Shown here: piece by piece, positions 1-59,613 of the stretch
Layout of the letters: every line of letters begins with the position of its first letter
How positions within the stretch are numbered: position 1 is the first letter of the stretch
Assembly (NCBI GenBank): GCA_012033055.1
Contig: JAAUPR010000016.1
Location: forward strand, 1 to 59,613
DNA: 59,613 nt
Reading direction: 5' to 3'
Source: Limnothrix sp. RL_2_0
GTDB lineage: Bacteria; Cyanobacteriota; Cyanobacteriia; Cyanobacteriales; MRBY01
Made by a program: the position numbers and the translations under genes
The notes under the pieces: model-generated
What the model was told of the DNA's origin: nothing
Seen by the model: the letters and a program-made list of their open reading frames with translations, nothing else
Databases searched by the model: none

Positions 1-1706
1 TTTAATGATTTTTTCTTGCTTTCGGCACAGTACATAATAGGAAAAGCCAAAACCGATCACAAACAATAGAATCATCGGTAAAAATACACGGTATCGCTTA
101 TAGCCAAAGCCATAAAACCAGTCCTTTAAGAAGTTTAAAAAATTTAGCCATGGGTGGCGATCGCCATAACTTTGGATTTTTTTGTCGTATAGAGAAATTC
201 CCGCTGTTTATCAGAAAGACCTAGAGAGCTAGCCGCTTCAGCGAGTTGTTCATAGGGTTGAATTAGCTCACTACGATCAATCGAAAATTCGGATGGATCA
301 GCCCAATTATTTTCTTGACTATATTGAGTTTCTATACATTTTTCAATACTGTAAAATGCTGTATCATTTAGAGCTTGATATTGAAATCCATCTAGTTTCC
401 ACCAACATTGAGCTGGCGTTTGATCATCATCTATTGAATTCCCCATAGCCTCTACTTGAGTAACCAAGGTATTGCCTCCAACAATCTGAAAGATATTAGC
501 TTTCGTATCTTCTAAATCGACAACACTCTGATTATTTAAATAGGATGCATTTTCTTCTGTAGCATCATTTTTGAGAGCAACAGCAAAAGTTAGTTTGTTG
601 ACATTGATGCCATTCAGATTCACTTGCCCATTACAAACGGTATTATTTGTTTTGCAAGAAAAATTAAAATCATCATTGAACACCAATGATTTGTGAACGG
701 CTAGTCCTTTTGTTTGTAGATAATTATGATTAATGGCTTTTTCGCCCAAACCTTTAAAGTCAATATTCTTCAATACTAAAGACTGTTCAATGGTTGCTGA
801 TTCTAAGCTAATTAATGGTCGTGTTCTAGCTTGATCTTCACCAACATCAAAGGTGATGTTTTTTAAGTCTAAGTCATCATTAATGGCTGTGTTGCTTAGG
901 TTGAGAGTAATGAAATCTACTGTTGATTTTTTGGGGATAAATTGAGCTTGATCTATTTTTATTTTTTTATCAAACTTTGAATTGTTGAGGAACAAACCAC
1001 CTTGAAATTCTACTTTTTTTATACTGTCTTCTGATACTTCTCCAACGAAAGAAATGGCATTTCTGAAATTTGTCTTAAAGAGATTGACATCTTCTAGAAA
1101 AGTCACTGCTTTGAATTCTAATTCTTGTTGGATGGTGGAGGAGTTTAAATTGATCTTGTCACCAATGCTGACATTGGCAATACTCAATTTTTCGGGTAAT
1201 GTACTCCGAAAAGGTTCTCGTTTTAAAATGATTTCCAAAAAGTTTTTGGATTGAATTAGAGTTGTTCCGGGTTCTGTTTTTTGCGGGTTGGACTGTTGCG
1301 ATAAGTTATTGCTGGGGACTGTGATTTGGCGTTTTATTGCAAGTAATTTTTGGATGATGGGCCTGTCTAAATCAACGTTTTTAAAGTCGGCAATTTTACC
1401 AATACATAATTGATGCCATGCCCATAATTCATCACCATTCCAGAGTTCTAGGGCTTTGAATTCTTGGGGTGTCCAGTTTGCTTGATTGTCGGGGTTGAGA
1501 ATCAGGCAGGCTGATGTTTGGGAAATAGTCTGCAATGGGTAGGGTAAAACGTGGCTGGGGAAGTTGATTTTACGGGGGAGTTCTGGGGGGTTGGGTTGGG
1601 ATGCTGTGATGGGTAGAAACAAATTTAAACTGAGTGCCGTCCCGATGACCCAAGTACAAAATTTCAAACTTAGTTTTGTTCGTTTACGGTTTAGTCTCAA
1701 ACACAT
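1..1706 (-). CDS. Hypothetical exported/membrane protein, partial and frameshifted
   Basis: The protein begins with a basic stretch and a hydrophobic segment (about residues 14-36) that looks like a signal peptide or anchor. A long region rich in N, D and L follows, with loosely repeating 'LNLSNT/LDLKNI' elements reminiscent of pentapeptide-like or beta-helical repeats. The uninterrupted frame stops at 144. In another frame, bases 148 to 1 encode a convincing continuation: an aromatic juxtamembrane segment (KDWFYGFGYKRYRVF), then a hydrophobic helix (FLPMILLFVIGFGFSYYV). I therefore read one gene broken by a one-base loss next to the HIP1 site at 156-165 and continuing past the left edge. Function is unknown. 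Confidence 0.6.
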
Positions 1707-1816
1707 TTTTTGGCTCAGTGAGGCGGAATAGATGACACGATTTTTGGGCTGGGGCTTTTCTCAAGGTGAGATGCCGATATGATACTGAGGATTATTTAGG
1801 GGGGATTTGGCGAATC

Positions 1817-2959
1817 ATGAAACTTAATTGGTGTCATTGGGGTTTGCTGGGCAGTGTTGTGCTGGGTTCGTTACTGGGAATGTCTGTCTCGGCACAGGTT
1901 TTGCGTCCGGTGGAATTGGAGGCGATCGCCTACCCGGATGATGGTCTGTGGCGCGACTACAACCGCAATGAACTGATCGAATCGATTAACCATAGTTTGG
2001 ATTATCTGGGCACAAATAAGGCAGCAACAGATTATGCTAATTATCCAATTACGGCCTTTAGTCGGGAACGGGTGCGGCGATCGCTGCTAAGATTTCGCGC
2101 CATTTTACAAACGGTAGATAATCCCGACAAGCTGCAACAAATTGTTCAAAAAGAATTTGATTTTTATAAAACTGTTGGCACAGATGGCGAAGGAACAGTC
2201 GATTTCACCGCCTATTTTGAACCAGCCTACACCGCGAGCACCGTCCGCACCGCAGAATTTCAATACCCTCTCTATCGCCAACCCGCCAACTTTGAACAAT
2301 GGGCAACGCCCCACCCCAGTCGCGCCGCATTAGAAGGTGTTGACGGCATTCCACCCGCCGATAGTCCTCTACAAGGTTCAGAATTAGTGTGGCTCCAAAG
2401 CCGTCTGCAAGCCTATCTGGTACAAGTGCAGGGATCTGCTCGCTTACAACTCACCGATGGTGGCGTAATGACAGTTGGCTTCGATGGCAGCACTGATTAT
2501 GGTTATGTCAGTTTGGGCAAAGAGTTGGTCAATGATGGCGTTTTCTCCTTAGAAGAATTAACTTTACCGAAGCTCATTACTTATTTTGAAACTTATCCTG
2601 AAAAACTGAGTGATTATATTCCCCGCAATAATCGGTTTATTTTCTTTTATGAAACTAACGGTTCGCCACCCATCGGGAGTTTAGGTGTGCCTGTCACTGC
2701 CCATCGTTCTATCGCTACGGACAAAAGTCTCATGCCACCGGGGGCGATCGCCCTCCTGTCTACCGATTTACCCTTTCCCTATGGCGACGAATGGATCAAA
2801 CTACCTGCCCACCGCTACGTCCTTGACCAAGACACCGGTAGCGCCATCAAAGGGCCGGGACGAGTGGATATCTTTTTAGGCACAGGCGATCGCGTACAAG
2901 AGGAAGCCGGGGTGGTGAATGATCGCGGCGAACTTTATTATCTGTTGCTCAAAGAATGA
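1817..2959 (+). CDS. mltA: Membrane-bound lytic murein transglycosylase A (MltA/3D domain)
   Basis: This enzyme cleaves peptidoglycan glycan strands, forming 1,6-anhydromuramyl ends. An N-terminal hydrophobic signal segment (GLLGSVVLGSLLGMSVSAQ) places it in the periplasm or outer membrane. The central MltA barrel region includes FTAYFEPAY and VQGSARLQL. The C-terminal 3D domain contains GPGRVDIFLGTG, whose Asp corresponds to the catalytic Asp of the family. The frame is open from 1766, but ATG 1817 gives a normal signal peptide and is preferred. Length (380 aa) suits cyanobacterial MltA. It is divergent from the gene at 1-1706. Confidence 0.9.
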   Translation: MKLNWCHWGLLGSVVLGSLLGMSVSAQVLRPVELEAIAYPDDGLWRDYNRNELIESINHSLDYLGTNKAATDYANYPITAFSRERVRRSLLRFRAILQTVDNPDKLQQIVQKEFDFYKTVGTDGEGTVDFTAYFEPAYTASTVRTAEFQYPLYRQPANFEQWATPHPSRAALEGVDGIPPADSPLQGSELVWLQSRLQAYLVQVQGSARLQLTDGGVMTVGFDGSTDYGYVSLGKELVNDGVFSLEELTLPKLITYFETYPEKLSDYIPRNNRFIFFYETNGSPPIGSLGVPVTAHRSIATDKSLMPPGAIALLSTDLPFPYGDEWIKLPAHRYVLDQDTGSAIKGPGRVDIFLGTGDRVQEEAGVVNDRGELYYLLLKE

Positions 2960-3081
2960 GTCGTCGGGGCATTGCGCAAAACCTTCTACCGCAAAGACTA
3001 GTCCGTGGTTGAAATTCCCAAAATGGTCAGGACGGTAAGTTAAAATGAACAAAATTTTACAGTTACTAGCGAGCGCGATTT

Positions 3082-3610
3082 ATGCCGATCTTCTCCGATA
3101 AAGCCGTAGAACATTCCCAAAATAAAAAGAAGTTCTGGCAAAAAACAATTATGTTCATCGGTGCAGGTTCCTTTCTCGGCACGGCACTCATCCCCATTGT
3201 GGGCGGCATTAGCAGCAGTTTTAATCAGTCGGAGACAGAGAATGCTGCAGTCACTGAACAGACGGCTCTCCTAGAACAGATCGAACAGCGGGAAGCGGGT
3301 TTTGAGGCGGTGTTAGCGCGGGAACCAGATAATCTAAATGCTTTGCAAGGGTTGACGCAGGCGCGGCTAGAGCTAGGGGATCTTGAAGGGCGATCGCCCC
3401 CTCGACCAATTAATTGAACTCTTCCCAGAGGATCAGGTACTGAAGGATCTACGGGCGCAAATCGACGAAAATTTAGCTCGACAGAGTGGCTCCACTCCCG
3501 TTCCTGAGACCGGGGCAGAAAATACGAGTCCAACGACGGCTCCCAGCGCAGAACCTGCCATTACACCATTAGAGCCTCCCGCCACAACGGATGCCCCAGA
3601 AGCTCCCTAG
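3082..3610 (+). CDS. TPR-like membrane-anchored protein, frameshifted
   Basis: The N-terminus has one hydrophobic segment (TIMFIGAGSFLGTALIPIVGG). A helical TPR-like unit follows (FEAVLAREPDNLNALQGLTQARLELGDLE in part). The first frame ends at 3417 and a second frame (to 3610) continues naturally with LDQLIELFPEDQVLKDLRAQ and a Pro/Ala/Thr-rich tail. The break lies in the HIP1-containing stretch 3388-3401. Restoring the frame gives about 175 aa with the TPR helix pair intact. Cyanobacteria have many such short TPR proteins of unknown role. Confidence 0.65.
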
Positions 3611-3641
3611 GCGATCGCCGTAAGCTTTTTATGCTGAACCT

Positions 3642-4294
3642 ATGAATTCGAGATCGCCCCAAATCCTCATTTTTTTACTCCTCATCGGCAGCGGAGTTAT
3701 TTTACTCATCCAAAATAGCCAACCCCTCAGCCTTGTTATTCTCAACCAACCATTACCGTTACAATTGCCCCTCAGCTTTTGGGTGATTTTTGCAGTGATT
3801 GTGGGCATTATCGTCAGTGTCATCGTGCAGCTTTTGTTGAGAACGGAAGTGGTGAAAGGTGGCGATCGCCTTAACCAACGCCTCGAATCCCTCAAAGAAC
3901 GCCCCCCCCGCAAACCCGATAATCGTACCGGACGTTCCGATTGGGAAAGGAGCCGCGCCAATTATGACTGGACGGACAAAGAACTAGAAGAAAAAGACGA
4001 AGAAACATGGGATATCGAATCCCCTCCCCCCCGCACGACGACGTCCCAAACCCCCGCCACAGGATGCCGACTTCCCCCGCACGTCCTGATCCTAAAATTC
4101 GTCCCCAACCCCAGCCCGAACGCCCTCGACCTCAACCGAATACTGGCAAAAAACGCCGTTCTACTTCCAAACCTCCCCAGAGAAATAAAGACGGCACGGT
4201 TGTCGATGCCAACTATCGGGTCATTACGCCCCCCTACGGTTCCGAGGAAAATACTCAGCCGATCAACATTGAAGATGACCAAGAATGGATTTAG
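3642..4294 (+). CDS. LapA-domain (DUF1049-like) membrane protein, frameshifted
   Basis: Two hydrophobic segments (ILIFLLLIGSGVILLIQNSQ and LSFWVIFAVIVGIIVSVIVQLLL) have the typical lipopolysaccharide-assembly protein A arrangement at the N-terminus. A charged linker and a Pro/Arg-rich tail follow. The frame breaks in the C7 run at 4026-4032: with eight Cs the protein continues to the stop at 4294 and ends QPINIEDDQEWI. As given, the first frame instead runs through into the downstream DUF1824 gene, an artificial fusion. The role is probably in the envelope but is not established. Confidence 0.65.
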
Positions 4295-4343
4295 CGAAAC
4301 CAATTCTGCTACGCTGAGACGGCATTATCTGGGCATTTTATTG

Positions 4344-4757
4344 ATGAGTTTATCCCCTGAAATGGAAGCGGCGATCGCCGTCCTAAAACAGAACAGTTGC
4401 ATTGACACCCCGACAGTCACATCAGAAGCGACACGGGAAAGTATTCGTCAGAATTTATTGTTCGTCTGTCAGGAAGCCGAATGGGAAAATATTGGCATCT
4501 GTGCAGACAATGCGACGGTGGCAGTGGCGAGTGTCCGGGAATATTTACAGGCGCTCGGCTATAAAAATGATTTTGAAGTAGACATTGCTGAGTGGGGCGA
4601 TAAGCCCGTATATCTCAAATTTAATACCCAAAAAATGGCTCACTACCTTGATGACTATGAAGGCACTTATCGGGGAGTTTTAGTCGCCCTGCAATCAGAG
4701 AACGATGAATTGACTGGTACTTATGGTCATTTTCCCCTCGATTTGTTTGCGGGATGA
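4344..4757 (+). CDS. DUF1824 family protein
   Basis: A 137-aa cyanobacterial protein from ATG 4344 (MSLSPEMEAAIAVL). The body (NLLFVCQEAEWENIGICADN, VAVASVREYLQALGY, KPVYLKFN) and the C-terminal YEGTYRGVLVALQ motif fit DUF1824, a compact soluble fold of unknown function. The frame is open much further upstream, but only because the LapA gene before it has lost a base. The gene follows LapA by about 50 bp and may be co-transcribed. Confidence 0.7.
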   Translation: MSLSPEMEAAIAVLKQNSCIDTPTVTSEATRESIRQNLLFVCQEAEWENIGICADNATVAVASVREYLQALGYKNDFEVDIAEWGDKPVYLKFNTQKMAHYLDDYEGTYRGVLVALQSENDELTGTYGHFPLDLFAG

Positions 4758-4777
4758 TCTAGGATAGGAAAAACTTT

Positions 4778-5491
4778 TTGTGTTGTGTGGGAGTTTCGGC
4801 GTTGATAAAACAGTGGTCTTATTTTTCATTGGGTGGTGCGATGGCGATCGCCGCGATTTCTGCCCCCGTCTCTGCCCAAACCCTCACCCCAGCACAGCTC
4901 GAACTGCCGCCGGAGCTAATCGAAAATAGCCCCGTGTTACAGCGTTGGAGTGAAGAAGTCCCCGATGTCCTTAGCAATATTCGCAACGAACCGAGTTTTA
5001 AAACCCGTGTGCGCCTTGGTTATGGTTTCTACCCATCCAATGATGACCGGAGTGGCGTGAGCGTGGGCGTGGAGGATATTTTCTTCAGCAAATCTTTGCC
5101 CCTAACTTTCAGCGCAGAAGGGCACACCACTTTTGACGGCGATCGCTCGAATATTTCAGCAAGAGCAAACTATTATTTATTACCCCTCGGTAGTCGGATT
5201 AATATCGCACCAACCCTAGGCTATCAATCTTTCTCCGGCGAGAATTATGACCGGGATGGCTTAGAAGTCGGCGGCAAAATTCAGCTCAATCTCTCCCGTT
5301 CCGGCGCATCAAACATCACTCTCAGTCAGCAGTTTGTCAATATATCCGGCGATGAAGAAATGGGCATTACGACTTTAGGGGCGGGCTATGCCATCACCAA
5401 GCAATTGCGTTTAGCCACAGAAATTCAAAAACATAATTCATCCGCAGCAAAAGAAAGTCGGGTGGGTTTCTTTGTGGAATGGATGCCGTAA
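4778..5491 (+). CDS. Exported outer-membrane barrel-like protein
   Basis: A signal peptide ends near APVSAQ (about residue 34). A short helical segment is followed by alternating hydrophobic/polar strands (VRLGYGFYP, GVSVGVEDIFF, LTFSAEGHT, RINIAPTLGYQ, GGKIQLNLS) ending in an aromatic strand (VGFFVEWMP). This pattern suggests a small beta-barrel or beta-sandwich at the outer membrane. TTG 4778 is used as start, with AGGATAGG about 10 bases upstream; GTG 4787 is an alternative. No family name is certain. Confidence 0.6.
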   Translation: MCCVGVSALIKQWSYFSLGGAMAIAAISAPVSAQTLTPAQLELPPELIENSPVLQRWSEEVPDVLSNIRNEPSFKTRVRLGYGFYPSNDDRSGVSVGVEDIFFSKSLPLTFSAEGHTTFDGDRSNISARANYYLLPLGSRINIAPTLGYQSFSGENYDRDGLEVGGKIQLNLSRSGASNITLSQQFVNISGDEEMGITTLGAGYAITKQLRLATEIQKHNSSAAKESRVGFFVEWMP

Positions 5492-5591
5492 TCCCAAGGG
5501 GTTAGCTGTTTGGCGATCGCCTGTTTTTATATCAAGTTTGAGTAGCCAATCCCTCCGGCGATTCCCAAGATCTCTCCATAGAATTTTGAAC

Positions 5592-5620
5592 AAAAAAAAA
5601 GACGTTCCGAAAAACGCCTT
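5592..5620 (-). terminator. Rho-independent terminator of the RNB gene
   Basis: Read on the minus strand, an 8-bp stem (AAGGCGTT with AACGTCTT, one G-U pair) around a 6-nt loop is followed by a T run. It lies just past the corrected stop of the minus-strand RNB-family gene. Confidence 0.7.
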
Positions 5621-5647
5621 GTTCATTAATTATTAACTGATTAGAAT

Positions 5648-7925
5648 TTATTCCTCTTCCCAAGACTCGTCAGACTCCGAGCTTTCAGCCTCAGTATCAT
5701 TAGAACCTTTGGCGATCGCAGATCAATCTGTTGACGATAATAATCCACACTTTTCACTTCCACTTCCACCGTATTTCCGAGGCGGTAGGAGATGCGATTT
5801 TTCCGGCCAACCAGACAGCTGTGACGCGCCCGATACTCATACCAGTCATCCTTCAGGGAGCTGACATGCACCAAACCTTCTACCAATAGATCCTCAATTT
5901 CCACAAAGAAACCATAGGATTGCACTCCGGTAATTAACCCTTTGAATGTGTGACCGGTGTGAGCTTTCATTTGCTCCGCTTTTTTCAGACCTTGGAGATC
6001 TTTTTCCGCGTCGTCCGCCACTTTCTCTTGATCATTTAACTGCAAAATTAAGCTGGCAACGGTTTCTTCTAGCTCAGCCTGTTTCGCCGCAGGAATTACT
6101 TTCCAATTCACTTTATCGTGACAAGTATTACTACCCAGATTGACACCATTTTTAACCCGACTCGAACGGCGATCGCGGCCTTCCGTCAACACATATTTCA
6201 GGATGCGCTGCATGACCAAATCCCCATACCGCTGACCGGGGGAACAAATGCGCGTATAACCGTCTCTGTAGGCAAGACCAAAATGGGGGTGGGGATGAGT
6301 GCCGTAGCGGGGCGAATCGAGGGTAGCTTGAAGCAGATAGTTCAGGATTTTGGTGGAATCCGACTTGCTAAATTCTTGGATGAAATGTTGATAGTCATGG
6401 GGCAGTAGCTCTTCTTCTGACTCCAATTTCAATTCCAGCTCCAGATTACCGCCGAGCTTAATCAGATTTTCCAAACTCTCAAAGTCAGGTTGCGCTTGGT
6501 AACAGTAAATCGCGGGTAATTCCAGCGCGATCATATGTTCAGCGACAGCCCGTCCCGCCAAGATCAACACCTCTGACAGCAGCGATCGCACAGGCAGACT
6601 GGGGGACACAATCATCGTGCCAAAGCGCCCTTCATCCTTAAAAGCAGACGTTACTTCCGGTAGCGAGATTTGGAAACCACCCCGCTGTAATCGTTGTGCC
6701 TTCACGAGGGGACTTAGGTTAAAGATTAGATTGTTTAGCAATTCCGTGGTGGTTCTCAGGGATTTATCCGCTGGTTCGTCACTGCTCAATAAATGCTGAA
6801 CTTTTTGGTAACTCAGACTGTGGTTAACGCGAATGACACTCGGCACAATCTCAAATTCGGTGACTTTACCCTGATCATCAAAGGTCAAAAAGATGGAAAT
6901 GGTCAGGCGATCGCCGTCGGGAGTCAAACCTAATTTTTCCATCAACGCAGGCGGGAATAGGGGAATTGTTGTATCCCCCAAAAAGACCGCTGTCCCATGC
7001 TTTTTCGCCCAACGATCTAAGGGACTTTGCTCTGGAACATATTCAGCCAAATCAGCCAAATGAATCCCTAATTTCCATTTATCCGCGTCAGTTTTTTCGA
7101 GAGTAAACGCATTCTCCACGAACGTAGCATTGCTCTCTGCTAGATGCTGATCATCCTCAATGGTAAGGGTGAGTAAGTCCCGCAAATCCCGCCGCGCCGC
7201 CAAGGTTTCCGGGGGAATTTCCGTCGGCAAATCCGCCACAGCTTGCAGCACATCCTTCGGGAATTCTCGCAACAAATCATGCTTACAACAAACGATATCC
7301 GTGTCCGCTGCCTCCTCCGCATCACTGCCGAGTACCTTGGTCACTTCTCCCACGGGTAAATACTGGGCAATCGGGTAACGCAACACAGACACATGTACCA
7401 AATGGTCGATCGCCGTCTCTAGCTTCTGCTCCTTATCCTCTAAGTCCAGCTCAAATAACAACCGATCATCAAGGGGTACTGCCCGGAAACCATCCTCTTT
7501 CTGCACCACCTTTGCCAACAAAGAAGGATTCGCCCGCTCTAGAATTAACTTCACTGCCCCTTCAGCGATCGCCGTCTAGTCCCCTCCTTAATAATTTTCA
7601 CCAGCACCCGATCACCATTCCAAGCATTACTGAGATAGCTCTCACGAATGTAAATATCCTCCGCATCCTCAGAATCTTGGATCGCAAAACAAAAACCCTT
7701 ACTAGAACAACGCAATTTCGCCTCAACAATCCCATCCTCAGGAATACGGCGATACTTACCACGCTCCTTAGCCAAAATGCGAGCCCGTTCCAAAGCATCC
7801 AAAATAATTTGAAGCGTTTCGCTATCTTCTTCAGAATTGCACTCTAGTTTCTTCTCAAGAAATTTACCGGCAACCAATTTGTCATCCGTGAAGTAAGACA
7901 GCAGTGTAGCGACTGAGAAATCCAT
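5648..7925 (-). CDS. RNB-domain protein (RNase II/R-like, possibly Zam-type), two frameshifts
   Basis: The domain order fits the RNase II/R family: an N-terminal helical/cold-shock region (7925-7570), an RNB domain (LGIHLADLAEYVPEQSPLD, GDRLTISIFLTFDD) and a C-terminal S1 domain (FKGLITGVQSYGFFVEIEDL). The gene is split twice at HIP1 sites. A missing base at 7565-7573 separates the N-terminal 124 aa; another at 5711-5719 scrambles the tail, which in the right frame is an acidic SESDESWEEE ending at 5648. The Asp cluster that binds catalytic magnesium in RNase R is absent: the equivalent stretch reads NATFVENAFTLEKTD. It may therefore lack exonuclease activity. Cyanobacterial Zam (acetazolamide resistance) is an RNB relative and a possible identity. 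Confidence 0.75.
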
Positions 7926-8628
7926 GCAAAACTATCCTTTTCCTTAGAAAATAAAATGAAACGACAAAAACCCACAGAAAAAGCATACGTTTAGAATCTT
8001 TTGCCACAAACAACAGCAAAGCGGTAAAAGATGTACTTTTCCCAAAGGAATAGAGCAAAAAAACCAATCTTGAATCAGTTTGACTTAGCGAAAATTTTCT
8101 AGCTACAAAAAGAGCATCAGAGAATTCATCAGAAGGTGAATGACCAATTAACTGGAAGAAAAAATCCTAGGCCATTCAATTTCGCAAGGACACAGTCAAT
8201 ACAACCAACCAAGACTTCAGCTCTTAGGCTCTACATACCTGACCAACCCATTAGGAGCAGGGTCATAACGCAAAAGGAACGTCTAAGGCCAGATGGACTG
8301 GAATTTCCCACAAGAGAGGGTTCCAGCAGATATCAAAACCTGTCTAGGACAGAACAAATATTTCGATATCAGAATTAAAGGCACTGATCAAAGACTGTGC
8401 AATAATCTACCGACGCAGCGTTAAAGACAAGGTCGAGTCAAATTTGCTTAATCACAGCAATCAGGCAACTATTGACTATCTTTTCGCAGAACTTTGGGTT
8501 TATTGTACCCTGTTAAAGCACCTTGCTCTATAGCCCTGTTTTATCCGAAACGCTTTACCGTGGGGCAAAGTAATAGATCCAGTATTTTTGAACTATAATA
8601 AATAGCGATAATTTTATCGTCGCCTTTC
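7926..8628. other. 700-bp intergenic stretch, no recognised gene
   Basis: An 80-codon frame at 8136-8378 (+) begins GTG inside an AGAAGG sequence, but its protein resembles nothing I know and I do not call it. I looked for RNase P RNA, tmRNA, SRP RNA and tRNA signatures and saw none. The stretch must hold the promoters of the RNB gene (minus) and the 8629 gene (plus). Confidence 0.4.
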
Positions 8629-9285
8629 ATGACACCAGAAATTTTTAGACAGCAATACCCCGCAGGTGGTTTAGTCAGTGAGTTGGCAGCCATCGAACAT
8701 GGTCAATATATTGTGCGGGTGCTGGTGCAACAGGGTGGTGTTACCCTCAGCAGTGGACTGGCGGCAGCAACTTCTGTGGAAGAGGCGGAAGATTTGGCAA
8801 GGGCCAGGGCTTTAAATTTGCTTGGTGGGACAGTGAATCCTGTGGTGGTATCTTCGGCTGGTGCTGTTGTACCGAAAAAACAAGTGCCTCGACCGGCAAG
8901 TCCGACTCCAGTGGTTGCGCCTGTTGTTAAAGCGGTGACGCAAATGCCCACGCCTGCTCCTGCTCCTGCTAATGAGTTTAAGTTTGAAATGCCGCTGAGT
9001 GTTCCTCCGGATCCTGAACCGGTGATTGAATATGAGCCTGCACCGGAAATGGCAAAAAATGCTTCGACACCTCCTGCTACGGGGACTGTGGATACATCGG
9101 GTGAGGCGTTGGATTTTTCGGATATTATTGCTCGGAGTGATGTGGAGTTAAAGCGGTTGGGCTGGACGAGTGAGCAGGGCAGAAATTATTTGTTGGAAAC
9201 TTATGGGAAGCGATCGCGGCAATTGCTGTCGGATGAGGAGCTTTTAGAGTTTTTGCGGTATCTCGAAAGTCAATCGACTCCTTAG
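8629..9285 (+). CDS. Conserved cyanobacterial hypothetical protein
   Basis: The N-terminal 70 residues form a compact domain (YIVRVLVQQGGVTLSSGLAA, then EEAEDLARARALNLLG) that resembles the strand-helix layout of Rad52-like domains. A long Pro/Ala/Val linker follows (about 80-150). The C-terminal helical module contains LGWTSEQGRNYLLETYGKRS and LLSDEELLEFLRYLE. Similar N-domain/linker/C-domain proteins occur widely in cyanobacteria, without a known role. The frame is clean and the gene appears monocistronic. Confidence 0.6.
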   Translation: MTPEIFRQQYPAGGLVSELAAIEHGQYIVRVLVQQGGVTLSSGLAAATSVEEAEDLARARALNLLGGTVNPVVVSSAGAVVPKKQVPRPASPTPVVAPVVKAVTQMPTPAPAPANEFKFEMPLSVPPDPEPVIEYEPAPEMAKNASTPPATGTVDTSGEALDFSDIIARSDVELKRLGWTSEQGRNYLLETYGKRSRQLLSDEELLEFLRYLESQSTP

Positions 9286-9425
9286 ATAGTCTGGGATGGG
9301 ATGGCCTGATGGTGTGTTTGTGGGGATGATTTCTGTTGCGGGATGTAAGCAAAGGGATTAGGGGTTGAGACTTCTTCGCTATTCTGGAGGCAGTATTGCT
9401 TTGGGCTAGAAATGGTGATTGGGCT

Positions 9426-10633
9426 ATGACAACAACCTCAAAATCGCTGGGAATTATCTGGGGACGGGTGGTGGCGATCGCCGCTGTGCAGAGTGCGCTG
9501 ACGTTGATGTGGATTACTTACAAGGCTTATCTGGGCGACATGCTAGGCGGCTGGGGTTTCACGGAAGATTTTACGGTGAAGCTGTTAACATTTGAGGTGG
9601 TGCTGGCGTTATTCATGGAGCCAATATTTGGGCTGTTGAGTGACAAACAACAAAGAAGCCTCGGTAGTCGTGCGCCTTTGATTACCCTCGGTGTGATTTT
9701 GTCGTCAGCAATTTTTGTGATTTTTCCGTTGGTTGCAGCTTTGCAATTACCATTTCGCTGGATTTTGCCTTTTGTGGCGATCGCCTGGGCTTTGGCGATG
9801 ACGACTTTTCGGACACCGATTTATGTTTTATTGCTCAAAAGTGCCCCTGCTGCGGAGTTACCTCTGGCGATCGCCATTTTGACGATGACGGGCGGTTTAA
9901 TGGGTCTAATTAGTGGCAATATCAAAGCTTTTTTGTTGGGTTTGGGGGCATTGCCCGCCTTTTTAATTGGGTCAATCGCCTTGTTAGCGGCTTCTACTTT
10001 TTTACGATTTTTTATGCCGCCCCTACAGCCGCCCCCCGATGATCAGCCCGACGTAACGCCGCCTTTACCTTGGTATGGGGTGATTAAAACGATATTGATG
10101 GCGATCGCCCTCGCGTGGGGCACAACCATTTTCATGACCAATTTTACGGGCATTTTTTCTGGAAAAATTTTCGGAGTCGAGCAGAGTTGGATGCCGACTT
10201 TAAATTTAATCCTCGCCCTCGCAGCGGTTCCCATCGGCTGGCTCTGGATTAAGTTGCGCCCTTATCCCCTGCTGGCGATCGCCTCGGCAGTTTAACGGTG
10301 ACCTTGGCAATTCTCTTTGCCTCACCCAACATTGCTTGGCTATATATCGCGTTGGCACTGGTGTGGATCGTGGCCTTTGCCCTGATGAGAAATGGCACAT
10401 TACCCTACATTTTTGCGACAGTACCGGGACGCTGGGCGGGGTTTGGCATCGGGGTTTATTATGGCGTATCGGGCATGGCGAACAATCTTTTCCCCAGTAT
10501 TTTTACGCCGGAGACTCTCGTTTTGCAAAATATCGCCGGGATAGGTGCATTGGCGATCGCCGCCACCCTCGCCTTATTACCCTTTTTATCGAAACCGAAA
10601 CCTGTGCCCGTCTCAAGCAACGAGGTTGAGTAA
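9426..10633 (+). CDS. MFS transporter (BCD/PucC-like), frameshifted
   Basis: About 400 aa with some twelve hydrophobic helices. The helix 2-3 loop has the MFS signature variant EPIFGLLSDKQQRSLGSRAP. TYKAYLGDML and the overall spacing suggest the BCD/PucC branch, often linked to pigment-protein assembly; the substrate cannot be read. ATG 9426 is preferred to the longer frame from 9396. The frame breaks after the HIP1 site at 10274-10283: adding one C gives LLAIALGSLTVTLAILFA and joins the two halves. The 3' end overlaps purQ on the opposite strand by about 20 bp. Confidence 0.7.
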
Positions 10634-11302
10634 CCCTTCAAATACACCCTTGCCATCCACCAAACCGAGACCCGTATCCGCTGCCCGTTCTGGGTGGGGC
10701 ATCATGCCGAGGACATTGCCCTGTTCATTCATAATGCCAGCGATGTTATTGAGGGAGCCGTTGGGATTCGCCGCCGTCGTCACTTGACCTTGGCGATCGC
10801 AGTAGCGGAAAAGCACCTGTCCATTGTCTTCAATCCCTTTGAGAGTAGCCTCGTCAGCATGGTAGCGACCCTCGCCATGGGCAATGGGAATCGTGATCAC
10901 CTGATCTTTTTGGTAACCCCGCGTCCAAGCCGAGCTATTATTTTCAACCTTAAGTGGCACGCGATCGCAGATGAAATGCAAATCTCGATTACGTACCAAC
11001 GCGCCGGGCAACAAACCCACTTCCGTTAAAACCTGAAAACCATTACATACACCCAACACATATTTACCCTGTTTAGCGTGCTCAATGACACTTTGCATCA
11101 CCGGCGAAAATTGGGCGATCGCCCCACAGCGTAGATAATCCCCATAACTAAATCCCCCCGGCACAGCAATCACATCCAGATCAGCAATGTCCGTTTCCTG
11201 ATGCCAAACCATACGCGTTGGCTGTCCAAAAATCCCCTCCGTCACCATCGCCATATCGCGATCGCAATTAGAGCCAGGAAAAACAATCACACCAAATTTC
11301 AT
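10613..11302 (-). CDS. purQ: Phosphoribosylformylglycinamidine synthase, glutaminase subunit
   Basis: PurQ releases ammonia from glutamine for the fourth step of purine synthesis, working with PurS and PurL. The class I glutaminase motifs are present: VLGVCNGFQVLTEVGLLPG holds the nucleophile Cys, and GMMPHPERA supplies the His/Glu pair. MKFGVIVFPGSNCDRD is the typical N-terminus and fixes the start at ATG 11302, behind AAGGA. PurS lies directly upstream on the same strand with a gap of about 25 bp, an operon. PurL is not in the window. Confidence 0.95.
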   Translation of the reverse strand: MKFGVIVFPGSNCDRDMAMVTEGIFGQPTRMVWHQETDIADLDVIAVPGGFSYGDYLRCGAIAQFSPVMQSVIEHAKQGKYVLGVCNGFQVLTEVGLLPGALVRNRDLHFICDRVPLKVENNSSAWTRGYQKDQVITIPIAHGEGRYHADEATLKGIEDNGQVLFRYCDRQGQVTTAANPNGSLNNIAGIMNEQGNVLGMMPHPERAADTGLGLVDGKGVFEGLLNLVA

Positions 11303-11327
11303 TTCCTTGTCCTCAGTGAGCTTAAAT

Positions 11328-11591
11328 CTAGGCAGTAACAGCGACGGGCGTGAGATCAAAACGATAGTTCTCGATCACCGGGTTAGTGAGCAACTGATCG
11401 CACATTTTGTCTACTTTGCCTTTCGCGTCCGCTTCGTCATTAGCCTCTAGATTTAGCTCAATATATTTGCCGATACGTACTCCAGAAATCCCGGCATAGC
11501 CCAACTGACCGAGGCCAGATTCTACCGCTGTGCCCGCTGGATCGAGGACAGAAGGACGAAGGGTGACATAAATTTGCGCGTGATACTGCAT
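11328..11591 (-). CDS. purS: Phosphoribosylformylglycinamidine synthase subunit PurS
   Basis: An 87-aa small subunit that bridges PurQ and PurL in the FGAM synthase complex. The sequence has the family features YVTLRPSVLDPAG, a glycine-rich turn (GQLGYAGISGVRIGKY) and the C-terminal NPVIENYRF. Length and position directly upstream of purQ are diagnostic. Confidence 0.93.
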   Translation of the reverse strand: MQYHAQIYVTLRPSVLDPAGTAVESGLGQLGYAGISGVRIGKYIELNLEANDEADAKGKVDKMCDQLLTNPVIENYRFDLTPVAVTA

Positions 11592-11671
11592 AAAAATCTA
11601 ACTGGTGAAGACGAGGTTCATTGTACGTCTCCGGCGCATTCTATAAAACTGTCATTTCAGGGGATGCGGAC

Positions 11672-12688
11672 TTAGGCGAAATAACTATATCCCAAGGCCA
11701 GGATAAAGGTGAGCTGTCCGGCTAAGAGGAAAAAGTAGAGGATAAAGCGAGGCTTAAAAATTGACAGCATTAGACCAACGGCTTTGATGTCGATCATGGG
11801 GCCAAAAATCAGAAAGGCGAGCAGAGAACCGGTGGTAAAGGTGGAGGCAAAAGATAGGGCAAAAAAGGAGTCTACGGTGGAGCAGATGGAGACGATCGCC
11901 GCCAATAGCATCATCGCAACGATGGAGGTGATGGTTCCTTGGCCTAACCCTAGGACTAATTCCCTCGGGACAAAAACTTGAATTAACGCGGCGATCGCAC
12001 TCCCGAAAACCAGTACAGCGCCTAACTCCCGGAGTTCTTGGGTAATGTTGAGGATTAACGCCCCCATGGTATTGCGTAGGGTCTTTTTCGCGGGGACGGT
12101 GGTCGGCATCTGGGTCGCGGCGATCGCCTCTAAGGATTGATTACCTTGGGTTCCCCCCAGAAAGAATGTCCCGGATTGCAATAATGGATTATTCGCTGTC
12201 GCGGTGGTTTGCTCCACTTGCTGTACATATTTCACCCGCTGGAAAAGCCGGGGCTGCAATAAAACTTTGGGATCCGATTGGACGCTAAATACTGTACCCA
12301 CAATGGTGGCGATCGCCAAAGAACCCAGCACCCGATAAAGAACAATTTCTGGCTGTCCCCGAAAGGCAATCCACGTAGACCAGATCACCACCGGATTGAG
12401 GGTTGGTGCTGCGAGCAAAAAGCCCACCGCCACAGAAGTCGGAATACCTTGCAACAAAAAACGTCTCGCTACTGGCACATTGCCACATTCACACACCGGG
12501 AAGAAGAAGCCGATACAACTGCCCACAAATGCCCCAAGAATTGGGTTTTTTGGCATTCGCTTAATCAGTTGCCGCTCATCGATCCACACCAGCAAAACGC
12601 TAGATAAGATAACCCCCAATAGTAGAAAAGGCATGGCCTCTACCAATAGGCTCACAAACAAAGTAAAGGCGTTGTGTAATTGAGTCAT
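11672..12688 (-). CDS. Permease of the YraQ/ArsP (DUF318) family
   Basis: An integral membrane protein with about eight helices. The conserved CECGNVPVARR motif follows helix 2 (GSCIGFFFPVCECG), and AAPTLNPVV and GPMIDIKA are repeated half-site motifs of the family. Relatives export metals or organoarsenicals, but the substrate here is not evident. A Gln-rich loop of about 60 residues divides the two halves. The next gene upstream on this strand, a sensor kinase, stops only 17 bp before this start, so co-transcription is likely. Confidence 0.75.
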   Translation of the reverse strand: MTQLHNAFTLFVSLLVEAMPFLLLGVILSSVLLVWIDERQLIKRMPKNPILGAFVGSCIGFFFPVCECGNVPVARRFLLQGIPTSVAVGFLLAAPTLNPVVIWSTWIAFRGQPEIVLYRVLGSLAIATIVGTVFSVQSDPKVLLQPRLFQRVKYVQQVEQTTATANNPLLQSGTFFLGGTQGNQSLEAIAATQMPTTVPAKKTLRNTMGALILNITQELRELGAVLVFGSAIAALIQVFVPRELVLGLGQGTITSIVAMMLLAAIVSICSTVDSFFALSFASTFTTGSLLAFLIFGPMIDIKAVGLMLSIFKPRFILYFFLLAGQLTFILALGYSYFA

Positions 12689-12705
12689 GAAAAAACTGGA
12701 TGGGG

Positions 12706-13851
12706 CTAACCAATGATTAAATCATCGTGGTCTTCGTTGTCATTTCCAAGGGGCAAAGAGACAGTGACCATCGTACCTTGGTTAATGTTGCTATCAATTG
12801 TCATTGTTCCATTATAAATTTTTACAATCCGTTCGGCGATCGCCAACCCTAGTCCGACCCCCTGCTGCTCATACCGCAAGCGATTAAACTGTATATAAGC
12901 CCCAAAATCACGAATTTCCTCCGGGGTCATCCCACGGCCATGGTCACGGATCTGAATTCGCCATTGGTCACCCTGCACTCGACTGTTAATGAGGATTTCA
13001 GGATTATTGTGGCAGTCATCATCTCCCGAAAACTTAAAGGCATTTTCTAATAACTCTTCCACTAAAATCCTTAACCATTTTTCTGGGATGGCGATCTCCG
13101 CCGTACATAAATCCAAGCGCAAATCATTACTACGCTGGTGGCGTCGGGCAACCTTTTCAGCAATGGAAGTCAGAAGCCGTTCACCCGTTCTCGTCGTGCC
13201 AAAATACCATTGATTAAAATCCTCAGGCTCACTAGAAGCCAGATCAAGCTTGGTATATAACAAAAATTTCTGAATCAATTCATTGAGTCGCTTGGCAGAG
13301 AGGCTAATATTTTCAGTGATTTCTGTAATATCCGCCTCCTCTAATGTTTCCCAATACCCGTTTAACAGTTCAGCCGAAGTGATAATGCCCTGTAATGGCG
13401 TCCGCAACTCGTGGGGCAACGCAACGGCCAAATTATGACGCAATTGTGCCAGACGCTCAAATAGATAAGTTTTAACCAGCTGGTGTTGCTGGAGTCGCCC
13501 TTGGATCGCTGCCCGTATTTCGGCATTAGTGTAGGGCTTCACAAGGCAATCATCGGCGCCCGCATTCATGCAATATCGATGGGCGTGGGATGGGGTAGTC
13601 TCTGGCAACAGAAAAATGAACGGCATGGTGACGGTGACGGATTGGCCTCGCATTGTTTCTAGCAAGGAGATACCCGCTTCGTGGGATTTCTGAACGCTGT
13701 ATAACATCAAGTCCGGCAATTGAGCTTGGGCGGCGATCGCCCCTTCTTGGGCACTATTCACAACCAACAGCTCAAATCCTTCCGTGACCAACGCAGCTCT
13801 AATCGCGGCGATTCCACTTCCTTCTTCCGCGACAACTAAAACTTTGGTCAC
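12706..13851 (-). CDS. Receiver-histidine kinase hybrid with degenerate receiver
   Basis: Residues 1-120 fold as a receiver and residues 140-381 as a sensor kinase. Kinase boxes are intact: H147 in ALPHELRTPLQ, the N box in EELLENAFKFS, G1 in RDHGRGMTPEE and G2 in GVGLGLAIAERI. The receiver keeps its acidic pair (EE 9-10) and Lys105 in DDCLVKPY, but the phosphoacceptor position holds Ser52 (PDLMLYSVQ). It probably cannot be phosphorylated normally. No membrane or PAS segment is seen, so this looks like a soluble kinase driven by its pseudo-receiver. It lies just upstream of the permease. Confidence 0.85.
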   Translation of the reverse strand: MTKVLVVAEEGSGIAAIRAALVTEGFELLVVNSAQEGAIAAQAQLPDLMLYSVQKSHEAGISLLETMRGQSVTVTMPFIFLLPETTPSHAHRYCMNAGADDCLVKPYTNAEIRAAIQGRLQQHQLVKTYLFERLAQLRHNLAVALPHELRTPLQGIITSAELLNGYWETLEEADITEITENISLSAKRLNELIQKFLLYTKLDLASSEPEDFNQWYFGTTRTGERLLTSIAEKVARRHQRSNDLRLDLCTAEIAIPEKWLRILVEELLENAFKFSGDDDCHNNPEILINSRVQGDQWRIQIRDHGRGMTPEEIRDFGAYIQFNRLRYEQQGVGLGLAIAERIVKIYNGTMTIDSNINQGTMVTVSLPLGNDNEDHDDLIIG

Positions 13852-14273
13852 TGGACAACATCTCCCGAATATTTCCGGAAAAATAGCCCTTGCTGCCTGC
13901 TGGTTAAATCAAAGGCGATCGCCCAATGCAGGAAAAACCGTAAATATTTATTAAAATTGGCAAACATTGAAGAGAGTTAAAAGATATCAATTAAAGTTTT
14001 GTGGAACCCATCATATTTGTCATCAATCCAATAGGAAATTTCTGAAGAGAATATAAAGAGAAAATTAATGTTTCTTAAGTAGATGCTTCACAAACCATCC
14101 AAATCCAATGATCCTGATTCCTCCAACTCGCTATATACCGCCAAACCTTTATTACGATGTCCCTCATACTAAAACCAGAACATTACTTTAAATATGTAGA
14201 CATTGAAGGTATGAAGTTTTGACAGAGCAGTCAATATGACTTTTTTTATTACCAAAGCACTGACTCACTAACT
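13852..14273. other. AT-rich intergenic stretch upstream of rpsD
   Basis: Apart from one HIP1 site near 13915, it holds no recognisable gene. It separates the minus-strand kinase from the rpsD promoter region. Confidence 0.4.
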
Positions 14274-14338
14274 TTTTTATTGCCTTTATTATTTTTATGA
14301 TTTTTATTGCCTTTATTATTTTTATGATTTTTATTGCA
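14274..14338. repeat. 27-bp AT-rich tandem repeat
   Basis: A 27-bp unit (TTTTTATTGCC, then TTTATTATTTTTATGA) occurs twice exactly at 14274-14300 and 14301-14327, followed by a 10-bp partial third copy. It sits in the rpsD upstream region. Confidence 0.9.
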
Positions 14339-14495
14339 TTATAGACTCAAAAATTTGGGTCTATTTAGGTCACATACCATACCTCCGAAAATAGCGTTCC
14401 TCCTAGCGACGTTGAAGACTGTGATATGATGGCGAAATTGCGAAATTTTAAAGTGAAAACAATGAAGTTTCCCAGCCCACAGGACGTCCAGTTTC

Positions 14496-14557
14496 GACCT
14501 CCCTCCTATGGGTAGAACTCAAAAAGAGCTGTAGTAAGCGGTTTGAGGTCTTTTTTT
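14496..14557 (+). promoter_or_regulatory. Possible rpsD leader attenuator
   Basis: GACCTC at 14496-14501 can pair with GAGGTC at 14545-14550, which is directly followed by seven Ts. CTCAAA near 14518 can instead pair with TTTGAG near 14542. The two pairings share bases, so they exclude each other, as in an attenuator. It ends 34 bp before rpsD. Ribosomal protein S4 is known to autoregulate translation in other bacteria; a link here is inference. Confidence 0.4.
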
Positions 14558-14591
14558 GACATCAACTAAATTGTAAGGAGAAGAAAACCTT

Positions 14592-15200
14592 ATGGCTCGT
14601 TATCGTGGAGCACGTCTACGCATTACCCGTAGATTAGGTGAATTACCGGGTTTAACTCGCAAGAGCGCCCGCCGGGAATATCCCCCCGGACAACATGGTC
14701 AAGGTCGTCGTAAGCGTTCTGAATACGCGATCCGCCTCGAAGAAAAACAGAAGCTCCGTTTCAACTACGGTGTAACTGAAAAGCAGCTTGTACGCTATGT
14801 CCGTAAAGCACGTCGTGCATCTGGTTCCACTGGTCAGTCGATTCTCCAACTATTGGAAATGCGCCTTGACAATACAGTGTTCCGTTTAGGTATGGCTGGT
14901 ACTATTCCAGCGGCCCGTCAACTCGTTAACCATGGTCACGTTACTGTAAATGGACGGGTTGTAGACATTCCTAGTTACCAATGTCGTCCCGGTGATGAGA
15001 TTGCGGCTCGTGATCGTGATCGTTCTAAAAATCTCGTGAAAGCGAATATGGAATTCCCCGGCTTGGCAAATACTCCTAGTCACCTCGAATTTGATAAGGA
15101 TAAGTTGGTTGGCAAGGTTAATGGCATGATCGAACGGGAATGGATTGCGCTACAGATCAATGAACTACTCGTGGTTGAGTACTATTCTCGTATGGCGTAA
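14592..15200 (+). CDS. rpsD: 30S ribosomal protein S4
   Basis: S4 binds 16S rRNA early in small-subunit assembly. At 202 aa it has the usual cyanobacterial/plastid length. The N-terminus [20 protein letters not shown] and the S4 RNA-binding domain ([35 protein letters not shown]) are clear. The start is supported by AAGGAGAAG about 6 bases upstream. The gene is monocistronic with its own terminator, as is usual in cyanobacteria. Confidence 0.98.
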
Positions 15201-15245
15201 GTTTTTTTTGATTTTTTTATCGGAAAACTAAATTGATTTGAAGGG

Positions 15246-15269
15246 AGGAGCTATCAGGCTCCTTTTTTT
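15246..15269 (+). terminator. Rho-independent terminator of rpsD
   Basis: AGGAGC and GCTCCT form a 6-bp stem around TATCAG, followed by seven Ts, 45 bp after the rpsD stop. Confidence 0.85.
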
Positions 15270-15348
15270 GTCGATAGATCTTCAAAAGTGGACGGGTACA
15301 ATAAGCTAGGTCTTTGTCAAAATTGTTTGCGGAGTGCAGGAAAATTTT

Positions 15349-16505
15349 ATGGGTAGTCGGGGCAAACCACTGAGTCTTATTGCTTTAATAAAGACGGCCG
15401 TCGAGCAGGAAGATTACCCTCAGCTGCAAAAGCTCCTCAAGCAATGGCAAAAATTGAAGCCTGATAATCCTTGGTTTCATTTTTATGTGGCGCGGTGGTA
15501 CGAGGGTACGGGTAAAGTCGAGAAAGCTGAAAAAATTTATCATAAGTTATTGAAGTCTTGTCATTCGCCGGATATTGTGACTCAGGTGCGTTTGGGTTTA
15601 GAGCGCTTGGTGCAGCGGGTTATTGATGCGGAACGGGCGGCGATCGCCGAGGCTAAGGCAGCTCCTGATGGCGAAGCCTATGGCTTGTTTGTACTCGAAC
15701 CGATTGCGAAGGAACAGACCAAAGAGGCAGCCCAACATTTTGCAGAGGTCATGAAAACGGATGCTTATTCGGCTCGTTTACAGTTGCCCACCCGCGCGTG
15801 GAAATTATTTCGGACTGGAAAATTAGGGGAGTTGCGTTTCTATGCGGATGCGCTAAAGCAGGGTCGTATTCCGGGATTTTGTTTATCGTTAGCTCAGTTA
15901 GAGGCCGTGCAGGTTTGGCAGGTGCAATATATCAGTGAGTTGCAGCCAAAGCTAGTGCTCCATTGTCGCGATCAACAGGAAGAGGAGCATCAGCTCACCC
16001 TAGATTGGCGGGAGGTTTATCAATGTGTGGAGGGGATGATTCCGCTGTTTGAGGAGTCCCTAGAAAAGAATGCGCGGGGGAAAACCTATTACAAAACGAA
16101 GGTGTTGGATTATGCCCAATTTTTTGATCTGCACCTCGGCGATCGCCAGCTCATTTTGCGCTTAAACGACCAACATTATCAATTTAAACAAGGGCTTTCT
16201 TTCTTTGATGCGGCGGCCCATGGGGTAGATATTGAACAGCATAGTATTCGCCCCAAGTGGAACAAGCTTAAACAAGAGCTTACGAGTCATTTAGCCAACA
16301 TTAAGACTTGGTCTGACTTTAAGACCTTTGCCGGTAACGCCGCTGATTTCCCCGAATTACTGCGCAAAATTACGCCACAAATGAATCTGTTTCGCTTAGA
16401 AGAACATAAAAACACCCATTGGGATGCGGCTTGGCAACTTTATAGCACCACTATTTTTGCAAAAAAGCCCAAGATATGGCGATGCAGCAAGCCCATAAAA
16501 ATTAA
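15349..16505 (+). CDS. TPR-like cyanobacterial protein, frameshifted near its C-terminus
   Basis: The N-terminus has TPR-like helices (DNPWFHFYVARWYEGTGKVE, KAEKIYHKLLKSC). The rest is a mixed fold of about 250 residues with no family I can name. ATG 15349 is preferred over the GTG at 15334, with CAGG upstream. The given frame runs to 16662 with a nonsensical tail that overlaps the opposite LysR gene. One extra A in the A6 run at 16461-16466 yields FAKKAQDMAMQQAHKN and a stop at 16503-16505, which also removes the overlap. Confidence 0.65.
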
Positions 16506-16547
16506 ATTAAGGTGGTTTGGTCGAAGGGATCCAAGCGGCTCTCCGGT

Positions 16548-17480
16548 TTATAACAATGCCAGCGATCGCCGTCCAGAATGTTGCAGGGCGACTTGGCTCG
16601 ATTTCAGCATAAATTCCCGGAAAGCTTCGGCAATGACAGACAACTTTTTGCCAGCGAGGTAAGCGACATACCATTCCCGTTGAATGGGGAAATGGTTGAT
16701 ATCGAGGACAGCTAATTCGCCATCAGTTGGCTCCGTAATCAGGGTATGGCGGGATAAGACGGAAATGCCTAATCCACCGGCGATCGCCTGTTTGATCGCT
16801 TCATTCGATCCGAGCTCTAGGCGAATTTGCACCTCAATATCATTGCTCTTAAACAAAGATTCCACCGCCCGCCGCGTCCCAGAACCCATTTCCCGCGAAA
16901 TAAAATCTTCCCCACGCAAAGCCGACAAAGGCACATTAGTTTTACCCGCCAAAGGATGATCAGAACGTGCCACCACCACCAAAGGATTATCGAGAAAAGC
17001 CTCCGAATGCACCTCCAAATCCCCCGGCAAATTACTCAAAATATATAAATCATCTTGGTTACTAGCCATACGGTCATGGAGTTGATCATGGTTCACTACT
17101 TGCAATGACACCTCAATGTCGGGGTAGCTTTGGCAAAATTCCCCCAGAATGCGTGGTACAAAATATTTGGTAGTCGTGATCACCCCTAGATGAAGTTGCC
17201 CTTGCTTTGCACCTTTTAAGGCTGACAATTTCATTTCGAGATTATCTAAATGCCCAAAAATTTCTTTACATGTGGTCAACAGTTCTTCGCCAGCTTCCGT
17301 GAGGTACAACTTTCTCCCAATATGCTCAAATAGTGGCATACCAATGGTTTGGGTTAACTGCTTAATTTGGCCGGAGACGGTGGGTTGGGTAATGGAGAGT
17401 TCGGCTGCGGCTTTTGTAAAGCTACCTTGGCGAGCCGCTGTTTCAAATACTTTGAGTTGATGAAGAGTTGCGGGAAGCAA
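16548..17480 (-). CDS. LysR-type regulator, CmpR-like
   Basis: A LysR regulator: winged helix-turn-helix at residues 5-64 (QGSFTKAAAELSITQPTVSGQ) and a periplasmic-binding-like effector domain. ATLHQLKVFE at the N-terminus and ELGSNEAIKQAIAGGLGISV near 235 match the CmpR/CbbR group, which senses inorganic-carbon status and photorespiratory metabolites in cyanobacteria. The start is TTG at 17480; no in-frame ATG fits. No cmp transporter genes are nearby. It is divergent from a P450 with a 186-bp gap, where LysR proteins typically bind, so the P450 is a candidate target. Confidence 0.8.
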   Translation of the reverse strand: MLPATLHQLKVFETAARQGSFTKAAAELSITQPTVSGQIKQLTQTIGMPLFEHIGRKLYLTEAGEELLTTCKEIFGHLDNLEMKLSALKGAKQGQLHLGVITTTKYFVPRILGEFCQSYPDIEVSLQVVNHDQLHDRMASNQDDLYILSNLPGDLEVHSEAFLDNPLVVVARSDHPLAGKTNVPLSALRGEDFISREMGSGTRRAVESLFKSNDIEVQIRLELGSNEAIKQAIAGGLGISVLSRHTLITEPTDGELAVLDINHFPIQREWYVAYLAGKKLSVIAEAFREFMLKSSQVALQHSGRRSLALL

Positions 17481-17666
17481 TTGAAGTCACCGAATGTTTG
17501 GGCTGGCTTCATTGTAATCAAGCCATAGATTTTAATCAATAGCTTTATGTTCATCATAGTTAAAAAACTATATATTTAGATTTGCTGAGAAAACGGAGCT
17601 TTTGGCAAGGCGTTAAATATTTTCGGAATAATGGAAGGATGTTTTGCCCTATTTTGAAAGAGTGAT

Positions 17667-19034
17667 ATGACTGTTACCGCTGTCTCGCCGAAATCTATTC
17701 CAAGTTTATCGCAATCTTCTTTTCAGCAAAAACTGCGTTTGATCCTTGAGCCAACGAGCTATTTTGAGGATTTGTTGGGGTGTGGCTCGGATATGGTGAT
17801 GATGCCTTCGGCGGGTTATGAAAAGCCTGTGGTAACGGTTTATAACCCTGAGGCGTTAAAGCAAATTTTGGTGAATGATCAGCGTCTCTTTTCGTCGCCG
17901 GGTATTTTAAATAAATTGCTTGCACCACTAACGGGCACTCGGTCGCTGGCAAGTTTGGATGGCGATCGCCACAAGCGGGAGCGCAAGTTAATGATGCCGT
18001 CGTTCCATGGGGAGCGGATGTACAACTATGGCAATCTGATTCAAGGCATTATCAGGGATGAGTTGTTGAAATTAACGGTGGGGCAGGTGTTTATCGCGCA
18101 GGAGATGACTCAACGGATTACGTTACGCACGATTATTGAGGTGGTGTTTGGTATTAAAAAAGGTGATCGCTATGAGCCAATTATTGAATTAACGCAAGGA
18201 ATTTTAAATCGGTTTAGTTCTCCTTTGGCGACCAGTTTTTTGTTTTTTGACAGTCTGCAAAAGGATTTTGGGCCATGGAGTCCGTGGGGCAGTTTTATTC
18301 GTGCAAGGCAAAAGTTAGATGATTTGATCTATGCGGAAATTGGCGATCGCCGCGCCCATCCAGATCCCGACCGGACGGATATTTTGTCGTTGCTCATCAA
18401 TGCCCGAGATGAAGCTGGGGAGGCCATGACGGATTCTGAATTACGGGATGAAATGATGTTGTTGCTCTTTGCGGGGCATGAAACTACAGCGATCGCCCTT
18501 GCCTGGTCTTTGTACTGGATGCACGCTGACCCCAGCATTTTGGCAAAATTACGCAGCGAATTAGCTGATGCCAACAGCAGTAACCCCATGGATATTTTTC
18601 GGTTGCCTTACGTCTCGGCGGTGGGAAATGAAACGCTGCGCATTAATCCTGTCGCCATGTTCACCTTTGCGCGCCAAGCAGAGGCTGATACAGAATTATT
18701 GGGTTACAAAATTGTGGCTAAAGATATTTTGTTCGGCTGCATTTATGCTCTGCACCAACGACCCGATTTGTACCCGAATCCGAGGCAATTTCGACCGGAA
18801 CGCTTCCTCGAACGACAGTATACTCCCTACGAATTTATGCCATTTGGGGGCGGCACTCGTCGCTGTTTGGGAGAGGCTTTAGCTCAATTTGAGTTGCGCT
18901 TGGGTATTGATGCTTTTGCCACTGTGGCAGATTTTGAACTGCTCGATGACATTCCGCTTGCAGCCAAGCGTAAAGGGGTGGTTTTATCGCCCAAAACCGG
19001 GGTAAAAATGCGTTTGCTCGGGATCAAAAATTAA
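17667..19034 (+). CDS. Cytochrome P450 (CYP110-like)
   Basis: A soluble P450 of 455 aa. The I helix carries FAGHETTAIALAWSL, the K helix ETLR, and the heme loop FMPFGGGTRRCLGEA with Cys400 as axial ligand. The heme loop wording resembles the CYP110 family of cyanobacteria, which oxidises fatty acids, terpenes or alkanes; the substrate here is unknown. No redox partner is adjacent. It is convergent with aroA, 8 bp apart, and divergent from the CmpR-like regulator. Confidence 0.85.
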   Translation: MTVTAVSPKSIPSLSQSSFQQKLRLILEPTSYFEDLLGCGSDMVMMPSAGYEKPVVTVYNPEALKQILVNDQRLFSSPGILNKLLAPLTGTRSLASLDGDRHKRERKLMMPSFHGERMYNYGNLIQGIIRDELLKLTVGQVFIAQEMTQRITLRTIIEVVFGIKKGDRYEPIIELTQGILNRFSSPLATSFLFFDSLQKDFGPWSPWGSFIRARQKLDDLIYAEIGDRRAHPDPDRTDILSLLINARDEAGEAMTDSELRDEMMLLLFAGHETTAIALAWSLYWMHADPSILAKLRSELADANSSNPMDIFRLPYVSAVGNETLRINPVAMFTFARQAEADTELLGYKIVAKDILFGCIYALHQRPDLYPNPRQFRPERFLERQYTPYEFMPFGGGTRRCLGEALAQFELRLGIDAFATVADFELLDDIPLAAKRKGVVLSPKTGVKMRLLGIKN

Positions 19035-19042
19035 ATGTAGTC

Positions 19043-20401
19043 CTACTCTATTTCACACACATCCATCAAGGTTTCGACAAAGGTAGGGTAGGAAATGGAA
19101 GCGGCTTCGGCGCGGTGAATTTTGGTCTCACCATGGGCGTTCAGGGCGGCGATCGCCAAACTCATGGCAATGCGATGATCCGTGTGACTGTCAGCCTCCG
19201 TCCCAGTTAATGGTGCTCCTCCAGTAATTTCCAAACCATCGGGATGTTCCACAATATTGGCTCCCATTTTGGATAATTCCATCGCCATCACCGCAAGGCG
19301 ATCGCTTTCCTTAACCCGCAATTCCGCCGCATCTTTGATAATCGTAGTACCTTCCGCAAAACAGGCCGCCACCGCCAAAATCGGAATTTCATCAATCAAT
19401 CGCGGAATGATTTCTCCACCGATAACACAGCCTTTGAGTTGGGAATATTGCACCCGCAGATCCGCCACCGGTTCCCCCGCCACTTCCCGAGGATCTTCGA
19501 GGGTCATATCAGCTCCCATCAGTTGCATCGCTTCAATAATGCCCGTGCGAGTCGGATTGATCCCCACATTTTCAATCGTCAAATCCGAATCCGGCACGAT
19601 CGCCGCCGCCACCATCCAGAAGGCCGCCGAACTAATATCTCCCGGCACGATAACCTTTTGGCCTTTCAGCACAGGATGGGGTTCGATGGTGACACTATTC
19701 GTTTCATGGTCAATCTCTAAATTCGCCCCAAAAGCTTTGAGCATCCGCTCACTGTGATCCCGTGATAAAGCAGGCTCCGTCACTGTGGTTTTGCCATCCG
19801 CCATGAGACCTGCCAAGAGAATACAAGATTTCACCTGCGCTGAAGCAATGGGTGAATGGTAGTGCATTGCTTTTAACTGCTGTCCCTGAATCGCAAGGGG
19901 AGCAAGGGCTGCATTGTCCCGTCCCCAAATTTGTGCGCCCATTTCTTGCAAAGGCTTAACCACCCGTGACATCGGTCGAGATCGGAGCGAATTGTCTCCC
20001 GTCACCGTAAAAAATCGATCCGGGTGAGAGGCCAATAACCCCATCATTAAACGCATGGTTGTGCCCGAATTGCCCGCATCGAGAATTGTATTGGGTTCTC
20101 GTAAATTGCCGAGGCCAATGCCCCGCACCCGCACTTCCGTGGAATTAAGTTCTGAAATTTCTGCGCCCATGGCCGAGAAACAAGCCGCCGTGCTCCGGGG
20201 ATCTTCGCCTAAAAGTAGTCCTTCGATTACTGTCTCCCCCTCGGCGATCGCCCCCAACATGAGAGCACGATGAGAAATCGACTTATCACCAGGGATATGA
20301 ACAGTCCCCTGTAAACTCAAGCCTGACTCCGGCGGTGTAATCACCAATTGCTGATGAAAAGAAATTGTTTCTAGGCGAATCATAATAATCATGCACGGCA
20401 A
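19043..20401 (-). CDS. aroA: 3-phosphoshikimate 1-carboxyvinyltransferase (EPSP synthase)
   Basis: The shikimate pathway enzyme that joins PEP to shikimate 3-phosphate. Signatures are clear: [18 protein letters not shown] near the N-terminus, [18 protein letters not shown], and [15 protein letters not shown] toward the C-terminus. Gly rather than Ala in the LDAGNSGTT motif suggests a class I-like site, though class assignment is not certain. The start is ambiguous among TTG 20401, ATG 20392 and ATG 20383 ([12 protein letters not shown]). Confidence 0.93.
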
Positions 20402-20707
20402 ATGAGCGCTGCCATCTTAACGAATTTCCATTTACCTTGACTATGCCCCAAAACAAATTCACTCAAATGATCATATTTCTTAAGCATAAACACTTACCCA
20501 ATGGTCTTAAGTCATCAAACCCTGACTTATGAAAGCCCTGAAACCCAGTATCCTCGTTGAAAGTCATGGTTTTATGATATTGTTGCTCCCCATCGTGATG
20601 ATTCTTTGTTAAAACAATTAACAGCAAGTCATAACCCTGTCCCATAGCCTAACCAAGCGCATTAATCATTCAATTGCCCACAACTCGCGCAACGGAGGAG
20701 CACTCCC

Positions 20708-22027
20708 ATGACCATCGCACCCAGTACTGGATCTGACGATAACCAGAACAACTTCGACAACATGACCCTTCGGCAACTGCGGAAGGAAGCCAGTAGGCTT
20801 GGCATTAGTCGATATAGCCGCATGCGCAAGGATCAACTACTTGCCGCAGTAAAGAATAAATCAACTTCTAGCAACCCTACTGTTCCAAAAATCACGAACG
20901 AAGAAATCGTTACCCCAGCCAATCGCCAAGAGGAGGAAACCCAAGTGGAAGCAGCTAAATTTGAAGTCGGACAAAGTGATCCAATCGAGTTAGATCTTGC
21001 GAGTGTCGATGCAGACCTCGGAGATCTTCCCGGGGGATACGGCATGAGCCGCATTGTCCTACTGCCCCGTGACCCTCAGTGGGCTTACGCTTATTGGGAC
21101 ATCACCAACGAGCACAAACAAGAATTACGCAATCAAGGCGGTCAGCAAATTGCCTTACGCCTCTATGATGTCACCGACATTGACCTCGATTACCAAACCC
21201 CCCACAACGTACAGGAATATCTCTGTGATGAGATGGCACGGGAATGGTATTTCCCGATTCCTGTCAGCGATCGCGACTACGTATTGGACATTGGTTACCG
21301 TTGTGGCGATGGTCGTTGGTTAAGCCTTGCTAAATCTACAACTATTCGTATTCCTCCCGTTTACCCCAGTGATTGGGTCGAAGATATCTTCGTTAGCGTT
21401 AATTGGGAAGAGAATCTATCTGGCAAGACGGTTTACAAGTTGGTTCCCCCGGCTAAAAAGCAAGCCGAAGCCGCTGCTGCCGCCGCTGAAGCCGCTGCTG
21501 CCGCTGGGAACTCTCCTCTATACGATGAAATCTTCGGTATGGCGCAGTCCAACGAAGCACAACGTATTGCGGGTTCTCTCTACGGTTCGATGAACCATGT
21601 TGCAGGCTCCGTACCTCCTCAAGAGGTGCTCAGTTCTTATGTATTCCCATCTGGTGTGGGAATGTGGGCTGCTCCTAATGCGTCTGGTCTAAACATGTCT
21701 GGTTTGAACATGTCTGGTGCTGGCTTCGCGTCGATGCCTCCGGCTCGCAACAGAAAATTCTGGTTAGTGGCTGATGCTGAGTTGATCGTTTACGGTGCGA
21801 CTGAGCCTGATGCGACGGTAACAATTGGTGGTCAGCCAATTAAGCTTGCTCCAGACGGTACTTTCCGCTTCCAGATGTCCTTCCAAGATGGCAATATCGA
21901 TTATCCGATTGTGGCTGTGGCGGCGGACGGTGAACAAACTCGCTCTGTTCACATGACCTTTGACCGGGAAACTCCTTCTCGTAATACGAATACTAAGGAA
22001 GATGCTGTTGTTGAATGGTTTTCTTAG
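20708..22027 (+). CDS. DUF4912 protein with N-terminal Rho-N/SAP-like domain
   Basis: The N-terminus (MTLRQLRKEASRLGISRYSRMRKDQL) is a Rho N-terminal/SAP-like helix module that often binds nucleic acid. The central DUF4912 has IVLLPRDPQWAYAYWDI, WYFPIPVSDRDYVLDIGY and LSLAKSTTIRIPP. An Ala-rich linker follows, then a second, shorter beta domain (FWLVADAELIVYGATEPDA) like a DUF4912 repeat. The start has GGAGGAG eight bases upstream. The role is unknown. The 300 bp before it hold no gene I can support. Confidence 0.75.
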   Translation: MTIAPSTGSDDNQNNFDNMTLRQLRKEASRLGISRYSRMRKDQLLAAVKNKSTSSNPTVPKITNEEIVTPANRQEEETQVEAAKFEVGQSDPIELDLASVDADLGDLPGGYGMSRIVLLPRDPQWAYAYWDITNEHKQELRNQGGQQIALRLYDVTDIDLDYQTPHNVQEYLCDEMAREWYFPIPVSDRDYVLDIGYRCGDGRWLSLAKSTTIRIPPVYPSDWVEDIFVSVNWEENLSGKTVYKLVPPAKKQAEAAAAAAEAAAAAGNSPLYDEIFGMAQSNEAQRIAGSLYGSMNHVAGSVPPQEVLSSYVFPSGVGMWAAPNASGLNMSGLNMSGAGFASMPPARNRKFWLVADAELIVYGATEPDATVTIGGQPIKLAPDGTFRFQMSFQDGNIDYPIVAVAADGEQTRSVHMTFDRETPSRNTNTKEDAVVEWFS

Positions 22028-22068
22028 AGTTTGTAAGTTCAACAACTAACTAATTTCGTAAAGACAAG

Positions 22069-22092
22069 CCCTCCAAACGGAGGGTTTTTTTT
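22069..22092 (+). terminator. Rho-independent terminator
   Basis: CCCTCC and GGAGGG form a perfect 6-bp stem with loop AAAC, followed by eight Ts, about 40 bp after the DUF4912 gene. Confidence 0.9.
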
Positions 22093-22129
22093 GGGGTGAC
22101 GATCGCCAAATTTAGCCAAATTTATCTGA

Positions 22130-23506
22130 TTACGGCTGAAGGTTGTGGCATAGTTCCCGGAAATGATTGCCGCGTTCTTCAAAGCTGTTGTATTGATCGA
22201 AGCTGGCACAGGCAGGGGAAAGGAGCACGACTTTGGGTTTGAGCTCGGGGATTAGTTCAACGCTGCGGGCGATCGCCTGATCCATGGTCTCCAAAATTTC
22301 ATACTGAGTGTAATTATTCTCTTGAAGCATTTGGGAAAATTGCTCGGCGGCAGCACCAATGAGCAAAACTTTGATGGCCTTTGTTTTGATTTTGGCAATC
22401 CACTGGCTAGCATCTCCTTCTTTCGGATCACCGCCTGCGATGAGGATAGCAGGGGCATCCACGGCGATTAGACCGACTTCGGCGGCATCGTAATTTGTGG
22501 CTTTACTGTCGTTAATAAAATCAATATCTTGGTAGCGACAAATATGTTCTAAGCGGTGGGGTACGCCGGGGAATGTGGCAATGGCTTCGGCGATCGCCCC
22601 TTTTTCAATCCCTGCTAACCGTGCAGCAGCGATCGCTACCAACAGATTTTGCAAATTATGATCGCCCACCATTTTCAGGAGAGAAATCGGCATAATTAAT
22701 TCGCCGAACGCCTTCACCCAAGCATCTTGGATAAATACTCCTTTGCTCGGTTCGCAGGGCAAATCGTCAGCACCATTTACCGTTGTCCAGTGGGCGTTGG
22801 GCCATTCTGAAGCCTTTGATCGCAGGTAGGGATCATTGGCATTTAAAATCTGACGACGACTGCGTTTCAGCAAAGACGCTTTAATGTTGTAATAATTTTC
22901 GATGGTGTAATGGCGCGCTAAATGATCCGGTGTAAAAGTTGTCCAGATGCCAATTTGGGGCTGCAATGTGGCTGAGGATTCGCTTTGATAGCTACTCACT
23001 TCGGCGATCGCCCAGTCCGGTTTCTCAGAACGCATCGCCAATTCACAGGCCGCATTGCCAATATTGCCGCAAGCCGGAGCATCCAACCCCGCCGCCTTAA
23101 AAATAGCCTCCACCAAGGCCGTTGTCGTCGTTTTACCGTTCGTGCCCGTGATCGCGACCCAAGGAATCGTTTGGAGATTTTGCCAGGCCAATTCCATCTC
23201 GCCGATGGTTTCAATCTGCCGTTGACGCGCTTCCTTGAGGAAGGGGATATCCCAAGGCACTCCCGGACTCGCCACAATTAAATCGGGCTGATCCGCCTCA
23301 ATGCTCGGCTGGTGACCCAACTTCACCGTGACCCCTTCTCCGGCCAAAGTCTGCTGTAGCGTCCGCAACGTTTCATTATCTTGGCGATCGCCTAGCACCA
23401 CATCCCAGCCCAACCTTTGCAAAAGCTTTGCCGCCGCAATCCCAGAACGCCCTACCCCAATCACCAAAGCCTGACCCATCGCACTGACCCGATCCAAAAA
23501 CATCAA
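22130..23506 (-). CDS. murD: UDP-N-acetylmuramoyl-L-alanine--D-glutamate ligase
   Basis: MurD adds D-Glu to the peptidoglycan precursor in the cytoplasm. The Mur ligase features are present: [19 protein letters not shown] (N-domain nucleotide fold), the ATP-binding [19 protein letters not shown], and SSYQSE with a catalytic Glu before it. [17 protein letters not shown] and [13 protein letters not shown] follow in the C-domain. ATG 23506 is taken; ATG 23479 (MGQALVIG) would remove nine residues and is plausible. Confidence 0.95.
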
Positions 23507-23545
23507 CCGCGATTGTATCGGAATTAGGGTAACGGCGATCGCCCC

Positions 23546-24301
23546 CTACCCAAACCGATAACCAAACCCCCGCACCGTAATCAAATACTCCGGCTGACTA
23601 GGATCAAGCTCCAACTTCTCCCGGAGCCAGCGAATATGCACATCCACCGTCTTCGTATCCCCCAGAAAATCAGCCCCCCACACCTGCTCGATCATCTGAT
23701 CCCGAGACCAAACCCGACGCGGATAGCTCATAAACAACTCCAACAACCGATACTCCTTAGGCGACAAACTCACCTCCTCACCCCGCACCACAACCCGGCA
23801 CTCCTCAGGAAACAAAGAAATATCCTTAAACTGCCGAACCATCTGCGGCGGCGTACTCTTAATAAACTGCTGACGACGAAGTAACGCCCGACAACGAGCC
23901 ACCAGCTCCCGCAAACTGAAAGGCTTCGTTAAATAATCATCCGCCCCCACCTCCAAACCCAAGACCCGATCCGTCTCACTCGCCTTCGCACTCAAGATCA
24001 AAATCGGAATCGTATTTCCCTGATAACGCAGAAAACGACACAAATCCAAACCATTCACTTCCGGCAACATAATGTCCAGAATTACCAAGTCCAGAGGCAT
24101 ATCCGGTGCATTAAACTCAGGATTTTGCAACATATTTAGAGCCGATCGCCCATTATCCGCAAAAAACACATCATAGCCCTCCTCTTGCAAGCCCATAATG
24201 ATCATTTCACGAATGACCTCCTCATCCTCCACCACCAGAATTCGCGCCTTAGTTGACAACTCAGCATCCAAAGTATTTGACATTAAATCAAGAGCAAGCA
24301 T
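23546..24301 (-). CDS. OmpR/PhoB-family response regulator, SphR-like
   Basis: The receiver has the acidic pair EDEE, phospho-Asp in LVILDIMLPEVNG, and Lys in DDYLTKPFSLRELVARCR. The DNA-binding winged helix has SLSPKEYRLLELFMSYPRRVW, TKTVDVHIRWLREKLE and VRGFGYRFG. The wording around both domains resembles SphR, the phosphate-starvation regulator of cyanobacteria, but no SphS kinase is adjacent. Instead the upstream gene on this strand, 89 bp away, is a standalone photoreceptor-like GAF protein. ATG 24283 (MSNTLDAE) is an alternative start. Confidence 0.8.
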   Translation of the reverse strand: MLALDLMSNTLDAELSTKARILVVEDEEVIREMIIMGLQEEGYDVFFADNGRSALNMLQNPEFNAPDMPLDLVILDIMLPEVNGLDLCRFLRYQGNTIPILILSAKASETDRVLGLEVGADDYLTKPFSLRELVARCRALLRRQQFIKSTPPQMVRQFKDISLFPEECRVVVRGEEVSLSPKEYRLLELFMSYPRRVWSRDQMIEQVWGADFLGDTKTVDVHIRWLREKLELDPSQPEYLITVRGFGYRFG

Positions 24302-24390
24302 AGATTTATAGATTTATAGAGTTACGCAAACATATACACCAAAAGATCAAGACTTGGCTAGTCAATGTGATCCTTTATACCGTTTCCCAG

Positions 24391-24888
24391 TTATTTCTTC
24401 CCCTGAATTAATGATGGCGCTTGAGCGAATATCACCGACTGAGATTGAATCCTCTCCACATCAAGATCAGACCATGCCCTCGGTTCACTGTGGTGAGCCA
24501 CCAACAATCCCCACAAACGCTCCTTAACAATAATTGGTGCTACCAGATCTGCCCGAACACGAATCGATCGCAAAAAATCAAGATGACACTCATCAAAATT
24601 AGTTAGCTCAATATCTTCAACCCTTAATACTCGCCCACCCAAGTACAAATTGGCATAGTTGTCATTAAAGCAGTCATCCGCTCCCGTTGACCCCAAGATA
24701 GAGAAGTCATCATGGCTAAGAGACTCAACAATTACTTGTCCTTTCCATGGGCGGTAAAAATAATACGCAACCACCCGATTCACTTGAAGCTCTCTCCTCA
24801 GTTTCGTCACAATATTTTGGAGGAGCCGATTACGGGCAAGAGTTCGATTCAAACGCTCATTAACACGATTAAGACTGCGGTTAAACAT
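24391..24888 (-). CDS. Standalone GAF protein with cyanobacteriochrome DXCF and CH motifs
   Basis: A 165-aa single GAF domain and nothing else. Family landmarks of bilin-binding GAF domains are in order: RVVAYYFYRPWKGQVIVES (38-55), a DXCF motif as D71-D-C73-F74, YLGGRVLRVEDI, the canonical chromophore pair C101-H102 in FDECHLDFL, and LWGLLVAHHSEPRAW (125-139). Carrying both C73 and C101 is the hallmark of DXCF cyanobacteriochromes, which sense violet/blue and green/teal light. No kinase, cyclase or DNA-binding output is attached. Bilin binding is inferred from motifs. It precedes the SphR-like regulator on the same strand. Confidence 0.75.
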   Translation of the reverse strand: MFNRSLNRVNERLNRTLARNRLLQNIVTKLRRELQVNRVVAYYFYRPWKGQVIVESLSHDDFSILGSTGADDCFNDNYANLYLGGRVLRVEDIELTNFDECHLDFLRSIRVRADLVAPIIVKERLWGLLVAHHSEPRAWSDLDVERIQSQSVIFAQAPSLIQGKK

Positions 24889-25091
24889 AGTTAAGGGACT
24901 AAGAAAACATCGAACAGTAGAGTTGAACGATTCTATAGATTTTCAAAAAATGTTGTCTCTATAGACTTTAAGAATTAAAGACATCTAGCATCCGTTCTAA
25001 GATGGGAAATCTTGAAGCTAAACGGGACTTTTATTGCTCTTTCTAAGATTCCATGTTACATCAAAGTAAAAAATAAACATTACGAAACTAA

Positions 25092-25127
25092 AAGAAAAAG
25101 CTTCCACCTCGATTTTGAGATGAAAGC
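25092..25127 (-). terminator. Rho-independent terminator of petH
   Basis: On the minus strand an 11-bp stem (GCTTTCATCTC with GAGGTGGAAGC, two G-U pairs) and short A-rich loop precede TTTTTC. It lies about 75 bp past the petH stop. Confidence 0.8.
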
Positions 25128-25202
25128 CATTATTGTTTATTCGAAATTCAATCGCTGTTACTAGTAAATCTGAAGAGAACTAACTCTCAACACCTATTTT
25201 TT

Positions 25203-27101
<1,899 letters not shown>

Positions 27102-29105
27102 ATGGAACCGCTCTATCAATACGCATGGCTGATTCCGGTACTGCCTCTACTAGGGGCAATGATTATCGGACTCGGACTTATTTCCTTCAACAAATTCACC
27201 AACGATTTACGGCAGGCAAATGCCATATTCGTCCTTAGTTTCATTGGTGCATCGATGGCGATGTCCTTCGGTTTACTGTGGAGTCAACTACAAGGTCACG
27301 AAGCCTTTACTTACACAATAGAATGGGCGGCTGCCGGGGATTTCCATCTCCGCATGGGCTATACCGTAGACCACCTCAGTACTCTCATGTCGGTCATCGT
27401 GACCACCGTTGCCTTCTTGGTAATGATTTATACCGATGGCTACATGGCTCATGACGCAGGCTATGTGCGCTTTTACGCTTATCTGAGTATTTTTAGCTCC
27501 TCGATGTTAGGACTGGTCTTTAGTCCCAACCTTGTACAGGTCTATATCTTCTGGGAATTGGTGGGTATGTGTTCATATCTGCTCATCGGATTTTGGTTTG
27601 ACCGTAAGGCTGCTGCTGATGCTTGCCAGAAAGCATTTGTCACCAACCGTGTCGGTGACTTTGGCTTACTCCTCGGTATGCTCGGTTTGTACTGGGCAAC
27701 GGGTAGCTTTGAGTTTGATGTGATGGGCGATCGCCTGGTGGATCTCGTTACCACCGGAGAAATCAGCACCCTACTCGCCATTGTTTTTGCCGTATTGGTA
27801 TTCCTTGGCCCCGTCGCCAAGTCTGCCCAATTCCCGCTCCATGTGTGGCTGCCGGACGCGATGGAAGGCCCCACGCCAATTTCCGCGCTTATCCACGCTG
27901 CGACGATGGTTGCGGCTGGTGTGTTTCTTATCGCCCGGATGTATCCTGTCTTCGAACCGATCCCTGAGGCAATGACAGTTATTGCTTGGACTGGGGCGAC
28001 AACGGCTTTTCTCGGTGCGAGCATTGCCACAACCCAGAATGACATTAAAAAAGGCTTGGCCTATTCGACGATTTCCCAGCTGGGCTACATGGTTATGGCG
28101 ATGGGGATCGGTGCGTATACGGCTGGTTTATTTCACCTAATGACCCATGCCTTCTTTAAGGCGATGCTTTTCCTCGGTTCTGGATCTGTTATCCACGGTA
28201 TGGAAGAGGTCGTTGGTCACGAGCCAATTTTGGCGCAGGATATGCGGTTGATGGGGGGCTTACGGAAGTTTATGCCCATCACTTCTGCTACGTTCTTAAT
28301 CGGAACTTTGGCCATTTGTGGTATTCCTCCCTTCGCTGGCTTTTGGTCAAAGGATGAGATCTTGGGCTTGGCGTTTGAGGCGAACCCTGTTCTCTGGTTG
28401 ATTGGCTGGGCAACGGCTGGTTTAACGGCTTTTTATATGTTCCGCATGTACTTTTTGACCTTTGAAGGGGAATTTCGCGGGACTGACCACAAGATCCAGA
28501 AGGAACTTTTGGCGGCGGCTGGTGTTGAGCCGAAGGGTGATGACCACCATGGTTCTAAGCCCCATGAGTCGCCTTTAACTATGACTTTTCCGCTGATGGC
28601 TTTGGCTGTGCCTTCGACTTTGATTGGTCTGTTGGGTATGCCTTGGGCGAATCGTTTTGAGGGGTTTGTTTTCTCTCCTAATGAGGCGGCTGAGTTGGCT
28701 GAACATGCTGAACATTTTGACCTCACGGAATTTTTGGTCATGGGTGGAAATTCGGTTGGGATTGCCTTGATTGGCATTACGCTGGCTTCGTTCATGTACC
28801 TCCGCGACAAGATTGATGCTGGGGCGATCGCCGCCAAGATTCCGGTGATTTATCGCTTGTCGTTGAACAAATGGTATTTCGATGAGATTTATAACAGCGT
28901 TTTCGTGATGGGAACCCGGCGCATTGCCCGCCAAATCCTAGAGGTGGACTATCGTGTTGTGGATGGCGCAGTCAACCTGACTGGTATTGCGACGCTGCTG
29001 AGCGGTGAGGGATTGAAATACATCGAAAACGGTCGAGTACAGTTCTATGCCTTGATTGTGTTCGGCGCACTCCTCGGTTTTGTTGTGTTGTTCAGCGTGG
29101 TTTAA
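27102..29105 (+). CDS. ndhF: NAD(P)H-quinone oxidoreductase subunit 5 (NDH-1)
   Basis: NdhF is a proton-pumping antiporter-like subunit of the thylakoid NDH-1 complex, active in cyclic electron flow and respiration. The 667-aa length, many helices and conserved stretches (FWELVGMCSYLLIGFWF, PLHVWLPDAMEGPTPISALI, HAATMVAAGVFLIARM, LMTHAFFKAMLFLGSGSVIH) are those of the NdhF1 type rather than the CO2-uptake NdhF3/F4, though that distinction is tentative. A long amphipathic C-terminal part follows the last conserved helix. It is transcribed alone, ahead of a weak terminator. Confidence 0.93.
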   Translation: MEPLYQYAWLIPVLPLLGAMIIGLGLISFNKFTNDLRQANAIFVLSFIGASMAMSFGLLWSQLQGHEAFTYTIEWAAAGDFHLRMGYTVDHLSTLMSVIVTTVAFLVMIYTDGYMAHDAGYVRFYAYLSIFSSSMLGLVFSPNLVQVYIFWELVGMCSYLLIGFWFDRKAAADACQKAFVTNRVGDFGLLLGMLGLYWATGSFEFDVMGDRLVDLVTTGEISTLLAIVFAVLVFLGPVAKSAQFPLHVWLPDAMEGPTPISALIHAATMVAAGVFLIARMYPVFEPIPEAMTVIAWTGATTAFLGASIATTQNDIKKGLAYSTISQLGYMVMAMGIGAYTAGLFHLMTHAFFKAMLFLGSGSVIHGMEEVVGHEPILAQDMRLMGGLRKFMPITSATFLIGTLAICGIPPFAGFWSKDEILGLAFEANPVLWLIGWATAGLTAFYMFRMYFLTFEGEFRGTDHKIQKELLAAAGVEPKGDDHHGSKPHESPLTMTFPLMALAVPSTLIGLLGMPWANRFEGFVFSPNEAAELAEHAEHFDLTEFLVMGGNSVGIALIGITLASFMYLRDKIDAGAIAAKIPVIYRLSLNKWYFDEIYNSVFVMGTRRIARQILEVDYRVVDGAVNLTGIATLLSGEGLKYIENGRVQFYALIVFGALLGFVVLFSVV

Positions 29106-29144
29106 AACACGAACTCTACAGACTCAATCAATGAATCAAACAAG

Positions 29145-29178
29145 AGATCTTCTGCTTAAATAACAGGGGATCTTTTTT
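29145..29178 (+). terminator. Probable terminator after ndhF
   Basis: AGATC pairs with GATCT across a loop that contains an inner CTG/CAG pairing. Seven Ts follow. It lies 40 bp past the ndhF stop. Confidence 0.55.
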
Positions 29179-29274
29179 TATCGGGGAACCTCCAGCAGCT
29201 TTGCGAGCATTTTTCCTCAGGCAAAAGTCTTGGGAAGAACCCCGTTAAAATTAGAGCAATATTCATCCTTTGTA

Positions 29275-29514
29275 ATGAGCTACGAAACTATGTCCTTCAA
29301 TGTGGGTGATCAAGTCACCGTTGTTACGCTGCCTCCTTACCTCAAAACGGCTGAGCCAATGCCCATGTTGCGGCCAGCAGATCTTATTGCAGTGGGGGAT
29401 GTCGGTACGGTCTGCGATCGCCGTCCGGGAGACTACTGGGCGATTAAATTTGATCGGGGATCGTTCCTGCTAGAAGCAAAATATTTAGACGTTGTGCTCA
29501 AACATACTGCCTAA
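29275..29514 (+). CDS. sipA: SipA-like NblS-interacting protein (DUF3148)
   Basis: A 79-aa SH3-like protein. The core VGDQVTVVTLPPYLKTAEPM, then PMLRPADLIAVGDVGTVCDR and GDYWAIKFDRGSFLLEAKYL, match DUF3148. Its founding member SipA binds the sensor kinase NblS/Hik33 and stimulates its signalling to RpaB under high light. ATG 29275 is chosen; ATG 29290 is possible. The next gene starts 3 bp after its stop, so the two are probably co-transcribed. Confidence 0.85.
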   Translation: MSYETMSFNVGDQVTVVTLPPYLKTAEPMPMLRPADLIAVGDVGTVCDRRPGDYWAIKFDRGSFLLEAKYLDVVLKHTA

Positions 29515-29517
29515 GTC

Positions 29518-30393
29518 ATGGCTGACTCTATTCAAAACAAAGCCTCGAAGCCTTGGTTAAAGTGGTTGCTCATTGTGCTCAGTGGTGTTTCTGGGATCTA
29601 TCTTGTGATGTGCCTCTACCTATTGGTTTGGCAAAAACGTATCATCTTTAATCCCTACAGAACCCTCGAAAAATTCCCGACCACCTACGAACTGACTTCC
29701 CAAGAGCTTTTTTTGCCCGTTAACAGCAAAGAATCTATCCATGGTTGGTGGCTGCCTAGCTCGGAACCGGGCGATCGCGTCTTATTATTTCTCCATGGCA
29801 ATAGCAGCAATATCGGCGGCAATCTTTTCCATGCCAAACGATTTGTTGAGTTGGGATTTTCAGTGTTGCTCATGGATTATCGGGGCTTTGGTCAAAGTGA
29901 TGGTGCTTTTCCCCATGAGACTCAGGTATACGAAGATGCTCAGGTGATGTACAAATATTTGACTGAGACGCGCAAGATTTCACCCGACAATATTGTTGTT
30001 TATGGTCATTCCCTCGGTGGGGCGATCGCCATCGAATTGCTCAGCGAACATCCCGTCGCAGGCTTAATCGCAGAAGGCACATTCACCTCCGTCTCGGATC
30101 TAGCGGCTTATACTGGCCGATATTCTTTTTTGCCAGTCGATTTACTTTTGCACCAACGCTTTGAATCCCTCAGCAAAATCAAAAATTCTGCAATCCCAAC
30201 CCTCTTCATTCACGGCACAGAAGACCAAACCATCCCCGTAGAAATGGGCAAAACCCTCTATGCCGAAAGCCCAGCCCCTAAGCAACTCTTGATTGTGCCC
30301 GGTGCTGGTCATAACAATGTGGCAAGCACAGCCGAAAATATTTACAACGAAGCAATTCTCAACTTTTTTCAATTTGTACAACAACAAAAATAA
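29518..30393 (+). CDS. Membrane-anchored alpha/beta hydrolase (BEM46/ABHD13-like)
   Basis: A transmembrane anchor (LLIVLSGVSGIYLVMCLYLLVW, residues about 16-37) precedes an alpha/beta-hydrolase fold. Visible elements are the oxyanion region LLFLHGNSSN, DYRGFGQSDG, the nucleophile elbow VVYGHSLGG, the acid in FIHGTEDQTIP and the His in VPGAGHNN. The complete triad suggests an active esterase or thioesterase; the substrate is unknown. It is coupled to sipA. Confidence 0.85.
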   Translation: MADSIQNKASKPWLKWLLIVLSGVSGIYLVMCLYLLVWQKRIIFNPYRTLEKFPTTYELTSQELFLPVNSKESIHGWWLPSSEPGDRVLLFLHGNSSNIGGNLFHAKRFVELGFSVLLMDYRGFGQSDGAFPHETQVYEDAQVMYKYLTETRKISPDNIVVYGHSLGGAIAIELLSEHPVAGLIAEGTFTSVSDLAAYTGRYSFLPVDLLLHQRFESLSKIKNSAIPTLFIHGTEDQTIPVEMGKTLYAESPAPKQLLIVPGAGHNNVASTAENIYNEAILNFFQFVQQQK

Positions 30394-30575
30394 ACGGAAA
30401 AGCTAAGGTTACATCGAAAAATTCTTGATCGATTTAATCTTCTATATTCAAATCTAGACAATTCTTTCCCGGTAGTTCAATTCAACAACAATTAGCCTAA
30501 CTAAAAAAGACAAAGAATCTGTTTGTATCGGGTGATTCCTTGCCTTTTCTCTGGATCTGTTGTGGTGAGATTTTA

Positions 30576-30908
30576 TTATGGGATTTGACTGAGGGGTACT
30601 AAATCGCCATGGATCGTAAATCCGAGAAACATTTCATCCCCGGCTTGGATGAGCTTGCCTGTTAATACACAGCTTTCATCTTTTTGGGCGATCGCCTCAA
30701 CCGTAGCGCGAATATCTGTCTGAGCGAACTGGGGGCGATAATCCCCAGATTTTTGGTTAACATAGTTCCAGAGAATGTCTCGAATGAGGGACTGATAGCC
30801 TTGATTGCCAGATAAATTTTTGAGCTTTTCCTTAAGCGTACGCTCCAAACGAATGCTCGTCACCTCCATATCCGTGGTCGAAGTTTTGGCTTTAGTCTCG
30901 GTTCTCAT
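30576..30908 (-). CDS. Ribbon-helix-helix-type small protein
   Basis: A 110-aa protein. Residues 14-50 (VTSIRLERTLKEKLKNLSG, then YQSLIRDILWNYV) have the strand-helix-helix pattern of CopG/RHH DNA-binding proteins. The C-terminal half (CVLTGKLIQAGDEMFLGFTI) is a small beta region. No toxin gene is adjacent, so an antitoxin role is unsupported. GAGGAG precedes the start. A strong extended -10 lies upstream. Confidence 0.6.
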   Translation of the reverse strand: MRTETKAKTSTTDMEVTSIRLERTLKEKLKNLSGNQGYQSLIRDILWNYVNQKSGDYRPQFAQTDIRATVEAIAQKDESCVLTGKLIQAGDEMFLGFTIHGDLVPLSQIP

Positions 30909-30952
30909 TTAAATTTTTCTCCTCAGCTAGACTTTTCAGTATTACAATTGTA

Positions 30953-30958
30953 TTATAG
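30953..30958 (-). promoter_or_regulatory. -10 element and inverted repeat of the RHH gene
   Basis: The minus strand reads TGCTATAAT, an extended -10. Just upstream the palindrome-like AGGAAACGTCCT (about 30965-30976) overlaps the spacer and could be an operator for autoregulation by the RHH protein. The operator role is inference. Confidence 0.45.
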
Positions 30959-31321
30959 CAAATACAGGACGTTTCCTAATAGGAGTTAGACCCTTGTTAT
31001 ATTTATCCACCAGCCAAAATTTCGGATCAAAGGCATCTCAGCAGAATCATTGCCTCGGCCTTGGTGGAGAAACGTTTATCCCAGTATGTCATCAAATACT
31101 GACAACTATTGCGGAAACTATCTCTCATTTTTGGAGTCTAGCGAAGAAGGGCAAAGATAAAAACAGCCTTATTGCTGAATTTCATTATGTTTGTTCAATA
31201 AAGATCCGTAGATTTCTCTGTAGTGAACGGAACAATCCTATTAATCGAATAAGTGGCAGGGATGGGTTTATTTTTTAACCTTCCCCAGAGTTAAAGCACA
31301 ACGGCTGGGCTGATGACTTTT

Positions 31322-31351
31322 CCGCTTCTAGATAAAGGAGGCGGCTTTTTT
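31322..31351 (+). terminator. Orphan plus-strand terminator
   Basis: CCGCTTC and GAGGCGG form a 7-bp stem (one G-U pair) around TAGATAAAG, followed by C and six Ts. No recognised plus-strand gene ends before it. The only open frame upstream (30994-31278, TTG start) is unconvincing as a protein. Confidence 0.7.
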
Positions 31352-31458
31352 GATGTATGCATGCTTTTTGTTCTGAGCTTTATGGGTGAACCCCCAGTGC
31401 TACCCCGTTGGTAGACAAAATTTTTTCTTGCAATTTACATGCACCGGAGAGCGTGATC

Positions 31459-31845
31459 ATGTTGAAGTTGATTTATACTGACGACAATTTTCGTTTAGAG
31501 CGTTTAACGCAGTCTGTGGAAAATTGGGTTAGAGATCGTGTGGTTTTAGCGTTACGGACGACTCAAAATTTCTATTTGGAGCCAAGCAGTGCTTCTTTTC
31601 TCGTGCTCAAGGATTTGCCTTTTATGGCGGATCTGTACGGGCTGCAACGGGATTGTGAGGATATTCTGGCGATCGCCACCTGTGATGCGGAATATGCGGA
31701 AGTGAGCTTGAAGGGCTACTGGGTGACAAATGATGAAGGGGATTGTTCTGGGATGTTTGTTTGTGTCCTCGGCGATCGCCCGGAATTGTTACTTGAAAAA
31801 GTGTGGCAAGCGAGCCAAAATTCGGTTCCCGTACCGGAAGACTAG
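31459..31845 (+). CDS. Conserved cyanobacterial hypothetical protein
   Basis: A 128-aa acidic protein from ATG 31459, with GGAG ten bases upstream. It has an alternating alpha/beta pattern (VENWVRDRVVLALRTTQNF, SASFLVLKDLPFMADLYGLQ, CDAEYAEVSLKGYWVTN). Similar proteins occur across cyanobacteria, but I know no function. A strong terminator follows, so it is a single-gene unit. Confidence 0.65.
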   Translation: MLKLIYTDDNFRLERLTQSVENWVRDRVVLALRTTQNFYLEPSSASFLVLKDLPFMADLYGLQRDCEDILAIATCDAEYAEVSLKGYWVTNDEGDCSGMFVCVLGDRPELLLEKVWQASQNSVPVPED

Positions 31846-31903
31846 TTTTCGATAACCGCGATTTCTTTCTCATACAAGCAACGACAATTTCTTTCTTATT
31901 CAG

Positions 31904-31936
31904 AGCCTGATCTCAATGGGGATCGGGCTTTTTTCT
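31904..31936 (+). terminator. Rho-independent terminator
   Basis: AGCCTGATC and GATCGGGCT form a 9-bp stem (one G-U pair) around TCAATGGG, followed by a T-rich run. It lies between the 31459 gene and trpF. Confidence 0.88.
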
Positions 31937-31997
31937 TTTGTTTTCTTGGACGTTGGGGGGTGTGTTAAATTCTGGAATGGTAATTTGTGGGGCTAGT

Positions 31998-32624
31998 ATG
32001 CGCGTCAAAATCTGTGGTTTAACTCGTCTGGATCAAGCGGTGGCGATCGCCGATCTCGGTGCGACGGATATTGGTTTTATTTGCGTCAAAAAATCGCCCC
32101 GTTACATTGCCCCAGACAAAATTCTGCCCATCGTTGCAGGTTTACCAAAATCCATTGGTAAAGTTGGCGTTTTTGCCCACCAGTCTCCTACAGAAATTGC
32201 CGGAATTGTCTCCACCACGAAGCTCTCTGTCGTACAACTCCACAGCGATGAATCGCCGGAATTTTGCACTGAGGTACGCACATTATTGCCCCATATCGAA
32301 ATTATTAAAGCCATTCGTGTCGGCGATCGCCAGTCTTTAGAAATCGCTAAAACCTACGAGTCGGTGGTGGATACCCTGTTGCTAGATGCCTATCACCCAG
32401 AACAATTGGGCGGTACGGGTCATACAATTAATTGGCAAGATTTACAGCAATTTTCCCCCAGCATTCCTTGGCTCTTAGCGGGGGGATTAAAGCCCAACAA
32501 TATTAAAAAAGCGTTGTCACTGCTCAACCCTGACGGCATCGATTTATCCAGCGGTGTGGAGGATGCACCGGGACAAAAAAACCTCCAACAAGTTCAACAG
32601 TTAATGGCGCAATTGGCTCAGTAA
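31998..32624 (+). CDS. trpF: Phosphoribosylanthranilate isomerase
   Basis: TrpF catalyses an Amadori rearrangement in tryptophan synthesis. The barrel protein begins [20 protein letters not shown], which holds the catalytic Cys, and has [20 protein letters not shown] with the general-acid Asp and phosphate-binding [19 protein letters not shown] and [16 protein letters not shown] close the barrel. The frame is open from 31938, but ATG 31998 gives the usual N-terminus. It is convergent with the GH3-type gene, 2 bp apart. Confidence 0.95.
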
Positions 32625-32626
32625 AA

Positions 32627-34108
32627 TCAGTCAAAGAATGGGTCAAATGGTTCCACTTGAAGTAGCGGATATTTGCGATCGCCTAGGCGTTTTTCTTCCC
32701 TGCATTGGGCGGTGATGTTCGGATTAATAGTCACTTGGGCGGGGTCTAATTGTCCGAGGGATCGAGCATGACAGTAATGGAATCCTGTTTGTAGAGCTGC
32801 TTCTAGGGATCTAGCAATATCTACGGCAGATAGGGGTGATCGCTCTAGAAATAAGCAGTAATGGGGCGGATTGGTCAGCACAGGTGCTAAAAAACAGAAA
32901 CCCCAATCTAAAACCCCCAACTTTTGCAAAATTTGCTGTACAAAATCCACCGTCAGTTTCTCCCCGACCAAATCACTCACCTGATTTCCCCGTCCCACAA
33001 ATTCGAGGCAAGGAGTTTGATAATACCAATGGGAAACTTTTAGGCGATCGCCAATACGATAACGAACCAAGCCCCCCAACTGCGAAATTACAAGTTCGTA
33101 AATAACATTTTGCTGTAACTCTGTTACCCCTAAAATTTCACCATCCGGTGCAATAAATTCCAACACAATTTGATTGACTAGAGGGACAAATCCTGCCGCT
33201 CCTACTAGAGGAATAGTCATCGGTGCTTCCGTTGCCAATAACCCTTTACCTTGAATAAAAACTGTTGGAAAATATTGGCGCAAACTTTGGGATTGATCTG
33301 CTGCATACATCCGATCCCAACAAGAAATTAATTTTAATTCCGGCCATAATTGCTCCCAAGGAATTGGAATTTCCAATAAATATTTACGGCGAGTGAGACT
33401 TATTTTATTCCCCAATGCTGCGGCTAATTCTTGATGATGAGTTTGGATGAAATCTAATTGTATTGTTAAAAAACTCGGACTCCAAAGGGACAAGATCTCT
33501 AAATCTACTGCTGACAAAAGGGCGATCGCCAGTTCCCAACGAAAAGAGTTTTGATCAGGAAAATGTTGCCGATCTAACCGCACTAAAAATTGCCGACTAA
33601 GCCAACGCAAAGGCGGACTTAAATACTCTGTATCGTCAATTCCAACATCACTATTACCAATCTGGGGAGAAATGCAAAGATAGGTTTTACCAGTACAAAA
33701 ATCAACACTATAATGTATTAAATCATAAGCCCAGATACAAAACATACGACTAAAACTACCGATTAAAGCCGCTGTATAGGGAATCCATTTTTTTGCCCCA
33801 GAACTACCCGATGTTTGCTCCCAAAAATAGATTTTATTCGCCGTCAAAATAGGCATATCTGGCTGCTTTCGTTGCTGCTTTATCCAAGTTTCAAGATCAT
33901 CATAGGTAACAATAGGTATGTCCTGCCAAGTCGAATTTTTATGAATCCCCAAGCTTTGCCCATAAACGGTTAAAGATAATTGTTTAAGTATCTTTTTTTT
34001 GATATTATATTGGGCTTTAAGTGGATGTTTTAATACCTGTTGAAATCGATAAAATGTAGGCAAAAATAAAAATGACAAGCCTTTAATTAGGTATCTGGAT
34101 AAATTCAT
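32627..34108 (-). CDS. GH3-type acyl-adenylate/amide-forming enzyme
   Basis: A 493-aa relative of plant GH3 proteins, which adenylate a carboxylic acid and often conjugate it to an amine or amino acid. Visible motifs are the ATP loop WEQTSGSSGAKKWIPYT, QGKGLLATEAPMTIPL, and the C-terminal hinge GGLVRYRIGDRLKV. GH3 relatives are scattered in bacteria and usually sit in secondary-metabolism clusters. It is the last gene of the minus-strand arm, and its ATG overlaps the stop of the acyltransferase-like gene (ATGA), implying translational coupling. The acid substrate and amine partner cannot be told from sequence. Confidence 0.8.
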   Translation of the reverse strand: MNLSRYLIKGLSFLFLPTFYRFQQVLKHPLKAQYNIKKKILKQLSLTVYGQSLGIHKNSTWQDIPIVTYDDLETWIKQQRKQPDMPILTANKIYFWEQTSGSSGAKKWIPYTAALIGSFSRMFCIWAYDLIHYSVDFCTGKTYLCISPQIGNSDVGIDDTEYLSPPLRWLSRQFLVRLDRQHFPDQNSFRWELAIALLSAVDLEILSLWSPSFLTIQLDFIQTHHQELAAALGNKISLTRRKYLLEIPIPWEQLWPELKLISCWDRMYAADQSQSLRQYFPTVFIQGKGLLATEAPMTIPLVGAAGFVPLVNQIVLEFIAPDGEILGVTELQQNVIYELVISQLGGLVRYRIGDRLKVSHWYYQTPCLEFVGRGNQVSDLVGEKLTVDFVQQILQKLGVLDWGFCFLAPVLTNPPHYCLFLERSPLSAVDIARSLEAALQTGFHYCHARSLGQLDPAQVTINPNITAQCREEKRLGDRKYPLLQVEPFDPFFD

Positions 34109-34745
34109 GCCTCATTTTTTTGATCTGGTTGATTATTATTCATTTTTCTGTCTGGATAAATAATCGTATCAAAAGGAATATATTCACCATCCGTAATGAC
34201 GACACCTGGAGCGATTTTGACATTACTACCAATGAAAACATTACTGCCAATTTTGACTGGTTTAACATACAACAGTAAATCATTCTTTTTTGGTTTAATC
34301 ACGTGGGATATCGTAGCAGAAAGGTGCCCAAAAATTACGCGATCGCCTACTTCAATTAAACCTCGATCAATAATATGTACCGAAGGAGACCAATAAACTT
34401 GGCGACCAATTTTTGCACCCCAAAGTCTTAACCAGAGAGAAAATAAGCCCGGAATTAAATGTAAGATTGTTTCTAAAACAGGGAATAAGCTATAAATTAA
34501 TTGGATTTGATAACTGCCCCACCAAGGACTATATTTTTTTTAAGAAGGTAACTTGTACCAAATTTTATTGGATAAAAGTAGCCATGTAAATGATAAATAA
34601 GTAAGGGAAAAATATAGAGGATAAAAATCAAAGCAAGTATGGCAAGAATATTAGGCAAAAAAATAAGCCAGAGAAAACAACCTAGGGCGATCGCCATAAC
34701 AAAGGCGGGAAAAAAGGTGAGTAATTGGCTCAATAATGTCATCAA
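34105..34745 (-). CDS. Left-handed beta-helix (hexapeptide) acyltransferase-like protein, frameshifted
   Basis: The N-terminal half is hydrophobic (two or three helices within LLTFFPAFVMAIALG and NILAILALIFILYIFPLLIY). The other half, in another frame, reads YSPWWGSYQIQLIYSLFPVL, a conserved IPGLFSLWLRLWGAKIGR, then hexapeptide-type turns (VKIGSNVFIGSNVKIAPGVV). One missing A in the A8 run (34534-34541) separates them; nine As give a continuous 213-aa protein. Hexapeptide proteins of this type usually transfer acyl groups. It lies between the hydroxylase (10-bp gap) and GH3 (4-bp overlap). Confidence 0.7.
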
Positions 34746-34755
34746 GATAGTCCTA

Positions 34756-35502
34756 TTAAAAAAATGGAAAAAATAGTTTATGTCCCAAGCTCATTTTTAG
34801 CTTAATGCCTAAGGGAGAAATACTTGAGACAGAATCAATTAATGTTTGATGAAGACGATCCCACAGTTTTAAATTTGCACCAAAATTTCCCATCGTACCT
34901 TTTCTATGATGATTGGCATGATCTTGGGGCAAAATCAACCAGGAATTAAGGAGTGAATAAATCCGTGACTTTGGGTCAATATTAAGGGAACTATGCCGCC
35001 ATAAATCTAACAAATAGGTTAATGAAATTCCCCATAAATAGCCCCTTGGATCATCTAATAAATAAAGCATGAAACTATGCACCCAAACATAGGGAATAAA
35101 TAAGCTTGACCATAATGTATTACGTGAAGAACCCAACATATCCATCTGAGTAATAGTGTGATGAACAATGTGAATGGGAAATAATTTTACGGTATGTAAA
35201 CTACGATGCGCCCAGTAATAAAGATAATCAACTCCCACAAAAGCAACTAAAAAACTGAGCCAAGGTTGCCACTCTAAACAAGCTTTTTCGTCAGGAAAAA
35301 TACAAGTATAACCCTGCATAATTAATATTGTTTGTAAGAGAGGAATAGCAGCGCCTTGCACAGATAAACCAAGACAATCAAGCAACCAACTTTCTCTAGA
35401 TTTTTGGCGTAGGTATTGGCATTGTTGGGATTGTAATAAACTTAAGCTGAAGAACAACCAAAAACTTAATAATGCAAACATTTTTTTGACCTCATCATTC
35501 AT
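34756..35502 (-). CDS. Sterol desaturase/fatty acid hydroxylase superfamily protein
   Basis: A membrane diiron oxygenase with the histidine clusters in order: H99-RSL-H103, H111-IV-H114-H115, and H195-AN-H198-H199, plus H170. Hydrophobic segments (WLFFSLSLL, LVAFVGVDYLYYWAH, LWGISLTYLLDL) surround them. The family hydroxylates or desaturates lipids, carotenoids or sterols; C-H oxidation of a lipid-like intermediate is inferred. It lies between the Rieske gene (6-bp gap) and the acyltransferase-like gene. Base composition is more AT-rich than the flanking housekeeping genes. Confidence 0.85.
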   Translation of the reverse strand: MNDEVKKMFALLSFWLFFSLSLLQSQQCQYLRQKSRESWLLDCLGLSVQGAAIPLLQTILIMQGYTCIFPDEKACLEWQPWLSFLVAFVGVDYLYYWAHRSLHTVKLFPIHIVHHTITQMDMLGSSRNTLWSSLFIPYVWVHSFMLYLLDDPRGYLWGISLTYLLDLWRHSSLNIDPKSRIYSLLNSWLILPQDHANHHRKGTMGNFGANLKLWDRLHQTLIDSVSSISPLGIKLKMSLGHKLFFPFF

Positions 35503-35508
35503 TATTTA

Positions 35509-36522
35509 TCAAACCCAAAAGGTCACATCTACTGTTTTATCTGGCAGTAATCTAGGATCTTCTCCTTTGGCGATCGCCTCCCGAATAGACTCCACAAAAA
35601 CATGAATTGTATCGGCGGGAGTATGGGCAAATTTTGTACCATATTTAGTAATGACCTCCTGTTGAATTTTGAGAATTTTGACATCCTGCCCGATAATTCT
35701 TTTGGCAGTAAACCGGACAAAAGGAATCACTAATTTCGTCCAAATGCCATAATTAAATGCGGCTTCTGTATAGACTAAAGTTGAGGTTGGGTTTTCTGGA
35801 ATGGATTGACTGGTAATAAATAAATGCCGATTTTGCCCAAATCTATATTCAACGGAAGTAACATTAGGCATAAAGAAGCGATCGCTATGAAAGATTGGCT
35901 CTTGGTGAGGATTTAGAAACCATGACCACCAGCCCAAATTATTTGTTTCATTCTGATAATCAGCGATTACTTTTCCTTCACGACGGCTGACAGTCATCGC
36001 TATTTTTTGATGTTTAGTTTGGCGAAAAATACCGGGATGAACTGATACGGTATGGGGAATATCAATAAAATTTTCAGCACAATTGGTCACGTTATTATTA
36101 AACCGATGAGTGACTCGTACCCGTTGCCAATTTGGTTCACCATAGTGGGGCATTGCAAAAGGGGGGGCGATAGGTTCCGCAAGACAAACATAAATGAAGC
36201 CTTCTTGTTCGCAGGTAAGGTAATGTTTTGCCCGGAGTTGTGCCCTCGGTTGAAATTGCTGCGCCTCTGCTGGCACGGCGGTTACGCGCCCCTGATCGCC
36301 ATAGACCCAACCATGGTACGGACAATGCAAATGACCCGCCCGCACTGACCCGCAGGATAGGCGACTATTGCGGTGTATACAACGATCTTGGAGGGCGATC
36401 GCCTGACCCTTGGCATCCCGAAAAATGGCTAACCATTCCCCCAAAAGCTGACGAGCAATCACCTTATTTGGAGGTAAGGCTTCACTTTGGGCAACCACAT
36501 ACCAAAAATTTTCAAACTTCAT
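35509..36522 (-). CDS. Rieske non-heme iron oxygenase (first of two)
   Basis: The Rieske cluster ligands are C48-x-H50 and C67-x2-H70 (DRCIHRNSRL, LHCPYHGWVYG). The mononuclear iron triad is D154, H157 and H162 in CAENFIDIPHTVSVH. Length (337 aa) and architecture match single-component-type oxygenases such as pheophorbide a oxygenase or KshA-like enzymes. A dedicated plant-type ferredoxin lies 2 bp upstream and is the obvious electron donor; the reductase could be the PetH encoded elsewhere in this window. The substrate is unknown. Confidence 0.9.
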   Translation of the reverse strand: MKFENFWYVVAQSEALPPNKVIARQLLGEWLAIFRDAKGQAIALQDRCIHRNSRLSCGSVRAGHLHCPYHGWVYGDQGRVTAVPAEAQQFQPRAQLRAKHYLTCEQEGFIYVCLAEPIAPPFAMPHYGEPNWQRVRVTHRFNNNVTNCAENFIDIPHTVSVHPGIFRQTKHQKIAMTVSRREGKVIADYQNETNNLGWWSWFLNPHQEPIFHSDRFFMPNVTSVEYRFGQNRHLFITSQSIPENPTSTLVYTEAAFNYGIWTKLVIPFVRFTAKRIIGQDVKILKIQQEVITKYGTKFAHTPADTIHVFVESIREAIAKGEDPRLLPDKTVDVTFWV

Positions 36523-36524
36523 GA

Positions 36525-36809
36525 CTACCCGTAGGTGGCGATCGCAATATCTGTCGTCAATTCAATTTGACAAGCTAATCTTGCTTGGGGATCGTTAGGA
36601 GCCAAAATCTCTAACAACTCCATTTCTTCTACTTTTGGAAGTGGAATGTCTCCGGTTACAGCAACCAAACAAGTACCACACAATCCAGTGCGACAACCAA
36701 ATAAAATAGGTGAATTTTGTACGGTTAATTTTTCTGACAAAACATCATATTTTTCAAGGGAAATAGATGGAAAAATACTATTAGGAAAGGAGATCAGACA
36801 TTTATTCAT
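36525..36809 (-). CDS. Plant-type [2Fe-2S] ferredoxin
   Basis: A 94-aa ferredoxin with ligands C39, C44, C47 and C80 (LFGCRTGLCGTCLVAVTGD and RLACQIEL). The spacing CX4CX2C followed by a distant Cys is that of plant/cyanobacterial ferredoxins. It is divergent from photosynthetic PetF in sequence and directly precedes the Rieske oxygenase, so it probably serves the cluster's oxygenases. Confidence 0.9.
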   Translation of the reverse strand: MNKCLISFPNSIFPSISLEKYDVLSEKLTVQNSPILFGCRTGLCGTCLVAVTGDIPLPKVEEMELLEILAPNDPQARLACQIELTTDIAIATYG

Positions 36810-36957
36810 GCTTTAAGTTTTGTTTCCCTTTTTTGTTCACGATAATTTAGGATAAGCTTATGGGAAGCTATCCCAGAGAGAAAAAAATTCTTCAAGTTAA
36901 AACAATATTGAAATCAAACACAGCTAGATACTTATCGAAGATACTTATTAATTTTAA

Positions 36958-37440
36958 TATTTCTGATCTGAGAAGTCAGTAGATTGCAGATTATATTTAA
37001 TATTATTTTGCGGTGACCAAACCGAAGGATCCAAACGGTTCACATAATTAATATAGTGTCTTAAAAGGGCATCAATCATTAACAAAATATTCGCCTTAAA
37101 TTAAATATTGTCATAAATCAAAACATCTCATGGCGCAATACATAATAAGCTGATCTTGTACAAATTAATAAAAATTGACTCACCAATTAACCCAAAAGAC
37201 TTCGACGTTTTGCTGTGACATAAATCGGCTAAATTTTGATTTTACTTAATTCTGGATCAACACCATAGGGATTAATACTGGGGACAGGTACATAGGCATA
37301 AATCATATGCAATGGTGGAAAAAACGTACATTTTTCATGATCGTATAGATTTAACTTAATGAAGTTTCAACTGGGCACTAGGACAGGCAACATACTCTCC
37401 CTTACTAATAATTTGCCAATTGTTGAAAATCCGCATCTTT
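36958..37440 (-). pseudogene. Decayed coding remnant between ferredoxin and exporter
   Basis: Several minus-strand fragments look protein-coding but are broken. One starts MRIFNNWQIISKGEYVACPS (near 37440), resembling the start of a Rieske-type oxygenase. The next, in another frame, contains CTFFPPLHMIYAYVPVPSIN and is cut by an in-frame TAG before PIYVTAKRRSLLG. A third reads IDALLRHYINYVNRLDPSVW and ends near 36958. They may derive from one or two lost genes. The family is not certain. Confidence 0.35.
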
Positions 37441-37550
37441 ATTCCCCTTTAAAATGGGGCTTGACGACATTAGCTAAGAAAACAATTAAATCAATATTAG
37501 AGAACAATTTAGACATAATCTAAACCTCACAAATCTAATCTAATATAGTG

Positions 37551-38933
37551 CTATTTTGGGCGACGTAAGCTAAAGAAATTCTTGACTTCTGTTGGGCTGT
37601 ATTTTGACTTAGAACGGTAGCGAGAAATCAAGACAATACTCGCTTCTAATATTTTTCCTAATGAATGAGTTAATTCCAAGAATTGTTCTTCATCCTCTGC
37701 TGTAAAGGGGTTATTGGTCTGCTTATTGAGTAATTGCACAACGGCAAAGACTTGTTGTTTATTATTGATTAAAGGCATACAAAGAATATTGCGGGTGCGA
37801 TAACCAGTATCTCTATCAACCTGCTGATTAAAACGTTTATCGGCATAGGCATCGGGAATGTTTACAAATTCACCTGTTGTTGCCACATAACCCACGATTC
37901 CCGCATTAATGGGTAGTTTGATATCAATACTTTCTCCCCCAACACCCCGGGCATTTTTAGACCAGAGTTGTTGATTAATTCGATCAACAATAAAAATTGT
38001 GGCTTGATCCGCCTGAAGTAAAGTCGCAATACGTAACGCCACCACTTGAATAATTTCTTCTAGCTTATAGCCAAGGGTTTGTTCATTTAATAAATCAATC
38101 ATGCGTAAAAGCTGTTCAAATTGTTGATTGAGTTGATTTAAAAAGACTGAAAATTGTTGTGTAGATAGGTTGTCAATGCGATGTTTTAGTTCATCTTTAT
38201 CTGAACGTTTAATCACTGCCATCATATTTTGAATATCGACCAGAAATTTGTCTGTAGATGAAGCTAATTTGCCATCTTCTAAGCTTAAAATACGGTCGGC
38301 AATATCGAGAATTCGGTTGTCATGGGTTACGAGCACAATGGTGCAATTTTGTTGTCTTGCTAGTTGTTGCATTAGTTCGACTACATCGCGACCACTTGCC
38401 TTATCTAAAGCTGCGGTGGGTTCGTCTGCCAAAATGATTTTGGGTTGATTAATAAGGGCACGGGCGATCGCCACCCGTTGTTTTTGTCCCCCTGATAATT
38501 GGGCGGGATAAGCATGTAGAAATTCGCCTAAACCGACGGATTCAAGCATTGCTGCTGCCTGTTGATTAGCGATTTCCATGGAGGGCAGATCCTTGAGTAC
38601 TAGGGACATTTGCACATTCTGTAAAGCGGTTAAGGAACTGAGAAGATTATGGCTTTGAAAAATAAACCCAATTTGTTGACGAATCTTTTCCAGAAAACGA
38701 TTATTTGCCCCTTGTAATTCCTGTTCTAAAATTTTTAAACTGCCTTCTTGTATTGATCGCAAACCGCCAATTAAAGTTAATAGAGTTGTTTTACCAGATC
38801 CAGATGGTCTCGTTATGATGATGATTTCACCAAATTGAATCTCGATGGAAATATCAAATAAAATCTGTTTGCGTAGATTTCCTTTACCATAATAATGGTT
38901 AACTTGATTAATGGCGATCGCTGGTCTTGTCAT
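37551..38933 (-). CDS. DevA-like ABC ATPase fused to a GAF domain
   Basis: Residues 1-235 form an ABC ATPase of the MacB/DevA type: signature LSGGQKQRVAIARAL, Walker B IILADEPTAALD and switch VLVTHD. The Walker A loop reads TRPSGSGKTT, with Arg42 where the first glycine (GPSGSGKT) is expected, a one-base GGA-to-AGA difference. After a helical linker, residues about 285-440 form a GAF domain (TLLQADQATIFIVDRINQQL, LPINAGIVGYVATTGE, VVQLLNKQ). Usual DevA proteins are about 240 aa, so the C-terminal sensor-like domain is an addition. It is the last gene of the exporter operon. Confidence 0.85.
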   Translation of the reverse strand: MTRPAIAINQVNHYYGKGNLRKQILFDISIEIQFGEIIIITRPSGSGKTTLLTLIGGLRSIQEGSLKILEQELQGANNRFLEKIRQQIGFIFQSHNLLSSLTALQNVQMSLVLKDLPSMEIANQQAAAMLESVGLGEFLHAYPAQLSGGQKQRVAIARALINQPKIILADEPTAALDKASGRDVVELMQQLARQQNCTIVLVTHDNRILDIADRILSLEDGKLASSTDKFLVDIQNMMAVIKRSDKDELKHRIDNLSTQQFSVFLNQLNQQFEQLLRMIDLLNEQTLGYKLEEIIQVVALRIATLLQADQATIFIVDRINQQLWSKNARGVGGESIDIKLPINAGIVGYVATTGEFVNIPDAYADKRFNQQVDRDTGYRTRNILCMPLINNKQQVFAVVQLLNKQTNNPFTAEDEEQFLELTHSLGKILEASIVLISRYRSKSKYSPTEVKNFFSLRRPK

Positions 38934-38967
38934 CCTTAAAACCTAGATAAAAACTAAATATATATAA

Positions 38968-40152
38968 CTAAAATTTCTGGGCATAAATATCAGCGGGATC
39001 AATTTTATCTAAACGCCTAGCCGCAATTATGGCAGCAAATAAACACATCAAAATTGTCGATAAAAAAATACTGATGCCGACATGTAGTTCTAGGGGAATT
39101 AAAAGCCCTGTTAGTTGACTTAAGGATGCACAAAGCAAAATACTGATTAATAATCCTGGAATAAAACCAAGGATGGCAATAAATAATGACTGCAATAAAA
39201 TAACGCTTAAAAGATATTGACTTGAATGACCAATTGCCCTCAATGTGCCATATTGCACCATGTTTTGTTTAATATCGGTTGTGATAATGTTATAGACAAT
39301 CACTGTGCCAATGACAAAGCCAATAATCGCCCCAAGGGTAAAGATAAAACCAAGGGTAGCAGTGCTATAAAATTTAATTTCTCTGGCAACATAATCTTGT
39401 TTCGTCAGGATATGTACATCATTGGGTAAAATCTGTTCTAGGTGAGTAATTAATTGCTGGAAATTCGTCCCTTTTTTAACAGTTAATAACCCTAAATCAA
39501 CGTCTTCTAGAGATTTCCGAAAATTGCCAGCAAAGCCAGAAGGTCGTTGGGAAAAGATATCAAAAAAAGTGCGGTCGCCCATAATGAGATTCCCATCAGC
39601 AATAAAATCTGTGCCTAAGGTAAAATTGCCAACCACCTTAATGCGATAACCAGAAAGCTCTGTACTCACCCCCTCCTCCATTGCTCCATAGGCAGCTTTG
39701 GATTTGAGATCTGTTAATACTGTATCGGCACGTTTTAGCGCATTTAAAGATGGCTCAATTTCAGGAAGCAAAAATAGATTCTTTTCTGGATTAAAGGCAA
39801 AAACACGAATGACCCTTTCTTTCGATGTGATCTCATTTTTCCAGGTGGCTAGGGTGAGATAAAAAGCATCTGCGCCTGTAATTTCCAGCAAGGATTGGGC
39901 TTGGTATAACCTTGTTTTTTTAAAAGTTCGCTCTAGGGTTGTAATATTGCGCTGGGAATTAATCATAATTAGATCAGCGTTTAAGAGTTGCAGAAAGGCA
40001 ACATTACTCGCCAACATGCCATTGCGAAAGCCTATTTGGGTAAACATTAACATCACGGCAAAACCGACAGCGAAAATTGCAGCAACAAATCGTTGTCGAT
40101 GATGAATTAAATTTCGCCAAGATAATGAGGCTTTAAACAATAAAACTTGCAT
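38968..40152 (-). CDS. DevC-like ABC permease (second copy)
   Basis: A 394-aa FtsX/MacB-type permease: one N-terminal helix (RFVAAIFAVGFAVMLMFTQIGF), a periplasmic domain of about 200 residues and three C-terminal helices (LGAIIGFVIGTVIVYNIITT, LLSVILLQSLFIAILGFIPG, ISIFLSTILMCLFAAIIAA). TDIKQNMVQYGTLRAIGH is the conserved coupling motif of DevC. Two different DevC genes side by side suggest a heterodimeric membrane unit. The gap to the ATPase gene is 34 bp. Confidence 0.85.
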   Translation of the reverse strand: MQVLLFKASLSWRNLIHHRQRFVAAIFAVGFAVMLMFTQIGFRNGMLASNVAFLQLLNADLIMINSQRNITTLERTFKKTRLYQAQSLLEITGADAFYLTLATWKNEITSKERVIRVFAFNPEKNLFLLPEIEPSLNALKRADTVLTDLKSKAAYGAMEEGVSTELSGYRIKVVGNFTLGTDFIADGNLIMGDRTFFDIFSQRPSGFAGNFRKSLEDVDLGLLTVKKGTNFQQLITHLEQILPNDVHILTKQDYVAREIKFYSTATLGFIFTLGAIIGFVIGTVIVYNIITTDIKQNMVQYGTLRAIGHSSQYLLSVILLQSLFIAILGFIPGLLISILLCASLSQLTGLLIPLELHVGISIFLSTILMCLFAAIIAARRLDKIDPADIYAQKF

Positions 40153-40203
40153 CGTAATTTAAACATAATTTAAACAATATTAATTTAAACAATATAATTC
40201 ATG

Positions 40204-41424
40204 CTAATTGAAGATATCGGAAGGGTCTAATTTGATGACTTTTTGCAAAGATACTAATGCTGATAAGTTACACATAATCAAGGTTAAAAAAAGGACTAAT
40301 AAAATACGTAGGATTGATATTTGTATGGGCAATGCAGTAGCGGAGCGCATAATTTGGTACAGGGCTAATGACCCAAATAACCCGACAATATAGCCGAGTA
40401 ATCCTATAATTGTTGATTGTTGAATGACAATTTTTGCTAATTGTTGGTTACTATAACCCGTCGCTTTGAGAGTGCCATATTCAGGGAGTCTTTCCATCAC
40501 ATCGGCGTTTAAAATTTGATAGACAATAACTGCACCAATTAAGAAGGCAGTGGATACGCCAAAGCTGACAATAATGCCAATGGAGGTGGAGGTTAGCCAG
40601 TAATATTGGTCTTTTGCGGCGGCTTCGGCTCGGCTTAAAACGGTAATGCTTTGGGGTACAAGTTGACGTATTTGGGTAATGACTTGATCGATATCGACAT
40701 CGGGTTTTATTTTAACTAAACCTAGACTAATTTCATCGGGCGATCGCCTAGGATAAAAACGATTAAAATTTTGCTCACTCATTAATACGGAGCCAATAAA
40801 GCGAAAACTATTATTCATGGTGAATAGACCACCAACTTTTACTCTTTTCCCTTGAAGCTCTGAGACTATACCTGTTGTAACTGTGCCAAAGTTATCATCG
40901 GATAAGCGGTTAAATAGAACAGTATCTTGCTGTTGTAGGATATTGCGTTTTTGATTGATTTCTTGGGATTTAAAAGTAGATTTTTCTAGGGGGATTGCCA
41001 TCACTAAAATGCTATTTAAACTTTGATCTTCAGGATTTTTAAAGTCACTAAAGGAAAGATACACTGAGGCGGTGGAGGCGACATCGGCTAGTCCATTAAC
41101 GCGGTATAGTTGTTGACGGGAAAAGGGCTGGGTAAAACTGACTTCTAGGGATTTTTGGGAAATTAAAACGATATCAAAATCGAGTTGGTCATAAATTAAT
41201 GTTGCACCTTGCAAAACAGCGCCTAAAATGCCGAGTTGCATAAAAATCAACATCACGGCAAAACTAATGGCGGCGATCGCCAGGGCGAATTGTCCGGGGG
41301 CTTGTCGGAGGTTACGCCAAGGTAAGGGTGGACCAGTCCAGCGACGTTTTGCAAATATATTTAGGTCTTTTAATCTATTCAATTTTTTCAATCTCCACTG
41401 ATCGCCACCATTAATGCCTACCAT
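40204..41424 (-). CDS. DevC-like ABC permease (first copy)
   Basis: The same architecture as the next gene: N-terminal helix (QFALAIAAISFAVMLIFMQLG), large periplasmic domain, three C-terminal helices and the coupling motif NADVMERLPEYGTLKATGYS. Sequence is clearly diverged from the other copy, so this is not a recent duplication. The stop of DevB lies 6 bp upstream of this start. DevBCA exporters carry glycolipids across the envelope with an outer-membrane TolC-like partner, which is not encoded here. Confidence 0.85.
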   Translation of the reverse strand: MVGINGGDQWRLKKLNRLKDLNIFAKRRWTGPPLPWRNLRQAPGQFALAIAAISFAVMLIFMQLGILGAVLQGATLIYDQLDFDIVLISQKSLEVSFTQPFSRQQLYRVNGLADVASTASVYLSFSDFKNPEDQSLNSILVMAIPLEKSTFKSQEINQKRNILQQQDTVLFNRLSDDNFGTVTTGIVSELQGKRVKVGGLFTMNNSFRFIGSVLMSEQNFNRFYPRRSPDEISLGLVKIKPDVDIDQVITQIRQLVPQSITVLSRAEAAAKDQYYWLTSTSIGIIVSFGVSTAFLIGAVIVYQILNADVMERLPEYGTLKATGYSNQQLAKIVIQQSTIIGLLGYIVGLFGSLALYQIMRSATALPIQISILRILLVLFLTLIMCNLSALVSLQKVIKLDPSDIFN

Positions 41425-41430
41425 CCATGG

Positions 41431-42574
41431 CTATAACTCGATTTCCACGTCCACTTGTAGTTGGCTGAGGGTTGCCACGGCTTCGCTCTCGTCGAGTTTA
41501 ATTTTGACTTCTACCACCCTGGTATCGGTGCGGGCGGCGGGATCGTCACTGGTTAGCTGATTTTTAAAGATCAACTGTCCAATTTGGGCGACTTTACCCC
41601 GGAGTGGTTGCACAAAAACGGGGCTATGGACGGTGGCAAATTGTCCAATTCTGATAAATTGCACGTCGGTTTCGTAGATTTCTGCGACGGCATACATGGT
41701 ACGGGTGTCGCCCAGTTGTAAAAGCCCTTGTTTGTCGAGGGATTCTCCCGGATGGGCAAAGATTTGGAGGATTTTGCCAGTTTGGGGGGAACGGATTAGG
41801 GTTTGTTCTAATTGACTCTCGGCAAGGGCTAATTCTTGGCGGGCGGATTCTAAGCCGCTATGGGTTTTAACTTGAATGAGGACTGCCTTGGCGTAGTTGA
41901 GATCGGTTTGGGCTTTCTGGAGGTTGGTTTCACGCGATCGCCGGAGTTGCTCTAGGGTTTCCTTGGCTTGAATGACCCTTGCCTGAGCCTGCTGGAGAAC
42001 CAATTCCTGATCATCGAGATCCTGTTGGGCGATCGCCCCATCTCGATACAATTGCCGATAGCGATCGCGGGTGGTCATGGCACTAGCCAACTCCGCCTCT
42101 GCTCCCTCTAATACCGCCTGTTGAGCCTGCATTTGCAACAACTGAGGGCGATCAATTTGTGCCATTTGTGCCGTTGACTGTGCCACCTGTTCCTCTGCCG
42201 CAGCAGTGTCCGCCTGTAATTGTGCCGTCAATTCCGTAACGCGACTAGCCACCAAATCCCGCCGTGAGCGTTGCACAGCATAGTTACTGAGATAAGCCAA
42301 AATTCGCCCCGGTTCGACCCAATCACCCTCCACCACTTCCAGACGAGCAACCCGCTCCCCCAATGTCCCGGCAATCGTGACAATCCCCCCCCGCTGGCTC
42401 TAGGTGGGCGATCGCCAAAACCCGCGTTTGTTCAGGCACAGAATCCGTTTCTAACTGTTGTGTTTTCGAACCAAAACCCTGTCCAACCATCCAATACAAA
42501 GAACCAGAAACAAGTCCTAGCAATCCTAAAATTGCGAAGAAAATAAATAAATTTGTTTTTTTCATTGTGCCCAT
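41431..42574 (-). CDS. DevB-like membrane fusion protein, frameshifted
   Basis: An HlyD-type adaptor that links the DevC/DevA pump to an outer-membrane channel. It has an N-terminal membrane anchor (LFIFFAILGLLGLVSGSLYW), a lipoyl half-motif, a long coiled-coil hairpin (about residues 100-230, QADTAAAEEQVAQSTAQMAQ) and the C-terminal barrel. The frame is broken in a run of eight Gs (C8 on the plus strand, 42385-42392). With seven Gs the text reads LEPAGGIVTIAGTLGERVAR, the standard DevB wording, and the protein is about 380 aa. It is the first gene of the exporter operon. Confidence 0.8.
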
Positions 42575-42812
42575 TTCAACACTTCATGCTGAATCATGAC
42601 CATGTCGATCACCGCAAAAATTTATAGTCGAAAGACAGACTTTAAAGCAATGAAATTGTAGTTGAATGATCCAATTATTAAGAATAGTCACAATACAGTC
42701 GATGCCTTTCCTAGACAAAGCTATTTTCAGGTTACATCTTTTCACAAAATTGAGCATATTTAAAATATATAAACGTCAAAATCTGTAACATTCAAACAAT
42801 GTCAGGGAGATA
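42575..42812. promoter_or_regulatory. Divergent promoter region between the two cluster arms
   Basis: 238 bp of AT-rich DNA separate DevB (minus) from the GNAT-like gene (plus), with no coding sequence visible. Both arms must start here. AGGGAG lies just before the ATG at 42813. I cannot fix -10 or -35 elements with confidence. Confidence 0.45.
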
Positions 42813-43559
42813 ATGATTCAATCTTTTTTATTACCGATCAATAAACTTAATGATTTCGAAAAAGAAGCAGTATTCAGCTTGTTTCAGACTCATTTTGAAG
42901 GGGTCACTTGGTAACAATTTATCGATGACTTGAAAGCCAAAAATTATATAATTTTACTCAAAAAAGAAGGGATTGTTAAGGGCTTTTCTACACTACTTTT
43001 CTATCGTGCCAAGTACCAAGGTGAACAGGTCAAAATTGTTTATTCTGGTGATACCGTCACAGATCCTTCCATGTGGTCAAGTCCAGCTTTAGCACAGGCT
43101 TGGACGAGTGCCATTCAAGCAATCCATGGAGATGCCACCGAAAAATTATACTGGCTTTTAATTTCTTCTGGATATCGTACCTATCGTTTTTTAAGTGTGT
43201 TTACTAAGGAATTTTTTCCCCGTTATGATCAAACCATTCCCCCCCACATTGCCGCATTTATGCAACAGTTGGCGATCGCCCAATTTCAGGAATGCTATGA
43301 TCCAGAAACAGGCATTATTCGTTTTCCTAACCCACAGATTTTAAGTCCAGAATTACGTCTAGTTCCCCCAGAAAAATTAAAAGATCCCCATGTTGCTTTC
43401 TTCGTGACCAAAAATCCACACCATGACCAGGGCGATGAATTAGTTTGTCTTGCAGAAATGACAGAAAGTAATGTGACAAAGGCTGGAATGCGCATCTGGA
43501 AAACAGGAAAACCATTAGAAATTCCTTTTCCCATTGAGACTCTTATTCATTCTAGTTAG
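42813..43559 (+). pseudogene. GNAT-like acyltransferase, interrupted by an in-frame stop
   Basis: From ATG 42813 (AGGGAG upstream) the frame reads LPINKLNDFEKEAVFSLFQ and FEGVTW, then TAA at 42912-42914 (codon 34), then continues in the same frame with QFIDDLKAKNYIILLKKEG to 43559. The join looks natural, so the gene was probably 248 aa with one nonsense change (for example CAA or GAA to TAA). Downstream, GFSTLLFYRAKY and IVYSGDTVTDPSMW match a GNAT-like cyanobacterial family. Restart at TTG 42930 has no good ribosome site. The first gene of the plus-strand arm may therefore be inactive. Confidence 0.65.
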
Positions 43560-43585
43560 CCCACCTCAAGGTAATCATACTAACC

Positions 43586-44671
43586 ATGACAGAAGCATCA
43601 CAATTAGAGATTTTTAATCACCCCCAACGATTTATTGAAGGGTGGTATTGGTTGCTGCGATCGCCGGAATTAAAGCGGGGCAAAGTGAAGGCAGTATCCC
43701 TACTAGGTAGAGATTTAGCGGTTTATCGGACAACCGAGGGGAAAGTTGTCGCCATGGATGCCCATTGTCCCCATATGGGCGCACATTTGGCAGAAGGAAA
43801 AGTAGAAAAAGACAGTATTCGTTGCTTTTTTCATAATTGGAAATTTACCGCAGATGGTCGCTGTGAAGAAATTCCTTGTTTAAGCAAAAAATTACCCCTT
43901 CAACTAACCACTTGGCCAGTAAAAGAAGCCTATGGTTTAATTTGGTTATGGACAGGATCTGAACCCACTCAACCTTTACCTTTTGCCCCAGAATTAGAAG
44001 TAGAAATCGTCGATTTTTCCCTCAGTAAACGATTTATTAAAGACTGCCATCCCAATGTCGTTATGGTGAATGCAATCGATGCCCATCACTTTAATACGGT
44101 TCATAACTTTCCCGTGGCGATCGCCTTTAAAGCAGAGACCATTAATCAAAATGTGATCACTTTTAATAATACAACCCGTGGCGGCGGAGAATCTTGGCTT
44201 ATTCGTCTGATTCAACCCTTTTATCGAGAAGCTGGAACCTACAATATGTGCTATTGGTTTGGTAGTACGGGAACCGTTACTTTAGGACCAGATTTCTTAC
44301 ATTTTTATATTATGTTTGCCCTCCGATTATTAGAAAATGGCAAAACAGAAGGGGAAACAATTCTGATGACAAAACGCCGTGCGGGCTTACAAGGTTGGCT
44401 CTTTAATCGTCTTATTCTTTGGGCAACAAAATTAGTCGGCAATTACTTTGCTAAAGGCGACACTCAAATTTTTAAGACCATTAAATTTAATCTCAAAACC
44501 CCCATTCGAGCCGATCAATCCATCATTGAATTCATGCACCATGTTGAACAACAAAAAGCCCTAGCCTGGGAAACGTGGGAAGAAGTCAAGGAAACCCATC
44601 ACAACGATGTAAGCAATCCAGTTCAGCCAAATATTGCAAATATTACAACACGAATGATGGAGAAAATATGA
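43586..44671 (+). CDS. Rieske non-heme iron oxygenase (second of two)
   Basis: Cluster ligands are C61-x-H63 and C80-x2-H83 (DAHCPHMGAHLAEG and IRCFFHNWKF). The catalytic iron triad is D165, H168 and H173 in NAIDAHHFNTVHN. At 361 aa it is a complete oxygenase of the alpha-subunit-only type. It differs greatly from the minus-strand Rieske protein, so two separate oxidations are likely. The downstream ATG overlaps its stop (ATGA at 44668), giving tight coupling with the ferritin-like gene. Confidence 0.9.
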   Translation: MTEASQLEIFNHPQRFIEGWYWLLRSPELKRGKVKAVSLLGRDLAVYRTTEGKVVAMDAHCPHMGAHLAEGKVEKDSIRCFFHNWKFTADGRCEEIPCLSKKLPLQLTTWPVKEAYGLIWLWTGSEPTQPLPFAPELEVEIVDFSLSKRFIKDCHPNVVMVNAIDAHHFNTVHNFPVAIAFKAETINQNVITFNNTTRGGGESWLIRLIQPFYREAGTYNMCYWFGSTGTVTLGPDFLHFYIMFALRLLENGKTEGETILMTKRRAGLQGWLFNRLILWATKLVGNYFAKGDTQIFKTIKFNLKTPIRADQSIIEFMHHVEQQKALAWETWEEVKETHHNDVSNPVQPNIANITTRMMEKI

Positions 44672-45624
44672 ATGTAAACGATAATTTAAACGACAATTTA
44701 AACGATAATTTTAATGATTTAATTAGTAATATTACTGGCTTTTCTTTACCCTATGTAGAAATCAATTCTCCTCTGCAAAAAATACTAGCTTCTGCGTTAC
44801 TAAAAACTAGACTTCCATCAACTGATTTATCCCCAGCAAATCTCTTTTGGGATGCCAATTATTTTGCCTTAAATCATGTCCAATTATTTACGGAAGCCAG
44901 TGATTTAGAACAATCCCAAATCCTGCAAATAGCCAATAATGATCTACTCGAAGAAATCTATTGGGTTGAGCAGGCAGGGGTAGGTTATATGGCAAAAATG
45001 CTATTGCTCGCAGAGACCTGTGAAGAGCGTTTATTGTATAGTCTATTTGCTGCTGATGAAGCCACTCATCTATCACAAATTAGCCCTTTTTTAGGCTATC
45101 AACCTGTATTTACTGGGGATAGTTTTTTAGCTTTCATGGCAGAAGTGGTTGAAACTGATGATAAAGCCCTATTAATGACATTGGTGCAGGTGGTGCTAGA
45201 AGGTTGGGGTTTAAGCCATTATCGTTCCCTTGCAAATCATTGTTTAAATCCAGTCTTAACATTAACCCTCAAAGGTTTTTTAGAGGCAGAATCACGCCAC
45301 CATGCCACTGGCGTAACCCAATTAAAACAATGGACATATAGCCCCCAAAGCCTCGCTAATATCCATGATGCATTAAGTACTTTTTTGCAGATGGTACAGG
45401 TTGGTCCCCAACGTTTATTAATGGCGATCGCCAAAATTAAAGGGGACTTATCCTATGCGGACAAAATTCAAATTTTAGAAGAGTTACAAACCGAGATTCA
45501 TAGCCAGAAAAGACTAGATATTTTACGTTCATTAATGACTGGCATAATTCCCAATAGCATTATGCAAAAGCTCGAAGATCAAGGTTCTTTTAAACCCTAC
45601 TCAGCAGTACAATGCGCTCAATGA
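44668..45624 (+). CDS. Ferritin-like diiron protein
   Basis: 318 aa. A four-helix diiron set is visible: E101, E131-x2-H134 (AADEATHLSQ), E178, and E208-x2-H211 (FLEAESRHHATG). This E/ExxH/E/ExxH order is that of ferritin-like oxidases and oxygenases. The first 18 residues are an Asn/Asp repeat (NDNLNDNLNDNFND) from a 12-bp DNA repeat. The start ATG 44668 overlaps the Rieske stop. A role as oxidase on a pathway intermediate is inferred. Confidence 0.8.
   Translation: MNVNDNLNDNLNDNFNDLISNITGFSLPYVEINSPLQKILASALLKTRLPSTDLSPANLFWDANYFALNHVQLFTEASDLEQSQILQIANNDLLEEIYWVEQAGVGYMAKMLLLAETCEERLLYSLFAADEATHLSQISPFLGYQPVFTGDSFLAFMAEVVETDDKALLMTLVQVVLEGWGLSHYRSLANHCLNPVLTLTLKGFLEAESRHHATGVTQLKQWTYSPQSLANIHDALSTFLQMVQVGPQRLLMAIAKIKGDLSYADKIQILEELQTEIHSQKRLDILRSLMTGIIPNSIMQKLEDQGSFKPYSAVQCAQ
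44677..44712 (+). repeat. 12-bp in-frame tandem repeat
   Basis: Three near-identical 12-bp units (AACGATAATTTA with one or two changes) encode the NDNL repeat at the start of the ferritin-like protein. Copy-number change would stay in frame. Confidence 0.85.
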
Positions 45625-46847
45625 CACAAGTTCAAACCGCACCAAATCTATATCCCCTAAAACAGACATCTTTATCACAAAAAGATCCCAAAACCTATCG
45701 CAAATTACAACTGAATTATCGACGGGCAAAACAAACTGATCATAGCCCAGAGCTAGATGCCCTCGCCGAAAAATTCGATTATGAGAAATGCAGGAATTCT
45801 TATTGGAATCCAGAGGAGTTTTCGCTACTTTACGGCATACCTTTATGGGCACAATCGAGCCAATCCCAGCGTATTATTTTAAACCAACTTTATTGGGTTG
45901 CCTATTATGCCCAAATTATTTCGGCGGAAATAGCCACCATCTTTTTTAACCAAACCAGTGCCACCGGACTCTATGCCCTCCATGACTTTCGTTTAGTGTG
46001 CGACACCCTTGATCTAGAAACTTCCCAAGAACGTTCCCACATTAACGCCTTTCAAACGGTCATTGATCAAGTGGAAACCCGGCTATTTGGGCAGCAAATT
46101 TTTGGTTATCCCATGCGATCGCCCTTCCGTGAAACCATGATTTTTGCCGATACAAATAAGCTTAAAAGTTGGTGGAAAGGCATTCAATTACATTCTTTTG
46201 GCTTATTATCTGCGGGTAATTCTTTTCTCGCCTGCCAATATCTAACTGTCCGGGGTTTAAGGACTCTCAATGGCAAATTAGTGCAACATAAACTTAGTAA
46301 TTTCCACCATCATCATCCAACACCAGAACTATCTCCTATTCCCTCCCAAATTTCCTACTATCATTTTCTCGATGAGAGTTTTCACTTTAATACTTCAACC
46401 ATTTTGTCCCATGATGTGACCCGCTCCCTCAAGCCGCCAACTACTTTTGAACGTCAAATTCTCAACCTTGGTATTTATGGTTGTCAACGGGATCATTATC
46501 ATGTTTCTGCGGCGATTAACGGGTTATTTTGGTATGACCCAGCTTTATATTTTGCGATTTATCAAGTATTGCGATCACCCCACTTTGGACTAACTCCAGA
46601 GGAATCAAAAGTAATGTTAAAAAGCTGTTTTACCCAAGAAACAGAAGCTTTACATCGTAGTTTTCAAACCCACCAAGAAGCAATTGAATCCTATAAAGTT
46701 TATCTCGATCCTTTAGAATTTATCTCTAAACAAAATAAAGAAATGAAGCAGATGTCTGTCAATTCAATTCCCCAATATTTAACAGTGCAAAAAAAGCAAT
46801 TTATCAATTTATTAATAATTCAAAACTCAACTAATTATTCAAGCTAA
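45621..46847 (+). CDS. AurF-like diiron oxygenase
   Basis: 408 aa. Candidate diiron ligands are E103, E137-x2-H140 (SQERSHINAF), E252-x2-H255 within FLDESFHFNT (the DExxH form seen in AurF), and E342-x2-H345. AurF-family enzymes oxidise aromatic amines to nitro groups or hydroxylate; PF11583 is the closest family I can name, without certainty. ATG 45621 overlaps the previous stop (ATGA), so the four plus-strand genes form one operon ending here. Low GC and few HIP1 sites set it apart from the housekeeping genes downstream. Confidence 0.65.
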   Translation: MTQVQTAPNLYPLKQTSLSQKDPKTYRKLQLNYRRAKQTDHSPELDALAEKFDYEKCRNSYWNPEEFSLLYGIPLWAQSSQSQRIILNQLYWVAYYAQIISAEIATIFFNQTSATGLYALHDFRLVCDTLDLETSQERSHINAFQTVIDQVETRLFGQQIFGYPMRSPFRETMIFADTNKLKSWWKGIQLHSFGLLSAGNSFLACQYLTVRGLRTLNGKLVQHKLSNFHHHHPTPELSPIPSQISYYHFLDESFHFNTSTILSHDVTRSLKPPTTFERQILNLGIYGCQRDHYHVSAAINGLFWYDPALYFAIYQVLRSPHFGLTPEESKVMLKSCFTQETEALHRSFQTHQEAIESYKVYLDPLEFISKQNKEMKQMSVNSIPQYLTVQKKQFINLLIIQNSTNYSS

Positions 46848-47169
46848 ATGACTGCCTAAATCATAAACTCTGCACTCAAAAAAATATATTTAAGCTCAAA
46901 ATTTCTTGCCTATAGAGTTGCAAAACAAATTCAAAAACAAATTCTAGCCTATCAAGATTTTCTGGATTCAAAAAGGAGTCCAAGTACCCGCCAAGTTTGC
47001 AGACTTACCCATTAGTGATAAACAGTCCTATATATTGCCATCAAGCCTAGAAGAACTCAGTGGCGATCGCCGCTCTCAGGCAAAGGCTAAAATCTCCTGT
47101 TAAAATTTCAAAAGCTCAACGCCCATCATTTTTGTGCGTATCACCTTGGCTTTTTTGATAGATTTCCCC
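46848..47169. other. Intergenic stretch with possible coding remnant
   Basis: The plus strand from about 47020 reads SYILPSSLEELSGDRRSQAK before a stop at 47102, without any usable start. It may be the tail of a lost gene. A HIP1 site lies at about 47062. No RNA gene or terminator is clear. Confidence 0.3.
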
Positions 47170-48669
47170 ATGAAAAATCTTTTGTCTCCTCTGTCCCGTC
47201 GTTTTTTATCGAAGTTATGGCGACGGAGTTTCACTCTATTTTGTGCGGGATTAACCATTACCCTGATGAGTCGCAGCCCGGCGATCGCCCTCACCCCGAA
47301 AGATTACAGTGAGCTAGAATTTCCGCCCCTCCCCGAAATCACCCTGCCCGACTACGAACGCTATCAACTCGACAATGGCATGGTGATCTACCTCATGGAA
47401 GACCACCAACTTCCCCTCATCGGTGGTTCCGCCATTATCCGCACCGGCGATCGCTACGAACCAGCCGATCAAGTCGGCCTAGCCAGCATCACCGGCACAG
47501 TCATGCGTAGCGGTGGCACAACCCTCCATCCCGCCGACGAACTCAACGAAATCCTCGAACAGCGAGCCGCCAGCATCGAAACCAGCATCGGGACAGATTC
47601 CGGCAGTGCCAGCTTTAGCGCCCTAACCGAAGACTTTGACCTCGTTTTCGATCTCTTCGCCGAAGTTCTCCAACAGCCCGCCTTTCCCCAAGCCAAACTA
47701 GACCTTGCCAAAAAACAGCTAGAAGGTAGCATTGCCCGGCGCAACGATGCCCCAGACGACATTGCCTCACGGGAATTCAACAAATTACTATACGGCGCAG
47801 ACAGCCCCTACGCCCGCACCATCGAATACAGCACCCTCGCAAACATTGACCGCGAGGACCTCGTGCAGTTTTACCAAACCTACATCCGCCCAGACCAAAT
47901 GATTCTCGGCATCGGTGGCGATATTGACATCGAGCAAACAAAAGCGAAAATTCAGACATTATTCGGCGACTGGGACAATACCAATCCCATGCCAGATTTA
48001 ACGCCTCCCCAAGTTGAATCCACTGCTGCCCAAGGTGCTTTCTTAGTCGATCAAACCCAGCTCACCCAGAGCAATATTTTGGTGGGTCACCAAGGCGGCC
48101 GACTCGATAACCCTGATTACCCACAAATTGCTGTCATGAATGGGGTGATTAATGGTTTTGGGGGCAGATTATTTAATGAAATCCGTTCTCGCCAAGGACT
48201 CGCTTATTCTGTCTACGGCGTTTGGAGTCCCCGCTATGACTACGACGGTATGTTTATCGCTGGTGGTTCAACCCGTTCTGAAGCTACAGTGCCTTTTATC
48301 TCTGCTCTCAAGTCGGAATTTAAGCGCATTCGACAGGAACCCATTACCGAAGCAGAATTGTTTAATGCGAAAGAATCGATTTTGAATTCGTTTGTGTTTA
48401 ATTTTCAAGATCCCGGTCAAACTCTTTCTCGCCTGATGCGCTACGAATATTATGACTATCCGGCTGATTTCATCTTTCAGTACCAGCAAGGCGTAATCGA
48501 CACGACTATCGAAGAGGTGCAGCGGGTGGCTCAAACTTATCTTAAGCCGGATGAATTAACGGTGATGGTAGTGGGTAATGCGGCGGAAATCGATCCACCA
48601 CTGAGCGATCTGTTTGCTGATGTGACAAAACTTGATATCACGATTCCCGAACTTCCGGCGGCTGAGTGA
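47170..48669 (+). CDS. M16-family (pitrilysin-like) protein without zinc motif
   Basis: A signal peptide (FTLFCAGLTITLMSRSPAIA) precedes two M16 domains. The N-domain has the family frame (YQLDNGMVIYLMEDHQLPLI, GLASITGTVMRSGGT), but the zinc motif HxxEH, expected just after GLA, is absent. The C-domain includes LFNEIRSRQGLAYSVYGVWS. M16B enzymes often work as pairs of one catalytic and one non-catalytic subunit; this looks like the latter, and no partner is in the window. ATG 47170 is preferred to GTG 47134. Its stop overlaps the Trm1 start. Confidence 0.85.
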   Translation: MKNLLSPLSRRFLSKLWRRSFTLFCAGLTITLMSRSPAIALTPKDYSELEFPPLPEITLPDYERYQLDNGMVIYLMEDHQLPLIGGSAIIRTGDRYEPADQVGLASITGTVMRSGGTTLHPADELNEILEQRAASIETSIGTDSGSASFSALTEDFDLVFDLFAEVLQQPAFPQAKLDLAKKQLEGSIARRNDAPDDIASREFNKLLYGADSPYARTIEYSTLANIDREDLVQFYQTYIRPDQMILGIGGDIDIEQTKAKIQTLFGDWDNTNPMPDLTPPQVESTAAQGAFLVDQTQLTQSNILVGHQGGRLDNPDYPQIAVMNGVINGFGGRLFNEIRSRQGLAYSVYGVWSPRYDYDGMFIAGGSTRSEATVPFISALKSEFKRIRQEPITEAELFNAKESILNSFVFNFQDPGQTLSRLMRYEYYDYPADFIFQYQQGVIDTTIEEVQRVAQTYLKPDELTVMVVGNAAEIDPPLSDLFADVTKLDITIPELPAAE

Positions 48670-49772
48670 GCGAGCAGCATCGGGAACGGTCGGTAACTTT
48701 TAACGCTGGCTCTGGATTTTATCGTCCCAAGAGTCGTATTGTCCGAGATCTAGGGATCTTGGCGGCGGCGGTTTATCGTGCGGAAAAGGGTGAGTTGCGG
48801 GTGCTGGATGGGATGTCGGCGACGGGGGTGCGATCACTGCGATATTGGCAAGAGTCTGGGGCTGATTGGGTCACGGTGAATGAAGGCAATCCAGATTTGT
48901 TATCGACCCTCCGGGATAATCTGCGGGAGCTGTTACCGAATTATGGGCAAGTGAGTTCGTTGCCGGTGCATCGCCTGTGCTTGGAAAAATCTTTGGCTGG
49001 CGATCGCCATGATTTGGTAGATATTGATGCCTTTGGATCGGGGTCAGCGTTTGTGCAGGATGCTTTAGAAGTCACAAAAATTGGTGGCTTAATGTATCTC
49101 ACCAGCACCGACGGCAGAACCTACAGCGGGCGTGAACCCCAGAAGGCATTGCGGCAATATGGGGCTTATGTGCGATCGCATCCGGCAGTACAAGAACAGG
49201 GGCTAAGACTTTTGTTAGGAACTCTCCAACAGCAAGCAGCACAGCGAAATTTAGGCATTGAACCCATTTTTTCATTCTTCTGGGGCGACACCTGTCGAGT
49301 AATGGCGCGACTGGTCAAAAAAACGCAACTTACCGAGGAAAATTATGGCTGGCTGGGGTATTGTCACCATTGCGGCAATTACGCGCTACCCCCTTGGCGA
49401 AAACTGTCCCAATCATCCTGTGTCCATGACGAACAACCGCTAACTTTGAGCGGCGCACTTTGGCTAGGGACATTACACGATACGGAATTTCTCGGCAAAA
49501 TGTTGGCTTTGGCAAAAACTTGGGCGTGGTCTGACGTGACGGAACGGCTCGAAATCATGATCGCCGAAAACCTATTACCCCCTTATTTTTTCCCGTTAAA
49601 AGAGATCGGTTACCGCGCCAAAATCGATCTGCCGCCCCGCGATCGCCTGATCACGACATTGCAAGAAAAAGGCTTTCAGGCCAGCCGCACCCACATCCAA
49701 GCCGAGGCCATTAAAACCAATGCAACCATGGGGGAATTAGAGGCGATCGCCACGGAACTCAGTAAACCTTAA
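48666..49772 (+). CDS. trm1: tRNA (guanine26-N2)-dimethyltransferase, Trm1-like
   Basis: 368 aa. The Rossmann-type methyltransferase has LDGMSATGVRSLRYWQESG for S-adenosylmethionine and the catalytic-type motif LVDIDAFGSGSAFVQDAL. A short C-terminal zinc-ribbon-like part (GYCHHCGNYALPPW) follows. Trm1 methylates G26 in archaea and eukaryotes; among bacteria it is known from few groups, cyanobacteria included. The GTG start overlaps the stop of the M16 gene. It converges with the M48 gene, overlapping by a few bases. Confidence 0.85.
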   Translation: MSEQHRERSVTFNAGSGFYRPKSRIVRDLGILAAAVYRAEKGELRVLDGMSATGVRSLRYWQESGADWVTVNEGNPDLLSTLRDNLRELLPNYGQVSSLPVHRLCLEKSLAGDRHDLVDIDAFGSGSAFVQDALEVTKIGGLMYLTSTDGRTYSGREPQKALRQYGAYVRSHPAVQEQGLRLLLGTLQQQAAQRNLGIEPIFSFFWGDTCRVMARLVKKTQLTEENYGWLGYCHHCGNYALPPWRKLSQSSCVHDEQPLTLSGALWLGTLHDTEFLGKMLALAKTWAWSDVTERLEIMIAENLLPPYFFPLKEIGYRAKIDLPPRDRLITTLQEKGFQASRTHIQAEAIKTNATMGELEAIATELSKP

Positions 49773-50734
49773 TCATCAGTATCCCTTTTGACCTTTTTAA
49801 TCTCGTTCTGGAGGTTTTCAATCTGACGGCGTAAACGATCCATTTCGCTCATCTCTTCCTCGACGGGCACATCCACCGAACCACTGCCCCCTTGGGCATA
49901 GTGACCTTGTTTGATTTTTTGATAGTCCTCAGACTCTTCCCAAGCCTTGATATAACCCAAACGCTCCACCGGAAAAGGATGACTTAAAAAAGTCCCATTC
50001 CCACCGTTATAAATCAAAAACTTATAAATTTGATTCAGTTGCTCCTGATCCAGTGCCTCATACTCTTTAGACTGCTGCGTAAACTCCGTCAAACTAATTT
50101 CGTTGCCATACTTACTACTGCCCCCAGCCAACTTCATCATCGTGTGCAAAATCGGATTCAGATCATCCGTCACCAAAAGCGCCGCCCGATCCGCCGACAA
50201 TTCCGCCTTACGCCGCCACTCATAAAACGCATAGAGCAAACCCGTCGTAATCACATTACCTAAACCCAGCGTAATTTCTCCCACAAAAGAAGCCGCCCCC
50301 ATTGCCCACATCGCCATCTGGATTAAAATCGTGTGATCACATTTAATATGCCCTAACTCGTGAGCCATCACCGTCCGTAATTCCTGCTCATCCAGCAGAT
50401 CCAACAGACCACTATTCACCACAATATAAGGATGCTCATGACCGAGGGAATAGGCATTTACCATCGGATTTTGGTTGACATAGATGGTCGGTTCCGGCGA
50501 GACATCCAAATCCCGCACACATTCCCGAAAAATTCCGTAGAGCGTCGAATATTGTCTCGGCCCCGCCTTAATATTGTTGCCCATTAGATAAACCTGCTGC
50601 GGACGTTCGTAGATATATTCCACAAAACGGCTCGCCAAGAGTTTAAAACCTGGCAAGGCACGCAAAGCATCTTCCGCTTGGCGATCTAGGGGGTGGCGAA
50701 AAGCTTCACTGGAAATTCCGGTGTAGGTGGGCAT
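49769..50734 (-). CDS. M48-family zinc metalloprotease
   Basis: An HtpX/Ste24-like protease of 321 aa. The zinc motif is HELGH in VMAHELGHIKCDH, with the downstream glutamate in EWRRKAELSADRAAL. Hydrophobic segments (MAMWAMGAASFVGEI, NVITTGLLYAFYEW) suggest membrane association. The C-terminus is a coiled coil (EMDRLRRQIENLQNEIKKV), unusual for HtpX and more like the cyanobacterial/plant group. It is transcribed away from purF's direction of entry and stands alone. Confidence 0.85.
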   Translation of the reverse strand: MPTYTGISSEAFRHPLDRQAEDALRALPGFKLLASRFVEYIYERPQQVYLMGNNIKAGPRQYSTLYGIFRECVRDLDVSPEPTIYVNQNPMVNAYSLGHEHPYIVVNSGLLDLLDEQELRTVMAHELGHIKCDHTILIQMAMWAMGAASFVGEITLGLGNVITTGLLYAFYEWRRKAELSADRAALLVTDDLNPILHTMMKLAGGSSKYGNEISLTEFTQQSKEYEALDQEQLNQIYKFLIYNGGNGTFLSHPFPVERLGYIKAWEESEDYQKIKQGHYAQGGSGSVDVPVEEEMSEMDRLRRQIENLQNEIKKVKRDTDD

Positions 50735-50779
50735 AACGACTTCTCCTCATACCGCCCCCGATGCGCGAGAACGGTTTAT

Positions 50780-52249
50780 CTATACAGTGGTTTTTTCTAA
50801 GATTAACTTAGATGCCTTAATAGAGTCGGGAATTTCAATAGGATAGTTGCCATCAAAACAGGCTGTACAGAAGCTGGCTGGATCTTCTTTCGTTACTTCG
50901 AGCATCCCCTCTTTACTGAGATAAGTAAGGGAATCTACTTCGATTTGAGCGGCGATCTCTGCTTTGGATTTGGTGGCAGCAATGAGATGGTCTTGGCTGT
51001 CGGTATCGATGCCGTAAAAACAGGGATGGGTTACGGGGGGAGAAGAAATGCACATATGGACTTCTTCTGCTCCGGCTTGGCGTAAGGCGCGCACGATTTT
51101 TAGGCTGGTGGTTCCCCGCACAATGGAATCGTCAACGATAATAATGCGTTTGCCGTGGAGTACATCTTTGAGGGGGTTGAGCTTCATTTTGATGCCCACT
51201 TCGCGCATATGTTGGGTGGGCTGAATGAAGGTACGGCCTACGTAACGATTTTTGATTAAGCCTTCGCCGAAGGAGATACCGGAAGCGCGGGAAAAACCGA
51301 TCGCCGCCGGGATGCCAGAGTCGGGAACGCCCATTACTAGGTCGGCTTCGATGTTGGATTCTTTGGCGAGTTGTGCGCCGAGGCGGAGGCGATAACTAAA
51401 GAGGGTTTCGTCGTGGACGACGCTATCGGGGCGGGCGAAATAGATCATTTCAAACACGCACAATTTTTTGTCGGGCTTTTCTGCCCATTGGGTCGCGGTA
51501 AAGCCGGATTCGGTAATCCAAACCATTTCACCGGGTTCTACGTCGCGCACGTAATCTGCACCAATGATGTCGAGGGCACAGGTTTCTGAGGCGAGGGCAT
51601 AACGAATTGTGCCGTCTTCTTCTGTAAAACTGCCAATCACTAAGGGTCTTACGCCTTGGGGATCCCGCGCGCCGATGATGCCGTCGGGTGTGCCAATGAC
51701 GAGGCTATAAGCGCCTGAACTGATTTTAAATGCGGCGATCGCCGCCTCAGTCCAATCCATCCCCTGATTCACATAAATGGCGATCGCCTTAGCGATCATT
51801 TCCGAGTCAGTGGTGGTGAGAAAATCTAGATCCCCATCCATCGAGAGCAACTTATCCTTCAGCTCAACAATGTTCACCAAATTGCCGTTATGAGCCAGCG
51901 CTAAAGTACCAAGGCGAGTGTCCTCTAGGGCAGGCTGTGCATTGCAGTGGTGACTCGATCCGGTAGTGGAATAGCGATTGTGACCGACCGCCCAACTCCC
52001 TTGTAGTTCTTGCAGCTTTTCTTCGCTAAACACATGGGAAACCAAGCCCATATCTTTATGACATCTAATTTTGCCTTCATCAAAAGTGGCAATCCCCGCC
52101 GACTCTTGACCGCGATGTTGTAGCGCAAACAGTCCAAAATATGCCAATTTTGCGACCTGTTCTGTAGGGGCATAAATGCCAAAAACACCACAGTATTCTT
52201 TAGGTTTATCTGACAGAGAATTGTCATGGACAGGTTGCTGAACAGTCAT
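50780..52249 (-). CDS. purF: Amidophosphoribosyltransferase
   Basis: PurF makes phosphoribosylamine, the first step of purine synthesis. After a propeptide (MTVQQPVHDNSLSDKPKEY) comes CGVFGIYAP, whose Cys becomes the N-terminal nucleophile. The glutaminase site has GHNRYSTTGSS and AHNGNLVN; the PRTase loop is IIIVDDSIVRGTTSLKIV. Cys residues consistent with an Fe-S form are present (CFYGID, CTACFDG). ATG 52249 gives the standard start; the frame continues upstream without support. Confidence 0.95.
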   Translation of the reverse strand: MTVQQPVHDNSLSDKPKEYCGVFGIYAPTEQVAKLAYFGLFALQHRGQESAGIATFDEGKIRCHKDMGLVSHVFSEEKLQELQGSWAVGHNRYSTTGSSHHCNAQPALEDTRLGTLALAHNGNLVNIVELKDKLLSMDGDLDFLTTTDSEMIAKAIAIYVNQGMDWTEAAIAAFKISSGAYSLVIGTPDGIIGARDPQGVRPLVIGSFTEEDGTIRYALASETCALDIIGADYVRDVEPGEMVWITESGFTATQWAEKPDKKLCVFEMIYFARPDSVVHDETLFSYRLRLGAQLAKESNIEADLVMGVPDSGIPAAIGFSRASGISFGEGLIKNRYVGRTFIQPTQHMREVGIKMKLNPLKDVLHGKRIIIVDDSIVRGTTSLKIVRALRQAGAEEVHMCISSPPVTHPCFYGIDTDSQDHLIAATKSKAEIAAQIEVDSLTYLSKEGMLEVTKEDPASFCTACFDGNYPIEIPDSIKASKLILEKTTV

Positions 52250-52495
52250 CCTACAGGTTGCGCTCCTAGTATTAATTTTAGATTCAGAAAATGGCTTGAC
52301 GACAGTTACCGTATCACAGTAGCCAGACTCCACAATGCGTCCCCAGACGCCCGTTGCTTTTAACCGAAGTTAATGCAAGTTTAATGATTTGATTATCGGC
52401 TATTTTCGTTCTTTAACCGCAAGAATACTATTTAAATCGACTTTCATGGGGGGAACTTTTGTCGAGATAGTGATAGCTGGAAGACATGGCTAATG

Positions 52496-53185
52496 TTATA
52501 AGCGCCGGAGTAAATTGAGACCGTGGGTATCGGTACCACAAGTGAGCAATAAGTTGTGCGATCGCCCCATTTCTTCCATGCGGGGGGTATGTTTGATACT
52601 CGAAACCCAAGGATTGGGATTGTCGTAGGCGTAGTAAGCCTCAATGCCATCAAAGTTAATTGCGGCAGCGGCAGGCACTAACTCCGATGCGGGACGGCGA
52701 TATCGAGCGGGGTGGGCCAAAATTGCAATCCCCCTAGCTTGGTGAATGGCTCGGACAATGGTGTCAGCGGTTGCCTTGTCTCCTTCTTGGATTTCTCGAC
52801 GACGATAATCGGCTAAGGCGGCATGGGTCGGATCAAAACCATAGGCAAGGATATGTACCCCTGTACCAAGGAGACGGCCATTAATTTCCATGCCTGTCCA
52901 GAGGTGAGGTAATGCACCTACTCCTTCAGCGGCTTTTTGTTGGAGGTAGGCTTGGGCGGCGTAATAGCCTTTAACGGTGTGGTGATCGGTGATAGCGAAA
53001 CCTTTCAAACCAATGGCGATCGCCTGATCAACAATTTCCTCTGGGGTAAGTTTCCCGTCGGAGCAAACCGAGTGCATATGGAAGTTGTATTGTAGGGGGC
53101 AACTCGTCGCTGTCATGCTACACCACACCTTCTCTAGGGCGGCTAAATCTTGGGCTGTACTCGGAGTTGATACCGTAGAAGTCAT
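52496..53185 (-). CDS. PHP-domain metal-dependent phosphoesterase
   Basis: A 229-aa single PHP domain. Metal-binding motifs in order are FHMHSVCSDG, GFAITDHHTVKGY, AILAHPARYRR and CGTDTHG. Such standalone PHP proteins include TrpH/YciV-like 5'-3' nucleases that act on short RNAs or pAp; which one cannot be told here. A run of Ser/Thr/Ala precedes the domain. It is a single-gene unit downstream of the kinase operon. Confidence 0.85.
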   Translation of the reverse strand: MTSTVSTPSTAQDLAALEKVWCSMTATSCPLQYNFHMHSVCSDGKLTPEEIVDQAIAIGLKGFAITDHHTVKGYYAAQAYLQQKAAEGVGALPHLWTGMEINGRLLGTGVHILAYGFDPTHAALADYRRREIQEGDKATADTIVRAIHQARGIAILAHPARYRRPASELVPAAAAINFDGIEAYYAYDNPNPWVSSIKHTPRMEEMGRSHNLLLTCGTDTHGLNLLRRL

Positions 53186-53340
53186 AGTGCGAGCGATTAC
53201 TTATAACCGCGAAATACGAGCAGAGCAAGGGAAATTCAGATAGTTCACCAGATATTTGTTTTTAAAGCTGTTGGGTATAAATTGCTTAAAGAAACGGTTG
53301 AAGAATATAAAATATTTCAAAATATTACAATTACCATAGC

Positions 53341-53370
53341 AAAAAAAACCTGACCTAAAATCAGTGGCCT
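53341..53370 (-). terminator. Probable terminator of the leuD-queD-kinase operon
   Basis: On the minus strand CTGA and TCAG pair around TTTTAGG, with further C-G closure, followed by eight Ts. The stem is short. It lies about 95 bp past the kinase stop. Confidence 0.5.
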
Positions 53371-53463
53371 CCGGGTAATGGGCGATCGCACCAACTAGAC
53401 TTTAATATTTGTCATGTTGGACTTCCATTTTAACGACTTCCCAAAGAAACTTACTGATTCGCT

Positions 53464-54729
53464 TTACAGCATTTCCCAATCGTCTAAGGAACCTTGTTGA
53501 GCTAGGCGAGCAGAGCCATAAGCAGCTTCCGGTTGTGCCGAAATAATTACCGAACAAGCCAGCAGTTTTTCCCGCAACTGGAGCCATTGAGGATTCTTCG
53601 CACCGCCCCCAGCGGTAAATATCCGTTGCAACGGATCTGCCCCAAGATTTTGCAATTTTGCGTAGCCCATTTTTTCAATGCGAGCAATACCTTCTAGGAG
53701 ACCATGGAGAAAGGCTTGATCGGTCGCCGGACGGGGTGATAAACGGGGCGCGAGATGGGGGTCATTAATCGGGAAGCGATCGCCGGGTTGCAGTAAAGGA
53801 TAATAATCCAAACCGCTGGGTTGGGTGGGGTCAATATTGGCACTGAGAGCGGCTAAGGTTGCATCATCAAAAAAATGTTTTAGTACAGCACCGCCAGTGT
53901 TCGACGCACCACCCGTTAACCAAAGATTGCCAAAACGATGGCTATACACTCCGGCAGTCAGATCATTAACAGGCGTTTGACTCAGCAATTTCAGCACTAA
54001 TGTAGAACCGAGGGAAGTCACCGCTTCACCGATTTGGGATGCGCCACTGGCGATAAATGCGGCAATACTATCTGTTGTGCCTGCCCGAATTTGGCAGCGG
54101 GGATTGATGTTTAACGGGACGGCGATCGCCGGAAGAATTTCACCAACTGTTTCACCGGGTGTTTTTACTTGGGGCAGCAGGGAAAATAAATCGTGATTTT
54201 GCAGCCAATCAGGATATTGCAAAGTGGTTACGTCAAATCCCAATTTCAAGGCGTTGTGATAGTCACTAAAGCCGAGTTTTCCGTGGAGTAAAAAGCCCAG
54301 CCAATCGGCTTGATGTAAAAAATATGTCGCTTTTTTAGTCACTCCTTCCGCTTGCCACCAGAGCAGTTTTGCCAAACTAGAAGTGGCGGATCGAACTAGG
54401 TGATTTTGCGGCACAAATTGATCCATTTCTGGTAATGTTACCCGTCCACAATCATCGTTATAAAGCAGCGTTTCAGTAATGGGTTGACCGAGTTCATCAC
54501 AGAGTAAAACCGTCCCCGATGTGCCATTGATGGCGATCGCCCGCAGATTTTCGCGTACAGTCAAATCCAGATCTGCTAAAAGCGTAAACAGTACTTGCCG
54601 CCAAGATTCTGGGGTTTGCTGAATATTTTTTTCTGAAACCGTTTGAATAATATTTTGGGCGGAATCAATGGCGATCGCCCTCGCCCCCGAAGTGCCGAAA
54701 TCAATGCCGAGATAATAAAAATTTTCCAC
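53464..54729 (-). CDS. FGGY-family sugar kinase (D-ribulokinase-like)
   Basis: A 421-aa carbohydrate kinase. The N-domain has YLGIDFGTSGARAIAID and INGTSGTVLLCD; the second domain has RAGTTDSIAAFIASG, SLGSTLVLKLL and FTAGGGAKNPQWLQLR for ATP. It is shorter than xylulokinase and matches the cyanobacterial/plant XK-1 group shown to phosphorylate D-ribulose in a Synechococcus homologue. QueD lies 10 bp upstream, LeuD before that: an operon of unrelated functions. Confidence 0.85.
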   Translation of the reverse strand: MENFYYLGIDFGTSGARAIAIDSAQNIIQTVSEKNIQQTPESWRQVLFTLLADLDLTVRENLRAIAINGTSGTVLLCDELGQPITETLLYNDDCGRVTLPEMDQFVPQNHLVRSATSSLAKLLWWQAEGVTKKATYFLHQADWLGFLLHGKLGFSDYHNALKLGFDVTTLQYPDWLQNHDLFSLLPQVKTPGETVGEILPAIAVPLNINPRCQIRAGTTDSIAAFIASGASQIGEAVTSLGSTLVLKLLSQTPVNDLTAGVYSHRFGNLWLTGGASNTGGAVLKHFFDDATLAALSANIDPTQPSGLDYYPLLQPGDRFPINDPHLAPRLSPRPATDQAFLHGLLEGIARIEKMGYAKLQNLGADPLQRIFTAGGGAKNPQWLQLREKLLACSVIISAQPEAAYGSARLAQQGSLDDWEML

Positions 54730-54739
54730 AATTCACAAT

Positions 54740-55117
54740 TTAAATGCGGCGATAAATACAGCCGGATGTGCAGGTTTCCCGAATTTCTACCGCGTCCAAA
54801 CCGGGCAAATTCATGGCGGCTAATTGCTCATAAATCCACTGGGCGATCGCCTCGCTAGTCGGACTTTCTAGCCCCAACGTTTCGTTTAAATAATAGTGAT
54901 CTAAATATTCATCCAAAAGCGGCTGCATATACTTTTTCAGATCACCAAAATCCATTAACATCCCCTGTTTTGCCCCAGAAGCTGTCAGGCGATCGCCCCG
55001 AATATAAACCCGACACACCCAGCTATGACCATGGAGCCGCGCACATTTCCCGTCGTGGTGGGGCAGTTGGTGAGCCGCCTCAAAGCGGAACTCCTTATAC
55101 AGTTGCCAATGTTCCAT
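54740..55117 (-). CDS. queD: 6-carboxytetrahydropterin synthase
   Basis: QueD converts dihydroneopterin triphosphate to 6-carboxytetrahydropterin, for queuosine or other deazapurines. Zinc ligands are in EAAHQLPHH and LHGHSW; the catalytic Cys is in GKCARLHGH. At 125 aa the length is right. The C-terminal Glu motif (EIRETCTSGCIY) is present. It is the middle gene of the leuD-queD-kinase operon. Confidence 0.92.
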   Translation of the reverse strand: MEHWQLYKEFRFEAAHQLPHHDGKCARLHGHSWVCRVYIRGDRLTASGAKQGMLMDFGDLKKYMQPLLDEYLDHYYLNETLGLESPTSEAIAQWIYEQLAAMNLPGLDAVEIRETCTSGCIYRRI

Positions 55118-55132
55118 GGAAATCCGCTGACG

Positions 55133-55726
55133 TTATGCCCAAGCCAAATAGGGCAAATTCTTCGCCGTCACAGCAATTTCTTCTTTGCCAGCGACCAATT
55201 GTCCGCAACTGTCCCAAGTCCCGCCCAACAAAGCTTGCCGTGCCCCTTCATCCAAGCTGACTTTGCCCGTCCAATCACCGCAAGAAATTTCGAGGGTTTC
55301 TAGGTTAACCGTACTCGTTGCCGTGGGATTGGCTTCCATTTGCGCTTGAAAGGCTTCTACCGTGGCCTGATCGGTGGTGAGACAAGGCACACCATTCGCG
55401 AGACAGTTACCAAAAAAGATTTCAGCAAAACTTTCGCCGACAATGGCTTCAATGCCCCATTTTAAAAGGGCTTGGGGAGCATGTTCCCGCGAGGAGCCGC
55501 AGCCAAAATTATTGTTTACGGCCAAAATATTCGCCCCTTGAAACTGGGCTTGATCAAAGGGGTGGGAGCCTTTAGTTTGCTGGCGATCGTCGGCAAATAC
55601 TTCTTCGCCTAGGCCATCAAAGGTGACGCACTTGAGGAAACGAGCCGGGATAATCCGGTCTGTGTCGATATCGTTACCCCGGAGGGCAATGCCTTTGCCA
55701 GAAACTTGCTTAATTTCGCTGCTCAT
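55133..55726 (-). CDS. leuD: 3-isopropylmalate dehydratase small subunit
   Basis: LeuD pairs with LeuC to isomerise isopropylmalate in leucine synthesis. The aconitase swivel domain has [16 protein letters not shown] and the substrate loop [20 protein letters not shown]. It is 197 aa, as usual. LeuC is not in the window. Gap to queD is 15 bp. Confidence 0.95.
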
Positions 55727-55890
55727 CTTCGGAATGTTGTGACCAATGGGAGATTGTTAATTTAGCATATGCGTTTGGTTGCTATGGGGAAAATTTTGGG
55801 GGCGATCGCCAAGATCCGCCAAAGCCACAGACGAAAATGGATTTAGTAGATATAATTTGTTACGAACACCATTAAGAAATGTTGCGTCTC

Positions 55891-56220
55891 ATGAGTAACC
55901 CCGTTATCCAAGCCCTTTCCTACGGACGCGCCTTCGCAGAAGTGCTCAAAGAAAAAGTAGAAGACAGTCTCACCGATGTCCTCAGCGACTTTGGCAAATT
56001 TGATGCCGAGCGCAATCAGTGGTTCCAAGAATTCACCAAGGAAGTCAAGGCTAGAGCCGAAAAGGAAGCCAGCAAAACCACGGACAATGGCAAACCCGTT
56101 ACCATCAGTATTGACGACGAAGAGCCCAGCGATCTTCAAGAAACTATTGATAATCTCCGTGCGGAAATCGCTAGCCTGAAAGCTGCCCTCAAGCAATATC
56201 GCGACCAAGATAATAACTAA
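55891..56220 (+). CDS. DUF6825 family protein
   Basis: A 109-aa protein of cyanobacteria and plastids. SNPVIQALSYGRAFAEVLKE is the conserved N-terminus, followed by an acidic linker (SIDDEEPSD) and a C-terminal coiled coil (LQETIDNLRAEIASLKAALK). The frame opens at 55879, but ATG 55891 is preferred. Function is unknown. Confidence 0.75.
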   Translation: MSNPVIQALSYGRAFAEVLKEKVEDSLTDVLSDFGKFDAERNQWFQEFTKEVKARAEKEASKTTDNGKPVTISIDDEEPSDLQETIDNLRAEIASLKAALKQYRDQDNN

Positions 56221-56303
56221 ACACTAGGCGAGAAATACCAACGCATTTATCTGGCGATCGCCCCCAATCTGTCCCCTGTCGTTTCATTAGGCAACCCGTT
56301 TTT

Positions 56304-58049
56304 GTGTCTGCACTGTCCCCCCAAATCAAGCCCGTCGCCTCCTCCCAGTCTGCGCCCACAGCAGCCCCCCGCCTCGACCGGGCAAAATCCGCCTACCGTT
56401 GGAACCGGGGCAACTACTCCAAAAATCGTCGTCGCTTCGATATTTGGGTCTTTGTACTAACCCTGATTTTTAAGCTCATCCGCAACAGCAAAAAATGGAC
56501 ATACTCAGGGGGCTTTACCGAAGAAAAACTCGGCGATCGCCGCCGCATCCAAGCCGCGTGGATTAAAGAAAGTTTCCTTGAATTAGGGCCAACATTTATC
56601 AAAGTTGGGCAACTATTTTCTACCCGTGCCGATCTTTTCCCCGCTGAATACGTCGAAGAATTATCCAAACTTCAAGACCGAGTTCCTGCTTTTTCCTACG
56701 AACAGACCAAACAACTCATCGAAGAAGATCTCAGCAAACCACTCCACGAACTGTTCCATAGCTTTGATCCCATTCCTCTCGCCGCCGCCAGCTTAGGCCA
56801 AGTCCACAAAGCGCAACTCCACAGCGGTGAAGAAGTCGTTGTCAAAGTCCAGCGTCCCGGCCTCAAACAGCTCTTCACCATTGATTTGGCGATCCTCAAA
56901 AAAATTGCTTGGTATTTCCAGAGGCATCCCAAGTGGGGTGAAAACCGTGACTGGCTGGGCATTTACGACGAATGTTGTCGCATTCTCTGGCAAGAAGTGG
57001 ACTATCTGCGGGAAGGGCGTAGTGCCGATACTTTCCGTCGTAACTTCCGCAACGCAGCATGGGTAAAAGTCCCTAAAGTCTATTGGCGTTATGCGTCCCC
57101 AAGGGTACTGACCCTCGAATATTTGCCGGGGATAAAAATTAGCCATTACGATGCCCTTGAAGCGGCTGGTTTAGAACGAAAAGAGTTGGCGAAGCTCAGT
57201 GCAAAAGCCTATTTGCAACAGTTACTCAACGACGGTTTTTTCCATGCCGATCCCCATCCCGGCAACTTAGCGGTGAGTGCTGATGGTGCGCTGATTTTTT
57301 ATGATTTTGGCATGATGGGCGAAATTAAGAGCAATGTCAAAGCGGGTTTGATGGAAACCATGATGGGCGTGACGGAAAAGGATGCTAATCGGGTGGTGAA
57401 CTCCCTTGTTGACCTTGGTGCTTTGCAGGCAACGGATGATATGGGACCAGTCAGGCGATCGGTGCAATTCATGCTGGATAACTTTATGGATAAACCGTTT
57501 GAAGCGCAATCTATCTCGGCGATTAGTGATGATTTGTACGATATTGCCTATGACCAACCGTTTCGATTTCCTGCAACTTTCACATTCGTGATGCGAGCAT
57601 TTTCGACCCTAGAAGGTGTGGGGAAAGGTCTAGATCCAGAGTTTAATTTTATGGCGGTGGCACAACCATTTGCCCTACAGATTATGAGTGAAAATCTTCC
57701 TAGTGGCAGCAGTATTATTGATCAGCTTGGTCGGCAAGCGGCACAGTTAAGTACTTCAACCCTCGGCTTACCGAGGCGCATTGAGGACACGATTGAAAAA
57801 TTAGACCGTGGTGATATTCGCGTTCGGGTGAGGGCACAGGAGTCCGATCGCCTATTGCGCAAAATCGGTGGGATGCAGTTGGCAACAAATTATACGTTGG
57901 TGCTCTGCGCTTTGATTTTGTCTGCTACGCTGTTATTTGTAAACGAGTCGCTTGTTCCAGCGGCTGTTGTGGGTGCGATCGCCATTCTTCCAGCATGGAC
58001 TTTGTGGCGACTACTAAAGAAACTTGATCGTTATGATCGTAAGTTTTAA
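56304..58049 (+). CDS. ABC1/UbiB-family atypical kinase
   Basis: 581 aa from GTG 56304. The KxGQ motif is in FIKVGQLFSTRADLFP, the Ala-rich loop in AAASLGQVHKAQL, the Lys in VVVKVQRPG, and the catalytic parts in FHADPHPGNL and YDFGMMG. Two C-terminal hydrophobic helices (YTLVLCALILSATLLFV, AAVVGAIAILPAWTLW) anchor it. Relatives in cyanobacteria and plastoglobules act on quinone and prenyl-lipid metabolism; the exact target here is unknown. Not part of an obvious operon. Confidence 0.88.
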   Translation: MSALSPQIKPVASSQSAPTAAPRLDRAKSAYRWNRGNYSKNRRRFDIWVFVLTLIFKLIRNSKKWTYSGGFTEEKLGDRRRIQAAWIKESFLELGPTFIKVGQLFSTRADLFPAEYVEELSKLQDRVPAFSYEQTKQLIEEDLSKPLHELFHSFDPIPLAAASLGQVHKAQLHSGEEVVVKVQRPGLKQLFTIDLAILKKIAWYFQRHPKWGENRDWLGIYDECCRILWQEVDYLREGRSADTFRRNFRNAAWVKVPKVYWRYASPRVLTLEYLPGIKISHYDALEAAGLERKELAKLSAKAYLQQLLNDGFFHADPHPGNLAVSADGALIFYDFGMMGEIKSNVKAGLMETMMGVTEKDANRVVNSLVDLGALQATDDMGPVRRSVQFMLDNFMDKPFEAQSISAISDDLYDIAYDQPFRFPATFTFVMRAFSTLEGVGKGLDPEFNFMAVAQPFALQIMSENLPSGSSIIDQLGRQAAQLSTSTLGLPRRIEDTIEKLDRGDIRVRVRAQESDRLLRKIGGMQLATNYTLVLCALILSATLLFVNESLVPAAVVGAIAILPAWTLWRLLKKLDRYDRKF

Positions 58050-58101
58050 ATAAATTAGCTAAACTCATTGCAACGTCGATACGTTCCCAAAAACAACGCT
58101 T

Positions 58102-58830
58102 ATGAAACGCCATTTTACGGGTCTGACTGATCCGGGGCTGGTACGCTCTGCTAACCAAGATTCTTATTATTTTGACCCCGAAGGACGGTTTTTTATCGTT
58201 GCTGACGGCATGGGTGGCCATGCGGGGGGGGAGCAAGCCAGTCGTATTGCTGCTGAGACGATTCGTGAATATTTAGAAGCCAACTGGAAGTCTTCGGATA
58301 AATCAGATGTTTTGCTAAAAACGGCGCTCAAAGAGGCAAACCAAGCTATTTTAATTGACCAAGTGGAGCATCCTGAACGGCAGGATATGGGGACAACAGC
58401 AGTGATTGTAGCTTTCCGGCAAAAGCAGGTGTGGCGTGGTCATGTTGGAGATTCTCGGCTGTACCGCTTTGGGGAGAATACTTTAGAGCAACTCACGGAA
58501 GATCAGACGTGGGTTGGCAAGGCGATGAAAGCGGGTGATATTACGGCAGAGCAGGCAAAAGTCCATCCTTGGCGGCATGTTTTATCGCAATGTTTAGGGC
58601 GCAAAGATCTTTATCAAATTGATGTGGCAGAGATTGATCTCCAAGTTGGCGATCGCCTGTTGTTATGCAGTGATGGTTTGACGGAAGAAGTTCCCGATGA
58701 GCAGATAAAATCGATCATGACTGAAGGTGAAACCCCAGAAAAAACGGCAGCGATCTTAGTAGAAACCGCGAAAGAAAATGGCGGTTCTGATAATGTCACA
58801 GTCGTTCTCGTCAGTGAAGAAGTCGCCTAA
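58102..58830 (+). CDS. PP2C-type protein phosphatase (PphA-like)
   Basis: 242 aa. Metal-binding motifs are complete: RSANQDSYYF, VADGMGGHAGGEQASR, GDSRLYRF, LLLCSDGLTEEV and GGSDNVTVVL. Size and sequence resemble cyanobacterial PphA, which dephosphorylates the signalling protein PII; other Ser/Thr phosphatases of this size exist. No kinase is directly coupled, although the ABC1 gene ends 50 bp before. Confidence 0.88.
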   Translation: MKRHFTGLTDPGLVRSANQDSYYFDPEGRFFIVADGMGGHAGGEQASRIAAETIREYLEANWKSSDKSDVLLKTALKEANQAILIDQVEHPERQDMGTTAVIVAFRQKQVWRGHVGDSRLYRFGENTLEQLTEDQTWVGKAMKAGDITAEQAKVHPWRHVLSQCLGRKDLYQIDVAEIDLQVGDRLLLCSDGLTEEVPDEQIKSIMTEGETPEKTAAILVETAKENGGSDNVTVVLVSEEVA

Positions 58831-58831
58831 T

Positions 58832-59613
58832 TTAAGCAACCTGCATTTCACCGTGGCTCACTAGGACAGAAGAGCCTCCCACTTGAATAATCAATGCACC
58901 TTGGGTGCGATCTAGCATGAGAAAAAGTTCGCTGGGTCGCCCCATTTTTTGCCCTGTTGAATCTGCCAAGTTTCTTGTTCTGCATCACTGGGGAAATATT
59001 TATCTAAATATCCTGCGAGAGAAGTGGCAGCAGAACCTGTCGCCGGATCTTCAGCTATTCCTAATGCCGGGGCAAACATCCGTGCGTAAATATGACGTTT
59101 TTCTGGGGCGATCGCCAAGATATAAACATTTGCCGCAGTGGATTTTGCGATAGATTTCCACAGGTCAAGGTTTAAAGAACTACGATCTACAGCATCAGTA
59201 TTTTTTAAACAAATATAGAGAAAAGGTAACCCACAAGAAATAACTTCGGCGGCACAATTTGCATGAATATCTTCTGGGTTTAAACCTAACAATTTAGACA
59301 CATTAATATCAGGAACTACATCAAATTCTGGCAACTGAGCTGCTTGAAGAAAAGTTTTTTTGATCTGAGCATTTTCCCATTGCAAGGTAACTGGAATTTT
59401 GCCAACTCCTTCCTGAAAACTTGTAAGTTTTGCTTCGGTTTTAATGAAGCCTAAATGAGCTAATAAATAAGCTGTGCCAACCGTTGGATGTCCGGCAAAA
59501 GGAATTTCGGCGAGGGGCGTAAAAATCCTTAGTTTAAAATCACAACCAGCTTGTTCTGGTGACAGCACAAAAACTGTTTCTGATAAATTTAATTCTTTGG
59601 CGATCGCCTGCAT
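58832..59613 (-). CDS. PhzF-family isomerase, partial and frameshifted
   Basis: Only the part from [17 protein letters not shown] on is in the window; the usual N-terminus lies beyond the right edge. Family features are [20 protein letters not shown] and the later [23 protein letters not shown]. The catalytic Glu is the one in LSETVF. The apparent stop at 58912 is due to a missing A in the A6 run (T6 at 58945-58950). In the corrected frame the protein ends [20 protein letters not shown] and on to MQVA, with the stop at 58832. Substrates of PhzF proteins are mostly unknown. Confidence 0.8.

Follow-up and report, generated by a model that had tools for sequence, protein, structure and literature searches.

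A stretch of 59,613 nucleotides from Limnothrix sp. RL_2_0 (hereafter the window) encodes a small GAF protein that carries the cysteines of a cyanobacterial light sensor and lacks an output module, which raises the question of what such a domain does alone and whether the SphR-like response regulator gene behind it is its target (Table 1). The original prediction had described the 165-aa protein as a single GAF domain with a DXCF cysteine (C73) and a canonical Cys-His pair (C101-H102), and Pfam and phmmer searches bore this out. The Pfam GAF model (PF01590, E 1.3e-15) spans residues 20-149, a GAF_2 model matches below cut-off, and at an E-value of 0.001 Pfam found no domain beyond these two. 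In a phmmer search against the PDB, C73 and C101 aligned with the TePixJ cysteines that sit in DPCF and ECH, and the protein has both sequence features of the DXCF subfamily, the Cys-His pair and a second Cys within Asp-Xaa-Cys-Phe. Cyanobacteriochrome GAF domains are usually fused to an output such as a kinase, a cyclase or a chemoreceptor, but the open frame here is 183 aa long and has no such module; all 22 members of alignment A1 have only GAF-type Pfam models and no PHY domain.

Table 1. Features of the standalone GAF locus, in order of transcription (window coordinates).
Feature	Position	Strand	Remarks
petH (upstream), a ferredoxin-NADP reductase gene that includes a CpcD linker domain	25203..26393	minus	NF058510, 683 bits, above cut-off
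Hairpin resembling a terminator, in the petH-GAF intergenic stretch	25099..25128	minus	weak: 2 sites in region against 2.1 in shuffles
Standalone GAF protein gene	24391..24888	minus	165 aa, ATG start; DXCF-type cyanobacteriochrome domain without output module
Y42-Y43-F44-Y45 codons	24754..24765	minus	Y43 and Y45 are the standalone-clade signature
DXCF motif codons D71-D72-C73-F74 (second Cys is C73)	24667..24678	minus	aligned with the TePixJ motif
C101-H102 codons, canonical bilin-binding Cys-His	24583..24588	minus	Cys and His each in 134/134
Block ACTAGCCAA accompanying TTTTGRTGTATATGTTKGCGTAA	24354-24362	minus	six-genome comparison within the genus
Element TTTTGRTGTATATGTTKGCGTAA upstream of SphR, 23 nt	24322..24344	minus	one IUPAC pattern fits six genomes of the genus
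SphR-like response regulator (receiver and Trans_reg_C)	23546..24301	minus	probably not a functional part of the GAF system
murD-like Mur ligase, downstream of SphR	22130..23506	minus	Pfam

Several observations, among them the invariant cysteines described below, place this gene beyond a chance reading frame. Identity to the 21 other standalone sequences in alignment A1 is 45-65%. When the gene is compared with five same-genus copies, codon third positions change most and second positions least; against one of these, L014, there are 54, 34 and 104 changes at codon positions 1, 2 and 3.

An AlphaFold2 model built from 22 standalone sequences (mean pLDDT 86.7, pTM 0.82) has a helix at residues 2-34 and C-terminal helices at 141-156 and 158-161. 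Its best fold matches in the PDB are GAF domains of cyanobacteriochromes or proteins derived from such a domain, including 6mgh (miRFP670nano), 4fof and 3vv4 (TePixJ), 6oap and 5dfx (Slr1393 GAF3). In other cyanobacteriochromes the C-terminal helix continues into further domains. The standalone protein stops shortly past helix 141-156, so nothing is left to bear an output domain.

Such proteins are common in the class. Using a profile of 22 sequences, we found at least 125 standalone copies in at least 124 of its 388 genomes, the source genome included, a lower bound as up to nine candidates were scored per genome. Their frames are 136-267 aa long. Among the matches listed, full-length standalone copies had E-values of 2.2e-65 or better, followed by a shortened copy in G345 (3.8e-59) and the first multi-domain protein (8.1e-56). 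A search of 40 genomes, again including the source genome, gave a similar separation: in 19 of them the best match lay in a frame of 163-206 aa with an E-value of 3.7e-42 or better, and the other matches listed lay in frames of about 500-2230 aa at 2.1e-35 or worse. By the family codes of the tool, the standalone form occurs in at least 26 families, 20 from the class search and six more from the 40-genome search, and named records with a close relative include Trichocoleus, Leptolyngbya, Tildeniella and Nodosilinea. No standalone copy was among the matches listed in 264 of the 388 genomes, indicating that many lineages manage without one. Decay or misassembly seems to have affected two copies: L154 (in G163) contains an in-frame stop, and L197 (in G345) is truncated at its N-terminus. 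Carriage by mobile elements was considered and rejected on these searches: 50,697 phage records contained no match at an E-value of 1e-5, no match was confirmed in viral contigs, and the seven matching plasmid records were at most 35.2% identical (five named as other proteins, one without annotation and one named GAF domain-containing).

The original prediction would have been refuted by homologues in which C73 and C101 are not conserved, and within the standalone family we found none. The 148 loci collected gave 134 distinct sequences (101 groups at 90% core identity), and G69, C73, F74, A79, Y82, C101, H102, L106, P118, W126 and W139 are identical in all of them. H132 and R86 are kept in 133. 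D71, the motif Asp, is kept in 119 and replaced in 15 (Ser in eight, Glu in three, Asn in two, Arg and Ala in one each). Multi-domain relatives are less strict: their 45 distinct GAF domains include 34 with both cysteines and 40 with the canonical Cys (before near-identical ones were merged, 35 and 43 of 51); these domains are the best-scoring relatives plus those of the source genome and not a random sample. In the source genome, a 1466-aa frame at C160:76224-79238 (L003) has six tandem GAF domains by profile, one with both cysteines and three without the canonical Cys, and these are apparently partly degenerate cyanobacteriochrome modules.

The standalone proteins also share a signature of their own. 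Of the 134 sequences, 127 have both Y43 and Y45, and neither is present in any of the 45 multi-domain GAF domains. In a maximum likelihood tree that combined 50 standalone sequences, of which 19 were selected and 31 taken at random, with the 51 unmerged multi-domain ones, a single branch with SH-aLRT support of 100 separated the two groups; the tree was made by a quick method without bootstrap, and three long multi-domain branches, two of them joining, were flagged. A single origin of the standalone form is the simplest reading of this tree.

We favour, with moderate confidence, the reading that the protein is a small single-domain DXCF cyanobacteriochrome photoswitch that acts in trans on a partner encoded elsewhere. 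Its parts differ in how safely they can be predicted: the domain very likely binds a bilin, likely undergoes a photocycle, and on balance probably signals through a partner. Phycocyanobilin would be attached covalently at C101, and C73 would make a reversible second thioether at C10, possibly with isomerisation to phycoviolobilin as in other DXCF members, to give a photoswitch with a violet/blue-absorbing form and a longer-wavelength form. This scheme follows the description of DXCF members in PMC11284453, where the canonical Cys holds the chromophore at C3-1, and the second Cys forms a reversible bond at C10 and takes part in phycoviolobilin isomerisation, leading to blue/green switching; the same paper describes one member that isomerises without its second Cys. 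Since both cysteines are kept, blue/green switching is the first expectation, although sequence cannot give the colour. The absence of an output module means that any signal must act in trans, and the light-dependent shape of the domain would then be read by the partner protein. Y43 and Y45 are unique to the clade and are placed by the model on its first strand, and they are candidate residues for binding it. Some observations count against this reading, namely the replacements of D71, the faster change of the GAF protein relative to SphR, the stop-bearing and truncated copies, and the many genomes with no listed copy.

When ORFs around the 134 standalone loci were clustered by single linkage, the most frequent neighbours recurred in just 19 loci and no co-conserved partner gene emerged, and the largest clusters were confined to one genus or family, as they were among 47 loci; cluster names were assigned by eye except where Pfam was used, and some clusters consist of shadow ORFs from the opposite strand. 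The 19 loci with RecO-like and MFS-like neighbours all belong to a single genus, and an NdhH-like gene lies near the GAF gene in nine, eight of one family and one of another. Glycosyltransferase-like (eight loci) and cation-efflux-like (six loci) genes each occur across two families. A neighbour conserved across families was rejected, the clusters being confined to a genus or family or spanning two families. One 13-locus cluster chains together unlike two-component proteins, with SphR in seven loci (those of the window's genus and of G023) and kinases or other regulators, some of them more distant or unassigned, in the rest. In Trichocoleus (L009:1658-5707) and in L019, the standalone GAF gene is preceded on the same strand, at a distance of 198 bp, by an ethylene-receptor-type kinase with an ETR1_N N-terminus, several PAS domains and one GAF domain, a candidate partner in that lineage. 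In L165 and L169, receiver-kinase ORFs lie on the opposite strand, convergent with the GAF gene. That differing two-component proteins adjoin the GAF gene in some lineages counts against an orphan protein; such neighbours may hint at a two-component partner, or may merely reflect the abundance of these genes.

The two-component neighbour in the window is the SphR-like regulator, called SphR here. The GAF gene was said to lie directly upstream of the regulator on one strand, and it does, with a gap of 89 bp. PhoB is the best NCBIfam model for the regulator, below its cut-off. Among 24 SphR loci outside the genus, taken from 33 matches with up to 1.5 kb to each side, a kinase-like ORF adjoins SphR in 17 and a creatininase-like ORF in 12 (both judged by eye; the one tested of the latter is a Creatininase). 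The one kinase of the 17 that was tested, at L087, is a HisKA/HATPase protein whose best models are PnpS and PhoR, below cut-off. The PhoB-type model and the kinase neighbours make SphR-like a fair name for the regulator. SphS-SphR homologues are present in all thermophilic cyanobacteria studied in PMC9953108, according to that paper.

SphR also appears to have upstream sequence of its own. The element TTTTGRTGTATATGTTKGCGTAA (24322-24344, minus strand) is probably a promoter or leader belonging to SphR. In the form TTTTGGTGTATATGTT it recurs ahead of SphR with up to three mismatches at L079, L081, L084, L088, L089, L091, L092 and L095, for the most part 45-60 bases from the start codon. These are 8 of the 24 loci, all in other families; the first 16 bases of the element were compared with the 100 bp before SphR, and 300 dinucleotide shuffles gave a mean of 0.04 and a maximum of 2. 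At four mismatches the count is 11 loci against 0.37 in shuffles (at most 3), and at five it is 12 against 2.3 (at most 7). Relative to the SphR start codon, ten of the 11 copies lie at -44 to -61; the eleventh is at -19, in a locus whose annotated start may be wrong. About half of the 24 loci have no recognisable element. A second match in the source genome (C118:24206-24228, three mismatches) appears by eye to fall within an unrelated coding region and was set aside as chance.

The original prediction took the proximity of the two genes to mean that light could modulate SphR through protein contact, and in a form restricted to the genus, with the GAF domain as light input to SphR or to an SphS-SphR pair, this idea can be set against a wider comparison. 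We searched 79 of the 132 known GAF-bearing genomes for SphR, dropping repeats from large genera, and 77 were positive at the threshold. The two genes lie within 5 kb of each other in seven of the 77, six of them from the genus of the window, and were not seen to do so in the other 70; both genes are on one contig in 24 genomes, and in 53 they are on separate draft contigs, so that the distance is not measurable. All six genomes of the genus have PetH, GAF and SphR in this order and direction, with GAF-SphR gaps of 56-116 bp (MurD then follows in five), which favours a link, as do the two-component genes that adjoin the GAF gene in a few further lineages. The seventh genome, G023 (L080, L025), belongs to another family; it provides the one GAF gene visible at the 24 SphR loci outside the genus, 1.1 kb from SphR and separated from it by a creatininase-like gene that runs in the opposite direction, a closeness that is either chance or the trace of an old one. 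However, the upstream element is shared with some families that have no adjacent GAF gene, and if SphR has its own element, the GAF gene in front of it is probably incidental, although read-through from the GAF gene into SphR may occur. The two genes also differ in distribution, SphR being present in 39 and the standalone GAF in 19 of the 40 genomes searched, and in rate of change, with 64.8% identity to L014 for the GAF protein against 93.6% for SphR, and 34 second-position changes in 165 codons against 5 in 251. Moreover, the source genome encodes an SphS-like kinase on another contig (C135:4534-5736, 46% identical to the L087 kinase). The proposed role of feeding light into SphR by contact is thus unsupported, and we regard it as improbable even within the genus; as a general function of the GAF family, an SphR partnership was rejected on synteny and on the upstream element.

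Two further explanations do without signalling by light. A bilin-binding protein might store, shield or hand over phycocyanobilin, much as the BBAGs, globin relatives that bind bilin, are described in PMC10151467 as having unknown function. The missing output domain, the lack of a widely recurring neighbour and the identity of the cysteines in all standalone sequences suit such a carrier, but the DXCF Cys matches the canonical one in conservation, each being present in all 134 sequences. In known members this Cys is tied to isomerisation and colour switching (PMC11284453), and its equal strictness suggests that photochemistry is what is kept; we consider a carrier unlikely. Small GAF proteins with two cysteines in every sequence could also be switches of another kind. 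GAF domains bind many ligands, and the C73/C101 pair might respond to redox state or to another ligand in a protein that is no photoreceptor. Against this, conservation extends to positions common to the multi-domain relatives (H102, W126 and Y82 in all 134 sequences, H132 and R86 in nearly all), and the nearest solved relatives are, by name, cyanobacteriochromes and phytochromes, so that we give a redox or ligand switch very little credence.

A photoswitch acting in trans would matter beyond this locus. In the current understanding, a cyanobacteriochrome is a sensor domain that controls an enzyme or receptor to which it is joined in cis. We tentatively propose, as a possibility somewhat short of even, that the standalone proteins form a widespread, single-origin family of diffusible light-dependent adaptors that bring a blue/green signal to a partner encoded elsewhere. 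If so, light input would be a separable subunit instead of a fused domain, and an output-less family with both cysteines in at least 26 families would mean that wiring in cis is not the sole use of these domains. The family gives a clear target in the search for the partner and could supply optogenetics with a candidate photoswitch that is a single domain by nature, and for the window itself the attractive idea that light controls a phosphate regulator is weakened. No natural standalone cyanobacteriochrome family appeared in the open-licence titles and abstract openings surveyed, in a field with much of its literature in subscription journals.

Comparison with named systems helps to place the protein. 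The gene downstream resembles SphR of the SphS-SphR system, and a relative's kinase neighbour best matches the PnpS/PhoR models, but the GAF gene is not beside SphR in nearly all other families examined. Among cyanobacteriochromes, the red/green XRG type, with its WXDXXL motif and no second Cys, was rejected, as the second Cys is present throughout the window family; G69, the invariant residue two before the motif Asp, also differs from the XRG motif. That the Asp columns of the two types correspond is supported by the account of DXXF and DX(Y/H)LQ motifs in PMC5578081. The best sequence match in the PDB is 6oap (E 7e-23, or 8.8e-39 with the profile), the GAF domain of a dual sensor histidine kinase by name, which has Tyr (DQYF) at the position of the DXCF Cys, whereas the window protein is standalone and has C73. 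The closest fold match is miRFP670nano (6mgh; TM 0.90 when scaled to the target length and 0.82 when scaled to the query), of the NpR3784 lineage, which is like the window protein a single domain in laboratory use, but is engineered and also has Tyr at the DXCF position. That lineage is described in PMC11284453 as lacking the second Cys, and with C73 present here and Tyr in the lineage's derivative, identity with it was rejected. Among the DXCF cyanobacteriochromes, in the TePixJ GAF structures (3vv4, 4fof, 2m7u), the fold and both cysteines align column by column with the window protein at about 30% identity, with Ala and Asp at Y43 and Y45. The blue/green TePixJ GAF, however, comes from a methyl-accepting chemotaxis protein, and the window gene encodes the GAF domain alone. 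Domain type and chemistry are known and no new class is proposed; the part that seems new is a conserved, output-less form of apparently single origin.
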